A DNA stretch of 64,000 nt, taken from Isoetes taiwanensis (Eukaryota > Streptophyta > Lycopodiopsida > Isoetales > Isoetaceae). This document shows, piece by piece, positions 1 through 64,000 of this stretch. The number at the start of each line of letters is the position of its first letter. Within the stretch, counting starts at the first letter, position 1. Position numbers and translations under genes: made by a program. Below the pieces are notes generated by a model. The model ran no database searches, had not been told where the DNA came from, and saw nothing but the letters and a program-made list of their open reading frames with translations. The DNA is taken from positions 434,605 through 498,604 of the forward strand of contig JAJEKV010000182.1 of the NCBI GenBank assembly GCA_021234155.1, written 5' to 3'.

Positions 1-906
1 TGCATAAACGTGTACCACCACTGTTACTTTCACTAATTAAATATCTGTTAATAAACAGCTAAGAAAACCCCATTGTAATGTAACAGTTAAAGAAAAAGCA
101 TTCCATAAGCATGCCTATTATCACAATGATTGGAAGATGTTTGCAAACGTTTTCCCAAACATCTGTTACGTAAACATGGAAAAGCCTCCCTCCATACATT
201 TTAACCAGGACTTTTAGCTTTATGATGTTGCCCTCCTTTTATGACGGGTAAATAAAGCTGATATGGAAAAGCACAGCAGCAGAGGTTTTTCAAAATATAT
301 GCCCTGTGAAGATAAAAGAATAACGAGCCACAATAACTTCTTATCAAAGTTTTAAGCTTTACATTCAACCAACTGTTTTATAATCCCTTTTCAATGAAAA
401 TAAGAAACCTAGATACCTGATTGTCTTGTTGATCAGAGTAGAAAAATTCTTCTTGTTCTGTCTCAAGGATTGTGAGATCGTTAACACCATCCTTATTGTA
501 TTGCGCAGACCTGCCTTAACTGCTTTTGCACCAGCATATTGCTCTTCTTGCTTGCATTCATGTTGTGCATCCTTTTGCTTTCGGCCAATGCCATTTCTGC
601 ATCCCCATTTCAGGATCTAAACCTCTCAAATCAGAGATGCCAATGATGGAACAAAATGAGATCAATGGATTCCATAGCAAATCCGCAGTCCTATGGTGTG
701 AATAAAAGATGGAGCGCCGTCTCATTCTTCCAAAATGATAGACCCTAAACGTTAGGGTTTTCCCTTTTTCTAATGAGGCGGCAAAACCTAAGTGTTGCCT
801 CTTGTTACTTGCATGTCCAAAATGTCCAGGTGGAATAAAACGTACCTTTGTGCTCTTTGAGCATAATGTTTTATTCATCCATGCCCTTTAGAATGAGCAC
901 TGCCTG

Positions 907-1389
907 ATGCTTGCCAGTTCTGATCCTGAGCTTTTGCAACAATATCTTAATGGTCGTTTTTCTCAAAAGATATGGGACGCAGTTACTTTGGCCCAAGTGA
1001 AAACTGGTCATTATCATGCACACATAAATCCCACTTTGGCACCAGGGCCCCAAGCTTATTTGCTTGCTTCATTGTCCAGGAACAAGCTTGTAGCTATTGC
1101 ATCAATTCACACGGGGTCCCACAGGCTACGGATTGAGACAGGTAGATGGGAGCGGCCGCAATTGCCGCGAGAAGCGAGACTATGTGCCTGTTGCCAGTTA
1201 CAGGTTATTGAAGATGAAAGCCATACTCTTCTGAGTTGCCCTGCTTTTGAGATAGTCCGGAATCATTTTTCGACCTTAGCATTCCATTCCACGCTTCCAC
1301 AACTTCTCAGCGCACCATCTGTGCATGACTTGGCATTATATATACTTGAGGTTCTAGATAAACGTCTGCAATTACTGAGCCCTCAGTAG
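907..1389 (+). CDS. C-terminal part of LINE ORF2 (zinc-knuckle domain), open
   Basis: This is the open C-terminus of the reverse-transcriptase polyprotein of E1, 160 codons ending in TAG. Near residues 96-118 it has a Cys-x2-Cys...His-x4-Cys pattern (CACC ... DESHTLLSC), the nucleic-acid-binding finger found at the end of many plant non-LTR ORF2 proteins. The same motif occurs in E3 (CQCC ... ESHTLQSC) and the upstream RIETGRW motif is shared with it. The apparent start Met lies just inside the truncation point, so this is not an independent gene. It lacks endonuclease and RT and cannot support its own retrotransposition. Confidence 0.8.
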   Translation: MLASSDPELLQQYLNGRFSQKIWDAVTLAQVKTGHYHAHINPTLAPGPQAYLLASLSRNKLVAIASIHTGSHRLRIETGRWERPQLPREARLCACCQLQVIEDESHTLLSCPAFEIVRNHFSTLAFHSTLPQLLSAPSVHDLALYILEVLDKRLQLLSPQ

Positions 1390-1415
1390 TCATTATCTAA
1401 GCTTGTCTAGTATCA

Positions 1416-1486
1416 TCATTACTGCAAAGGTTTTTCCCTTGAAAACCTTTCGAGGCAGGGGTTTTTTTAATCCTAGTAGTAATGAT
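1416..1486 (+). other. LINE E1 3'-UTR stem-loop
   Basis: The outer arms ATCATTACT (1416-1424) and AGTAATGAT (1478-1486) are perfect reverse complements. Inside them, AAAACC (1442-1447) can pair with GGTTTT (1460-1465). E2 and E3 have the equivalent structure with different outer-stem sequences. In TPRT elements such a 3' RNA fold is a usual recognition site for the element's own RT, so that role is inferred here. Confidence 0.7.
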
Positions 1487-1939
1487 TGTATTAGCCCATT
1501 GTATGGGTCCCATGACCTATTGGTCTCCGTGGACGTTAAGAAAACTATTCTATTCTATTCTATTCTATTGCATGCAAAGTAATGTATTTTATAATGACAA
1601 ATGGCAAGCATGCCATGCATCATCTTCTTTCCACCTTTTAAAATACATCATTACCACAAATGATCTATACGTGAATATATCACTTTGGCATAAAAATTGC
1701 AGGCTTAGCACATATACACCTATATGGTCTGCAAAATGTCATGCTGTGGAGCATCGGTTTGCTTACAAACTATTTGCCTATTTATAAATTTTAAGAATTA
1801 AAAAAAAAGCCTACCTCCTCCCGTAGGACTGGGCTGACCTTATTATGAAATCTGTATCATAGGGGAGGATTGACCCCTACTGTACAGCAGTGGTCAAACC
1901 CAACCCCATGTGAATTTTTGAACCCAAGTGAATCCTGTT

Positions 1940-2584
1940 ACAAAACCATTAGTGCATACCATTTAAGAAGTGGCAGCTATTTACCTGTATGCGAATTTGT
2001 AGTCATACTTGAATCTAGAAACTCGTGTCTCTTTTGTACTGCAGTATATACTGTTGACCATTCATCAACTACAGATCCTGGAATGGGTGCCAAGTAATTG
2101 GCTTTTTATCATTTTTGGCCAAATGGCACATGAGGTACATGACCTCTTTGTTTTTCTCAGATATTTATCTGGTGTATTTTATAAGGGTAATTCCATATAC
2201 TTTGCATAGCTAATCAGCATATCAGATGAATTTGAATATTGGACAAATTGCCTACCTTTTAACACTTGAAAATGGTGGCCTGCCCACGTCCAATGCTCCT
2301 TTTCTGGTTTTCAATGGGTACTCCCTTTGCATTGCTCTCTTTGGGCATTCCATCTTGTTGCGACTTCTTTAATGTAGTAGTTTTCATCCTGAAACAATGT
2401 TAGATCCATACAAGAGTGAAGGGATATGACTAAAGGACACAAGCAACCCTGGTTAAACCAAGGAATCGAAGTGTCTAAAAACCCCAAATGAACTAGCAAT
2501 CGCTAGACCAGCCATCTGCCTTGGTCAATCCCTTAACAGTATTATCAATCCAGACGAAGATAAATCTAAGTCTTTGGTACTTAT
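1940..2584. other. Non-coding, nothing recognised
   Basis: Unique AT-rich sequence after the end of tandem-duplication copy 1. Short open frames occur but show no domain, codon bias or splice context that I can support. Confidence 0.5.
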
Positions 2585-2717
2585 GATCCAATAGTCAAAT
2601 TCCTTTTGTCAAAGAACAGATATAGACAATGCAAAACCATGTTCCATTAAGATCCAATAGACAAATCCCTTTTGTCAAAGAACAGATATAGACAATGCAA
2701 AACCATGTTCCATTAAG
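2585..2717. repeat. 66-bp tandem duplication
   Basis: Two nearly identical units (2585-2650 and 2651-2717), each starting GATCCAATAG and ending with ...CATGTTCCATTAA. They differ by a few substitutions. Confidence 0.9.
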
Positions 2718-3046
2718 AACCATGTCTAAATAAGAGGACTTGAAGACAAAGTTTTTCTCTACAACAAGAAATACGAGCTTGCATACAAGCTTGCATACAT
2801 GTTTTTCTTAAAAAGTATAAGTCAAGATAAACTGGTTCGTTAGCATTTATAGCCAAATGATCATATCACTTATGCCAATCTTTTGCTTTCTGTACTTTCA
2901 GCAGATAGCACGTAAATTGAAGGTATATCTTTCAGAACATAGAAAATACAACCGGTATAGCTTAAAGGCATATAAGGGAGATGTAGAACATGCATAGACG
3001 AAGAAATCCAGCTCCAGCAGATGGTAACAGTCACCATTTGATTAAC

Positions 3047-3125
3047 CTTTTTATTCTGCTTCCAAATTCCAGCTAATCCAACAAACAAGAACAAAAGAGC
3101 GACAAAGGCAGGAGAGGTCCGGTAC
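3047..3125 (-). CDS. Candidate transmembrane-encoding exon (unsupported gene model)
   Basis: On the minus strand a 79-bp block lies between an acceptor-like GGCTGCAG and a donor-like AAG|GTTAAT. One frame reads a hydrophobic run (SPAFVALLFLFVGLAGIW) followed by basic residues, as in a C-terminal membrane anchor. It sits between the two copies of the tandem duplication, which hold another weak exon-like stretch (417-510 and 3729-3822, minus). I do not recognise the protein. The stretch could be chance, so RNA evidence would be decisive. Confidence 0.2.
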
Positions 3126-3323
3126 CTGCAGCCAAACATCAAAACATTAGCATGTAAAATGGTAATGATTGAAGGGCCAAAAGGTACAATGGAGCCTCTC
3201 GGTGTATAACCGTTCAGCTTTTGTAACCCTTTGCCCAGCCAGTAAGAAAAGCATAGAGAATGGGAGGAACAACATATGTTTATCATTTACATACAGTAGT
3301 CTAAAAGGTACAGAGCAACCCCA

Positions 3324-4595
3324 TGCATAAACGTGTACCACCACTGTTACTTTCACTAATTAAATATCTGTTAATAAACAGCTAAGAAAACCCCATTGTA
3401 ATGTAACAGTTAAAGAAAAAGCATTCCATAAGCATGCCTATTATCACAATGATTGGAAGATGTTTGCAAACGTTTTCCCAAACATCTGTTACGTAGACAT
3501 GGAAAAACCTCCCTCGATACATTTTAACCAGGACTTTTAGCTTTATGATGTTGCCCTCCTTTTATGACGGGTAAATAAAGCTGATATGGAAAAGCACAGC
3601 AGCAGAGGTTTTTCAAAATATATGCCCTGTAAAGATAAAAGAATAACGAGCCACAATAACTTCTTATCAAAGTTTTAAGCTTTACTGTTTTATAATCCCT
3701 TTTCAATGAAAATAAGAAATCTAGATACCTGATTGTCTTGTTGATCAGAGTAGAAAAATTCTTCTTGTTCTGTCTCAAGGATTGTGAGATCGTTAACACC
3801 ATCCTTATTGTATTGCGCAGACCTGGCTTAACTGCTTTTGCACCAGCATATTGCTCTTCTTGCTTGCATTCATGTTGTGCATCCTTTTGCTTTTGGCCAA
3901 TGCCATTTCTGCATCCCCATTTCAGGATCTAAACCTCTCAAATCAGAGATGCCAATGATGGAACAAAATGAGATCAATGGATTCCATAGCAAGTCCGCAG
4001 TCCTATGGTGTGAATAAAAGATGGAGCGCCGTCTCATTCTTCCAAAATGATAGACCCTAAACGTTAGGGTTTTCCCTTTTCTAATGAGGCGGCAAAACCT
4101 AAGTGTTGCCTCTTGTTACTTGCATGTCCAAAATGTCCAGGTGGAATAAAATGTACCTTTGTGCTCTTTGAGCATAATGTTTTATTCATCCATGCCCTTT
4201 AGAATGAGCACAAGCGATAATCCATTGCATGCAAAGTAATGTATTTTATAATGACAAATGGCAAGCATGCCATGCATCATTTTCTTTCCACCTTTTAAAA
4301 TACATCATTACCACAAATGATCTATACGTGAATATCTCACTTTGGCATAAAAATTGCAGGCTTAGCACATATACACCTATATGGTCTGCAAAATGTCATG
4401 CTGTGGAGCATCGGTTTGCTTTCAAACTATTTGCCTATTTATAAATTTTAAGAATTAAAGAAAAGCCTACCTCCTCCTGTAGGACTGGGCTGACCTTATT
4501 ATGAAATCTGTATCATAGGGGAGGGTTGACCCCTACTGTACAGCAGTGGTCAAACCCAACCCCATGTGAATTTTTGAACCCAATTGAATCATGTT
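3324..4595. repeat. Tandem duplication, copy 2 (LINE-free)
   Basis: This is the second copy of 1-1939 without E1. It shows the pre-insertion site of E1 at about 4205-4235. Similarity ends abruptly at about 4595, where copy 1 continues into unrelated sequence and copy 2 meets the 5' region of LINE E2. Confidence 0.9.
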
Positions 4596-5269
4596 GTCAT
4601 AGTTTTTTTTCTTATCATAGACAGTGCTCTTCCTCTGTCTAGCCTTCTTTTTCAACTTGCTCACTCTACTTTGTCCATCTAGTGCCTGCTACTACTTTTT
4701 CTCTCTAGCCTTCCTTTTCAACTTCCTCTCTATGTCAACTTCCTCTGTCTAGCCTTCCTTTTCAACTTGCTCACTCTACTTTGTCCATCTAGTGCCTGTC
4801 CTAAGTTTTGGCAGACCCAAAATTCGCTGAGTGAGTCACCTTCTGCTTGTGTTTTGGTGTTTGCTTCTTTCTTGTGTCCAGGCCTATTCCAAAAAGCTCC
4901 TTCGAACCAAGCCCATCCCAAAAGAATTCCGACAGTAGCCGGCCGAACCTCCCCCCACAGGGGTTGAACGCCCCCAACCCCGTGCCAACCAACCGAGGGG
5001 GCATCGTTTATGCTTTTTAAATATTTCTCAATTCTTAATAGCCCTTTAGTTCTCTAATACCCTTCCATACTATCCAACCTCATGGCCGCTTCTGTAGGCC
5101 CTTGCCCAGATCCCCATTTCCCCAACCCCAACCCAGCCCCACCCCCCCCACACACCACGAGAAACCGTGGAGGAGGGACCGCTAGCTAAAACGCGACCAC
5201 GGGTGGATGCCAAGGACAAGGGAGAAACCTCTTCCATGAGGAGGGAGGCCCGGGCGAAAGGCCCAATCT
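4596..5269 (+). promoter_or_regulatory. Probable 5' UTR/internal promoter region of LINE E2
   Basis: About 670 bp upstream of the first LINE ORF. It contains a 60-bp repeat (4629-4688 and 4739-4798, period 110 bp) with a partial third copy near 4701-4730, all pyrimidine-rich (CTTCCTCTGTCTAGCC core), followed by a C-rich stretch near 4930-5150. Repeated 5' UTR monomers are common in LINEs. The exact 5' border of the element is unresolved because no target-site duplication was found. Confidence 0.4.
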
Positions 5270-6440
5270 ATGAGGTTGACCCGGGAGATGGATGAAGGCT
5301 GCTCCAGCCCGACACAGGTGCAGACGAGGGCCATGAAACAAATGGAGGAACACATTGAGAGCAACAGAACCCGGATTGCAGAATTGGCAGCAGAGATACA
5401 ATCCTCAGCGTCCCACGTACTCAAAAGACAGTTGGCAGTGGAAAGGCAACGGATTGCAGAGATGGGGACCCACGTGCAGCAGTTAGAAGACGGGCTTCGC
5501 TTAGCACATTTTGAGAGGCAACAGGATAAGCAGGGCCTTGCTGCATCACCACCATAGAGACTATGGCACGGGACAAGCAGGGTGTTGAGTAGGATGCAGT
5601 GGCAACTATCTCCCGCCTCAAGTCAGAAGCTGAAGGGTCTGCCACCATAATACGCAACGTCCGAGCCGCCTTCGAAGCCAGCCAGGCAGAGCTAAGAACC
5701 CTACAGAGTAGGGCTGAGACACAGGCACAGGAGATACAGGAGCTCCGAGCAACCATTATCCAGCAAGGCAGGGGACTCCATGCCGAGGTCCATGAACAAT
5801 TACGGCAGTGCACGAGTGAGTTGGCCAAGCAGCAGAGATTTCAACAGGAGCTAGGCTCCCGACTCCAGGCAGCAGAGGCCGCAACCCGGGGCCAGACAAG
5901 CACACATGTTCCACAGTCCACCAGCCGCCAAACGGGCAGACAGACACCACCTGCTCCATCTCGCACACCACACCGCCCTTGCTGTGAACAGCCCACACGC
6001 TCCAGACAAGAGGCATCACCTGGGCCGACAAATTTAATGTTGCCCGCAACTTCGGTGGCGGCAGGAGGCGGGGCGCCGCGCATCATAATGTGGTGGTACG
6101 TGGACTCTCGGAGGAGGCAAGAGAGGATCTCACCAAGCGCATCCAGGATCAGATCCTATCTCGCATGGCATTTCAGAATCTAGTGCACATTGTTCGAGCA
6201 AGCCGCCTCGGGGCTCAACGCACAGATCGCCCGCGCGTTGTCGCCTTCAAGGTGTCAGACATGCGAGTGCACGAGGCAATTTTGCGTCAAAGTAGGCAAT
6301 TGAAGGGGACTACTCTGTATGTCGATCAGGATCTTACTCCGATGCAACAGGAGTCCCACCGCGCGACAGGGGCTCAAATCCGGACGCCCGCCGCCGAGGA
6401 GGTGCTGCAGGCCTGGTCCGAGGTAAGCTTCGCATTTTAG
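5270..6440 (+). pseudogene. LINE E2 ORF1 (coiled-coil RNA-binding protein), frameshifted
   Basis: Three blocks in different frames make up ORF1. 5270-5557 and 5599-5900 encode Glu/Gln/Ala/Arg-rich sequence with heptad-like spacing (EEHIESNRTRIAELAAEI; QAELRTLQSRAETQAQEI), typical of a coiled coil. 6090-6440 encodes an L1-ORF1-like nucleic-acid-binding C-terminus, with VVVRGLSEEAREDL at its start and RQLKGTTLYVDQDLTPMQQE near its end. A Pro/Arg/Gln-rich linker separates them. In active LINEs this protein coats the element RNA. Frame changes near 5557-5599 and 6050-6090 make this copy a pseudogene. Confidence 0.75.
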
Positions 6441-6639
6441 GCCGGCGCTGCCGAGGTCACCGACGCAATCGCGCCAAGCCGCCACTCTCGCATCGCCACC
6501 GGTACCCCTATCGCACCTCTGCTCCCGCCGCTTCAATTGCTCCCCGCAATGCTTACTCAGCGCCGCATTAATCGCCTCCCCGAACCGGAACAGATCATCG
6601 AGCGTCTACATCGAATGCCAACAAATAGGAACTGTGCCT

Positions 6640-7957
6640 CCGGATGGTTTCTTGGAACTGTCGGGGATTCCCTTGGCAGAAAGGGGAGAGTCTCAACTCT
6701 ATTGCACCAGATATGGATCTCATTTTCCTCATGGAAACATGGGAACATGCGAGCGCATGACTATAAACCTCCCGCTATCTGCATTTCTCGGTGTTCAATG
6801 TGTGCACAAGCAAGCGAGGGCATGGCGGGGTTGCCTGCTACTATCGTGCAACCTTGGGGCATTCAGTCTCGCTGCACAAAACAGACAGGTACAATCGATA
6901 CTTGTGGGTGCGGGTGCGGCATGACAGTGGCAGCATTCTCTTCATAGCAGCATGCTACTTTCCACATGCCGAGAGCAACTTTTATAACACGCATTCGAAT
7001 GTGGATAGATTGGAGCCCTATGTCGATCTATATGATGACATACAGCAGCACAAACAGTTGGGTAAGGTTATATTGCTTGGCGACTTTAATGCACGCACAG
7101 GAGCCGAGCAGGTCCCAAAATTTGAGCCCCTAGCAGAGGACATCTTGCAGTTGAATCCCGCAGAGGTGGCTTGGTCAAGGGTGTCAGACGACAACCATAT
7201 TTCGCGCTATGGCAGGCAGTTGTTGCTGCTGGGTAGTATCTTTGACCTGGTTATTTGTAATGGGTTGGCACAATGGCCATCTTCTAGCTGCTGCACTTGT
7301 AGACAGGAGAACCAAGGGGGCAGGTCCAGTGTGGTGGATTATCTGCTGGTTGAGGAACAGGATCTGCACCTGGTTACCTATTTCTCCATTGGAACATACA
7401 CCCGGGACGAGGAAGTGGACTCGGACCACCATCCACTATTTGTGCATCTTCATTGGCAAGCTCCCCGTGCATCTACTGTCTCAACACCCCAGGTGCCCCA
7501 GTTGCGCCTGGACTACCACCGTGCAGGGACCTATGCCCAGCTGCTTGAGCATGACCTGGCAGGACCGCTGCAACTCCCCACACTCCAACAGCAATCTGCT
7601 GGGCTGACTCACCTACTTCTGACAGCTGCTGAGAGATGCTTTGGGAGAGGCCGCTCACGGCGGGCCTCAGGCGCTACCACATTCCCCCGCAACAGGTGGT
7701 TCGATGATGACTGTCGAGAGCTCAAGCGCACACTCCGGCAAGTCACTGATCCCACCTCCCGCCCACAGGCCATCAGTCAATACTGCTCCTTCATCAAGAA
7801 CAAGAAAGCCAGATACCTCGCAGAGCATCAGCAACAGATGTTTGGTCTCCTGGATCGGCACCCCAAGACATTCTGGAGAATGGTCTTGAGCAAGACTGCA
7901 CAGCCCACCGGGAACATCACCTCAGAGCAATGGGTACAGTACTTGCAACAGCTTTAG
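6640..7957 (+). pseudogene. LINE E2 ORF2, apurinic-endonuclease domain
   Basis: The 388-codon open segment 6791-7957 contains the APE-type endonuclease motifs LLGDFNARTG, GRSSVVDYLL and SDHHPL in the correct order. The catalytic Asp, Asn and His of those motifs are visible. The N-terminal strand of the domain (WNCRG and LIFLMETW-like residues) is in other frames between 6640 and 6790, so at least one indel lies there. The segment ends at an in-frame TAG (7955-7957), after which the same frame continues for about 40 codons. The domain nicks target DNA to prime reverse transcription. Confidence 0.85.
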
Positions 7958-7999
7958 GACCCGCTCGGGGGCCGGACACCAGTCCCTCCACAGATAGGC

Positions 8000-9141
8000 A
8001 TGGCTCTGGTCATCACAAAGGGGGATGTCATCATGGGCCTACAACGTCTAGCTAATAGGAAGGCAGCAGATTTAGATGGCATGCAGGCGGAACTTCTGAA
8101 ATGGGTTGAACCCCCACTGGTGCCGTTCTCACGGCGCTATTCAACAAGGCATTGCAAGAAGGCTTCCCTCCACAGTGGACCACTAGTAGAGTTGTGCCCA
8201 TATACAAGGCAGGGGACCCTCAATGCCCGGCCAACTATCGTACTATTATGGTCAGCTCTCTCTTTGCAAAACTCTTGGCTGGCATCCTTGAGCAGAGGCT
8301 GACAATATGGGCAGAGGAGGCAGATGTGCGAGCTCTCACACATGCAAGTTTTCGGCCCAGGCATTCCACCATTGATCATATCTTCACTCTGCGCACATTG
8401 GTTGAGGATAGCAGGAATCAACAACAAAACCTGTACTGTTGTTTCGTGATTTTCGCAAAAGCTTTTGACACAGTGCCCCGGGACAAGTTATGGGACAGAC
8501 TGCGGCAGCTCGGGACTCCCCTTGACTTGCAGAACGCAGTGTATAGGTTATACGAGGCATGCTCAGGCCGTATCACATCGTCAGGACAGCCGGTAATCAG
8601 TAGTATTGGAGTCCGTCAAGGTTGCCCCCTCTCCCCCACACTCTTTGGCCTGTACATCGACTAGCTGGAAGATTGGCTCTCTGAGCATGGAGGTTCGGGC
8701 GCCCATCTCATGCATCACACAATCCGGCAACTCATATATGCTGACGATGTCAACCTCCTGGCCTATACTCCAGAGGACATGCAACGTCACCTGGATGCTC
8801 TTGACACTTTTTGTCGATTCACCGGCATGCGGGTTAACTTGGCCAAAACTAGGGTGCTGCTAGTTTCATCATCCCGTCAGCCAAGGCTTCCCTCATTCAC
8901 TTACCAGGGACAGGATGTAGAGGTGTCTCCGACCTACAAGTACTTGGGGATTGAGTTCTCTACTACCACCCATTGGGATGCTGCCATCAGGTTGCGGGTC
9001 ACGGCAGGCTGGAAAGCACTATATGCCATGCAGAACAATAGCCACAAGGCAGAGTTGTACGCCTGGTCCACCAGTCACACTTATTTCGGGCATTGGTCGA
9101 GCCGGTCCTTTTATATGGGGCAAAAGTGTAGGGTCCGATGA
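8000..9141 (+). pseudogene. LINE E2 ORF2, reverse-transcriptase domain
   Basis: RT motifs appear in order: NRKAADLDGMQAELLKW, VVPIYKAGDP...NYRTIMVSSLFAKLL, FAKAFDTVP (first catalytic Asp), GVRQGCPLSPTLFGLYID, and LIYADDVNLL (YADD box). 8000-8110 is in the endonuclease frame and 8152-9141 in the next frame, so there is a frameshift near 8110-8150. TAG at 8662-8664 interrupts YID-x-LEDW. The related copy E4 has Gln at that position, so CAG changed to TAG here. All catalytic residues survive apart from these breaks. Confidence 0.88.
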
Positions 9142-9960
9142 TATCCCTCAACACCTGGAATGACCTCGAGCAGGTGCAGAAAGCCTTCTTGGCACGAGCC
9201 ATTGGGGCAAAGTCCATAGTTCCATACCAGATCCTACTCCAGGAGACAAGTTTTCTACCCCTTCAACAGGCTGCATTGGAATGCCATATCCTTTACTTCC
9301 AGAAGGTGGTCGCAATGGGTGATACACGTTTGCCCAATCTTGCTTTGGCCGTGGCGATGGGTCCTCAACGCCTGAAAGCCTGCTGGAAGGACAAGCAAGC
9401 TCAGTGGTTCTCACGCTGGGGTGTACAGGCAAACAGATGCGTACATGTCAAGACAAAGAAAGATCACAAGGCACTTAAGTTGTACCTAGATGTGTACCTA
9501 GATGCTACCTTCCTTCGCAAGCTTTGGGATCTTGGATGCTCGGCGCATGTTAAAGTCGGCACACTATCGGCAGACAAGTCAATCCCAGGGCTCACGAGGG
9601 CCCACACCGATTACTTGTACACACCCGGTTGCCCATGAAGAAGCGCAGATTTATAGCTTCCATTCGCCGCAGGTGCACATCGCCCCGCATTGAGACGGGC
9701 GGGGCGTTGGGCTCGGGAAGCACGAGAGCAAAGGCTTTGCCAGTGTTGCCACCAGGGCGCCATTGAGAATGAATGTCATGCCCTCAGATCTGCTCAGCGT
9801 TTGCCCATATCAGAGAGCGATATGTTCAATTACTAGTGCCTGGCCAGCCGTTGCATGAGTTATTGAATACGGCGTCAGTGGGTTTGTTGGGGTCATACCT
9901 CCACGAGGTTATGGATGCACGGACTCAGTTGTGTCCTCTGGGACGGTATTGAACTGTCCT
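9138..9960 (+). pseudogene. LINE E2 ORF2, C-terminal region
   Basis: Positions 9138-9638 stay open for 166 codons with Trp/Leu-rich thumb/connection sequence (for example LEQVQKAFLARAIGAKS). From about 9640 the frame breaks, but RRFIASIRRR and RIETG correspond to the region before the zinc knuckle in E1 and E3. The finger itself is damaged (around 9740-9790) by indels. It follows the RT after another frameshift at about 9138. Confidence 0.7.
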
Positions 9961-9988
9961 ACACAATTGTACAGCATGCCAGCAGACC

Positions 9989-10055
9989 TATTACTGCTAA
10001 GATTTTTCCCTCGAAAACCCTTCGGGGCGGGGGTTTTTTAATCCTGTCAGTAATA
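9989..10055 (+). other. LINE E2 3'-UTR stem-loop
   Basis: The outer arms TATTACTG (9989-9996) and CAGTAATA (10048-10055) are perfect complements. The inner arms AAAACCC (10014-10020) and GGGTTTT (10031-10037) enclose a TTCGGGGC-like loop. The position and inner core match E1 and E3, while the outer-stem sequence differs and its pairing is kept. Confidence 0.75.
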
Positions 10056-10120
10056 TGCTTGCTGCTCTCTTCTGTGTTTGGGTCCCATAGGCCAGTCGGT
10101 CTCCGTGGACGTTAAAAATC

Positions 10121-10172
10121 TATTCTATTCTATTCTATTCTATTCTATTCTATTCTATTCTATTCTATTCTA
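10121..10172 (+). repeat. (TATTC)n 3' tail of LINE E2
   Basis: About ten uninterrupted TATTC units end the element in place of a poly(A) tail. E1 ends in the same pentamer. Confidence 0.95.
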
Positions 10173-11206
10173 ACTCTCAATTGTGTAGTTTGACTCTCAA
10201 GACTTCCCTAGTCAGGCTAAGAATCATAAAGATCAAAGGCATTGCACACTATATAATATGACAAATTGACCACTAACTACTCCCAATCCTGAAGTATAAT
10301 CACGAGATTATAGAAATGATTTTAGAGGAAAATATGACGACTTCTTGAAATTTAAATAAATTATGGTCCTTCATGATAATCTTTCCTTATAATAGTTTGT
10401 TGAAGACCTGCTAGTTTAATTGCTTTAACATAAATTGGAGACTTGATAGTCTATGGGAGATGCACTGATTTGCTCAATATCCTAATCTATGCTGTTTTTA
10501 TGTCCACTGGAGAGTTGATAGCACATACTATATTAATGTTGCCCCTGTAATGTCCTGCTATAAAGAAGAGGAAGGATGAGGCATACACCACATCAACATT
10601 GATCTTTAATGTCCACTCCACTGAAGAGGGTAAGGCTTACCATAGAATAATAATGCGATGTGCGTGCTCATTTTATATTTTATTTTTGAAGACCTGATAG
10701 CCTATGTTATTTTAAGGTCTAAAAGGACTCCATAGCCTATGGATAAACACATACCATGATTTTTGTGTCCACTCGAGAGTGATAGCCACACACCACACTA
10801 AGATTGTTTTGATAATGCCCGGAGGAGGCATACACCACAACAGCCTTAAAAAATTTTAATGTCCAATGCCCATTTTATCTCACATTGCATGTCCTTATAG
10901 AGGATTGAACTTGAGACATATGGAATTCGATCAAATGTGTATATGTCATGGCAAATTAATCATATTTAAAATGCCATGTCACTAAAATATATTGAGAGCA
11001 AGCGAATTCATGGCATGCACACATATTATCTCATGGAGAGACCAAATTATGTGCATTGAATAATGTTAATAATTACACAATTTAAGGGCATTCCTTGGCT
11101 ATGGTAATCTTTCATTTCACTACAATTCTCACTAATCCATGCATAAGCCATCCAATACACAATTAAAATATATTATTTGATATTTGGGTTGGAGAAACAT
11201 CGACAG
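10173..11206. other. AT-rich spacer with degenerate repeats
   Basis: No open frame worth reporting. A phrase like GTCCACTGGAGAGTTGATAG recurs in degraded form (near 10502, 10606 and 10768), as does AAGACCTG(C/A)TAG (10403 and 10689). This suggests an old diverged tandem repeat, possibly downstream sequence of the minus-strand ARM gene. Confidence 0.4.
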
Positions 11207-13927
11207 CTAAGTAGGAACAAGAGCAGGCAAGTCGAGCTGGAAGTAAGACTTGGCAAAATATCCAATTGGAACAACAACAAAGCCAATATAGAGAAGGAGA
11301 GGCTCTGACAAAACTTGCCTTGCACTTTCCTCAATGGAATGATAATATAAAGCAACATAATGGCCTATAGAAAGAATACTCGAGAGAACGTATGTAAAGA
11401 TAGAAAAAGATGCAAAGTTGAGAGGATCCGAATTCAAATATTGAGGAATAGAAAGACAACATGAAGCGAGGTTGCGCCTCAAGAAAAGTAGAGAAAAAAT
11501 AACATGTTGCCTCAGATTAAAAACATTTAGATTAAGCAGGTTGAGGGATTGAGACCAAGATAAGTAATGCCAAACCTTGAGATGACAAGCATGGTAGTGC
11601 CAATTGAACGCACTTGGAAAATACACAAGGTTGTGATAACCGGTCCGCAAAACATGTTGAATTTTAAGATAACAGATCTGCAAAGCATGTCGAATTCGGA
11701 GATAACGGGTCCCAAACACATCCCTATTGACTATAGAACTGCTGCTGCCGGTGGAAGGCCCCTCACACCATTCTTCTTCAAGGACTTCATTTCGTTGCTG
11801 GAATTCGATTTCTCGTTTGAGCTCACTTCTGGACCTGTCCCTTTTTCTTAGGTTTTTTTCGGCCCTGGGCTTATGTTCTTGTTTGAATTTATGTCCATTT
11901 TCGTTTCCATTTCTATTTTCATTTTTACCTCCATTTCCATTTCCATTTCCATTTCCATTTCCATTTCCATTTCCATTTCCATTTCCATTTCCATTTCCAT
12001 TTCCATACATATCTTCTTCCTCTTCCAGTTCTTTGTATTTACCTTTTCCAAACTCATTTCCTTCAATGTCATTTCCCTCAATGATAAGCTCATTTTCTTC
12101 TCTAAACTCATTTCCTTCAATGTCATTTCCTTCAGTGATAAGCTCATTTTCTTCTCTGAATCTGGATCTGTCCTCTTTTACGATCCTGGAGGTATGTTCT
12201 TGTTTGAATATATTTCCATTTCCATTTCCATTTTTAGAGATATGTTCTTCGATTCCATTTCCATTTTCTTTTCCTTTTTCAAATTTAGATATATCTTCTT
12301 CCTCAAGTTCTTCTTCTTCTTTTCCAAATTTAGACATATCTTCTTCAAGTTCTTCTTCTTCGAGTTCTTTTCTGGTCCTAGATGTATGTTCTTGTTTAAA
12401 TTTATTTCCTTTTCTTTTTCCAAATTTGGAGATTTTATGTTCTTGCTTGAATTTATTTCCTTTTCCTTTTTCAAATTTAGACATATCTTCTTCTTTATTT
12501 CCTTTCCCTTTTTCAATCTTAGAGATATCTTCTTCTTTTCCTTTCCCTTTCCTGAATTTAGACATATCTTCATCTTCAAGTCCTTTTTCAGTCCTGGACG
12601 TATGTTCTTGTTTGAATTCATTTCCATTTCCTTTTCCTTTTCCTTTTCCAAATCTAGACATATCTTCTTCTTCGAATTCTTTGTATTTTTCATTTCCAAA
12701 TCTAGACATATCTTCTTCTTTGAGTTCTTTTGCGTCCTCTTCTTCCTCTTCTTCGAGTTCTCTTACGACCCAATATTTGGACATGTGTTGTTCTTGGAGC
12801 AGTTTTTGTGCCCAAAATCTACGTTTTTCTTGAAGCAACTGTTGTGGATTATCTAATGCATCAACAGAGTTTGCAGGAGACAATTCTTTCTTGCTACTCC
12901 CTTTTGGTCTTTTAGACTTTTCCTTTATTCTCCTTGCATGAAGCAATATAGAAGGAGATAGAACCATGGAATCCCTCATGCCATGTGTTTCTTTTTTTCC
13001 ATCCCTATAAGCCGTTACTAAGGCCTCCATATTGTCTTTGTCTGCAGCAAGCAAGGCATTTGCCATTTTTTTTGCTAACTCAATTCCTTGTCTTATTGAT
13101 GGTATTCTGTCAGTCTCATGCTGCTCAAAAATTGGTAAGAAAAGTTTCAAATTATTTAATATTTTCTTAGATTTGAAGGGCATATCTGTTTCCCAGTCTA
13201 GAGCGATGAACACTGCAATAACGAATTTGATTGCTTCCATTCTATCAAGTGCATCTGCATCCCCCAACATTTTTCGAGATGCTGCCAAGAATTTCTTATG
13301 AAAGCTAATGTCAAGTTCTTTCAAATTCATTACTGTCAAAACTCGTCCAAGACGTAGGTGTAGTTCTGTCTTTGGTAACTCTTGATTAAAATCGATTAGA
13401 ACATACTCACATACTTCCTCGACATGTTCTTCCTTTGCATACGGCCACTTGTCGGACCAAACAACAGAGGTGATACAAGCGGCAGCTCCAGCAGCTGCAG
13501 GCTCACATTCCCCAACAAGAAGATCTAGAAAAGGGGAGCAAACCTTTTCGTAAATCTCATTTATCTCTAAAATATCAAAGATTTCTCTCACAATTGCAGC
13601 AACAAGTTCGCCACAAGCATTCTCCAGCGGCCTCGCATTGCCACCAGTTTTCAAGTCTCTGGCTTGAAGGGCACGAATCATGCTTCCAACAATCATGTCA
13701 ACATGTTTGGTTATGTGTTTTTTGTGAACATCCACAACCTCCTGGAGAAGTTCAATACCATATCCATCTAGTTCACTATTCCTGCAAATCTTCTGTACAA
13801 AAGTCTGCAGGCTATTGTCATCTAAGTCTGCTACTGTACCTTTAAGGGTTGCTAATGCAGCATCTCTTTTTGCCTGACTGTTTAAGTTTACCAAATCCTT
13901 GTCCACCGATTCATCATAATTTTCCAT
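11207..13927 (-). CDS. ARM-repeat (TORTIFOLIA1-like) protein with long low-complexity domain and hydrophobic C-terminus
   Basis: The frame has 906 codons from ATG at 13927. I chose this start because a TTTTGCAG acceptor-like site lies just upstream (13942-13939) and the 57 extra upstream codons look like intron. Residues 1-300 form helical repeats. Blocks such as HITKHVDMIVGSMIRALQAR and FLDLLVGECEPAAAGAAACI resemble TORTIFOLIA1/SPIRAL2 ARM units, whose family binds plant microtubules; the match is by eye. Residues about 385-735 are degenerate repeats of EEDMSKF-x-KGKGK and FKQEHTSR plus an Asn-Gly run encoded by a hexanucleotide repeat. The last 170 residues include two membrane-like segments (about 836-862 and 876-896). 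The middle and C-terminus are unlike any family member I know. Either could be a recent extension or read-through intron. Upstream exons are not identified. Confidence 0.6.
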   Translation of the reverse strand: MENYDESVDKDLVNLNSQAKRDAALATLKGTVADLDDNSLQTFVQKICRNSELDGYGIELLQEVVDVHKKHITKHVDMIVGSMIRALQARDLKTGGNARPLENACGELVAAIVREIFDILEINEIYEKVCSPFLDLLVGECEPAAAGAAACITSVVWSDKWPYAKEEHVEEVCEYVLIDFNQELPKTELHLRLGRVLTVMNLKELDISFHKKFLAASRKMLGDADALDRMEAIKFVIAVFIALDWETDMPFKSKKILNNLKLFLPIFEQHETDRIPSIRQGIELAKKMANALLAADKDNMEALVTAYRDGKKETHGMRDSMVLSPSILLHARRIKEKSKRPKGSSKKELSPANSVDALDNPQQLLQEKRRFWAQKLLQEQHMSKYWVVRELEEEEEEDAKELKEEDMSRFGNEKYKEFEEEDMSRFGKGKGKGNGNEFKQEHTSRTEKGLEDEDMSKFRKGKGKEEDISKIEKGKGNKEEDMSKFEKGKGNKFKQEHKISKFGKRKGNKFKQEHTSRTRKELEEEELEEDMSKFGKEEEELEEEDISKFEKGKENGNGIEEHISKNGNGNGNIFKQEHTSRIVKEDRSRFREENELITEGNDIEGNEFREENELIIEGNDIEGNEFGKGKYKELEEEEDMYGNGNGNGNGNGNGNGNGNGNGNGNGGKNENRNGNENGHKFKQEHKPRAEKNLRKRDRSRSELKREIEFQQRNEVLEEEWCEGPSTGSSSSIVNRDVFGTRYLRIRHALQICYLKIQHVLRTGYHNLVYFPSAFNWHYHACHLKVWHYLSWSQSLNLLNLNVFNLRQHVIFSLLFLRRNLASCCLSIPQYLNSDPLNFASFSIFTYVLSSILSIGHYVALYYHSIEESARQVLSEPLLLYIGFVVVPIGYFAKSYFQLDLPALVPT
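11931..12006. repeat. (CCATTT)n hexanucleotide microsatellite inside the ARM-gene ORF
   Basis: About twelve CCATTT units. On the minus strand they read as alternating Gly-Asn codons within the long ORF. The unit is a multiple of three, so length changes keep the frame. The flanking 12,050-12,780 is a softer version of the same pyrimidine-rich composition. Confidence 0.95.
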
Positions 13928-13938
13928 GATCCATATGC

Positions 13939-13942
13939 CTGC
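13939..13942 (-). other. Candidate 3' splice site upstream of the ARM-gene start
   Basis: On the minus strand TTTATTTTGCAG precedes GCATATGGATCATGG and the chosen ATG. The T-rich tract and GCAG suggest a 5'-UTR intron ending here. A short upstream ATG at 13934 opens only a few codons before a stop. Confidence 0.4.
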
Positions 13943-14989
13943 AAAATAAACCCCATATTTATTTTGAACATCAAGCATCTCCATTTTACATTTATATTGA
14001 AGATGAAGATCAAGGTATCCATTTCTCAATTGATGCAAGAAGGTGTTAAAACACCTCTTTAAATTAATTATCATGACATGAAGTACATAAAAGTGCATCT
14101 ATATAAAATAAAATGCGGCAAGCTTCCGTAGAACATGTGCAGTTGGTGGTTTTGTGAGTTGTGCAGTTGTGGTTTCGTGCAGCTGGTGGCTTTGGACTTA
14201 AAATTTTGCAGCAGGGATTCAACAGTAATGGCACTAGTGAGGACATCTTTTATCTAGTAGGATTATTCCAAAGAACATTGGTGGACTGTTACGAAAATCA
14301 AGACATTGTGAGCTTCTGGTGGCAGAATGGAGAACCCAATCAAGAAGCTCGAGACTCCTCCTTCACAACCTATGTAGTATTTCTGAAATGCTCCATTGCA
14401 AGTGGAAATATCCTCACTTTGCCAAGAGTACATTGAAAAGTCTTTTGCTAAGAAAATAAAAGGTAAAATGTGGCAAGCATTGCTTGGCCAGCATTTTCAT
14501 TTGAGGCTGATAGAGCTTGATGCACTGCTGTGTTTTGTCTTATAAATATTATCATTGCAGACTGTTACATGGTTTTTGAAAGAAAAGACATAGCCAATTA
14601 TCTTGTATAGTGATATAGTAAGGCTTCTGCCAAAATTAATTCCATTAGCTATAGACTTCTTATTATCTAAATACAAAGGCTTAAGCATTTAAGTTTACTA
14701 TAGACCAATTATTAGAGCTCTGTTGTTCATCTATCTGCAATGAATTTGTAGCAGTTATATGGCAATGAGATATTGGCATGAAGTTCAGAAATGTATGATG
14801 GGTCGTGTATGTAATTTGACTGAAGGAAAGGTGTGTCCCAAGCTAATATCAGCTACTTCTGTCAAGAAAAAAAAATGTAAATGCATATAGTCTAAATGGG
14901 TTTCAGAATAAATGGGGGCTGCAAGTTTTCAAGATGTGGTCAGCCTCTCAAGGCACATACAGACCCCTACAAAACAAATTACATTGCAC
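13943..14989. other. Probable intron or upstream region of the ARM gene
   Basis: AT-rich sequence with no recognisable coding block. A plus-strand open frame at 14161-14436 (91 codons) has no domain I recognise and I do not call it. Confidence 0.3.
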
Positions 14990-15375
14990 CTGTACTCCTT
15001 GGGAAGCTGCCAAATTATAATATTATGTCTAGTCATTGGTTTAGAGGATGCCTATGCAGAGGTATCCGCAGAGACCCTAAATATAACAAATATATTCTGA
15101 TGCAATTGCCAGAGTCGGGAAGCTGCCAAACTATAATACTTCGTCTAGTCACTAATTTAGAGGATGTCTATGCAGAGGTATCATATATAATAAGCATATG
15201 CATAGACCCTATCCAGGGCAAAGTTGCAACGCTGCTGCTCTTCTTCCCTGTTTCCACTTGCCTGTTATGCCCTATCACAGGGCAGCAATCAATGGCCAGG
15301 ATTGCGCTGATCTGAAAGCCTGCCGGTTAAGGTCCAAGAAAAGATAGGAGGCTGCACATAATATGACAATTATAT
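14990..15375. repeat. Dispersed repeat, copy 1 (internally duplicated)
   Basis: Contains two copies of GGGAAGCTGCCAAA...GTCTAGTCA...TTTAGAGGATG(C/T)CTATGCAGAGGTATC (near 15000-15065 and 15117-15182) and ends with AAGAAAAGATAGGAGGCT. Similar blocks recur at 23575-23860. Confidence 0.75.
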
Positions 15376-15958
15376 TCTGATGCAACTACCGGATGAGATT
15401 ATGTAATAACGAAAATGGGATGTTTCTTGCCGAACATGCAAATGATGGAGCAGCAAGACAATGGAAAAATGTATGCAATAAATTCTTCTTTGAATCTTAA
15501 GAGGTCGCTTTCTAAGTTGCCTCCACTTAACATCTGATATGGTCCACGTTGCCCTCAAGAGGAAACTTAGACGAAGCTCGGGGATTTGTTCCAAAGTATT
15601 TGATAATGAATGCTTGAATAATGCGCCAGAGGAGTTTACATGCAAAGAGGCAAATACATGCCGAGATCAAACAAAAGGAAAATCTACAACAGTTCAATTA
15701 ATATGTATGGTACAAGCAGCTCAGTTTTGCAGGGCACATTGAGCACAGTTCTGCTCAAGAATAACAGAAATATTTTGAACAAATGGATAAGGCAGATATA
15801 TCCAATTTAATTGTAGCTTGAGAAATTGTGATGCAATGGGATTCATGCACAAAAGAAGAGGTTTGCATCTCTAAAACGATGATTAAAAATAATTTGGAAA
15901 ATTCTATTTCACTAAGATAACAAGATAACAAGCTAATAAAAAAAAAAATGGTTCTTAC

Positions 15959-16016
15959 CTCTTGCTCTTAACTTTTGGAAAGCTTTCAGAACAGCATGTC
16001 GTTACAGGCTCAAGAT
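15959..16016 (-). other. 58-bp exon-like module, copy 1
   Basis: On the minus strand a long T-tract and TTGCAG precede 58 bp that end at AAGAG|GTAAGAAC, a strong donor. One frame reads LEPVTTCCSESFPKVKSKR. A diverged copy with both splice-like borders kept occurs at 22274-22332. It could be a small exon, possibly 5' UTR, of the minus-strand ARM gene, but no transcript evidence is available. Confidence 0.4.
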
Positions 16017-17812
16017 CTGCAAAAAAAAAAAAAAAGCAATAAGCAATCGTCATAACTCCAAATGCAACAAGCTAAGGAAGACCAATAATTAATAGTGCAC
16101 TGGAGAACATTAGTCTTGTGTATGGGATCATCTCTGTAAACAAGTACAAATATTGGCGTTTTGTTTGCTAAGGAAGAAATTCCAATCTATATGTACTTTT
16201 GGCAACCATTCCGCTTGAAAGAAATATCAATCTGCAATACTAAAACAGATATGTTTATTTACCTCTATTCTTCAGGCATTAAGCAAGGCTGTTGGAGTTG
16301 AGTGGCACGATGTTTTCATATGGAAATTGATAACATCGATAAACATCTATTGAAACTATTTCCAAAAAAAATATTTCTATTTCCATAATTCTAGACCACG
16401 TTGCAAGAATAAGAGATAAGTATCTTATCGCCCATTTTCTTTTATCAGAGGCAATTTCAAATAATGTTTCTATAAGACAACTATGTTTCACTAGGCTTAG
16501 ATATTAGTAGTTATGTCCATGCTGATAGAGTTAGTGCAGTACCAGTCCACTCATAAAACCCATAGCTCTTTTTTTGTTTCTCATTGTATCTTATCTTATG
16601 GCACATCCACTTTTCATGTGCTACAAGAGACAAGAGACATTTTCAAATAAGAATATGTGCTTAGATGTTAGACGTTGCCGTGATACAAACTTTAGCTCTA
16701 ATGCTCATACAAATAAGTATTGAACTTTTGAAGCTAATTGCAAGTCTAACTAGTCCATTTCAAGATCCCCACAACTTGCACTTTCCTTGAACCTTTGAAG
16801 CTAGTCCTAGTATGCTAGTCCATTCATAAATGCCACCTTATCTGAAAGCGTAGGCTATCTACGTGTCCTAAAACTTAATGTGGGCGTTCACCTGGTCCTT
16901 ACATCTTGATCTAGGGAAAGGGAAAATTGAGAAAAATAGCGGACCGTGCATGTTGGGGAACATCGCCCTAACCCCAAAATGCTTTTCCATACTGTGCACT
17001 TTGCCAAATTCATCTAGCCTACTTGTCTCCATGTTTTCCTTGCCACAGATTTGGCCAGGGATTTCCATTGCCATGGATTTACTTCCATATCTATAGTACT
17101 GGGATAGGTTAATGGCCTTTTCAAATAATCTTTGTATAGATCTTTCTTGTGTTTGAATATTGGCCTTAGCTGTAAACAGTCTCATATTAATTTTTCGTGC
17201 TCATTCTGTTCAAACTGAAAATGGGTAAGTTCAATGGTGGAAAGGAAATCAATACATTTTTGGCCGATTTGAGCCTTGAAGGTGACAGTGCATGATGCAC
17301 GGAAGAAACGCTCCAAATAAGCGAAGGGAATTCTCACTGATAAGCAGCCTTATTCTTAGAACAACAATTTCTTCCCAAGGCAAAGTGGTACAGGAATCCT
17401 TTGATCATAGATAGGTATGTGTTTCTATAAATGCCCTCCATTTTATGCTCTAATATGTCGCAAAATAATAGGGGGTTTCAAGGGATTTGATATGGATGTA
17501 AAAATAACAATTCGTGAAACCATAGACCATATATCCCTAAAGCAATCGAATAAGCTATTATAAAAAAAAACATAGATTCAAGATAAAAAAAATAATCGCA
17601 TTAGCTTAGTGGGTATATTGGTTAAAGTAGTCTTAGTTAGAACATTGAATTATTTTGGAAGAGATTCGAGCTCCCCTATTTCATATTCTAAAATCTTAGG
17701 CAAAGTCGTATGGAGGTTGGATATTCCCTCAAAACCTTAGGCGAAATCATATTTCATATTTCAAAATCATAGGCGCCTCCAATCATAAATGACTATAAGC
17801 GAAAAGAGAGGT
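16017..17812. other. AT-rich non-coding stretch
   Basis: No coding block, paired repeat or RNA gene recognised. Short open frames here are scattered and unsupported. Confidence 0.4.
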
Positions 17813-18066
17813 GCCTAGGGGCCCCAACACACGATCTGAGTCGTAGAATCGAGAATCCGACGACTGTGGTAGTCCAGGGTATACCTCGTTTAGAATATGT
17901 AGCAAAATAACAGGCTCTAAAAAACTGGCATTTGTAGGGCCTAGGGGCCCCAACACACGATCTGAGTCGTAGGATCGACGAATCCGACGACCGTGGTAGT
18001 CCAGGGTGCACCTCGTTTAGAATCTATAGCAAAATAACAGGCTCTAAAAGACTGGCATTTGTAGGG
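17813..18066. repeat. 126-bp tandem duplication
   Basis: Two units start at GCCTAGGGGCCCCAACACAC (17813 and 17939). They share the CGATCTGAGTCGTAG, GTGGTAGTCCAGGGT and ACAGGCTCTAAAA blocks. About 90 percent or more of the positions agree by eye, and the second unit has a few extra bases. The unit is more GC-rich than its surroundings. Confidence 0.9.
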
Positions 18067-21000
18067 CCCTTCAGCATCAAATGAGCTCCTTTGCCTTTGT
18101 TGCTCTAAAACCACCAACTCATTTTGTTTCTTTACTTTCTGCAACAACTATCAATCATGAGTGACACAGGTTCTAACTTACGACATTAAATCCATAGGCC
18201 TGGCTTGGAACATGTTTGAGTTTGAGTATTTTGCATTCTATTTGAACTAAAAAACATTGTCATCTTTTGTTGAATATAATAGGTTATAGCCCTTGTAACA
18301 ATATATATGATGATAGATCAGCTTATAGTACCTTGGATATTGTGGCAATCTATGCTCCTTTTGGATCTCATTATGAGTATTTCTACATTTTTATGTTTTC
18401 TTTTGGAAATTTATGGCCTTCCAACCACCGTCGTAGTTCTTGGATAGACTTTAGGGTTTCTCACAAATGTGTTATGATTCTCTTAATATTATGTTTTCCT
18501 TCCAGTCCCTCTTTCTTTTCAAATCTGGCATGGCTTTTATGCATTGGGATAGTCTGAGAGCAATGTTTTTTAGCCCCTTACATTTTCCGCCCTAGGTGTA
18601 ATGCCAAATTTTCCTCACTATCTCGCTATTCTTTTAAGGCTTTCCCCACTCAATTCTCTCCCATCCCATTGTTCTTCCTCTATTATGTTGCAAATGCATG
18701 TCTTCCAAGAGATTCTCAGCTTATTTACATGATCCCAATATTTGAGTTTGAGCACGATTAACAAAGGCATGCAAGAGGCAGCAAGATTAGTAGTGCTCAT
18801 CCAAATGAATCGATGCACTTATAGAGATACCTCTACAAGCTTTTAAAGGCATCGAGGTATACCATTTTTCTTGAGTTTAATTGGCTACGAACTATTCAAA
18901 GCAAAGAAAAGAAACCTGTGTTGGATGATCCTATTCTGGATGTGTTTTATTTTCCATTTTATTTGTCTAAGACGAAGAATCTTAACACCTACTATTTTTC
19001 ATATTCCAATTTGTAATTCTTTACAAGCAGGAATTTTCTGGTAGTGTTAATCGTAGTAGAGTTCAAGGCTGAGATTAGCCCATGGCAATAAGTGTCATGT
19101 TGAAGCCTCTACAGTGTGTTCGTTGTATTGGCAAGAAAATTCCCTAACTTTCATATGCTGGCATATTGCTCCCATTTTCTTCCTCTAGCCAGCTGTAATT
19201 CTATTTAGCAAAAATACTGTCTTTTGCGATTGAGCCACTGAACTTAACTAAGTACCAATTTCATTGTGTCATTTTGGGAAGGACTGAACTTGTCCCTTCC
19301 CTTTAAGTTTGATAGAAAACAAACCAAGCGTTGCCGCCACTCTTGTCTATCATTTCTTAGCCTCCTCACATCTCTAGCCATCAATATTCCATCGTGATCA
19401 CTCTCACCAAAGGTGCTGCATCTACAAGATTGAGCTGACAAGTTTGCCTGATAAAAGTATTTCCTGAATCTCTGCCTAGCTTTCCCTTTCAATTTTACTA
19501 GTTTCTTGTGGTTACAATCTAGCCTTGCAAAAAGTTTCTTAAAATTTCTTTAGCGAAAGCTCTGCAACAAAGGAAGTGAACTTGGAACCTGCAAATGTTT
19601 GATGGAAATCCTCTCTAGGTATATGTATCTATATGTATTGTACATAATAATTTTCAATTCCACATGAGGAATGGCCATGAAACACTGACTGCTGACCTAG
19701 AATGCAAATTTTTGTCGTCCTAGAGAGTTTTTTGAGGGGCAGTCTTCGCTCTCGCCTTCTCACCAAGCCCAATCCGCCTTCACTGCTGATGGCCACAAAT
19801 TGGTATTGAAGGCATATGCTGCGAAGAATTTGGTCTCACTGAAGAAGGAAGAAGTTGTGGCTTTAGAATGCTAAGGATAATGCTCTGTTAACACAATGCT
19901 AAGGATAATTGCTCTATTAACAAAAGCCAACAAGCTTTTTTAATCAGCCATCATAATCCCATTTTGAGTTCTTCATGAATAGGCATTTTTGCCTACATGC
20001 AAAGATGCATACCTTACAAATCACTAGAGCGACGCTTAGAATCCGTGGTTTGGAGGCAACTGTTGACATTGTACTATTATACTTAACTTCAAAATCATCA
20101 TGAACTGTAGCACGTGGTAACCTAGTGGTCACATATAGGCTTGATAGTTACATGCATGGGTTCAATTCCTTGTGCTTTCGTTTATTTTGAACATGTAACT
20201 CACCTCTTTGTCACCAATATATGCTCCGCTATAATTGTTTTCTCATTAGATTTGTTTACACCAAATTTCCTTCAATTCATTCATAAATTTCATTCTATTC
20301 CTATTTATCTCATAAATCCTCATGCCCTTTTCATAGGTCCTTTTATAGCTGATCACTTAATAAAAAAGATTGAGAGTCTTAACACACTATTCATGTGAAT
20401 TTAAATTGTCTTGCTCATCTTTTAAAACAATGGTCTATAAAGCTAACACTCTGCATTGCTTTCACACTTTTATGGCCTCTGTACCTCGTGTTATCATATT
20501 ATTTAATTCAATACCATTCCAAAAGCATAATAAAACTATATATCTAATGGCCTTTTCCATTTGCAGAAGTGAATTCAAGCTTAAAATTGCCCAAGCCTTC
20601 TGTTGCACCTTTTTGCTAGTTCCTCTTTTTTTTTTTTGGTTCAAGGATACATGTTGCATTTACTCAAGATAAAAACACACAAGCATATCTTGTTATTAAG
20701 GCCAATATTGCAAGATAACCAAACAAGCCAATATTGCAAGATAACAGAAAGTGACAACTATATCCACTACAACCTCCATTATGTCAATTGACATGCAAAC
20801 TTTAACTTCAAATTAGCATTGAGCTATAGACAATGATGTCGACTGATATGCAAATTTTAGCATGAAAACAACTCTAGTGTTTCAAACCTATTACCTTAGA
20901 AGCTACATCATGTACACACGAATGTTAATAAGCACATGCTTATGTTATGATCCAAGATGGTAGTAATCATGGTATTGCATTGTTTGCAACAATTGTATTC

Positions 21001-22273
21001 AGTCACATTTTGCTGAAGTGATTTGTTAAGAATGTTGCAATACTAGAGCTTTCAAGTTAAGTTCTACTTGGCGAGTTGACTCAATACTTTTTATTTATTC
21101 TCTTCTGTAGTTCAATAATGGTATCTTAGGATGTAAGTTTCGAGCATGGAGAACCATGTATGAATTGCTAACAAGTATGTTCTGATATGGTGGCATATTA
21201 AAATATGTGGGGAAGATGATTCTCTTACAGCACATAGGAGGTACGCAGTTGCTTGATTTTCTTAATCTGCTAATTACTCCAACGGTAAAAGACCTCTAGT
21301 TCCCTGATGAAACGCAAGAGTTCTACGACCTATAATTGAGTACGATTACCAAATATGAAAAGCTGAAGTCCGAAATCATCATATTTGGCATTTAAAAGTG
21401 CATATTAAGAAAGCTCTGAAGAAGTGACAAAGATTCATTATGCATGCTGTTCGTGAAAGTTCGATTAAACAGTTGCAGTAAGGCACCTAAAAAAGAGATT
21501 GGAGAATTGAACCCCAAGCCCCAGAAGACATGTTTTTTCCTCGGTCTAGGAAGTCAATAAATTTCCCTTCAAAAAGAGAGTTTGGCTTGTTTAAAATAGA
21601 ACTTTCAAGTTCTAGATCGACCTCTACAAGCTATAAAGTCTCCAACAAGATTCTTGTAATGATTTCATGAAATGATTTGACACCTAAAAATTTAAATATG
21701 AAACTGTAATGCCCTTTTTATGAGAGATCAGACAGAATACTTGACGAAGAATTCTAGAAAGGAAGAGACACAAAGAGCATGCAATCTTATTTCGGGATAT
21801 TCCTTGAGCTGGAAACACAGCCACTAAACCGATAGCACAGCCTAATATCATTCATGATCTTAATTTATCGAAACAAGCCTGACTTCCATAAGCAGCAATC
21901 ATCTTGCCTTCCTGAAGATGATCGACTGAATACTTTTTTTTATTTGTTTATCAGAGAACTCAGAGAACTCCAACTAATAATTCATGAGAATTGTTTCTTA
22001 TCTGCCCAGAATTCATCAAACATATGATCTAAGGTGCATTCTTCTCATGGCACTCAGAGCACCCCAAGAATTCAGCCCAACTCACCAAATCAGGCTCTAT
22101 TGGTATTTTATCAATAAAAATCCTCGACTTTCATCTATTTGCCAAGCTCTGCTTAAAAGTGAACGCATGCATCTGCAATGATCTGCTAGTGGTCTAAAGA
22201 GATAATCTTGTAACATAGAATCAAAACAATGATAACCTTCATCAATTAAACCCCTACAACAATGAATTCTTAC
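18067..22273. other. Long AT-rich stretch without recognisable genes
   Basis: I see no exon series, element ends or RNA genes here. A 26-bp direct repeat (GCCAATATTGCAAGATAAC) occurs twice near 20702-20745. Confidence 0.4.
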
Positions 22274-22332
22274 TTCTTACTCTTAAATTTTCGTAGACTT
22301 TCAGCAATAGCAGGTCGCTCCATGCTCAAGTT
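22274..22332 (-). other. 59-bp exon-like module, copy 2
   Basis: Diverged copy of 15959-16016. On the minus strand TTTTTTTGCAG precedes 59 bp ending at AAGAA|GTAAGAAT. One frame reads MERPAIAESLRKFKSKK. The flanking intron-like side is also similar for about 60 bp (GTCGTCATAAC and ACAAGCTAA shared). Confidence 0.4.
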
Positions 22333-23574
22333 CTGCAAAAAAAGCAATATGCGTCGTCATAACCCGAACGAGACAAGCTAAAGTTAAATGTGAATAATCT
22401 TTAGACATCTCCCTCACAAAGCATTGATGTTCTCATTGCATTGTTGGACTGTATGGCCGAGAGTGGCCGTTTCTCTCGCCCATTTCTGTACTATTGAGTG
22501 GCAGCTTATCTGAGTCTTATCTACATAAATCTGTACCATTGCTCGTAGTAAACAGTGTGCAAGCATCACCATATCTGGGACTGTATGGAGATGCACTGGG
22601 CCCTCAGTTTTTGTTGTTTTCATCATAGATCATGGTTATTTAAAAGCAGGAATTTGTAAAAGCTGCTAGTAGATGTGGTTTCTTTTCTTACTAGAATTTC
22701 AATTTAAATCACATATTGGTTTCAATGGCCAGTTCTACCAAGTAAGAACAACCAATGTGCTAAACTATGTAATGACAGGAAAACGCAAGTGGTTCAAACC
22801 AGCAATTGAACTAAAATTTTCAGGAAATATTTTGAGTAGCTTCTGCTTGACAGGTTCGTACACACCCAATTAGTTAGTCAAGTTCAATTGCCTCCAGGCA
22901 TAGGATGTAAGGCCCCTCTGAACCCCTGATGGAATAGCACTCATAAGCACCAAAAATTCATGCAGATGTGGATGTTCTTAGCAGTCCTAACAAATGTTTG
23001 CTTTGTTTCATAAGATGCATAAAATATTATGATTCTTCATACAGTCATGCCTTTGATACAAAGTAAAATAGAGCAGAGCTTTTTATGGAAATTTATAACT
23101 TGTAAATAAACAAGAAAGCACTTACGGTAGAATTTCAGCAAGGTTTCCATTTAAACCAGAATAAAGACCCTTAAGAGATAATCCTTCCACCCAATTGAGC
23201 TGCCTGCAAAAACCTATATATGCGTAACACAATATCGTCTATAAGCGTAATAAGAAATCCTCAACCAAGTATCTTAAAAATAAAAGTTACAATAAGAAAG
23301 AACTAGATGGTTAGGCATTACCCACCAAACAAAATATGAAGAAAGTTAGCGGACAAGACTGCAGCAGGTTACGGCAGGCTGAGGGTCCACTACAGGACTC
23401 ATGCAATTTTTGAAGTGGGAAGCGACAAGACTTTCTTGAAAGGACACAAGCAACTAATTTTCAACATCATTCAGCTAAATCACACTAAGCCTAACCGAGA
23501 AAATAATTTCAAACAAACAAATTAAATAACGCCAAATGGATAGTTAACTGTTCCAAAAAGGAATTGTCAATTCT
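22333..23574. other. AT-rich non-coding stretch
   Basis: No coding, RNA or element feature recognised. Confidence 0.4.
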
Positions 23575-23860
23575 ATTGCATGCATACTCCTTGGGAAGCT
23601 TAGTCAACAGTTTAGAGGATCCCTAGTCAGAGGTATATTATTATACTGAGCATATGCACAGCCCTCAACATGACTTCTGATGCAATTACCTGGAATTGGG
23701 AAGCTGCCAAACTATAATACTCCATCTAGCCACTAGTTAAAAGGATGCCTATGTCTAGCCACTAGTTTAGAGGATGCCTATGCAGAGGTACCCTATTATA
23801 CAGAGTATAATCACAGACCCTATAATTCAAGAAAAGATAGGAGGCTTACAAAGCAATATG
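23575..23860. repeat. Dispersed repeat, copy 2
   Basis: Shares the GGGAAGCT, TTTAGAGGATGCC, TATGCAGAGGTA and AAGAAAAGATAGGAGGCT blocks with 14990-15375 in the same order. It is partly internally duplicated (GTCTAGCCACTAGTT twice near 23725-23775). Confidence 0.7.
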
Positions 23861-24330
23861 CAGAGTCATAACCTCAAAAACAAACCAAGAATTGATCTTG
23901 TGCCAGCACATATACGCTCTTTACCAGTTTGCAACATTATGTGCTGATAATAATTGATTAAGATAAACCTGGGAAGGAAATGGCAGGCTGAAGGAGCGAT
24001 GAGTAGCAACACATCAGCAGCAAGGTGTGTAGATCAAAATGTGGATTGACTACCATACCTTTGTGTTGACGGATGAAAAGCCATAGACTGTATAATTGCC
24101 ATATAAAGGCTAGCACCAGAGAGATTATCACTCAGGCCCTGTTCATCAGATAAAGCTTTTAATCATGTCAATCAGAGGTTTTCACTAAAGAATGCATTGC
24201 ACATGCCTTTGCAGCTAGAACTGATGCCACCACATCTAAACATCAACTTGATTACAGAGCAAACTCTGGCAAATAGACATGTTGGTCCATAACAAAGTGA
24301 GAACCCGAAATGCAAATGCCAGGACGTCAT

Positions 24331-24730
24331 TATTCTGTGATGCCAGGAACTATAATCTTGAATACGATCTTAATTAAAGCTGGGTAAAGCTACGATAGAT
24401 AGGAGCTAGAAAAACCCTGATTTACCTTTGTGGAGCATCTTCTGACCTAACCATAAGCGACGATCCATACCTTTGTGGAGCATCTTCTGATCTAACCTAG
24501 GCGACGGTCCAAAACGGCCATTGAATTTTGAAAGCAGTCCATTCTAGATCATGATCGAATCAAATTATTCTGTGATGCCGGGAACTATGATCTTGAATAT
24601 GATCTTTAAGGCTGAAATAGAGCTACGATAAATAGGAGCTAACGAAACCCTAATTTACCTTTGTGGAGCATCATAAGGCGTCGATCCATACCTTTGTGGA
24701 GCATCCAGAACGGCCATCGAATTTTGAAGG
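24331..24730. repeat. 235-bp-period tandem duplication with short internal repeats
   Basis: Two diverged units begin TATTCTGTGATGCC (24331 and 24566) and end near GGCCAT(T/C)GAATTTTGAA. The phrase ACCTTTGTGGAGCATC occurs four times inside. The second unit runs directly into an inverted repeat (24702-24755). Confidence 0.85.
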
Positions 24731-24755
24731 ACCGTCTGGTTAGACGTTCTGGATG
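24702..24755. repeat. Short inverted repeat
   Basis: CATCCAGAAC (24702-24711) and GTTCTGGATG (24746-24755) are perfect complements around a 34-base loop. Confidence 0.7.
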
Positions 24756-24817
24756 GCCGTTCAAAATTTTAATTTTGAAAGATCCTTTTAAATTAAAAAA
24801 TAAGAATTCTTATTTCT

Positions 24818-24857
24818 GACGCGATAAGGGTTTAAGGGTTTAAGGGTTTATCGCGTC
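24818..24857. promoter_or_regulatory. Telobox-like repeats inside a perfect 10-bp palindrome
   Basis: GACGCGATAA (24818-24827) and TTATCGCGTC (24848-24857) are perfect inverted arms around three GGGTTTAA-type units. This is close to the plant telobox, AAACCCTAA on the other strand, but with an extra A. An 18-bp palindrome (AAATAAGAATTCTTATTT, 24798-24815) lies immediately to the left. Teloboxes are common near plant promoters. No gene start is established here. Confidence 0.5.
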
Positions 24858-25489
24858 ATGTTTAACTTCTTTTGGCAACCATTGATCTGGCGAATATTCT
24901 GCCTTTTATGCCAAATCAACAGCCCCTAGAATTTTAACTAAAAATCTGAATGCAAGAAGCAATGGTGCAAAACGGACCAGTATGCATGGAAGCTCAAAGA
25001 ACAAAAAAAGGCTATCCCAATGGTACAACTTGTGGCAACGCTGCAGGAAAATAACTCAGGCCAGCTATAAGCACGTTCCTTTGCAAGGCAAATCGTCTGC
25101 AAAGGAAAACAGATCAGAGCGGAATCATAGCAAGATCCGTCATAACAAGCAAGCTAGATGATCTGCCCAATCGCAGATGTTCAAACTGGTTTGTCTGTCC
25201 GCCGCCATAACAGGGCAGCACCTGTTCTGCCATAGCTTCTTCAATGGCCTGTTCTGCTATAGCGGCCACCTGGTTCAATGCCATGAAATTTCTTTACCTT
25301 CCATTAGCCTCTGTTGATTTTATCCTAGCTTCAGCCAATACCTGCCAGTAAATCTAGATGGAGATGCAGATGCCCAGATGTAGATGCAAACGCCATGATC
25401 TGGATTTAGATGCAAACCTAAATGGAGATTGAAGGTTTCATGCCATACTACCTAATCTGGATTGAGATGCAAACCTAGATGGAGATTGA

Positions 25490-25640
25490 AGGTCCAAGAA
25501 GAAAGAAAGCGAATATGGGATTTGAACCCACAAGCAAGCAAAGCTTGCTTCACCAAAGGCAAACGCAATCCACCCCTGCTCGCATCCGGGTCCGTCGTCC
25601 TGCATCAGAAGCTCTGGCCGACAAGAACGACATGCCAGGA
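25490..25640 (-). mobile_element. tRNA-like pol III unit, possible SINE head
   Basis: On the minus strand a B-box-like GGTTCAAATCC (25528-25518) follows an A-box-like TTGCCTTTGGTGAAGC (about 25562-25547) at tRNA-like spacing. The spacer AAGCTTTGCTTGCTTG replaces a normal anticodon arm, so this is not a functional tRNA. Plant SINEs often keep this pair of boxes. No tail or target-site duplication was defined, so the ends are approximate. Confidence 0.35.
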
Positions 25641-26128
25641 TGAGGGAGAAAATTCGTGGCATGCGCTCCAAAACCTGTCTCGTGGGTTTCCAAAAGCATA
25701 CCGTTGTAAAAAACACAAAGAAACCCACAAATAACCACCCCAAATTAGAAACATTTTCTTTAAGCCAATTAAGCTCCTCAAATGAGGCAAAACATTTATA
25801 CAATACAATGCCAAAATCTCAGCCCTAACCATTACCAAAATATCCTCCTACAATACGAAATGAATTGGGCAAACTATATGTTCACTCATTGTTTTTTAAG
25901 GTTCATTAGATTTTAGCATATTCCTACAAGTATGCCAGATCTCGGGTCCACAAATATACACCTCACACCCCCATATACTTGAGCGCTTCCCTGCGTATGT
26001 ATATATACGCTGAAAGTCCATATTAATGCACGAAACAGGAATAACTTGATTGGATGATATTCTAGATATGCTAGATTTTTTTAGTATCCTTTGCTTATAA
26101 TTTAGCTGAAGCAGCATAGGCTGCTTAT

Positions 26129-26446
26129 GTGCTAGTTAGGCGCAGACTCATTGCCTCCATTCGCACAGGGGCACATCATCTTCGAATTGAGACGGGCAGA
26201 TGGATTGGTGAGCCACGCCAGGACAGGCTCTGTCAATGCTGCCAAATGGGAGTCATTGAGGATGAATCTCATACCCTTCAAAGTTGCCCAGCATATGATC
26301 AAATTCGGACGCGCTATGTTGAGTTGGTCAGGCCTGGCCAACCGTTACATGTGACATTGAGCACAGCATCCGTACGGGTGCTAGGATCATACCTTCAGGA
26401 GGTTATGGACATGCAAGATCAGCTATGTCCTCGGGCACACACTTGA
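26129..26446 (+). CDS. C-terminal fragment of LINE E3 ORF2 (zinc knuckle), open
   Basis: The frame is open for 105 codons to TGA. The finger reads CQCC ... DESHTLQSCP, matching the Cys-x2-Cys...His-x4-Cys layout in E1. RIETGRW precedes it, as in E1. The first Met overlaps the target-site duplication, so it is not a genuine start. This is the remaining end of the RT polyprotein and has no function on its own. Confidence 0.75.
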   Translation: MLVRRRLIASIRTGAHHLRIETGRWIGEPRQDRLCQCCQMGVIEDESHTLQSCPAYDQIRTRYVELVRPGQPLHVTLSTASVRVLGSYLQEVMDMQDQLCPRAHT

Positions 26447-26658
26447 CATGTATATATACATTGATGTATACTTATGCAGCTTTGACAAAGATTCTTATTA
26501 TCGCCCGCGTTTTTCCCTCGAAAACCCTTCTGGTGGGGTTTTTAACCCTGACAAGAATAAGTTTGTTTGCCCTTATGGGTCCCATAGGCCGATTGGCCTC
26601 AGTGGACGATAAAAAATCATTCTCATTCTCATTTCTATTTCAAATTAATAGTTCATTT
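26131..26658 (+). mobile_element. LINE E3, 5'-truncated copy with 11-bp target-site duplication
   Basis: GCTGCTTATGT occurs immediately before (26120-26130) and after (26659-26669) the element. In between lie the ORF2 C-terminus with its zinc knuckle, a 3' UTR with the same stem-loop layout as E1 and E2, and a tail of degraded ATTCTC units (about 26620-26640). It is the same family as E1 and E2 but more diverged at the 3' end. Confidence 0.85.
26491..26561 (+). other. LINE E3 3'-UTR stem-loop
   Basis: The inner arms AAAACCC (26521-26527) and GGGTTTT (26536-26542) match E2. The outer arm can pair as ATTCTT (26491-26496) with AAGAAT (26553-26558), or as CTTATT with AATAAG one step out. Both are shorter than in E1 and E2 but lie in the same place. 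Confidence 0.55.
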
Positions 26659-26669
26659 GCTGCTTATGT

Positions 26670-27049
26670 ATGGTACTTAGAGTAGCTAGGTCTTGAGGCT
26701 TTCACTTATAAACCTGAACATGGCTGGATAAAAGCATGATAGGGTATACATAAAAATCATCTAACAGGTACCTTTCTGTGTACTTCTGTGGAAGTACACA
26801 AATGTATATTAAAGTACCTAAGTTACATCCTTATCCAAAACTAGTTGTACGAAGTTTAAGAATGACAAGTAGACAATGTTCTAAGGTACTTTTTAGCACC
26901 AACAAGATGTCAAAAGTTGAGCTACATATCATCTTTGAGTATCCAGAGGTACTTCTAGTAATGTCCCGATCCATGTATACCTTAGCTTGCTTTCACTCGG
27001 CTGATCCTAATTGTTGATTCTAGAACTCTAGAATGCTTTAATGGACTAT
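26670..27049. other. Spacer with a short hairpin
   Basis: TGTGTACTTC (26777-26786) and GAAGTACACA (26791-26800) form a perfect 10-bp stem around TGTG, flanked by GGTACC and AAAGTACC. Otherwise non-coding. The 5' border of the following LINE lies somewhere to the right. Confidence 0.5.
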
Positions 27050-27299
27050 GATATAGTTAAATACATATTAGAAAATGGCTTGCAAGCCTGGGCAGAATAC
27101 AATAAATGGTAGTTGTTGCATTAACTAGAGACCATTTGGCCCTATTGCTAGCTAATGTAGAGGGATTACAATGTGATTTTCGGATGCATCTAACTCTTAG
27201 AAATACGTGGCAGCCTATTATTTTGAGTCCATGCAAATCTCTGTTATCTTTCATTGTGAACTAAAGATGAATGGCGAGGCTTCCTGTAGTTGAGATTGA

Positions 27300-28085
27300 T
27301 CACGACGTGCATTTACAGTGTATTCAGAATCTTGTCTCTCATGCTGTTGTGTGTCACTTTACTGATCAGTTTGTCGATCTTAGAAGGATGGCTTTTGGTT
27401 AAAGCAGCATCTACAGAGATTGGTTTACCCCAGCATGAGTCCCTGAAGGTCGTTGACAAGCAAGATAATTATTTCTTGATCATGTTTGGGTCTCCCATAG
27501 CGGTTGATAAGTTGGTGGAGCGAGGAGTAGATCCTTTATGGGGGCACTATCTTTTGTATTAAGTATACACTCCTGGCTTGTTACTTAATGGTCCTGAGCT
27601 TGCAAACATGTTTTCTGATGCTGAGGCATTCTCTAGTTTTCGCGTTAGAAGAACACCTCCCTTTGCTCTTGCAGCATCTGCAGCCCATGGCCAAGTCTCT
27701 CCATCTTCCTCTGATCCCTCTCCAATCTTGGCAGTTTCGGGTTCTAACTAGCCTGCTCATGCTCCTGTGTCCATTCCTGCTCTTCTTCCTCCCTCTCCTC
27801 CCTCCTCCTCTGCCCCCCCAAGCTGCTCTTTCTAATGAGCAATTTAAGAGGCTTGCAGTCATTGCTCGCGAACAGCAATTGGAAGCATCTTGTGGTAAGT
27901 GGTCCATCCCTCATATGAAAAGAGTTGCTCGTCGGAGAAATACTATTGCACCACAATCTCTTTCTGTTGAATGTACTATTCCAGCTGAACCAGTAGTGAC
28001 TACCATTGTTACAACCCTTCTTGCATCATAGGTGGAAGCATCATGTGCTGATAGTGACTCCATGGATTTGGAACACTGGCCACCA
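27300..28085 (+). pseudogene. L1-type LINE ORF1 remnant (DUF4283-like)
   Basis: The block around 27330-27560 (WLLVKAASTEIGLPQHESLK, then NYFLIMFGSPIAVDKLVERG) looks like the DUF4283 nucleic-acid-binding domain that opens many plant LINE gag-like proteins. A Pro/Ser-rich stretch near 27650-27830 follows and carries a frameshift. A basic tail at 27835-28030 (QFKRLAVIAREQQLE ... MKRVARRRN) ends at a stop just before the endonuclease ORF. The assignment is by eye. Confidence 0.45.
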
Positions 28086-28099
28086 GACCCCGCTGCATT

Positions 28100-28860
28100 A
28101 TGAAGCTGGTTTCCTGGAATGTTTGGGGTGTTGCTTCTTCCCCAACCAAGAGGAGCAGACTTTCCATGGCTCTTACTAGGTTGAATTCAAATTTCTTTTG
28201 TCTACAAGAGCACAAGTGCAAAAGGGAGGATGTGCAAAAGGTAGCTTCTATGGTAGGTGGGCAATATAACGTCTTGGTGGCTGCAGCAGACTCGGCAAAA
28301 GTGGGGGTCCTTACAGCATGGAGACATGATATAGCAGTCACATTCACTCATGCTGACAAATTTGGCCGCTGGATCATTATCAAGTGGTTTGATAAGGGAC
28401 AAGAGTGGGGACTAGTGAATGTGTATGCGCACAATAGACCTCGTCAGAGAGGTGCACTCTGGACTGCTTTGAGATCCAAACTAGTTCGACTGAGGGCTCA
28501 TGTTGCATGGATGTTGGTGGGTGACTTCAATATGGTGGAGTTAGAAGTTGATCGGTGCGGCAGAGGATCAAAAATCATCTAAGGCTTTGAATGTGAACAG
28601 TGGCAGCACTTGATGCATGACTGTAGTTTGGCAGAAATGGATGGCGATGGAATCTTCACTTGGTGCAATGGCTGGCTTGGAGCTGGTAGAGCATATGCAC
28701 TTCATGACATGGGATATTATAATGCATTGGCATCTACATATTTGCATAATTTCTCTCGTTAATACATGCTTGACAGCTCTATTTCAAATCGCAATTCGTA
28801 GTATTCCTTCATCTCAGGATGGGGCGCATAGCAGGACCAAGATTTATTTCAAATTAAACA
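28100..28860 (+). pseudogene. L1-type LINE endonuclease domain
   Basis: 28100-28579 is open for 160 codons. It starts MKLVSWNVWGV, carries FFCLQEHK, and reaches WMLVGDFNMVE, all matching the APE family. After a stop at 28580 the same frame continues with a typical second half (DGDGIFTWCNGWLGAGR, then ALHDMGYYNALAS) before decaying. Confidence 0.75.
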
Positions 28861-28919
28861 CTTCATACTTGAAGGATGAGGAGTTTAAGAATGGATGCAA
28901 GTAAGCCTGATCCTCTGCA

Positions 28920-30500
28920 TTTGTGAGAAGGAAAGGAATGACGGGGATTGTTGATGCCGTGAGGTCCTTTGCTAAGAATTGGGGTCGTCAGCGAGTTGCT
29001 GCTAATCGAGGGATTTTGATTGCTCTGTACCAACAATTAGTGGCTTGCAGGTCTGTTGTACCATCAGATGTCTACGAGGAGAAGCAAATTCTGGCCAGCA
29101 TTAGACATATGGAAGCTGAACAAGTTCATCATGCTCGAGTTAAAGCGGACCTGCAATGGTTCAAAGAGGGGGATCGCTGCACATGCTTCTTTTTTAGAGC
29201 TGCAAAAATTCGGAGACAAGCTTCTACGATGTGTCTCTCTAAGTTCAAGATGGGCCTCTCGTCTCTGATCATGAGCAACTTAAGTTCTATCTGCATGGCC
29301 ACTTTTCTTCTTTTTTTTGCTTCTTGTCGCCTTCCCTTCTAATCATATTTTCAGGAGTCATTACTTGCAAAGATACATCCTATTATATCTGAGGAGCAAA
29401 GAGCTACTCTAGAAGCAGAGATTGCGGTGAATGATTTAGCAGATGCTACCTTCCTTTTAAAGAAAGGAAAGTGTCCTAGAATTGATGGTATTCCTATGGA
29501 GTTCTTTCATGAGTTATGGAATTGCATTGGCGATGATGTGTACGACGCATTTCAGGATTTTAAGAGGCAAAGGCGTCTAGACAGAGTTCTTAACTCGGGC
29601 TGTATTTCTCTCATTCCCAAATGTAAGGAGCCTTCATCAATTTCAGACTGGCGCCCTATCCTTGCTATTTTCTGTGTACAAGATCTTTTCCAAAGCTTAT
29701 GCATCAAAGCTTTGGGATATTCTTGTTGATTCCATATCCTCTACACAGTCAGGATTTCTGCCACAACGATGTATATTAAACAATGTAGCTACTGCATATA
29801 AAGGTATTCATTAGGCTCGACTTCAGGGCCATGAAATTGTATATTTGAAGCTGGACTTTGCAAAAGCATACGACAGTATTGACTGGGCCTTCTTAGAGAA
29901 ATGTCTCTTACGCTTTCGTTTTGGTACACAGTTCACAGCTAATGTCATGAGGCTTCATTATTCTATTCGCTCTTCTATTATCTTCTAAGGGAAACCCTCA
30001 GTATTCTTTCAGGTAGGTCGTGGCATCCGTCAGGGCTGCCCATTAGCTCCATTATTATTTACAGTTGTGGCAGAGGTCCTTGCCCAGGTCTTATCTCTTG
30101 CCGCTCAAGAGGGAATCTTACATGGACTTCCTATGAACAATGGGTCGCAGGAGATCTATAATCAATAGGCTGATGACACTTTCCTCCTTTTTTTGAGGGC
30201 AGATGAGAAAAATTTGCAGAATGCCATTTCCTTGTTGGATTATTTTTTCCTAGCATCTGGTATTTTTGTGGGTTGGTAGAAGTGCACAGCACTATGGGCA
30301 TTACTCTCTAGTTCCACCATGCATACCTGCCTATCCATAGAAGATCCTTCCCCTTGGTAAAGCAACCAAACTTCTTGGTATCCCTGTAGGTGTTCATACC
30401 TCATCAGGAGATACTTGGGAGGCAATGATTAAGGGCTTGAAAAAGCACCTTTCTGGTGATCCACAGCTAAGCTTTCCATGGCGGGGCAAATCGTTGTGGC
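28920..30500 (+). pseudogene. L1-type LINE reverse transcriptase
   Basis: The pieces, in order, are an N-terminal helix region (HARVKADLQWFKEGDRCTCF near 29130), KGKCPRIDGIPMEFFHELW (about 29465), ISLIPKCKEPSSISDWRPI (about 29610), IVYLKLDFAKAYDSIDWAFL (about 29840, first catalytic Asp), GIRQGCPLAPLLFTVVAEVL (about 30025), and a YADD box in which a stop codon replaces the Tyr (TAG-A-D-D at about 30166). The copy cannot make a functional RT. Confidence 0.75.
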
Positions 30501-31319
30501 TAAGTCAGTTTAAGTAGCATCCATGTGTATATGGCTCCGTTCATGTTGGCTCCACAGTCAAAACTACAACTTATCGTCAGGGTTGTCAGGAACTTCATTT
30601 GGGGGGGAACAAAGGAAGGTGCTATTGTCAAAGTCAGTTGGGAAAAGTGCATGTTGCCAAAGCATTTTGGTGGCCTTCGGATGATTAATTTTCTTTTGCA
30701 GAGCAAGGTGATGATTTCTCTTGTTTATTTGGAGAATTTTGAATAATCTGGATGAGTCCCAGGGTTCCCATCTTGTTTATCAGTCTTTGCAAATGTGTAT
30801 TTCTTTTGGATCCCCATCTATTAGACCATTTTTTTCCCTGGGCTCTGTTTTATCCATTGAGTGCATACCCAAATGCGTCTCCATTTCTTAGAGGATTGCT
30901 AGTTGCGTGGGAGACTGTACAATCTCTGTTTCATTTTCACCATCTTGTGTACACTAGCACTACTGCAACTTGTTGGTGGATTCCATTGGACAGTGGTCAT
31001 CTGGTATCTTCAGTTCACCCATTGACACAGCATCGATGGAGATCAGCAGGTGTGTATGTGATATCTGATTGGTATAATAATCAAAGGCAGTTGCTGACAT
31101 GGGAAGAGTTTAGCGCTAAGTTCCTCCTTTTAAGGTGGGATCGGGCCTTCAATAGCACAAATGGATGACCCTCGGCCTTGGGTAATTCATGAGCGTGTCA
31201 AAGCAGATAAGTTGGTGCATTCCATGTACAAGGTCTTGCTTACTACGGACGTCTTGCTTCCTTCATCCCAATGGGCTTTGGTCATTCCTAGGGACCGGCA
31301 GAAAACATTATAGAATTGG

Positions 31320-31545
31320 GTATGGGATAAATTACTCTATCCCAAAGTATCTGTTTTATGGTGGCAAGTCATTCATCGTTGTCTGTGCGTTAATATTCTG
31401 GTGTACAGATTTCGTCCAGAGGTATCTGCACTTTGTCCCTTATGTGCACAGAGGGATGAGACAATTGAGCATTGCTTTTTCCTGTGTAGACATGTCAGAC
31501 ATGCTTGGTTGTGGCTTCAAGGCCTCTTTTGTTGCAATTTGAATA
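31320..31545 (+). pseudogene. zf-RVT domain of the L1-type LINE
   Basis: The block RFRPEVSALCPLCAQRDETI followed by EHCFFLCRHVRHAW is a standard zf-RVT finger (Cys-x2-Cys...His-x4-Cys). It is open for about 60 codons (31401-31583) and marks the end of ORF2. Confidence 0.75.
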
Positions 31546-31955
31546 GTCAACAGGTGTTATTAGCAGTCTATCGAAGTGGTTAGAAAAATTTGGCAAAAAG
31601 GGCATTTCATTTGGCTTCTGCATGGATCATTTGGTCCATTTGGAAAAGAAGGAATCTTCTCATATTCAAAGGTCTTGCTTGTTCAGGTGCACAGGTCCTT
31701 CTTGATACCCAACAACGAATTGTCAAAGCATTCAGGTGCTCATCAATTGCTAATGAGGTGAAGAGCCGTATTTGGGAGCACTATCTTCAGATTCACACTT
31801 ACTCATGAGGTTTTGCTTGCTCCTCATATTGTTTAGATGTTGTATTTGAGTGGGGTGGATTTGCTCTGGTGGACATTCTCTCCACTGAGCTTTTAGTCCC
31901 CATTGTACTTTGTAACTTTCTCTGGATAATAAAGGCTCAAGTCCTTCATAAAAGG

Positions 31956-32452
31956 GGATAGTATTTGATTCCAATATTCATCGGTGAATTATTGATTTTT
32001 TCTTACAGGGGTTATTCTATCAAATGTTCAAATGTTGCAGGTGCATTGAATGGAAAGGGGCTTACTAAGAGGGCATGTACCTTTGTGCATTTACCCCTGT
32101 GTACTTTGCTATTGTTTGCTTCAACATCCTTCTGTTGCATGTTGCAGGCTACTTGTTCAATAGGTACATCAAAACGCCTGAAATTATGAAGACTTAAAAA
32201 TTATGACTAACCTATGGGTTTTGTGTATTTTAGAACATGAAAAGATTTTTGAAAAACAAGCATATCGCAACACAAAAATGAAGTTGTTACTGAGCACCTT
32301 GCCACATTATTCTTGTTGGCATTGTAAAGATTGTTACATGTAACTATGACTTATGACTGCATTTAAATAAGGGAGTTCTTGTTTTACTTATGCTCTTATT
32401 TCTTCACAATTTGTAGCCTAAATCCATGTTGAATTTAAGCGTCATCTCACTA
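31956..32452. other. Non-coding spacer
   Basis: Nothing recognised. A short open frame at 31965-32189 has no domain evidence. Confidence 0.4.
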
Positions 32453-32882
32453 TGAATTTAAGTGTGAATCTATCTTTATATTGCTAGAACTTGTAGATCT
32501 ACAAAACAAATGCGTAGATCTTATTATTTACTGGAAGTTTGAGATACTTGGCTCTTCTGATGATTATGTTATCTCCTGTTGCATAGCAGAGCTTTGCATG
32601 ATGCTTATGTTTCTTAACTAAGATCTTGCTAGAGGTTATGAGGCTTATGAATGAGTAACCCATATATTAGAATCGTTCAATAGAATGAGAATGAGAGAAT
32701 AGATAAATGTTGTATGGGCATTGTGCTAGGCAATAGGAAACGTGAGAATTTTCAAGTATTGATGCAGATTCTTTCTACTAGAATGCAGTATGAAAGTCTT
32801 TCGTGCAGTTGACATAAGGATATGAGCCGAAAATAATAGGACATTAAAGTCATTATTGTGAAGCTGAACATAACAAGGGCCT
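32453..32882 (+). repeat. 430-bp direct repeat, copy 1
   Basis: Starts TGAATTTAAGTGTGAATCTA and ends ...AACAAGGGCC. It matches 47826-48244 in the same orientation with few differences. It is not an obvious LTR because it lacks a terminal CA, PBS or PPT. Confidence 0.9.
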
Positions 32883-33013
32883 TGAATATACTAGTGCTCT
32901 ACCATGGACCAATGCTTCTACCTAGTTTGGTAACTTGAAATTTATCATGATATTCTCATAATAAAAAGTGGAATGTAGATAGTGCTAATATGGCCATTGG
33001 ACAGATCTACAAT

Positions 33014-33056
<43 letters not shown>

Positions 33057-34891
33057 CATTTTTACGTCATGCCACATTGGCAGCATCCATTAGGGAGATG
33101 CATGTGAAACATTGTATATAGCCTAGGATGAAACGCGTTCATCTAAGATCTCCTTTGAACACATGTAATAAGCCTGCTGAACATGGCTACAGAAAAAATA
33201 CGGGCTCTGTCAAGGTAATATTCAGGATTGTTGGTGCTTATGCAACATGAAGCCAGACTTATATATGACCAACATGTGCGCATCTACTAAAGCCCTAAGG
33301 CAAGTAATGGGTGCTCTAAACATGAGCTTTCTCTAGGCTTAAAAATAAGTAATATACGTGTTGAACATTGTTGCAGATTTAAACACCGCACGTAATATGT
33401 ATAGATCTATGCTTAGGTTGTCTAAATCTTTAGAACTATGAAGATTTGACTAAGACATGTTCTCTTGCATGGACTAGTGCTGATAGCCACTGATATTTGG
33501 TTTATGGTCCATTAGTTATTTATTACTCATGAACATAAGAGAGCTATAGTGGCAGAAATTTGAAAGTGTCAATGTGGATAGAACTGTTGATATAAAATAA
33601 CAACAGATTTGACAAGCTTTCTTTAGGATGGCAGCATGTAGGCTAATCCTAATGTAGGTAGCTTTTGAATTTGCTTTGACAAGATGCCTGGCACAAGTTT
33701 TGTGAGGATTTTGTGCTAAATAGGTGGATCCAAGCTATACTCATAGTTACTCTATGGTTAAAACCCTAAGGGGCAGAAGATGTTATTCTCTACATCTAAA
33801 TGCATGGTTAAAAACGTGAATAATATCTGCATGTAGCTCGGATAATAGGCTGATGCAGGACGAAACTTTATGGCTGACTTGATGACAAGGATGATCATGA
33901 CTGGATCAGATTGCTCTTGTATAGGAGGCTTCCAGACCTCATCATCATGAACGTTCAAATTAACTTCTTCGCATGCATGCTAATTTAATGGATGCATGTA
34001 GGTTAAATAGTTAGGGCAGAGTTATGTTAGACACTCTTAGCTGGAAAAATAAACCTATCTATTATGTTTACGATTACATGCAAGGTGAAGGGCGAAAACC
34101 TCAAGAAATCTAAAGCTTACATGTTAATGACTTAGGCTCTTACCCTTCTAAGGCTAACTGTCCTCTGGTTTCACTGTAGGTAACATGATTTCTTGCTTCT
34201 ATGTGTGTTTTCCCATTATTTCAAATTGGAAAAGCTTATATGACAAGATGGCAAATGATGGAAGATTATTTCATTGGTTAAGTAACATAGTAGAGACCTT
34301 TGGGTCTCGGATATAAATTTGTATCCAACATGTTGGCTACCAACATGTTGGCTAAGGTCATTACTTTCATATCTAGTGATTCAAGTTTGGGAAGTCGTGT
34401 AATATAATTTTGCTGATTTTTTTTATCCCAGTTCAGAAAAACAGTCTTTTAAACATAAGAAAGTATTTTAAGAGTGGTAATACAAAGATTTATAGAGAAC
34501 ATTTTGGTTCTAAATGAAATGATGTTTATCAGCTCTCTAAGGATTTGAAACTTCTTGTAAATTGTCGAATCTGGTAATTTCTTTAGCCTGGATAAATGTT
34601 GATCATTTTAAGGCTTATGTCAAATATACACCTGTTTTGGATTAAGGCTGCATATTGGCCCGAATTGGTCTTTGCAAAAGTCCATGAAGGGTAAAAGTCT
34701 ATTTGAACGTATTAAAAATGTTTTTTTTTTTTCATAAGCTCAGTTCTCTAGTTATATCAGGGACTTTAAAATGGTTAGAATACAGGTGTATATAATTTCT
34801 TACTAATACTTGTTGGATATTTATAGGAATTGGCATTGGCTGGAAATGATAATTCTAACACGAATATTGCATATGCTGGATAATCCATGAC
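32883..34891. other. AT-rich spacer with a GATA microsatellite
   Basis: An uninterrupted (GATA)n run of about ten units lies at 33016-33057. No gene or element ends recognised in the rest. Confidence 0.6.
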
Positions 34892-34896
34892 ATAGG

Positions 34897-35489
34897 TGTT
34901 AGTCCTGTGCCTTCTGGTACAGGATTATTTATGCATACGACGGACCAAGTCAAGGCCAAGGATCCACAGTCAGGCACGGGTCAGTCGTCAAAGGCCCAGC
35001 AGAAGACCAAGCAGCAGACCACGCAGTCAAAGCCCGCGTCTGCTACCAAGAGGAGGCGCTCAGACAAGTGACGGGCCGTCACCGCCTGCGTCAGCGTCAG
35101 CGTGATTTCAGGCATTTCAAGAGGCACCGCCAGCATTCCTGCAAATCAGGCCTCCTTCCAGGAGTCGGCACCGAAATCAGTCATAGTGTCTATATTGGGC
35201 CAAAGGCCATTGTACTATATATATGAGTAGAGCTAGCGCTCTAGTTTTTAGATGAGTTTTTGAGTCTTGTCTCACTTTCAGTTTTCTCTCGATTGCGAGA
35301 GCTCATGTATCTTCATTTACATCAAGGAAGTTCATTATTGTGATCTCAGTGTTCTCTTTTGTTCTCTTTTCCTTTTCCTTGTTTTTCTTGCAAATCCCGC
35401 GTGACATAGCTTCCCGGATTCTCCTGTTAGATCCAAGGGTCCTCACAGAGGGCTGTCTTGCAGGAGTTCCCGAACCCAGACCCTAAACA
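34897..35489 (+). repeat. 5' LTR of the Tat-like element
   Basis: 593 bp from TGTTAGTCC to CCCTAAACA. The last 300 bp are close to identical to the 3' LTR. A TATA-like ACTATATATATGAG at 35214-35227 is conserved in both and is a plausible core promoter. The first about 210 bp (U3) match the 3' LTR only in patches. Confidence 0.8.
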
Positions 35490-35490
35490 C

Positions 35491-35506
35491 TGTCGCCGTT
35501 GCCGGG
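35491..35506 (+). other. Primer-binding site of the Tat-like element
   Basis: TGTCGCCGTTGCCGGG starts two bases after the LTR end. It is one mismatch from TGGCGCCGTTGCCGGG, the PBS I remember from Tat/Ogre-type plant elements. Confidence 0.6.
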
Positions 35507-35530
35507 TCTGATTTTTCTTTTCTTTCCATC

Positions 35531-37500
35531 ATGTCTGCTCGAGGTTTCACTCCTGAGGAACTTCTTTGCCAAACGGCGGCTCGACTGGAGCGTCATCAAC
35601 GACGCGAGGCTGTTCGGGATATGTATGACACTGCTTATGACATTGAGGGAGGTCGATCCGCAGAGCCTACTGCACCTCCGCACCTCGTGCTCCCACTGTG
35701 GTCTCCCCTCGTGTGTTGCTGTCATTGTTCAACCAACTCCCACAACATACCCCTGCCTCCAGCCTCACGCCCGCATATATTTCCTGCACTGAAAGACCTA
35801 TATCATGATTCCCTGTGCCATATTCCTCTTCCATCATGTTCTTCACCTCCTCTCTCACGGGATGCCGGCTACCATCAAGGCCCTTGGCCCTTCCGGCCTG
35901 CTACCACCAGCTCTCCATCTTTTCTCAAAGATGCCTCCTGCTTATCAAACCACTGACCTGTGTTTCCAATGAGGGCTGGCCTGCGCCTCCCCACCTATGC
36001 CGCCTATGACCACTGCTCTTCTGCCCCACCCCTTTGTTTCCGGCCCCAAAGTGGTTCCACCCTAGTGCTTCCTTTATATCCCCTAAACCCAATCCACTGG
36101 TTTCATGCTCAAGTCCTCTTTCCATCTCCCAGTAATTCATAACGAAGTCAGATCATCCTACCTTTGCAGCAACACTAAAGGCAACCTCTCGATCACCTGG
36201 GAGTGCAAGCCTGTGTGTACACACATGGAGGAATTTGAAGTTTTGGCCATTCTGAATGGTTTCAACTTAACTTACATTTTTTCACTACGCCAGAGCGCCT
36301 CATCGCGGTTAACAAAGCACAGCCACCGGAAGTCAAAAGTTGGCAAGAAATGAAACCGCTTTCTCGTCTCCATTATGGCACCACTTGGACGATGATCAAT
36401 TACTCCTCAAGCAATTCAATGACCTCTCGCCAAGAGCCCACTGAGTCCGCCCACCGTGACTGGCCTCATGATTCTCGCCAAGAACCTGAGTACCCACGCA
36501 AAGCCGATTCTCGTCTCTGCTCTCTCGCAGGCCTCTCCCCGCCATCTGATAATACCCGTCCCAAGTCTCCTGAGCGGTGCCATTGAACTGGTCAATCACT
36601 CCTTGGCCACGTTTCCTTTGCGTTGCTCGTGAACCTTTCATGCCCGGCCATGGTTCCCTAGAAACTGTCTACCGGTAGCTAAATCCACAACGCTACTAAC
36701 ATCCGGGGCACTATTTGTAAATACCAAGGTCATTTGGCAAATGAATGTAACCTCAAATGGCCTCCTCATTGTAAATGATGCAATATGTAACCACGCCCAC
36801 GAAATAGAATGCACCTGCTCATCCTACACCTTTGATACAATAATAAAATGGTCTCTTCAAGTCCGTATCAATTTCTAAATACAAGTAGTTTATATCCGCC
36901 TGAATATCCTCTGACCTACCAGCTAGATTACCAACCGCAGCAATCTCAGAGCCACGGACAAAGCAACTGGCCCCTCCCTTTGATCCTTCAAAGGCTCAAT
37001 GTTACCACGCAATGGGGGCTGCACCACCACGGTATGTCCCCAACTTCTCAAGTCTGCCCAACTCCGGTTCAAATCAACTGCCTCCATCCCATTACCCCTC
37101 ACGCTTTATCACCCAGGTGGGGCCAACGGTAAACAGCACCTCTGCTTTGAGAGAAAGCTCCCGCCGCCCCCAACACAAACAGATCTCAGCAGCCGCGCCT
37201 ACTTCCAATCCTATGGATCAACAAGCCTGGGAGGAGATTTATCAGCTCCCAACCTCCCGCCTCCAATGTGTCCACCAGCTTGGTCTTGTCTCACCTCCTC
37301 ACTCTGCTTCAACACCTTGACCATTCCCCACAGACATCGCGAACTCGCTTTTTATTGCAAATACCCCTGAAGATGATAAAAAGTCTACTGCAGACCCTCA
37401 GATCTGATAAACCCATGCCCCACGCCATGCCCAAAGTAGAGGGAAGTATCTTCAACTCATGCAGGCCGTGCCGTTATGTATTGTTGATAGCGCTTCTGCT
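35531..37500 (+). pseudogene. gag-like unit A of the Tat-like element
   Basis: A start-like ATG at 35531 opens MSARGFTPEELLCQTAARLE, and the frame runs to 35956 but becomes Pro/Ser-rich and unconvincing after about 60 codons. Blocks at 36120-36390 (around ACATGGAGGAATTTGAAG and TTGGCAAGAAATGAAA) recur in unit B. Many small indels prevent a continuous product. Confidence 0.45.
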
Positions 37501-37509
37501 TTGATGCTT

Positions 37510-37735
37510 TTTAGTCTTGTCTTCATCTTTTCGCTCGATTATGAGTCAGGCGTATCTTCATTTATACATCAAGGAAAGTTCATTATTATCTCAAAGAGTT
37601 CTTCTTTTGTTCTCTTTTTCCTTTTCCTTTTGCCGGTAAATCCCGCCGCGATTATTAAAGGCTTCCCCGATTCTCCCAGCGATCCAAGTGGTCCCTTTGG
37701 TCGGTGAGTTCTTTAACCCAGACCTTAACACCGCC
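37510..37735 (+). repeat. Internal, diverged third copy of the LTR end plus PBS region
   Basis: Matches 35260-35510 in order: GTCTTGTCT, TCGATTATGAG, ATCTTCATTTA, CATCAAGGAAAGTTCATTATT, the T-rich TTTTGTTCTCTTTTTCC, AATCCCGC, CCAGACCTTAACA and CCGCCGCTG. The element therefore contains an internal LTR-like segment. Confidence 0.7.
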
Positions 37736-37764
37736 GCTGTTTGGTCTGATTTTTTCTTTCCAGA

Positions 37765-39900
37765 CCATGTTCCGCTTCAGGTTTCACCGAGGAACTTCTT
37801 TGCTGCAAACCTGGCTGCTCTCCGACCGAGGCCATCTAAATCCATCGGTGGTTGTTCTGTAGATATGTATGATGACCTTATTCGCTTTGCTTTCATGGTG
37901 ATTTTACTTTTGTTTATTTCATTGTTTCAGAGTATATGTTTCAATTGCATTTTCCATAATATATTTGTTAGCTTTACGCTTTAATATTTTGCATTTCTTT
38001 AGTATTTATTAATATTTTTGGGGCATAATTTTTCTTGTATTGGCAGTTTTCATTTCTTTTCTTGCACGAAGCGCCACGTCCTTTTGCCTTCCGTACGCTT
38101 CAATACTCCACCTTTCATGCCTTCCTCGCCAATAAACCACCGGTTCCAATGAGCGGCCTCGGCGCCCCTTCCCCGCCCCATCTTCCTTAACCACCGCCTT
38201 CAGTCCCACCCTCGCCTGTTCAAGTGCTTCCACCTTCTGCAAAAGCTTTCAGATATCTCAACTCAATTCACCGTTTTTCCATGCTCGTTCCTTCATCTCC
38301 CAATTCAGTACCTGGAAGCCGACTTTATCCACTTTTGGCAACACTGCAACCTCGATCAGAGTGCTTCTACATGGAGGAATTTGTGCCTTGGCCATTCTCG
38401 GAATGGGTCAAACGTCAGCCTCATCATTGTTAATGGCTAATAATAAGAGTCACTGAAACAAAGTTGGCAAGAAATGAAAATCGCTTTTTCGCTTCTATTA
38501 TGGTACCACTGACACATGATTACTTCATTTTGCACTAATACCTTCAGTTAGGTGCCCACTTTAGTTCGCTTTCTGATGCAGGGATTGCTTAGTATTCTCC
38601 AACCCATCCTCACCTGCTTCCATCCCCCTCCCATCATCCTAATCTTCCACACGCAACCCCGAGCAGCCACTGAATCATCAATCACTCTACACGCTTTTTC
38701 TCGAGGTGTTGCTCTCTCAGAACCCCTTTCATGCCTCCTCTGCCATGGTTCCCAACCGCTCTCAGCCCTCTCAAGCAACGTTCACACCGGCCATCCGGGT
38801 GCACTATTTTGTACACGGTCATTTAAATGAATGCAACTCCTCAGAAAATGGCTCTCCTCACACAATGATGCAATATGCACTCACGCTTAATGTAAAGAAT
38901 GCACTTCTGTTCTCATCTCTCACACCTTTTCAGCAATAAATGGTCTTTCAAGTCCGCATCATACCTTCCCAACAACAACTACCAAGAATATCCCTCCCAC
39001 TAACAACAGCTGCAGATTTCAACAATCAGCAGCAATTCAAAGCAGCCTCCACGGGACAAAGTAACTGTCTCTCCTTTGATCCTTCCAAAGGTCCAATGTT
39101 AGCCAGTCATGAATGGGTCACACCACCACGCAGATAACCTCAACTTCCTCAAGTTCACCAACTTCCCGGGTTCAAATCAACCAGCTCACTGCCCCACGGC
39201 TTACTTCAACTCTAGGGGGTGTCAACGTAACAGGACCTCGCCTGCTTTTTGAGAGAAAGCCTCCCCTGCCAACAAATGGGGATCCTGCTGCCTGCATTTC
39301 CTAATCCTATGGATCATCAAGCTCAGAGGAGATTTTATCAGCCTCAACCTTTCCATTGCTTCATTTGAGACGGAGTTTTACTTTTACATTGGAGCGCATG
39401 ATGAAAAAGTACATATATATTTTTCCTTGCGATACGTGAATTTAAGTGGCTGTGGAAATAGCCTCTTTGCGGGAGATGATATGCTCACTTTCGCATCATT
39501 TTGAGCAAATTAAGGCGTTTCACGCTATGCCTGCAAAGTGATATTGCCATCATCCGCCACCGCACGCCATCCACGCCCGGCGTCGGTTTCCCTGCCGCGC
39601 CCCGCCGCAATCCGACCACCGCAATCTGGGACTTTTTTTCATATGTCCCTTTGGAACTTCAAGCATAAGATATATTCTTTATTCTACTCACTATTCTCCT
39701 CAAACTCCACCACTTCCTCAAGGACCGGCTATTTTCCCACGGTTCTCGGGTTGGAGCCGCTACCTCAACACCCACTTGCATGCCACGGTAAGCACTCATC
39801 ATCAATCATGTTCAAACCCGATGGTAAAGGTCAATCTCACACACTGATAAGCTCCTGGCTAACAATTGGGCATCAAACAATTATACCGCGTCCCCTATGA
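37765..39900 (+). pseudogene. gag-like unit B of the Tat-like element
   Basis: The unit begins CCATGTTCCGCTTCAGG, followed by GGTTTCACCGAGGAACTTC, which parallels unit A at 35528-35580. The ATATGTATGATGACC block parallels 35620. 38345-38510 parallels 36215-36390. Its similarity to unit A is well below that of the two terminal LTRs, so the duplication is older than this insertion or arose by recombination between elements. Confidence 0.5.
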
Positions 39901-40579
39901 CACATCAAGCTGGCAAATGGCCCACACGCCGCCCTCAAGGCAGTCACCTTTCTCCATATCAGCACAGGACTTCAAATTCCCTGGAATTTGTATTGAAAGT
40001 TGAGAAGATCCTCGTGACTATGAATGTTGTCAAAACAATTGCCACCAATCCTTTGCCAACGGTCATCCCTCAAACCGATCCGAACCGGCCAACTGACCAC
40101 GGCAAACGCCGAACCCTCCATTTCAATCGACCGCCAGCCCAAAATATTTATCATGTTCAAGTTTCCAGTTGGTCTACCTTCTCCTCTCTACCCCGAAAAT
40201 ATGTTATCTTGGTGACATGATTGATGTGACTAAGCGCCAGGTTTTGACTTTATTTATTTCGTAATCGTATTCAATCGCTTTGATTGATCTAATTTCTCGA
40301 TAGCCGTTTGATAAAATTATGTTGCCATGAAGTAACTTTGCTTTTATGATGATGCCATAGCTTCTTCACCACACGCGCGAAATGCTACTCCTCCCACATG
40401 TTTCAGCCTCGCCATCAGTTCAGACACCTGAGGTTGTTCTCATATTCAAACTCCGGCGGAAATCGTGGACATTGGAAATAATCACCAGTCCGCTAGCCGC
40501 TAAACTTCCCCTACTTAGCACGGCCAGACGCTGCTCGTAACAATTCAAACATATTTTGCTTGGAGCTACAAAGACCTTC

Positions 40580-41090
40580 TCGCGACGTAAAAGAGTTGGG
40601 GAACCTACTATTCCTACCAAACCGATGCACGCCTCTATATTCCAGCGGCAACGACAGCATGTGCTCAACCCAAACTATCGACCGCCAAGGCCTAAATTGA
40701 CAAACTCTTAGTCGCTGGCTTGATTTATGAGGTCAAACATCAATGGGTGAGCCCATTGTATTGCTCTCAAGCACAATGGCAAACTGCGGTTTTGGATTAC
40801 CGTAAAACTCACCGCTTAATGCGAGCGTGATCAATATTTTCCGCCCTTCACATGCACTCGTGTTCTTGAAGAAGTTGCTGGTCTCATGAGATGTACTCTT
40901 CATGGATGGTTTCTTCGGTACAATCAAATTTCTATCAAGAAAGAAGATCAACTTCAAACTACCTTCACACCTGTGGGGCACTTTTTATGCTCACAAGGTG
41001 GTCCCTTTGGTCTCTCAAACTCTCCTTCAACCCACAACCTCAGACGCCAGTCCTCCCTCATGATGTGCCCGATATTGTCCTCCACGCTCC
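40580..41090 (+). pseudogene. Ty3-type reverse-transcriptase fragment
   Basis: Across several frames I read FQRQRQHVLNPNYR, LIYEVKHQWVSPLYC and LDYRKTHRL, then GWFLRYNQISIKKEDQLQTT and FGLSNSPST. These correspond in order to the N-terminal RT motifs of Ty3 elements, including YEV-x-H-x-WVSP, DYRKLN, GFSGYNQI and PFGL. The GYNQI motif with -KEDQ- and -TTF- is typical of Tat-type RT. The frame shifts several times and the YVDD region is not recognised. Confidence 0.7.
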
Positions 41091-41224
41091 TACCCACCTA
41101 TTTGGTGGTCATTTTAGCGGCACCAGATGATGCTATAGAGAGTGAGCGATAAGATACGACAGTGAGAAGCAGATGGATGTTTTTCAGTTAACGGTTAAAG
41201 TTCATCGCCTGTGGATGACGTTTC

Positions 41225-41470
41225 TCTTGACTGGTCGCCACGCCACATCCTTTCAGCAAATGGGGAATGGATTTTGTGGGGCCTATGACTGGCGCGTATT
41301 ACCTGTGCCCGCCATATTCTGGTCATCAATACGGATATACCAATACGCAAAAGCTCGCGTCTTCCGCATAACACCGCCACAAGCACGCCTGCCCTTACAC
41401 CATTATCACGCATTTTGCCAGTCCCATCGAACCAGTGATCGTACGCGTATTTTGTCAATCATACCATCAA
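41225..41470 (+). pseudogene. Integrase-like fragment of the Tat-like element
   Basis: FQQMGNGFCGAYDW at 41258-41300 resembles the integrase start Q-x-W-G-x-DFVGP. The following bases, read one frame over, give GAYYLCPPYILV. The catalytic DDE residues cannot be followed further because of indels. Confidence 0.45.
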
Positions 41471-41730
41471 GGAGCCGACTCCGACTCTCCCAACCCAACA
41501 ACCACCAACTCTGTCTACCGGCCCAAAGCAACCAAACAAACCCCTCAACACCCCTCAGCACCCAGACCACACGCATCACACGCCGCCTCAACGCCCTTTA
41601 CTTACAACACCAAGATTGCACCGGCCATACCCTCCTTTCAAACTCGCTTATGGACAAGAAGCCTCATGCCTTGAATATATTTTTCCGACTTTCCGCTTCC
41701 AACTTGCTACAGCACATAATCCAACCATAG

Positions 41731-44700
41731 ACTTCTATGGAATGAGTGATTAATTAATTTTTTGATGAATTCGCGGATAGCTATATTTTCAGAGCTTTGC
41801 GGGATAATAAGTAGAATTTATGATAATGTTTTGTGAGATAGACATTCAAAGAAGGTGGTTTGGTTCTTCTTTAGATTCCTCAAGCTACAAAAAATCTTCT
41901 CCGCAAAGTTAAAGTTCATGGTTTGGTCCATCAAATTGTTCATGGTACGTTCTGCTTTCTTTAAGCCGTAATAATATTATCAATTAGATGGCACTCCATT
42001 ACCTACTGTTATCGGCTGGCCAAAATAATTTCTATATATATACAATGTAAAGTGACAATCATCCACCGTGATGTCAAGGCGTTCCAAACACGCATACAAC
42101 GATAGACTAAAAAAGCCATATATATTTATATATTATATATAGAGGTGAAATTTTTACATAAAATGTGAGTACCTATCTATTTCCAATCACTCATGAGCCC
42201 TATGAGAAAAACTGCTGAGAGCCCTATCTACAAAATCCTCCCAAAATTTACCCTCTACTCCTGCTAAGCGAGGCGGCGATATGGTACTAGTTCTCGCCGG
42301 TCCCAGCCGTGTGAATCACCTCCTTCCTCACTCTCCTATCCCAGGACGATGCCGCCCATCCCCGCACACCACCCATCCATGGGAATGCCACGCCAGCACC
42401 TCCACAGTCCAAGCAACCATCTTGCATGTTATCCACCTGTGCAGTTCAAGGCATGGTGCACTTATCGTGAAGTCCTCAAGTAGCCAGACATATACCGGTG
42501 TCTCAGCCTTCACCCAATCGCTTTCTGCCTTATATATAGCCAACAACCGCTGACCTCCCCATGATGACTTCAGAATTTGTTGATGAAGGAAGAACGCATA
42601 TTGGAATTTCATAGATATTTGTAATTTCGATGACTTTCATAATGATATTCCATTTCGAAGGCAGCAAGATAATGCTCTGCCATATTGTGTTCTATCATTC
42701 CCTACGCCTCACGCACCGCTCACCCTACCGCCAGACCCCAGCCGTACCTGCCTCTCACTGACCGGCCACCACACCGCCCCGCCCAACCCCCCTCCCAAAC
42801 CTTTTCAACATCTCGCTTTCCTTCCTCCGGGCCTCCCAAAACCGCCGCCCCGCCCTTCCCACGCTGGCTGCACCCAACCTCTACACTGCTTCTACCCGGG
42901 ATCCCGGCCTCTTGAGTCTCCAGGTTCTCGACGCCACCTTCGGTGGAGGCTCTCGCTCTGGTCCGAAATGAAGTGGGCGCGTAACGCCAGCGCTTTAATA
43001 CCGCACTGACCTCCGCTCTAACTGAATTATGTTCATCGCTTACATTTGCTACAGTTTCTGAACGGAGAGTATCAGGTCGAGCACTATTGAGTGAGTGTAT
43101 TTGAATTCCAGGCAACCGCATCCCCGGCAAACCTCTCATCTCACCACGACACAGATGCCCACCAGTCCGCGCCTTCTTATCACCGCACAAGGCAAACAGC
43201 GCATCGCCTTCACTAATATTAAAAGACCGGCGATATCTTCGTGGTTGCTTTACAAATTGTCGTATTTTATCAAGAACACCTACATCAATAAGCCGCTCTA
43301 TAATGTGGTGATCACCGCCATCCGCTTCCACTCCACCATATTGATTACAGATGTTACCGTACGCCTTCCATAGTCGCACGTATTAGAGCTGCTCCCTCCT
43401 CTCGCCTTTAGTTTAGCAGTGGCCATCTTCAAGTCTCTCATCATTATTATTCTCTCTCGTTTCATTGCCCCTTCCCATTTCTCATGCTTCCACTCGCCAC
43501 CTCGTGATTCCTTCCTCCTTCAAAACCCAACAAAGCCGCACCTTCACGCCATACCGTCAGATCAACACAACGCCACGACATGTCAATAAACTTTTTTTCC
43601 TCTCCACTAGGGGAGTCCATGCTATCCACTTCTCATCATGTTCCTCAACGCCATAAACACGGCACAACAGTTTCCCCGCACTTCCACATCCTCGCCATGT
43701 CAGACAATAGATGTTCGCTGTTGCCCTCAAGTTGTAAGAATCCCGTGAACTTCTCACGGGGTCTGCCCCACCTTCACGCTAACACGCAGTTCACTGAGGA
43801 CAAGCTTCAAGAAAAAGCACCCAGGCTCTTTGCACGCCCGCGGAGGATCAAGATTACCAATACCGGGCTTCGTTTGTTGATTGCCAGTGCTTAATTGTAA
43901 AATTCACTATTCAGAATTGTTGGTAGGTCAAGGCAGATTTCTTGTTGGATATGATAAAGATGATAAAGGCTTTTGAGATTGCCAGAGATATGAAGTTTTC
44001 GCAGATATAATTATACTAAGTTTAAGATTTTATGGGGGCTGCTGCGGACGCTGAGGTTTTAGAAGTTTCGCCACGCTGGATTTTCACCACGCTTTTCAAG
44101 ACGCCTTACGGGAGGTTGGTGAAACGTAGTGTACTATTGATGACGCCGAGATTGCCACGCCGCCTTTTAAATACCCCGGCAAATCTCTCTTCACAAGGCC
44201 CGCCATAAAAGCGTCCTTAACGCGCAAGTCAAAACCCATCCCCACCCTCTAACACGTCGCCCACGGATGAGGTTTCCACGCAGTCATAGGGTTACATTGA
44301 TATAGTTCTCCATATGTTCACCGTCGAATTTTGCTATTCCTTCCGCCATTATAGATTATGGGTTGCCCGCCACCCTCTCTTCCAAATGCATACGCGGCAG
44401 AGGATCGCTCACGCGCGCCGTGATTTCTCTGGATTGGCCGCACTCTCTCCGCTGGAAGACAAAGGCCTACCGCGGCCCCTTTGGTCTCGACCTCATTCAC
44501 CGAAGACCCTGATTTTACCTTCAGGTTGTTCACCAACATGTATGCATCTTTCCATGACTTATCCTATTGATATACAAGACAATTGCGGATGGGCCACATC
44601 GGTCTCTTAGGATTTCATACTGTTGTTATTGATACTAACTCCTATCGAAGATTGCGGATATTAACCCCACGCCCCAACGACCTTCCTGCTCGCCCTACCA

Positions 44701-45579
44701 ACCCAGAACCGAACAAAGAAAATCTCAAGCAATCCCTCCGATCATTCGCTTCGTCCAGTTTATGCAACACCATGTACACAATCAAGTGTTGGACAGCAAG
44801 ACAATACCAACAAGTTGGGATAGTCCTCCCGCCCATACCTACTTTCTTTCGCTTGATAGACTAACAGGCTGATTCCGGGATTTTAATCTGAGATCGTGAG
44901 CACTTCAAGAGTTCCACGCTTCATCAGGTATGGAGCATTTTCCATATATATTTCACTGGTGTTCGGCTTCGCCTCAGATGGATTCTCCGACTGCTTTCCC
45001 TTTGACAAAGGTTTTGATTTGCCACGGCTGGTGGATTCCTCCCTCAGATCTCGACGGATCTTCGGTGGATCCCCGCTTTTGTCGACGCCCGAGTGGAAGA
45101 TGGTGCCACCTTGGACCTCATACAATGCAAATTGATCTTATATTGCTAATGAGCTGCGGTTAAGTAAACGCCCGCTGATGCACTTCATGGCCTTTGATAC
45201 CTCTTTTTGCACGCCGCCACCAGCCAGACCCTTCCGGGCCTCAATCATTGCCGCTTCTCAGGTTGCCCTCGCGCATTCGTGTTCCTTAACGGCAATATTC
45301 CATCTTTAACATCGCAACCTCATCGCCGAAGTCAGGTTTTCGGCTCTCGTGACCGCCCTTCATGGAGTGCTGCCGCTCGCTCTTCTCGTCTATGTCGCCT
45401 TTGAAGACATGGTGCTTCTAAATTCCTCATTGATGCCGATCCCGCCTTGGCTCGCTTAACATTTCCTGATGCTTAAACACGCTAGATCTTTATTAGATGC
45501 ATTTATATTGACGCTTCGCCCCTGTAGAGGGGATCACTTTTCAACCGCTGGAGCTCGAAATACTTTCTCTTCCTTTTTC
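41731..45579 (+). other. 3' interior of the Tat-like element, uninterpretable
   Basis: C-rich, coding-like composition without continuous frames. An AT microsatellite interrupts at about 42118-42142. The long minus-strand frame at 42720-43379 arises from this composition and has no domain. Confidence 0.4.
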
Positions 45580-46133
45580 TACTCGGTACGTTGGTGGGAG
45601 CAATGATCATGGCGCATAATGGCCAGCCGTTTCGCGGATCCATAGCCAGCATCGCCGGGCTGCTGGGGCCCGCTAGGCGTTAGCCCACGCTAGCCGTGCC
45701 CGCTACCGCGGTACTGGCAGGAGGCGCTGCATGCGACGACTTCCGCCACGCCTGCTGGCCATGGATTCCGTAGACATTTCAAGAGGCACCGCCAAAGATT
45801 CCCAGAATCGCCTCCGTGAGTCGGCGCCGTCGATCAGTGTCTATATTGAGCCGTGTTGTACTATATATATGAGTAGAGCTAGCTCTGGTTTTAGATAAAG
45901 TTTTTGAGTCTTGTCTCACTTTCAGTTTTCTCTCGATTGCGAGAGCTCATGTATCTTCATTTACATCAAGGAAGTTCATTATTGTGATCTCAGTGTTCTC
46001 TTTTGTTTTCTTTTCCCTTTTCCTTGTTTTTCTTGCAAATCCCGCGTGACATAGCTTCCCGGATTCTCCTGTTAGATCCAAGGGTCCTCACAGAGGGCTG
46101 TCTTGCAGGAGTTTCGAACCCAGACCCTAAACA
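45580..46133 (+). repeat. 3' LTR of the Tat-like element (left border uncertain)
   Basis: 45834-46133 is nearly identical to the last 300 bp of the 5' LTR, including the TATA-like segment and the terminal CTAAACA. Upstream, patches such as ATTTCAAGAGGCACCGCCA (about 45777) still match, but most of U3 does not. No polypurine tract adjoining a TGTTAG start was found. Confidence 0.7.
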
Positions 46134-46138
46134 ATAGG

Positions 46139-47535
46139 CTGGAAAATGCCGTTGGGCTATTTGGAAATTGCCATTGGGCTCTTTTGAATATAATGCTCTT
46201 AAACTTGATGACTTTCAGCTAACATTGTATGCATCTTGCTTTATATTGTCATGGAAATTTTGACGACTTTCAGCTTACATTTGGACTAATAGCTACAGTT
46301 CATACAGGTTTGCCTCCAAGGGAGATTTGGATTGATAGCTACAAACTATATGAGCTGGCCTTGATGATTATTCTTATGCTTCTAATGATGCAATAGACTC
46401 TAATAATGATCGAGGCATTTTGCTCCTGTGGATTTGCCAGAAACCATGTAATATGATCAGAGATTCAAAGACTTTGCTTTTATAGTTGTGAGAGCTGCTA
46501 TAAATATCAGTTGTCTGATTAAAGCTTTATGCTCTAATGGCTTTGCGAGAAAACTTGTCATTATTAATGTTCTCAATATTGTACGGAATGAGACATATCC
46601 TGGAATTATGTTCAACAAAGAAGATATGATCACAACACTTAAGACTTTGATATTCCAAGGCGAGTAGTGTTTTGGCATTAACACAGGTTGGGTAGGGCCC
46701 TTGTAGCAACAAGGCCCTAATCCCCTTGTTGCTATAGACAGACTACATTAATAATTGTTTGATATAATATGATAATTTTGAAGGGCCCTCCTTTCTGCGG
46801 AAGGAGGAAGGTTTTTGTTATTAAAATGATGATATGTAGTTTGTTATGCAATGTATAAGCATCAATTATGGCTTAGCAACTAGCACATAGTGTGAATAAA
46901 GTTCATACAGGAATATTATAAGGATCACTTGGCATCTTTCGTCTTCATGGGTACATGGGCATTATACCTTGTTTGAAAATACTAACGTGTACTACCAGTG
47001 AATGGACTAAAATATTTTGACAAGGTATACACTAATGGACTACCGTTTCACGGCATACCATTGGAAAAATAAGTCGTCTTCAACCCTAACGAATGCACAA
47101 GCTTTCTAACTGATTCTGCAAGAATAATAGAATGACTTGCTAATTATGGCCTATCTGGCATACACTTACCTGGAGTCGTCGTGCTCGATTGCAACTTTCT
47201 CAAGATTAAATGTGATATGGAATGATTTGGGCATAATTGCTAAACGATGTCAACCGTTGCAATATAATGGTGATGCAATTCTAATATTTGAAATTGTATT
47301 TCTTGTGTGCACAAGTGTGAGGCAGATCTACATCGTGGTATGAAAATACTACTTTCAGTATATGCAATGGTTACGTTTACAAGCATAAATGGAAAAACAT
47401 TAGCAGGAAAATGTTTACAGGTTGTATATTCAACTACTTAGGGTTTTGGTTGGATTTTCCAAGAGAATGTAATAGAAGGAAAAATACGAAGGCATTTTCG
47501 GACTACAGCTATCTGACCTATTTTAAGGTTTTGTT
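46139..47535. other. Spacer with an 11-bp inverted repeat
   Basis: TAGCAACAAGG (46704-46714) and CCTTGTTGCTA (46724-46734) are perfect complements. A second, weaker inverted pair CCTCCTT/AAGGAGG lies near 46790-46810. No coding region recognised. Confidence 0.5.
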
Positions 47536-47808
47536 TTGAAGTTTGCTATCTTCTGCTTGTTGGCGGTGGTTTTTCGGGCTCATATGGGCTGTCAATTCCG
47601 CAAAATTGTGGTGGCCCCTGAGGCAAATGTGGATCCAACTCTGGCGGAACCAACTCCAGCACAACCACATAAGGCATTGGGTCTCAAAATCAAGCTAACC
47701 AGGTCTGGAAGCTTTACGTTATTTTCTTTCTTAAATTTCTTTGAATGCTCTTTGAATAGAGATAAAGACATGTACAAGTTGATGCTCAGTAATGATTTTG
47801 GCTATTAA
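47536..47808 (+). CDS. Hypothetical open frame (90 codons)
   Basis: A hydrophobic N-terminus (MKFAIFCLLAVVFRAHMG) is followed by a Pro/Ala-rich stretch (DPTLAEPTPAQPHKA). It may be an exon, since TTTTGTTTTGAAG lies just before the ATG and an AACCAG|GTCTGG donor-like site lies inside. I do not recognise it and chance is a fair alternative. Confidence 0.15.
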   Translation: MKFAIFCLLAVVFRAHMGCQFRKIVVAPEANVDPTLAEPTPAQPHKALGLKIKLTRSGSFTLFSFLNFFECSLNRDKDMYKLMLSNDFGY

Positions 47809-47825
47809 ATAAAGTATAGACTAAT

Positions 47826-48244
47826 TGAATTTAAGTGTGAATCTATCTTTATATTGCTAGAACTTGTAGATCTACAAAACAAATGCGTAGATCTTATTAT
47901 TTACTGGAAGTGTGAGATACTTGGCTATTCTGATGATTATGTTATTCCTGTTGGATAGCAGAGCTTTGCATGATGCTTATATTTCTTAACTGAGATCTTG
48001 CTAGAGGTTATGAGGCTTATGAATGAGTAACCCAGATATTAGAATTGTGCAGCAGAGAGAATAGATAAATGTTGTATGGGCATTGTGCTAGGCAATAGAA
48101 AACACAAGAATTTTCAAGTATTGATGCAGATTCTTTCTGCTAGAATGCAATATGAAAGTCTTTCGTGCAGTTGACATAAGGATATGAGCCGAAAATAATA
48201 GGACATTAAGGTCATTATTATGAAGCTAAAGATAACAAGGGCCT
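47826..48244 (+). repeat. 430-bp direct repeat, copy 2
   Basis: Same sequence as 32453-32882 with about a dozen small differences and a missing GAGAATGA-type stretch. It ends about 300 bp from the PUB stop codon. Confidence 0.9.
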
Positions 48245-48545
48245 GTTTGGGCAACATGTAGGTAAGGCATTGAATATTGACAAGTCGGGAGAACACCTTT
48301 GTTACATACATTGGAATTGGTGGAGAGGGAGGAACAAAGCACAAGAAGAGATGCTAAAAATGTAACAAAGGCAAGATGCAATGAATGGTGTAACAAGGAA
48401 CGAGAGACGTGTTGTGTTGAGGAACACTTGTAGCATATGAATATCGACAAATAGGAAAATTTAGTGACAAATATGTGTGGGAGGAGAAAATAAAATAAAA
48501 TAATAATAAATATATATAGTATGATGATATATGAAAGAAAGAACG
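48245..48545. other. 3' flank of the PUB gene
   Basis: AT-rich sequence with a T/A-rich tract at 48485-48530, probably 3' UTR and terminator on the minus strand. No canonical AATAAA was identified. Confidence 0.3.
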
Positions 48546-50597
48546 TCAACGGGTAACAAGGAAACTAGTGGTGGTTTTAGAAGGGTCCTCGCGTCTGTGC
48601 ATATGCTTCAGAAATGCAGCAGCCTTCCGTTTGCAGCGCTGCGATCCGCTGCTGAGAAGAGGATAAATCGTAGCTTTGATCGAAACATCTTCGAAAATGG
48701 TATCCGCGACTTTGGCATTGCTGGATTTGCCCAGGAGCAGAAGAATTCCGAGGCTGTTTTCCTTGGCCTTCATAGATCCGGTTTTGAGCTGGTTCACGAA
48801 ACTGGCTATGGCGGAAGGGTGCCCCAAAGCATTTACTCCTTCTGGGCACCCGCACAGAAGCGCCATAGCTGCCAATGCATCTTCTACCATTTCGCCCTCT
48901 TCTTCGTTCACCAGATCCAGCAGAACAGCCACTGCTCCGGCGGCCACTGCTTTGGATTTATTCTGCTCGCACACTGCCAGATTGAACAGAGCCGATACGG
49001 CGTCCTTTTGCCCTCTCAGGCTCGCCACACTTACCAAGCTCAGCAATGCCGGAAAAATTTCTGCCCTTTCCCCTATAATCGGCTTGTTCTCTTCCAGCAC
49101 AGACAGACTAAAAATCGTCGCTGCCGCATTTTCCCTTGCCTCTATGCTCAGCCCTGCTGTTAAAATCTGTAGAATTCCTCCCAGCGCTCCCGCTTCCATT
49201 ATCAATTTCTTATTGTTGTCATAAATTGACAGATTCAGCAGAGCCGTTACTGCGTTTTCCTGAGTTTTTGAATCGCATGATGACAGCAGAGGCACTAGAA
49301 ACGGAATTGCTCCTGCTTGCGCTATGCACATTCGATTTTCCATCCCGCATTTGGCCAGAAGACGAAGCTCGTACGCTGCTTGGGTTTGAATTTCTGGAGT
49401 TCCGGTCGCCAATTTGCCCACCAAAAATGACGCTGTTAATTTTGTAGCTTCTAGCGCTGCCTGAGAACTGCCCACTTCGTCTTCATATTTTCCGCCGCTG
49501 TCTCTGAATTTCAGCCCAAATGGGATTTTTCTTCTCTCGCACCACTGCCCGATCAAACTGCGCAGTGCGTAATTCGGTGTCAGGGCCTTGTTCGTCAATT
49601 TTTGCCCTGTTTTTGGACATGTTGCATTTCCAGATTCCATCCATTTTTCAATCGAAGCTCTGTCATACGTCTGCCCTGTTGAAATTATCACCGGATCTCG
49701 CATCAATTCCAGAGTGATTGGACATTTGAATTCATCCGGCGGATTCATGGCCTGCGCATTTCCTAGCTCTGCAGCCCTTTTTGAAGATTCATCCCCAAAA
49801 TCAGAGCTCAAACCCAAACTTTTTCTATTTCTGGGGCTCCATATATCGTTCACATCCAACGGAGCTACTCCATATACTACAAATTTAGAATATTGTAAAA
49901 AGCAAATCAGGCTTTTGATCTTCTTAACCTTTTCCTCTTCTCCGTTTGCCTTTTGATTTGCGGTTTCTTCTTCTAATCTTCTCTGTTCTTTCCAACAATC
50001 TCTGCTGCTTTTTAGCTGCAAAATCTTAAAAATGTTCTCTAATCTGCTTGCTTCGATGGTTTCTTTCCGTTCCAGCTCTTCTAAAATGGTGTTGATCTCT
50101 TTTCGAAGCTTCAACTCTGCCGGATCTACAAATGGTTTTGCCCTTTTCGCCTGTAATTTCACCAATTCAACCTGTTCCTTCAATTCGATCGAAATATCCA
50201 TGAGATTTACAGGGATTGTGGAAAGGGAATGCACCAATTCCATGCCCAATTCATAGAATTTCTCTGATATTGCTTCTGTATCTACAACCATCCAGATCAC
50301 GCTCCATTCTCTGCATTTGCGGAAAAAGAATTTAGCCTTTTGGATAGAACCGTTTACTTCTTTGAATGCGGCCACGGCAGAGGGCGGCAGAGGAACTTTA
50401 TTATCTCGAACTTCTTCAAACAGAGGAGATAGAAGCTTGAGGCGCCGGACTACTACAGTAGCATTTTGGCGCTGGCAGATCGAAGGCCTTCCTAAGCTCA
50501 CCAATTCCTGGATTTGATCTAAAATTTCCTTCACCAGTTCAACATCTGCGCTGTTTTGCACCAAACCGCTGCTTTTTAGTCCAATTTCTTCCGCCAT
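48546..50597 (-). CDS. Plant U-box E3 ubiquitin ligase with ARM repeats (PUB16/17-like)
   Basis: An intact 683-codon single-exon gene. The start sits in an AAAATGGCGG context and is the first Met of the frame. Residues 1-280 form the helical UND domain. Residues 288-361 are the U-box, with the family pattern DEFKCPITLELMRDPVI, STGQTYDR, IEKWM, CPKTGQ and ALRSLI-x-QWCE. Residues about 380-670 are ARM repeats (for example AVTALLNLSIYDNNKKLI and AVSALFNLAVCEQNKSKA). U-box proteins bind E2-ubiquitin and the ARM solenoid binds substrates or receptor kinases. Its length and UND-U-box-ARM order match the PUB16/17/18/19 group, which acts in immunity and stress signalling in angiosperms. The exact orthologue is uncertain. 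There are no stops or frameshifts, so it is very likely functional. Confidence 0.95.
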   Translation of the reverse strand: MAEEIGLKSSGLVQNSADVELVKEILDQIQELVSLGRPSICQRQNATVVVRRLKLLSPLFEEVRDNKVPLPPSAVAAFKEVNGSIQKAKFFFRKCREWSVIWMVVDTEAISEKFYELGMELVHSLSTIPVNLMDISIELKEQVELVKLQAKRAKPFVDPAELKLRKEINTILEELERKETIEASRLENIFKILQLKSSRDCWKEQRRLEEETANQKANGEEEKVKKIKSLICFLQYSKFVVYGVAPLDVNDIWSPRNRKSLGLSSDFGDESSKRAAELGNAQAMNPPDEFKCPITLELMRDPVIISTGQTYDRASIEKWMESGNATCPKTGQKLTNKALTPNYALRSLIGQWCERRKIPFGLKFRDSGGKYEDEVGSSQAALEATKLTASFLVGKLATGTPEIQTQAAYELRLLAKCGMENRMCIAQAGAIPFLVPLLSSCDSKTQENAVTALLNLSIYDNNKKLIMEAGALGGILQILTAGLSIEARENAAATIFSLSVLEENKPIIGERAEIFPALLSLVSVASLRGQKDAVSALFNLAVCEQNKSKAVAAGAVAVLLDLVNEEEGEMVEDALAAMALLCGCPEGVNALGHPSAIASFVNQLKTGSMKAKENSLGILLLLGKSSNAKVADTIFEDVSIKATIYPLLSSGSQRCKRKAAAFLKHMHRREDPSKTTTSFLVTR

Positions 50598-51661
50598 TTT
50601 GTATCAAACAAGCGTCAGATCGGAAACCCAACTCCGTATCTATGGTAAATATGGATGCAATCAATTGGATTCATACCAGATACTGGAAATTTGTAGAATC
50701 AAAGCCTGACCTGACAATGCTATGAACAAAACCTGCTGTTGGTTTTTATTCCTTTTCCAGATGTAACCGCTACTGTACTCCGATGAATCATTATTAGATC
50801 TCTAATCCAAATCCAAATCGGAAAAGCAACAGCGGCAGGCAGTCTTCATCCGTGGTATATCCGTGTGTTCGACATGTTATAGCCACGCCCAAAAAAAATA
50901 CACGGCGTTTTTGTGGACTTAGCCAATTTTTTGCCATTTAAGGCTGGGTATAACATGTCAGTGTCCGACATTTACGGCGCTCGGTCTTCTAGATCCAAAT
51001 CTCGAACTCAACCAAAGCATTCCAGAAATCTGACTTTTTCAGACAGGCATAGCCAGCCTTATCATCACATCGTGGATTTCGTGAACGTGAGATTTTATTT
51101 TTGTTGTTTATGTATTTTTTTCATTGCCTATTTCTCAACATCTAATTAAATATCTCTAGGCTGTCTTATCTATTTAAATAAAAATATACTAGGTTCGAAA
51201 AAAAATAAGCCTCGTCAACATTTTACAACTTCGTGTCCCTTTTCTATTTTAACTTCTTCCACCACAATTCTTTGTGAATTCTTCCACAAACATGCCCACT
51301 ACACCTTATGTTGGGATATCCCTCACAAGCATCAATGTATTGCATCAATGTATTAAAATACAATTACTTTTTAGGGCCTCTGCCCTTTCAGTCCCACTTA
51401 ATAGCTCTGTCTCCATGCAGGATCGTGCCTAAACTTGGGCTATCAAAGACAGCTGTAAAGTTGACCTCCTTATGTCCCATGTCCTTATGTCCCATGTACA
51501 GTTTTGCCCACATAATTGAAAAGTCGCAATGAAAGAAGTAAACAAGAAAAGGTAGAAGAATCCAGTTCAATGCAAAAATGTCAAAATATAAATTTTGTTA
51601 TTCACTCACTCATATATAAGTCAATTTCAATTTTTCTTTGTCTTTTGGAAATAAATATCTT
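50598..51661. other. 5' flank of the PUB gene
   Basis: This holds the presumed PUB promoter and 5' UTR on the minus strand. An AATAAAAACC segment about 145 bp upstream of the ATG (near 50740) is a weak TATA-like candidate. No other feature is supported. Confidence 0.3.
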
Positions 51662-52107
51662 TAAGGCCCTTTTTCCACACTAGTCGCAAAATATGGATGT
51701 CTTATAAATATATGACACCATTTGTGACTCCAGGGCTAAATGAGACACACAAATTTAAACTTACTTTTCCACTGCATGGTAGTCATAAAACACGAGACCA
51801 CTAAAATACTAGTGGAAAAGCATGACGTCTTATTTTTAGTTATATATTTAAATAAGACAGGTGTCTTATTTTACGGCAGGGGAAATCCCCCGAATAAGGG
51901 TGATTTTCTATTGTAGTCATAAAATAAGACTGTCACATTGAGATATGACACCCTTTATGACTCCAAATCAAAAAATAGGACACATAAAATTAAAGTTGTT
52001 TTTCCACTATAAGGTGTCATAAAATAAAACACCATCAAAATTCTTGGAAAACCCCAAAAAAATAAGACATGTCTTATTTTAATGATATTTTTAATATATG
52101 TGACACT

Positions 52108-52151
52108 GTCTTATTTTATACCGGGGGAAATCCCCCGGTATAAAATAAGAC
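52108..52151. repeat. Perfect 21-bp-arm palindrome inside the MITE
   Basis: The arms 52108-52128 and 52131-52151 (starting GTCTTATTTTATACC) are exact reverse complements separated by AA. A degraded relative lies at about 51855-51915. A transcript would fold into a very stable hairpin. Confidence 0.9.
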
Positions 52152-52290
52152 TCCATTCCCTTAAAAGGAGGAACCGAACCTATCCAAACCTAAATGGGAC
52201 ATGTCTTATTTTTAAAAGTAGAAAATCATTTCTTTCTTATTTGCTTATGTGGCCCAATAGAAAAGCCTAAAATATGAGACACCACTCTAG

Positions 52291-52396
52291 TGGAAAATCA
52301 CCCTAAAATAAGACTCCATTTGGTATCCAAACCTATTCTAACCTGGAAAATCACCCTAAAATAAGACTCCATTTGGTATCCAAACCTATTCTAATC
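52291..52396. repeat. 53-bp tandem duplication inside the MITE
   Basis: Two units starting TGGAAAATCACCCTAAAATA (52291 and 52344) are almost identical. Confidence 0.9.
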
Positions 52397-52516
52397 TAAA
52401 ATGTCTTATTTTTGTAGTGGAAAAGTGATTTACTTTTAAGACAATAGGTGGGTAAACATCATTTGATAAAATATATGACTTTTAGAGATAAAGACTACCG
52501 TGGAAAAAGGGCCTAA

Positions 52517-52989
52517 GATGAGTTTAAAATTGGAATGGCCACGTGGTTTGAAAGTGAGGTTTGGGTTTGAGATTCCCTCTTTGCCAAGAATCATGATTGA
52601 TTCGTATCTGCAGAGATGTAGTTTTGTCAGAATGCTCGTCTCGCTCTAATTCTGATGCTCTTGCTTTGATATCGCTGATACAGCAGCTAGGGCGGATCCA
52701 GAAAAACATGAGAGCTTGAAATACTAGCTTGTTTAGAGGCTCGTTGGGGTCTTTGTTGTCTTGTGGAGGTCTTTCAATAGAACTCATTCATGATTCTAAG
52801 CCTATTCAAGAGCAAATTTATCAAACTCGAGAATTGAATACAGATTCTTGCTCACATTCATGCCGTGGATCAACAATTTTTTGGATTGGGTTGTTGTCTT
52901 TTGCTTCAATTGTAAGACCGTTGTGATTGGCTTCAATTGAGTTTATGAATTGGACACCATTTCGAGGCAGTTCAAAGTCAGATTCAAGT
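52517..52989. other. Spacer between the MITE and the LTR element
   Basis: No gene recognised. Short frames on both strands lack domains. Confidence 0.4.
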
Positions 52990-53045
52990 TGATCACACCA
53001 ATGACCCCGATCTAGACTTAAGTAATTCCACAAATTATAATCCAT

Positions 53046-53054
53046 TAAACTTAA
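53046..53054. repeat. MULE target-site duplication, left copy
   Basis: TAAACTTAA, repeated at 55439-55447. The unoccupied site in the other LTR reads TAGACTTAA (57516-57524). Confidence 0.95.
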
Positions 53055-53451
53055 GAGAAAATTCCATATATATCCTTGAAGTTTATGAGATTTCCAAATT
53101 TGCCCCTCAAGTTCTGTTAGTTCTAAAAATACCCCTCCTAACTATCTACACGAACTAGTTAAGAGAGCTAAAATCTACAAATTCCAAAAATACCCTCGTA
53201 TTCTTAGTCAGTATTCCAAATTTACCCTTCACATTTTTTGAAATTCCATTACACACAATTGAATCATCACAATTCCATCATCCATGTTCACCACGTGACT
53301 AGACTAGCGCGTTCATATGCATTCTTGATTTGAAGCTCTGCACTAGCCACAAGCATATATGATCCTGCTTCTCCGGCAGCCTGTAAGGTCAACTGGGCTT
53401 GTTCTCTACGTTTAAAGAACCATTTCATCAACTTCTGACGTATCAACTCCA

Positions 53452-54647
53452 TCATTGGTAGAACAGGTAATTCCCTAGCTTCAAGAATTCATGAGTTGAC
53501 TGATTCTGCAATGTTGGATGTAAGATGGTCATAGCGGGATCCCTTAAAGTGTGCATTTGACCAATGGGTTGGGCTGTGTTAAGAAGCCAAGTAGTAGCTT
53601 CTGGTTTTATAGCCCGCATTTCTGATATGGCAACATCAAAATCTGATATTGTTGATGCATAAGCAGCTTTCCAAAGCAACTTTATCAATTCCAAATTCTT
53701 GAATTCTTTCCTCATGTTTTCAGATAAGTGACGCATATAATAAGCATGAGGAACATCTCCAAAAATAGTAGAGACACCTTCAATCAATCCCTTTTACCTG
53801 TCAGATAAGAAGGTTATAGTGTTTGTTGCAGCAAGACTATCACGCAAGTTTCGAAGAAACCACAACCAATTATTGTCATTTTCAGCAATAACAACACCAA
53901 AAGCAATCGGAAGCAATTGCCCAGCTGCATCTATACCTATAGCGGTCATCAAAATGCCCAAATATCTATTTTTCAGATGTGTTCCATCCAAACATATAAC
54001 TTGCGCAATTGCGGTGGCAAATGCGAATGCATCTTTGCATATGATATATATACATGCGTGTAAACTTTTGGATCATCATCATGCTCCACCAAAACTACAC
54101 TGTCTGGATTACTGCGCAGTATTTCATGGCAATACTTTTTCAATAAGGAATAACTTTCCTTCTGATTTCCGTTGATCCTCTCTACTGCTAATTCCTTTGC
54201 CTGCCATGCTCTTTTGTATGGCACAGTAATACCATCTTCACGCCTCAAATCACCAAGAATTGAAATTGGTCTATAAATAAGATTGGTCATCAAAAATCTT
54301 TTCCACAAACCGTGTTGCTATCCAATTTGCAGTCGCCTCTTTGTTTCCCAAATACTCAGTGCCAACACAATTATGATGTCCTGATAACTTTTTAATTGCA
54401 CAACTAGGGCAATTACCTATAAGGGAAGCATGCAACTTCCACGGGCATCCTTGAATTTTGCACTTTACTGTGTATGAATTTTGCACTTTACTGTGTACCT
54501 CTTCCTGTCAGATGCAATAACACGGGGCTCTACCGCAGAGGAAATGCAAACATTCTTGACATGTGAACGAAGATCTTGCATGGAATCAAACTCCAATCCT
54601 ACTTCCAAATCCATACTGCAATATGAAACAAACATTGATATAAACAC
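53452..54647 (-). pseudogene. MuDR-family transposase of the MULE, broken
   Basis: The N-terminal DNA-binding region (54271-54647) includes YTVKCKIQGCPWKLHASL and SGHHNCVGTEYLG, the zinc-binding MuDR domain. The central part (53973-54308) has PISILGDLRREDGITVPYKR. The catalytic core begins LDGTHLKNRYLGILMTAIGI (first Asp, near 53990) and reaches ITFLSDR and KGLIEG (second Asp), with AYYMRHLSENM following. Breaks are a 23-bp tandem duplication at 54452-54497, a frameshift near 54040, and an in-frame TAA between SDR and KGLIE (about 53794) where family members usually have Gln. It is not functional as it stands. Confidence 0.88.
54452..54497. repeat. 23-bp tandem duplication in the transposase gene
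   Basis: Two perfect units (54452-54474 and 54475-54497). As 23 is not a multiple of three, the duplication shifts the transposase frame between its two N-terminal segments. Confidence 0.9.
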
Positions 54648-56322
54648 ATTGATTTTGACCTATCATTAAAATGTGATATATCTCCATCTCTAATGAAAAT
54701 CAAAGAAGGCAAATCAGTTAAACATGGAACAGAGTGCATGTATGAGCTTCTATATGGCAGAATGCCATTCAAAGGCATAAGTCATGAATTAACCCTGTTA
54801 AATGCAAAAGAGATTATGAAGGCTGCGCTTGCCAAAGATTCCAACATTTTGAGAGCTGAAAGAGAATAGAATTATGAAACAAATTGCTTACCTGGGATCG
54901 AACAAAAGGAAACTGAATTAGGGGCCCTTCTTCCTTGGTAAAATCTTGAATGCCCTGATCTTAATCATGGAAGAAGATGCAATTTCGAAATTGAAAAGAC
55001 ACATTAGAGGCTGAATTAGGAGTTTTTTTTTCTTGATAAGATCATGAATGCCTTGATCAAAGGCATGGAAGAATAGATAACAGTCATGCAATTTCGAAAT
55101 TGAAAAGGGAGATTTTTGTTCCTGTAGAAATAATTTTGGAATAAGAAAACTGAGATTGCTTGCAAGTAGGTAATTGTCTAGAAAGAAACGAAATGGGGAG
55201 GACACATTACCTGCATGCAAATTCATTGATGAATCGGGAGCTTCCAAAGGCTAAGAATTCAGGTTTTCTCCACCGACAACGCTCTTTTCTGCTCTTCTGT
55301 TGCCACTTTTTTTTTTCCTTAACTATTTTTAACGGCTATAGGTTAACTTGGTTAGTGAAGGGTATATTTGGAATTAAGGAAATTTGAAGGAAAAAATTGA
55401 AAATCTCATTAAGTTCAGGGGATTTTTAAAATTTTCCCTAAACTTAATCTAGAGGAAGCTAAATTCTTTGCAAGCTAAATCCAATAAACCATCATTATTA
55501 ACCACACCAGTCGAGCCTTAATCCAAAACTATGATTATTCAAGTCATCTAAAAAGACTTCTAGATTAAAAGAAAGTTATGAGATCAAAGAAATGAATATC
55601 AGATTACACCAATAATCTGACAGTCTCAACTAGTTCACCATAAACTAGTTCAAAGATCTAGTTCACCAAAACTAGTTCAAAGACCTAGTTCATCAAAACT
55701 AGTACAAAAGTGTAGATTTTAAGACAAAGATAGCTCACCACCCAATAGGCTTTGGAACTCAAGTTTTCGGCAAACCATAGCAAGGCAATTGCAGAATACT
55801 GCATCCATCTGACCAACTTGCAGCTTCTCTCCTCAAGCTAGTTTTTCAGAATACGAGGCTCCAAGAAGCAGGCTCAAGGTCAGCGACATGATATTGAAGA
55901 TGATTAGATTACAAGGCTTTGGAAAAAGTAATGGCTTTCTTTGGAATCAAAGTTCATGTTTGTAAAGGAGCCATCTTTGACCCCTTATTACATTTTTGGC
56001 CATTACTCCACCATACAGATGAATCACGAGAATGCTATCCAATACGAAAACTAGACTTCGAGACGGTTTTAAAGAAGTAAAAATTGCCTCAGTCGAAGCT
56101 TCAGTTGCAGAGATATGTGTAGATGAAGTTCAACCCTTATTTATAGATATCTCCTGCTACTTTAGCCTTTTTTACTTAGCAAGCCTTTTTAGCATCATAA
56201 TTAACTATAGACCATAGGTTCCCTTTATTGCCTTGCTATCAATTTGCCTTCACTTAGTTCCCCATGCCAATACACAAAAATTAACATCTAGACCACTCTC
56301 TCGAGCTATCATGTTCATATCA

Positions 56323-56336
56323 ATTCTTCCCTTTAA
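56323..56336 (-). other. Polypurine tract of the LTR element
   Basis: On the minus strand TTAAAGGGAAGAAT lies directly before the 3' LTR start TGATATGAAC. This is the usual plus-strand primer position. Confidence 0.75.
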
Positions 56337-57439
56337 CAACTAACTTCAGTTGTAACCACAAATGACAAATTAAGCTCCAACTCAATTTGCGATACTTGAG
56401 CACCAAATCAGTCCGTTTGTACTTGAGCACCAACTCAATCCATTTGTAAATGAGCACCAACTCAATACATTTCTACATGAGCGCCAACTCATTTCATTTG
56501 AAGATCACCAACTTATTCCATTTCAAGGTCCAAAGGCTAGGATTATGATCTCACAAATAGCACCAACTATTCTTACAATCACAATTGTTGTGGCGAAGGA
56601 TTTAAGTTAAATTACTGGAAGGATTGAATTGATCTACGAAGTTGGGCTGCGATTAACAAGGTTTTAAGTTGTACTAACTAAAAAGTAAAATTTGAATACA
56701 AAGGATGTGTAAGGTTTAAGAAAGAGTCACGGATTCTTGTCGAAGAACCAACCTCAACAAGTAGCACCAACTACAACTCAAGTTTTAGGCACCAATCGAA
56801 AAGTTTCAACGCCATTCATTAATATCAAATATTTATGGCAGCAACCATAATTTTGTGCAAATATTAATGGAATGAACAACCATTAGAAGGATACGTTACA
56901 ATCATAAAATAGATTTACAATTCCTCTAGTGGCATAAAAAGTTTTCATATATCCACAATTACCTACAAGCAAACTCTAATCAAAAGATGCAGTTTACATT
57001 GTTAAGGATTTAGTTTAGTTTGAATAGAAATAGTTTTGCCCAGCGTAGTTACATAAGAGTTTAATCAGAGATCCATCTTCGCCAAAGAGATGGATTGTCA
57101 ATTTTGGTTAGGTCTAATTTGAAGGAGATCCATTTTGGTAAAAAGAAATGAATTGATAATGTAGGATAGGCTCGGTTCGCACTGCTTATTCCAAATCGCA
57201 TGTATATATTAAACACTTATCTATGTTTCTGCAACAAAAAAGGATTTGCCACATAGGTATTTATGTGCAACTCTAGAATGCTCTTTTTCTTTAACCGGGT
57301 TAGATTGGTAAGACTAATCAAGGACTTATAACATAGATTCATAGAGAGAGCATCATTTGGATTCTCAAGAAAAGGATTTCTATTCTAGTTTGCAATATCC
57401 GGCACCAACTAGATGACTTGCAAACGCCAAGAATATCTA
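56337..57439 (-). other. Non-coding interior of the LTR element, with about 32-bp repeats
   Basis: No ORF of note. At about 56375-56520 the phrase TGAGCACCAACTCAAT-x-CATTTGTA occurs about five times at a 30-34 bp spacing with substitutions. Confidence 0.6.
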
Positions 57440-57453
57440 GGCTCTGACACCAA
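57440..57453 (-). other. Primer-binding site (initiator-Met type)
   Basis: On the minus strand TTGGTGTCAGAGCC follows the 5' LTR end ...CATATCA. It contains TGGTGTCAGAGC, one mismatch from the common plant PBS TGGTATCAGAGC. Confidence 0.8.
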
Positions 57454-58583
57454 TGATATGGATCGCACCAATAATCCCAATCCAAACTTAATTAAGTCCA
57501 CAAATTATAATCCATTAGACTTAATCTAGAGGAAGTTACATCCTTTGCAAGCCAAATACAATAAACCATCATTAGTAACCCCATCATTCGAGCTTAATCT
57601 AAGAAGAAAAGTTATAATTATATATTCAAATCATGTAAAAGACTTCTAGATTAAAAAAATGCTATAAGATTGAAAAAATGAATATCAGATTACACCAATA
57701 ATCTGATAGTCTCAACTAGTTCAAAGATCTAGTTCACCAAAACTAGTTCGAAGACCTAATTCACCAAAACTAGTTCAAAGGTAGTTTAAGAAAGAGATAG
57801 CTCACCACCCAACGGGGCATTGGACTCGAGCTTTCAGCAAACCATAGCAAGGCAATTGCAGAATATCGCATCCATCGGACCAACTTGCAGCTCCTCTCCT
57901 TAAGCCAGCTTTTCAGAATACATGGCTCCAAGAACTAGGCTCACGGTCCGCGATAGGATATTGAAGATAATCATATTACAAGACTTTGGAAAAAGTAATG
58001 GTTTTCTTTGGAATTAAGTTCATGTTTGCAAAGCAGTCATCTTTGACCCCTTATTATCAGTGTAGTACCGTACTTCCCGTATCGTACGTGTATAGTATAT
58101 ATGCAACGTCACGATGCGTCACGAGGGCGGTTTAGCGTACAAGCGTCGTCAAAGTTGTTGTTTAAAGTACGCCAGTGGTGCGTGCGGTACCATAAAATCG
58201 TCACGATGCGTCACGTTAACCCAAAAAATTTATATTTTATTTTTTTACGAAAAGTACTTGTCGCAGTACACCTATAAAGTGCGCATGCAGGTACCGCATT
58301 ATGTAAACAACAAACTATTTTTTTTCTTATTTGATGCACAAAATGAAGTACGTATAGTACGTACAGGTACGGTACCTTAAGTATGGAAAACGTAACGTAC
58401 GCGTACGTAACCTACACTGCTTATTATATTTTTAGCAAGCTTTTTTAGCATCATAATTAATTATAGACTATAGGTTGCCTTTATTGCCTTGCCTTGCTGT
58501 CAATTTGCCTTCACTTAGTTCCTCATGCTAATTCAACAAAATTAACATCTATACCACTCCCTCGAACTACCATATTCAAATCA
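57454..58583 (-). repeat. 5' LTR, interrupted by a hAT MITE
   Basis: Aligns with the 3' LTR on both sides of the hAT insertion. It lacks about 180 bp that the 3' LTR has at 55985-56170. The ends read TGATATGG and TTCAAATCA on the plus strand. Confidence 0.85.
58058..58419. mobile_element. hAT-type MITE, 362 bp
   Basis: The terminal inverted repeats CAGTGTAG and CTACACTG are perfect over 8 bp. The flanking CTTATTAT is duplicated exactly (58050-58057 and 58420-58427), the 8-bp size of hAT elements. The interior carries the repeated motif CGTCACGATGCGTCACG (58108 and 58198) and many GTAC/CGTAC steps, and encodes nothing. The other LTR of the host element shows the empty site (near 55978). Confidence 0.92.
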
Positions 58584-59386
58584 GAAGCTACTCTACTCCA
58601 GGATATTTTAATGGATTGCAATTTCATGACATCTTTATTTCTGCATGCTTTATTTGATTTGCAAGGCATAGTGGTCAGCAACATGGGCGGATCTTGCTTT
58701 GTATTCTTATATCTTTAGTTTCAAGACTAGACGAACATAATAAAGAGCGAAGAATAGAGTCCCTATTTAGACCACCGTTTGAGCCTCCAAGAACAGAGGT
58801 CTTGATATGCGTAACCCCATGCATCACATGGTATCTACAAAACTATTGATAGGTATCTCATGATTTGGAAACTACCTAACTCAACTTGTTAAAACTTGAT
58901 GGTATCAAGTGTTTTCTCTATATATTGGTCTATATATGGTTGAAAGATGTTAGGATGTACCATTTCTGAAACTTACCAAAGTACCTATACTAGGTACTTC
59001 AGAACTGGGTACTTTTTCCTTATCTTTTCATTAAAACTATAAATTCCAAAATAAAAGCCAAAAGATATGTTAATATTCAAAGTTAACATAAGGATAATAC
59101 TATTGGAGGCCAAAATAAATACACCATTTTTTTATTTTCTTATTTTTGAAGAATTGACAAGGATTTTGTATGAAGTTACATGCAAAGTATTGCATGATGT
59201 ACAAGGAAAATAGGAAATATTACATGTAGTTTCTGTCCACGAAAAATAGGAAATTAATTGAAACTAGCTACATTCACCTCTAAAGGACAGAATTTAAGTC
59301 AAAATTTTAAATCAGAATAATTTTCAATCAAAGTAAAACCAGATAACATGTGTTTTTATTAGGAAAGCTGAAATAGAAGGTGGCAC
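58584..59386. other. AT-rich spacer
   Basis: No gene or element recognised. A near-palindrome GTACCTATACTAGGTAC lies near 58981. Confidence 0.4.
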
Positions 59387-59745
59387 TCAGAAGTCCAGAA
59401 CCCCCTCCAAGGTGATAACAAAGAAAGCGTCTCGAATATACTGGAACATCAGCTCATCTAGTTCTGTAGTCCATATGGAGTAGAAGCAAGTAAATACATG
59501 ATCTAGGTATTTCGACAGTTCTAAAGGATGTGAAGCTTCTCTTCGAAATATTTCTTTAACTCTTTGTTTAACTCCCAAATGTCCTTATCTTTGAGGAGCC
59601 GCTCCAAAGTCATGCAACCAATAACTTCAGACTTCACATAGTGTAGACATTCAATAGCTTGCTGATGTGAAAGCATCATTGTATTGGGATCAATCTCATG
59701 GGCATGGCCCCCTTCATGTGCCTCTTCCCCAGGAAATCTATGCAA
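59387..59745 (-). pseudogene. Unidentified gene fragment with one frameshift
   Basis: On the minus strand an acceptor-like TTCCTTGCATAG precedes a block reading FPGEEAHEGGHAHEIDPNTM, then QAIECLHYVKSEVIGCMTLE, then LKDKDIWELNKELKKYFEEK (59521-59740). A frame change near 59520-59560 allows continuation as HPLELSKYLDHVFTCFYSIW to ELDELMFQYIRDAFFVITLE, ending at 59387. The composition is that of a soluble helical protein, not a transposon. I do not recognise the family. It may be an exon of a decayed gene or sequence captured beside the LINE. Confidence 0.35.
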
Positions 59746-59799
59746 GGAATTATCAACAATGTTAAAAAGGAGATTGAAGAATTGGAATAACCATGAAAA

Positions 59800-60470
59800 T
59801 GATCCTACAAGGTTCTAATTAATGTCGCAATCAGATCCTTTTTTAAATTTGTGAGCCATAGCAGTTTGTGCAAACCGCAATTGAAAGGATGCCTTAAGCT
59901 CATTAAGGCTAGGAATAGATTGGGATATGACCACATTGTTTTTATGCTTCCAAATGGCCTTTCAACATAGGATTCTAATGGTACGCACAAACTGGAAGTG
60001 GGAGTTTAAAAAGTTGAATAGCCTAGCTTCATCTATTGGGATAGCTCCTATCAGTGGTTGAATCCAGTTCCAAAATTGGTGCAGCGAAGGGCAAGTGAAG
60101 ACATGAACCGAGGTTTCAATTGCTCCACACCCAAAGGGGCATAGTTCAAAGACCTTATGTTTATATTTAGCTAGACATATGTTGGTCTTGAGGCTTTTAT
60201 TAAGGATTAGCCACCTGAACACAATAATTTTGTTAGCACAATAAAGATGCCAGCCTTTGCAAATGTTGGAAATTATTTCTTCGCTTAGATAGGTCCATTG
60301 GATGGCAGCTTTCACGATTGGGTTTTCAAGGAGGAGCTCATAAACTGTAGAGACCTTGTAGTCCCGACCATTACATTGCCAATTTATTTTGTTATTTGTC
60401 TGTTGAGATCTAATATTCTGCCGGGAGATCAATTGGAAGATACTCCTATAAGCACAATTTTATTATTACT
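59800..60470 (-). mobile_element. 3' fragment of an L1-type LINE with zf-RVT
   Basis: The 156-codon frame 59962-60432 (minus) reads WQCNGRDYKVSTVYELLLEN, then the finger CPFGCGAIETSVHVFTCP, a zf-RVT domain. The block WKHKNNVVISQSIPSLNELK follows in another frame, the usual ending of plant L1 ORF2. RT and endonuclease are absent, so the copy is 5'-truncated or cut by its neighbour. Confidence 0.75.
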
Positions 60471-60525
60471 TTAATGACAATCCTTCACCTAGATATCTTG
60501 GCTGCCGCATAAAGGGGTTGATGGA

Positions 60526-60905
60526 CTACTTATAATATGCTTTCTTCACCTCGGGGACACGCCAAGATCGTTCAACCACGCGTTCATGTACCCAGGCCAT
60601 AATGTCACCACATCGAGCAGGCAAATCTTCGCTATTCAATCCCCATTTCCTCATCCAGGTCTTTATGTCAATATACCACCCTCTGTCTCTAGTGACCTCC
60701 ACAACAACCCTTGGCAGACACTCTTCAGGCATATCCAAGTGCACCTTACATATATGTTCAAGGGTCTTGCACAAGGCTTCTGCCTCGAGCGCACCAATAT
60801 CATATCATAAAAAGTTTGTGCTTTAACCCCTAATTTTGATCTAAAAAAACTATTTGAACCTTTTCTATCTTTTTCCAAGTATCCTCTGCCAATCCTGGTG
60901 CCCAC
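60526..60905 (-). pseudogene. LINE E4 ORF2 C-terminal region
   Basis: Two overlapping frames (60663-60905 and 60526-60774) give GRGYLEKDRKGSNSFFRSKL and CLPRVVVEVTRDRGWYIDIK, with MRKWGLNSEDLPARCGDIMA. A Trp-rich spacing similar to the E2 block 9138-9638 supports the assignment, but the resemblance is weak. Confidence 0.45.
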
Positions 60906-61020
60906 ACCTCGCAGCCATACAATACTATCGATTGCACAAGCACTTTGAATAACATTCTCTTCAACTCGAAATTTCAGATGTCAGCATTCGCACTCCTTCG
61001 TTGCATGCTATATAGGGCCT

Positions 61021-61734
61021 TCAACTACCATTCACCCTTTGCTCTATTGCCTGATTCCAACTGGGACTTTTATCAACCTGGACTCCAAAATACTTATATG
61101 AATCCACTATATCCACGCATTCCCCTTTATATAAAAACTTAAGATGCTCTACTTTAAGTGCCCCAAAGACAATTAGCTTAGTCTTAGACAAATTCACCTT
61201 CATGCCTTTGCCTTTGTGATCACAAATTCTTTAGAGGGATAGAGAATCCAAATGTTTTTGCATACCTGCCACCGACCTGGATAATATGACAAATATCATC
61301 TGCATATAGTAACATAAGCAACACATATCCACCCATGATCATACCGTCTCCTCCCGACTGAGCCATCCACTCTTCCAGTTGGTCTATAAACATATCGAAC
61401 AAAGTGGGGGACATAGGGCACCCCTGTTTAACCCCCATCATAGTGCCAAAAAGCTTCGCAAAGAGATTACTAATCATTATCATCCTGTAATTGTTTGAGT
61501 CTGTTTCAGCTCCTACTTTATGGAGGGGAATAACCCTGTTTAGCTGCCACATGTGGGAAACCCCTCTCTCAGTACTGCCTTTATCAATTTCCAAAGAGGT
61601 TGCTGTGTTTTCATCCCTGTCCATTTAAACATTTCAGCCACTAACCCCATAGTGTTCGCGGCCTTCCTATTCGACAAAGCTTGTAGACCCTTTTGTATAT
61701 CATCTAATGTGGACTCCCATTCGCCTCCATTCAA
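61021..61734 (-). pseudogene. LINE E4 reverse transcriptase with internal deletion
   Basis: Contains LQALSNRKAANTMGLVAEMF, then RVIPLHKVGAETDSNNYRMI, then LFAKLFGTMM fused directly to GVKQGCPMSPTLFDMFIDQL, and LLYADDICHI. Compared with E2 about 90 residues are missing at that junction, including the FAKAFD motif with the first catalytic Asp. The thumb piece (61021-61203) has VNLSKTKLIVFG and YKYFGVQVDKSPSW. Confidence 0.75.
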
Positions 61735-62133
61735 GTACTACATTGATACATTATCTTCTATGCCTGGGACATGATATAGATTATCAATATAATCCAAGAA
61801 TTCTTCCTTTCCCAACACAACAAAGTGTTTTAACTTTGGTTTGATCCTAATCCAGAACTTCTTGGGCTCCTTAAGCAATTCATCAATCATTTGCAAGTGC
61901 TTCACATATAAGAACTTCTTTTTTTATTTCACCAACCTCATGTACTCCGCCTTGATCGCCCTCCTTTGATCCCCTTTGGCTGCTTTAAACTCATGCCTCT
62001 TCAACTTGCATTCCGCATCAAACTAGATGTTACATGGTAGCCCCTTCAATTTTCTTTAGGATACATAGCACTACGTAGCAGTTTCTAGTACCAACATACT
62101 AAGCACTGTATTGATATCCTCTGCTCGATCAGG

Positions 62134-62714
62134 CTAGATCACCTTGGACGCCTGCAGCTCATACCTAGACGCAAATTTGTCAGCCTTATGGTAGCTCATA
62201 ACGAGTTTTGGACTGTCATTAACAACTACCTTGTAAGATTCAAATCTGCCGACGTTTAATGAAACAAAAATTGGCACACGGTCAGATTCCAGTCTCTCAT
62301 CCCCAATCTCAAAACTCACCATCTGTTGCATAAATTGCAGTCTTGCTATCACCAAGTCTACCACACTTGCACCTCTACATGTCACCTTTCCTGAGTTTGA
62401 TATCTGTCTACACCATTATACACTATGATGTCAAATCATGTGCATATACTCAGAAGATGGTTACCTTGAGGAGTGGGCCATCTTATTTTATCTATCGACA
62501 CTCTATTCCAACCACATTTCATTAGTTCCTGAGCATCATTCATATCTAACCACACTGGTTCCCCTTCTACGCTAGCTACTGCTGCTAGCGTAGAAGATGC
62601 GTTGGCCACATGATCGACAAGAGATGGCACGAGAGGGATTTTTAGGGAAGAGATGATGAAAGAATGTCGAGAGTGAGGTTTCACCACTCTCGACTTTGAG
62701 AGATAATTCCTCAT
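62134..62714 (-). pseudogene. LINE E4 endonuclease, C-terminal half
   Basis: Reads CGWNRVSIDKIRWPTPQGNH (compare AWSRVSDDNHISRYGRQ in E2), then a FDIIVYNG-like segment across a stop, then GASVVDLVIARL and SDRVPIFVSL. These match VVDYLLV and SDHHPLFVHL in E2. The final catalytic His is replaced (SDR where E2 has SDH). The GDFNA part is missing. Confidence 0.65.
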
Positions 62715-62808
62715 ATGCCCTTTTCTTCACAGCTATGAGGATCTGGTCGAGCTATGGCGTCTGCTTTTCTTCATATGCCCTTTCCTTCGCAGCTATGAAG
62801 ATCTGGCC
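62711..62808. repeat. 60-bp-period tandem duplication
   Basis: TCATATGCCC...TTC(A/G)CAGCTATGA(G/A)GATCTGG occurs at 62711 and 62771. Confidence 0.85.
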
Positions 62809-63638
62809 AACTGCAGATTGTGGGTTCTAAACTTTGCTAAGCTTTGCCCAAAGATTTGTAGGTTATTTGGGCGACTAAGAAACTTATGAACAGGGATTCA
62901 GTTTCATATAATTCATAAAATAGAGTATGGATTTGCCCTGTCGGACTGGATATGGGTCAAAGAAACCATGCCCTGCCAGATTTGTATTGGATGTGGCAAA
63001 CACCTGGATTCAAATAAACTGTGGAGCAAGCAACACTGCGCCATATGTTTTCCTGTAAAACTATTCATTCAGAAGCAAGCTCAGAAGCTCGTTTGAATGC
63101 ACGATTCTTGCATCTTAAAACGTTTTCGATTCAAAAAGAAGAAAGAAGAAATATGGAAAGCAAAAGAAGATATACTGCAAATAAAGGGGCTTCGTTCTTC
63201 AGCGAGCTTTTAGAAAGGGGCTTCTAGTATTTTTGAACTATTTTACCATAGCCATGCTCCAGATCCGGAACCCCAAAGCCAAAGTTGCACAACAAAATCC
63301 GAATCTACAAAGCAATGCTAGGGCTTGATGTTTAATTAGATTTTTCAACTAAAGACAATGGCCATAGCCATAACTCCGGTAAAGACCACATAGCCCACAC
63401 AAAAGTAGAAACAAAAGTAGGGATTAAGAAGAATTCGAAAAATCCTACGAAAGAAAGCTGCTAGAATTCGAATTTCAGATTTGCAGTGCCCCTGCTCGAT
63501 TTATGAACAAGGGCGCCATAGTTAAGGAAAACGGGGGTGACGATTCTTGTTAGGCCTTAGTTAAGAAAAGTATAGGTGCCGAAAAAATATGTGCAAAAAA
63601 CAGACATACATTTTCTTTTTTGCTCTATAAAAAACTTA
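62809..63638. other. Non-coding stretch
   Basis: Open frame 63021-63227 (68 codons, plus) has no recognisable domain. Nothing else is supported. Confidence 0.4.
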
Positions 63639-63657
63639 TCTATCTATCTATCTATCG
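63639..63657. repeat. (TCTA)n microsatellite
   Basis: Four to five uninterrupted TCTA units. Confidence 0.9.
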
Positions 63658-63671
63658 AGCCTTGTTAACCC

Positions 63672-63771
63672 ACGAGAGATCATTATCTCTCGCCAACTCT
63701 CATCATATACCATATAGAAATTATATACTGTATAGAAATTGTCTCTCGCTATATACCACGAGAGACAATTT
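63672..63771. repeat. Two hairpins built on the same GAGAGA/TCTCTC motif
   Basis: CGAGAGAT and ATCTCTCG (about 63672-63691) form an 8-bp stem. AAATTGTCTCTCG (63736-63748) and CGAGAGACAATTT (63759-63771) form a perfect 13-bp stem with a 10-base loop. The motif orientations also allow pairing between the two hairpins. Confidence 0.8.
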
Positions 63772-63851
63772 TTTAACGATCATGTGGCCAACCAGAGAGA
63801 GAGAAAGAAAATGATGTGTTTATTGTCCGTGAGACCATCAAGTCTATAAGA

Positions 63852-63957
63852 CATCAAAATTGCTTATACATCGTCCATTTGATCAAATGAGCTCTCCATT
63901 AGAGCATCAAAATTGCTTATACATCGTCCATCTGATCAAATGAGCTCTCCATTAGAG
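63852..63957. repeat. 53-bp tandem duplication
   Basis: Two units starting CATCAAAATTGCTTATACAT (63852 and 63905) that differ at one visible base. Confidence 0.95.
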
Positions 63958-64000
63958 CATCATTGTCCTCTCTCTCCTCATCTTCATATAACTCTAACAA

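Follow-up and report, generated by a model that had tools for sequence, protein, structure and literature searches.

The window analysed here is a stretch of 64,000 nucleotides from Isoetes taiwanensis (C999:434605-498604), and searches were run against a genome of 1.66 Gb in 1110 contigs. The locus is an old non-coding plant LTR retrotransposon whose two LTRs have been entered by different DNA transposons, one in each. The left-hand LTR (LTR1, 52990-56322, minus strand) is the 3' LTR in the direction of the element; it is split by a MULE, its outer end has been cut back by a 13-bp deletion, and its sequence proper comprises the pieces on either side of the MULE at about 52991-53054 and 55439-56322. 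The right-hand LTR (LTR2, 57454-58583, minus strand) is the 5' LTR, contains a MITE as well as a deletion, and reads TGATATGG...AATCA in the orientation of the window. The internal region between them (56323-57453, minus strand) has a polypurine tract, AAAGGGAAGAAT, at the inner end of LTR1 (56323-56334, minus strand) and a primer binding site, TGGTGTCAGAGCC, at its other end (57440-57452, minus strand), where the inner end of LTR2 reads ATATCA-T-TGGTGTCAGAGCC on the minus strand. The primer binding site agrees in 12 of 13 positions with the complement of the 3' end of initiator Met tRNA. Six initiator Met tRNA genes were matched in the genome, the matched part ending CTGGCTCTGAT, and in the mature tRNA this part is followed by A and CCA. 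Since the primer binding site lies at the inner end of LTR2 and the polypurine tract at that of LTR1, the element runs from right to left. Both motifs had been reported in the initial annotation and were recovered here.

Without its inserts the element measures about 2.8 kb, as calculated from the coordinates, with an LTR1 of about 0.9 kb and an internal region of 1.1 kb. The internal region gave no Pfam match in three minus-strand frames and contains no ORF of at least 110 aa, so that no gag-pol coding region was found. Being non-coding, the element is considered non-autonomous. Relatives of the internal region are present in the genome, with 59 matches among the best 40 of 562 candidates. 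As regards the neighbourhood, a 685-aa plant U-box/armadillo ORF (48546-50603, minus strand) is found at a distance of about 2.4 kb, the element being upstream of it on the same strand. LINE-like remnants at 6767-9141 on the plus strand contain a reverse transcriptase domain and gave weak matches to endonuclease.

Local alignment of the two halves of the element gave three collinear LTR blocks with identities of 85-89%. These pair 52991-53054 with 57461-57524 (86%), 55439-55990 with 57516-58056 (83%, gaps counted) and 56176-56322 with 58432-58583 (86%, gaps counted). Aligned piece by piece without the inserts, the pieces not being joined, the LTRs differ at 98 of 733 sites (63 transitions and 35 transversions), corresponding to a K2P distance of 0.149 with a standard error of 0.016. 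Trees were built from 12 of 15 loci (all except L005, L006 and L011) and from both LTRs of the window element; L007 pieces of 102 and 59 bases were left out. In an 11-row tree of pieces longer than 300 bases, LTR1 and LTR2 are neighbours with a support of 90/88, which is below the strong mark of 95/80. In a 16-row tree, in which L013, L014 and L015 each fill less than half of the columns, LTR2 groups with L012-L015 at 99/96, and LTR1 together with this group is separated from the remaining 10 rows with a support of 95/90.

Searches with the flanks led to copies of parts of the locus elsewhere in the genome. The first of these, L012 (C999:413500-421000), lies on the opposite strand and corresponds to the locus from 52632 in the left flank, across the LTR border, to 55487 in LTR1. 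Two further copies, L013 and L014, lie about 18.6 kb apart on C1058 and contain LTR2 from 57915 to its end as well as the right flank up to 58914. The same arrangement is found in L015 (C915:2524500-2530500), which is much more diverged; its similarity to L013 is uneven, with 93% over one alignment of 3.2 kb and 79% over the next 2.2 kb. In L012:5214-5958, the left flank-LTR1 piece is separated by 3 bp from a piece of LTR2 of the same source element (57664-57930) in inverted orientation, and the piece in L013, which starts at 57915, overlaps this inverted piece by 16 bp.

The border in L012 reads CAAGTTG-GAAGC-CGATATGGATC, while the window has AAATCA-GAAGC-TACTC at the right-hand border of LTR2. 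The presence of GAAGC at both borders identifies it as the 5-bp target duplication of the LTR element, its right copy lying at 58584-58588 and its left copy, which has been deleted in the window, being read from the paralogue L012. At the left border of the window, CAAGTTGATC, 13 bp are gone compared with L012, including the duplication and the first bases of the LTR. The flanking base beside the LTR has changed on the right in L013 and L014 (AAAGC). L004 confirms such LTR ends: it is a single LTR, has no internal match in the 3.5 kb fetched and is flanked by CTATC on both sides. LTR2, L004 and L007 begin with TGATATGG at this end, some other family loci begin differently (for example with TGTTATGG), and at the outer end of LTR1 the sequence is CAAGTTGATCACACC. 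The initial annotation regarded the TG...CA ends as all visible. They are present at LTR2 and at the inner end of LTR1, but LTR1 has lost its outer end, and in L012 the first base of the LTR is C in place of T, so that it starts with CG. Position 52990 does not hold the first TG of the LTR itself; the TG seen there is made of flanking and inner LTR bases because the 13-bp deletion removed the true start of the LTR.

These borders bear on how the two LTRs came to stand together. They might stem from separate insertions of the same family that were joined by ectopic recombination, for which one could point to the 13% difference between the LTRs and to the window's own left border, where a target duplication is missing. 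Via L012, however, GAAGC is recovered at both outer ends, and the chance of an exact match of 5 bases at a fixed place is about 1 in 1024; the trees place LTR1 next to LTR2, and the primer binding site and polypurine tract abut the inner LTR ends. We hold an origin by recombination to be very unlikely, and the shared duplication largely refutes it. A single LTR insertion is supported by the shared GAAGC, by the position of the LTRs in the trees and by the empty sites for the two DNA transposons in the partner LTR and in other rows. That the two LTRs belong to one element, as first proposed, is borne out by the collinear blocks, the trees and the duplication.

The MULE in LTR1 (53055-55438, minus strand) is a defective copy with a remnant of transposase and terminal inverted repeats. 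It is flanked by the 9-bp target duplication TAAACTTAA at 53046-53054 and 55439-55447, and the empty site, TAGACTTAA, is found in LTR2 at 57516-57524, in agreement with the initial annotation. The transposase domain PF10551 was detected in the one frame scanned with a score of 58.1 bits (cut-off 27.6; E 1.3e-15), and its coordinates, 53716-54000 on the minus strand, were derived from residues 501-595 of that frame. The ends of the MULE cross-match over about 90 bp on opposite strands in many rows of its relatives and thus represent long terminal inverted repeats. The six longest rows of relatives show 91-93% identity and end at the same right border or close to it, and the end motifs are also present in the 10 relatives for which both ends were fetched. 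In seven of these 10 the 9-bp duplication is exact, in one case with the right end shifted by one base, and the remaining three have one or two mismatches even with shifts of up to four bases allowed, so that the borders proposed for the window hold in other copies. Between query positions 244 and 275, several relatives have about 600 bp that are missing from the window copy. In its 9-bp duplication, its terminal inverted repeats of about 90 bp and its PF10551 domain the window copy resembles known MULEs, and there is nothing special about it. A search at the insertion site, in which 29 of 29 candidates were scored, returned 29 rows, namely LTR2, two of the split LTR1 and 26 others; all of these 26, including L012, run through the site without the MULE. 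L012 has a single TAAACTTAA and carries the base A that is seen in both target copies and is absent from LTR2; hence the A in LTR1 is older than the MULE.

The MITE in LTR2 (58058-58419) is 362 bp long, with the ends CAGTGTAG...CTACACTG, and has a single-strand DNA fold z of -2.25. The 8-bp target duplication CTTATTAT is present on both sides (58050-58057 and 58420-58427), as had been noticed before. Its relatives, of which 44 matches were obtained among the best 40 of 199 candidates, are small and have short terminal inverted repeats. Of 20 relatives fetched, 15 are flanked by exact 8-bp duplications, which shows that these borders also hold outside the window; taking exact ends, two have one mismatch, one has two mismatches and two have no duplication, and one of the two with a single mismatch becomes exact when both ends are shifted by one base. 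We take this MITE to be of hAT type from the length of the duplication and the ends, following the usual superfamily rules. It is like hAT-derived MITEs in its 8-bp duplication, its CAGTGTAG ends, its 362 bp and its many copies. The empty site, CTTATTAC, is present in the partner LTR as the initial annotation had claimed, but at 55984-55991 and not near 55978. Among the best 40 of 1151 candidates, 41 rows were obtained at this site (LTR1, two of the split LTR2 and 38 others), and all 38 rows other than the window element run through it uninterrupted. L013 and L014 have a single CTTATTAT and no MITE, and the MITE is absent from L015 as well.

The pattern of presence and absence taken by itself would also be expected if the MULE or the MITE had already been part of the LTR element before it inserted and had later been lost cleanly from the partner LTR. 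At insertion, both LTRs are copied from one template, which argues against such a history. Moreover, the sites are single and free of footprints in the partner LTR and in L012-L014, and the rows from other copies run through them in 26 of 26 cases for the MULE and in 38 of 38 for the MITE (best 40 of 1151 candidates). We regard a prior presence of either transposon as extremely improbable; arrival of both by a cut-and-paste mechanism after the insertion of the LTR element would account for the duplications and the empty sites.

A stretch of about 180 bp in LTR1 (approximately 55992-56175) is absent from LTR2. From a comparison of the two LTRs it cannot be told whether the stretch was inserted in LTR1 or deleted from LTR2. 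Among the best 40 of 1151 candidates, 36 of 38 rows from other copies span the stretch and the remaining two end short of it owing to where the alignments stop, and the plain reading would therefore be a deletion in LTR2. The query contained the stretch, so that rows holding it were favoured; even so, with this number of copies spanning it, an insertion in LTR1 seems to us to have hardly any likelihood. The second LTR of L001 is also without part of this area, as judged from the loci read closely. The same LTR2 deletion is found in L013, L014 and L015, which indicates that it is older than the MITE. The indel noted initially is therefore real, and whereas it had been listed after the LTR insertion along with the two transposons, the partial copies place it before the MITE.

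The partial copies also allow the order of events to be considered. Since L013-L015 share the LTR2 deletion, this deletion precedes the partial duplications. The MULE and the 13-bp deletion are absent from L012, and the MITE is absent from L013-L015, which places all three later and in the window copy. Between the window and L012 the K2P distance is 0.069 (720 sites), and between the window and L013 it is 0.044 (618 sites). The history that we consider very probable as a whole starts with a non-coding LTR retrotransposon that would have inserted on the minus strand, duplicating GAAGC, presumably after being reverse-transcribed by enzymes that another element provided. Its LTRs would have been identical at insertion and would have diverged later. 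LTR2 would then have lost about 180 bp, and parts of the locus would have been copied elsewhere in the genome. Later, and in the window copy alone, the MULE would have jumped into LTR1, the hAT-type MITE into LTR2, and 13 bp would have been lost at the outer border of LTR1. What can be read directly is the shared deletion, the borders with their duplications, and the sites left empty in partner LTR and paralogues; the order of events given here would follow by parsimony. The initial annotation stated that the order was fixed by the locus itself; its first step, the LTR element, stands, but the window alone leaves MULE, MITE and indel unordered, and with the paralogues the deletion precedes the MITE while the MULE and the MITE are without order relative to each other. 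Overall, the core of that first reading was right, its observation is partly confirmed and its interpretation supported, and one LTR end was misread.

The divergence of the LTRs, which it had been suggested to date, corresponds to 5.7, 11.5 and 29.8 million years at 1.3e-8, 6.5e-9 and 2.5e-9 substitutions per site and year, respectively; these rates are assumed, and we claim only the relative order. One clock does not hold across the copies, as is evident from the excess of changes in L015. In the block 57915-58056 the K2P distance between L015 and LTR2 is 0.242, compared with 0.131 between LTR1 and LTR2. In a block of 141 sites L015 has 27 changes of its own, the window 2 and L013 none, and the excess in L015 is also seen in two other blocks. 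Either L015 evolves fast or its assembly is poor.

It is conceivable, if rather doubtful, that the half-copies L012 on the one hand and L013-L015 on the other go back to a single break-and-copy event in which LTR2 was split at 57915-57930, with the 16-bp overlap left behind. If true, one old LTR element would record a chromosomal repair event in addition to two transposon hits. No inverted repeats framing the captured pieces were found in L012 (longest 25 of 49 pairs) and L013. The flanks and L013 gave no Pfam match in the frames scanned, which for the right flank were those of the plus strand. An intact empty site of the LTR element was not seen among the matches listed (best 40 of 1604 and best 40 of 1043 candidates), where most rows were neighbouring repeats. 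A duplicated PUB gene behind the paralogous flanks was considered and found no support: among the best 40 of 50 candidates, the 40 rows other than that of the window were partial matches (67-90%, the longest covering 305 bp of the query), and none of the matches listed lay on C1058, on C915 or elsewhere on C999.

The element is like the non-autonomous TRIM and LARD elements of plants in its two LTRs, its initiator Met tRNA primer binding site, its polypurine tract, its 5-bp duplication and in that no coding region was found. For a LARD, its internal region of 1.1 kb is short. The size given for TRIMs in the available text of PMC4528315 is below 540 bp, and the window element, with about 2.8 kb without inserts and an LTR1 of about 0.9 kb, is far above it. 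Among the first ten family loci (L001-L010), two more have LTR parts spread by extra DNA, L003 by about 2.9 kb and L008 by about 0.75 kb. L002 and L003 look like duplicates of one LTR element, with similar left flanks and LTRs that pair across the loci in the tree; the parts of the left LTR are about 2.9 kb apart in L003 and not in L002. In L005 (C963:17646500-17652500) and L006 (C1100:8707500-8713500), related elements follow one another in tandem as LTR-internal-LTR-internal arrays, in which the unit recurs about every 1.95-1.97 kb at 97-99.6% identity, similar to the tandem pattern that the available text of PMC4528315 names for the maize TRIM Wukong.

Nested insertions in MULEs have been described (PMC3903597, in the text available), and REANNOTATE, as far as its available description goes, resolves nested transposon clusters by taking the insertion order from the nesting and the age from LTR divergence (PMC2672092). 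What the locus described here offers beyond clusters of that type is empty-site evidence, from the partner LTR as well as from several partial duplicates. The history of nested transposons is ordinary in kind and does not change views of how such elements work, while the insertion record is unusually well documented. The locus illustrates that a paralogue can supply a target duplication that has been lost, and that what look like TG...CA ends need checking against family copies. It combines an LTR clock with partial duplications, a deletion whose place in the order is established and two insertions that have internal as well as external empty sites, and can serve as a clean case for teaching and calibration.
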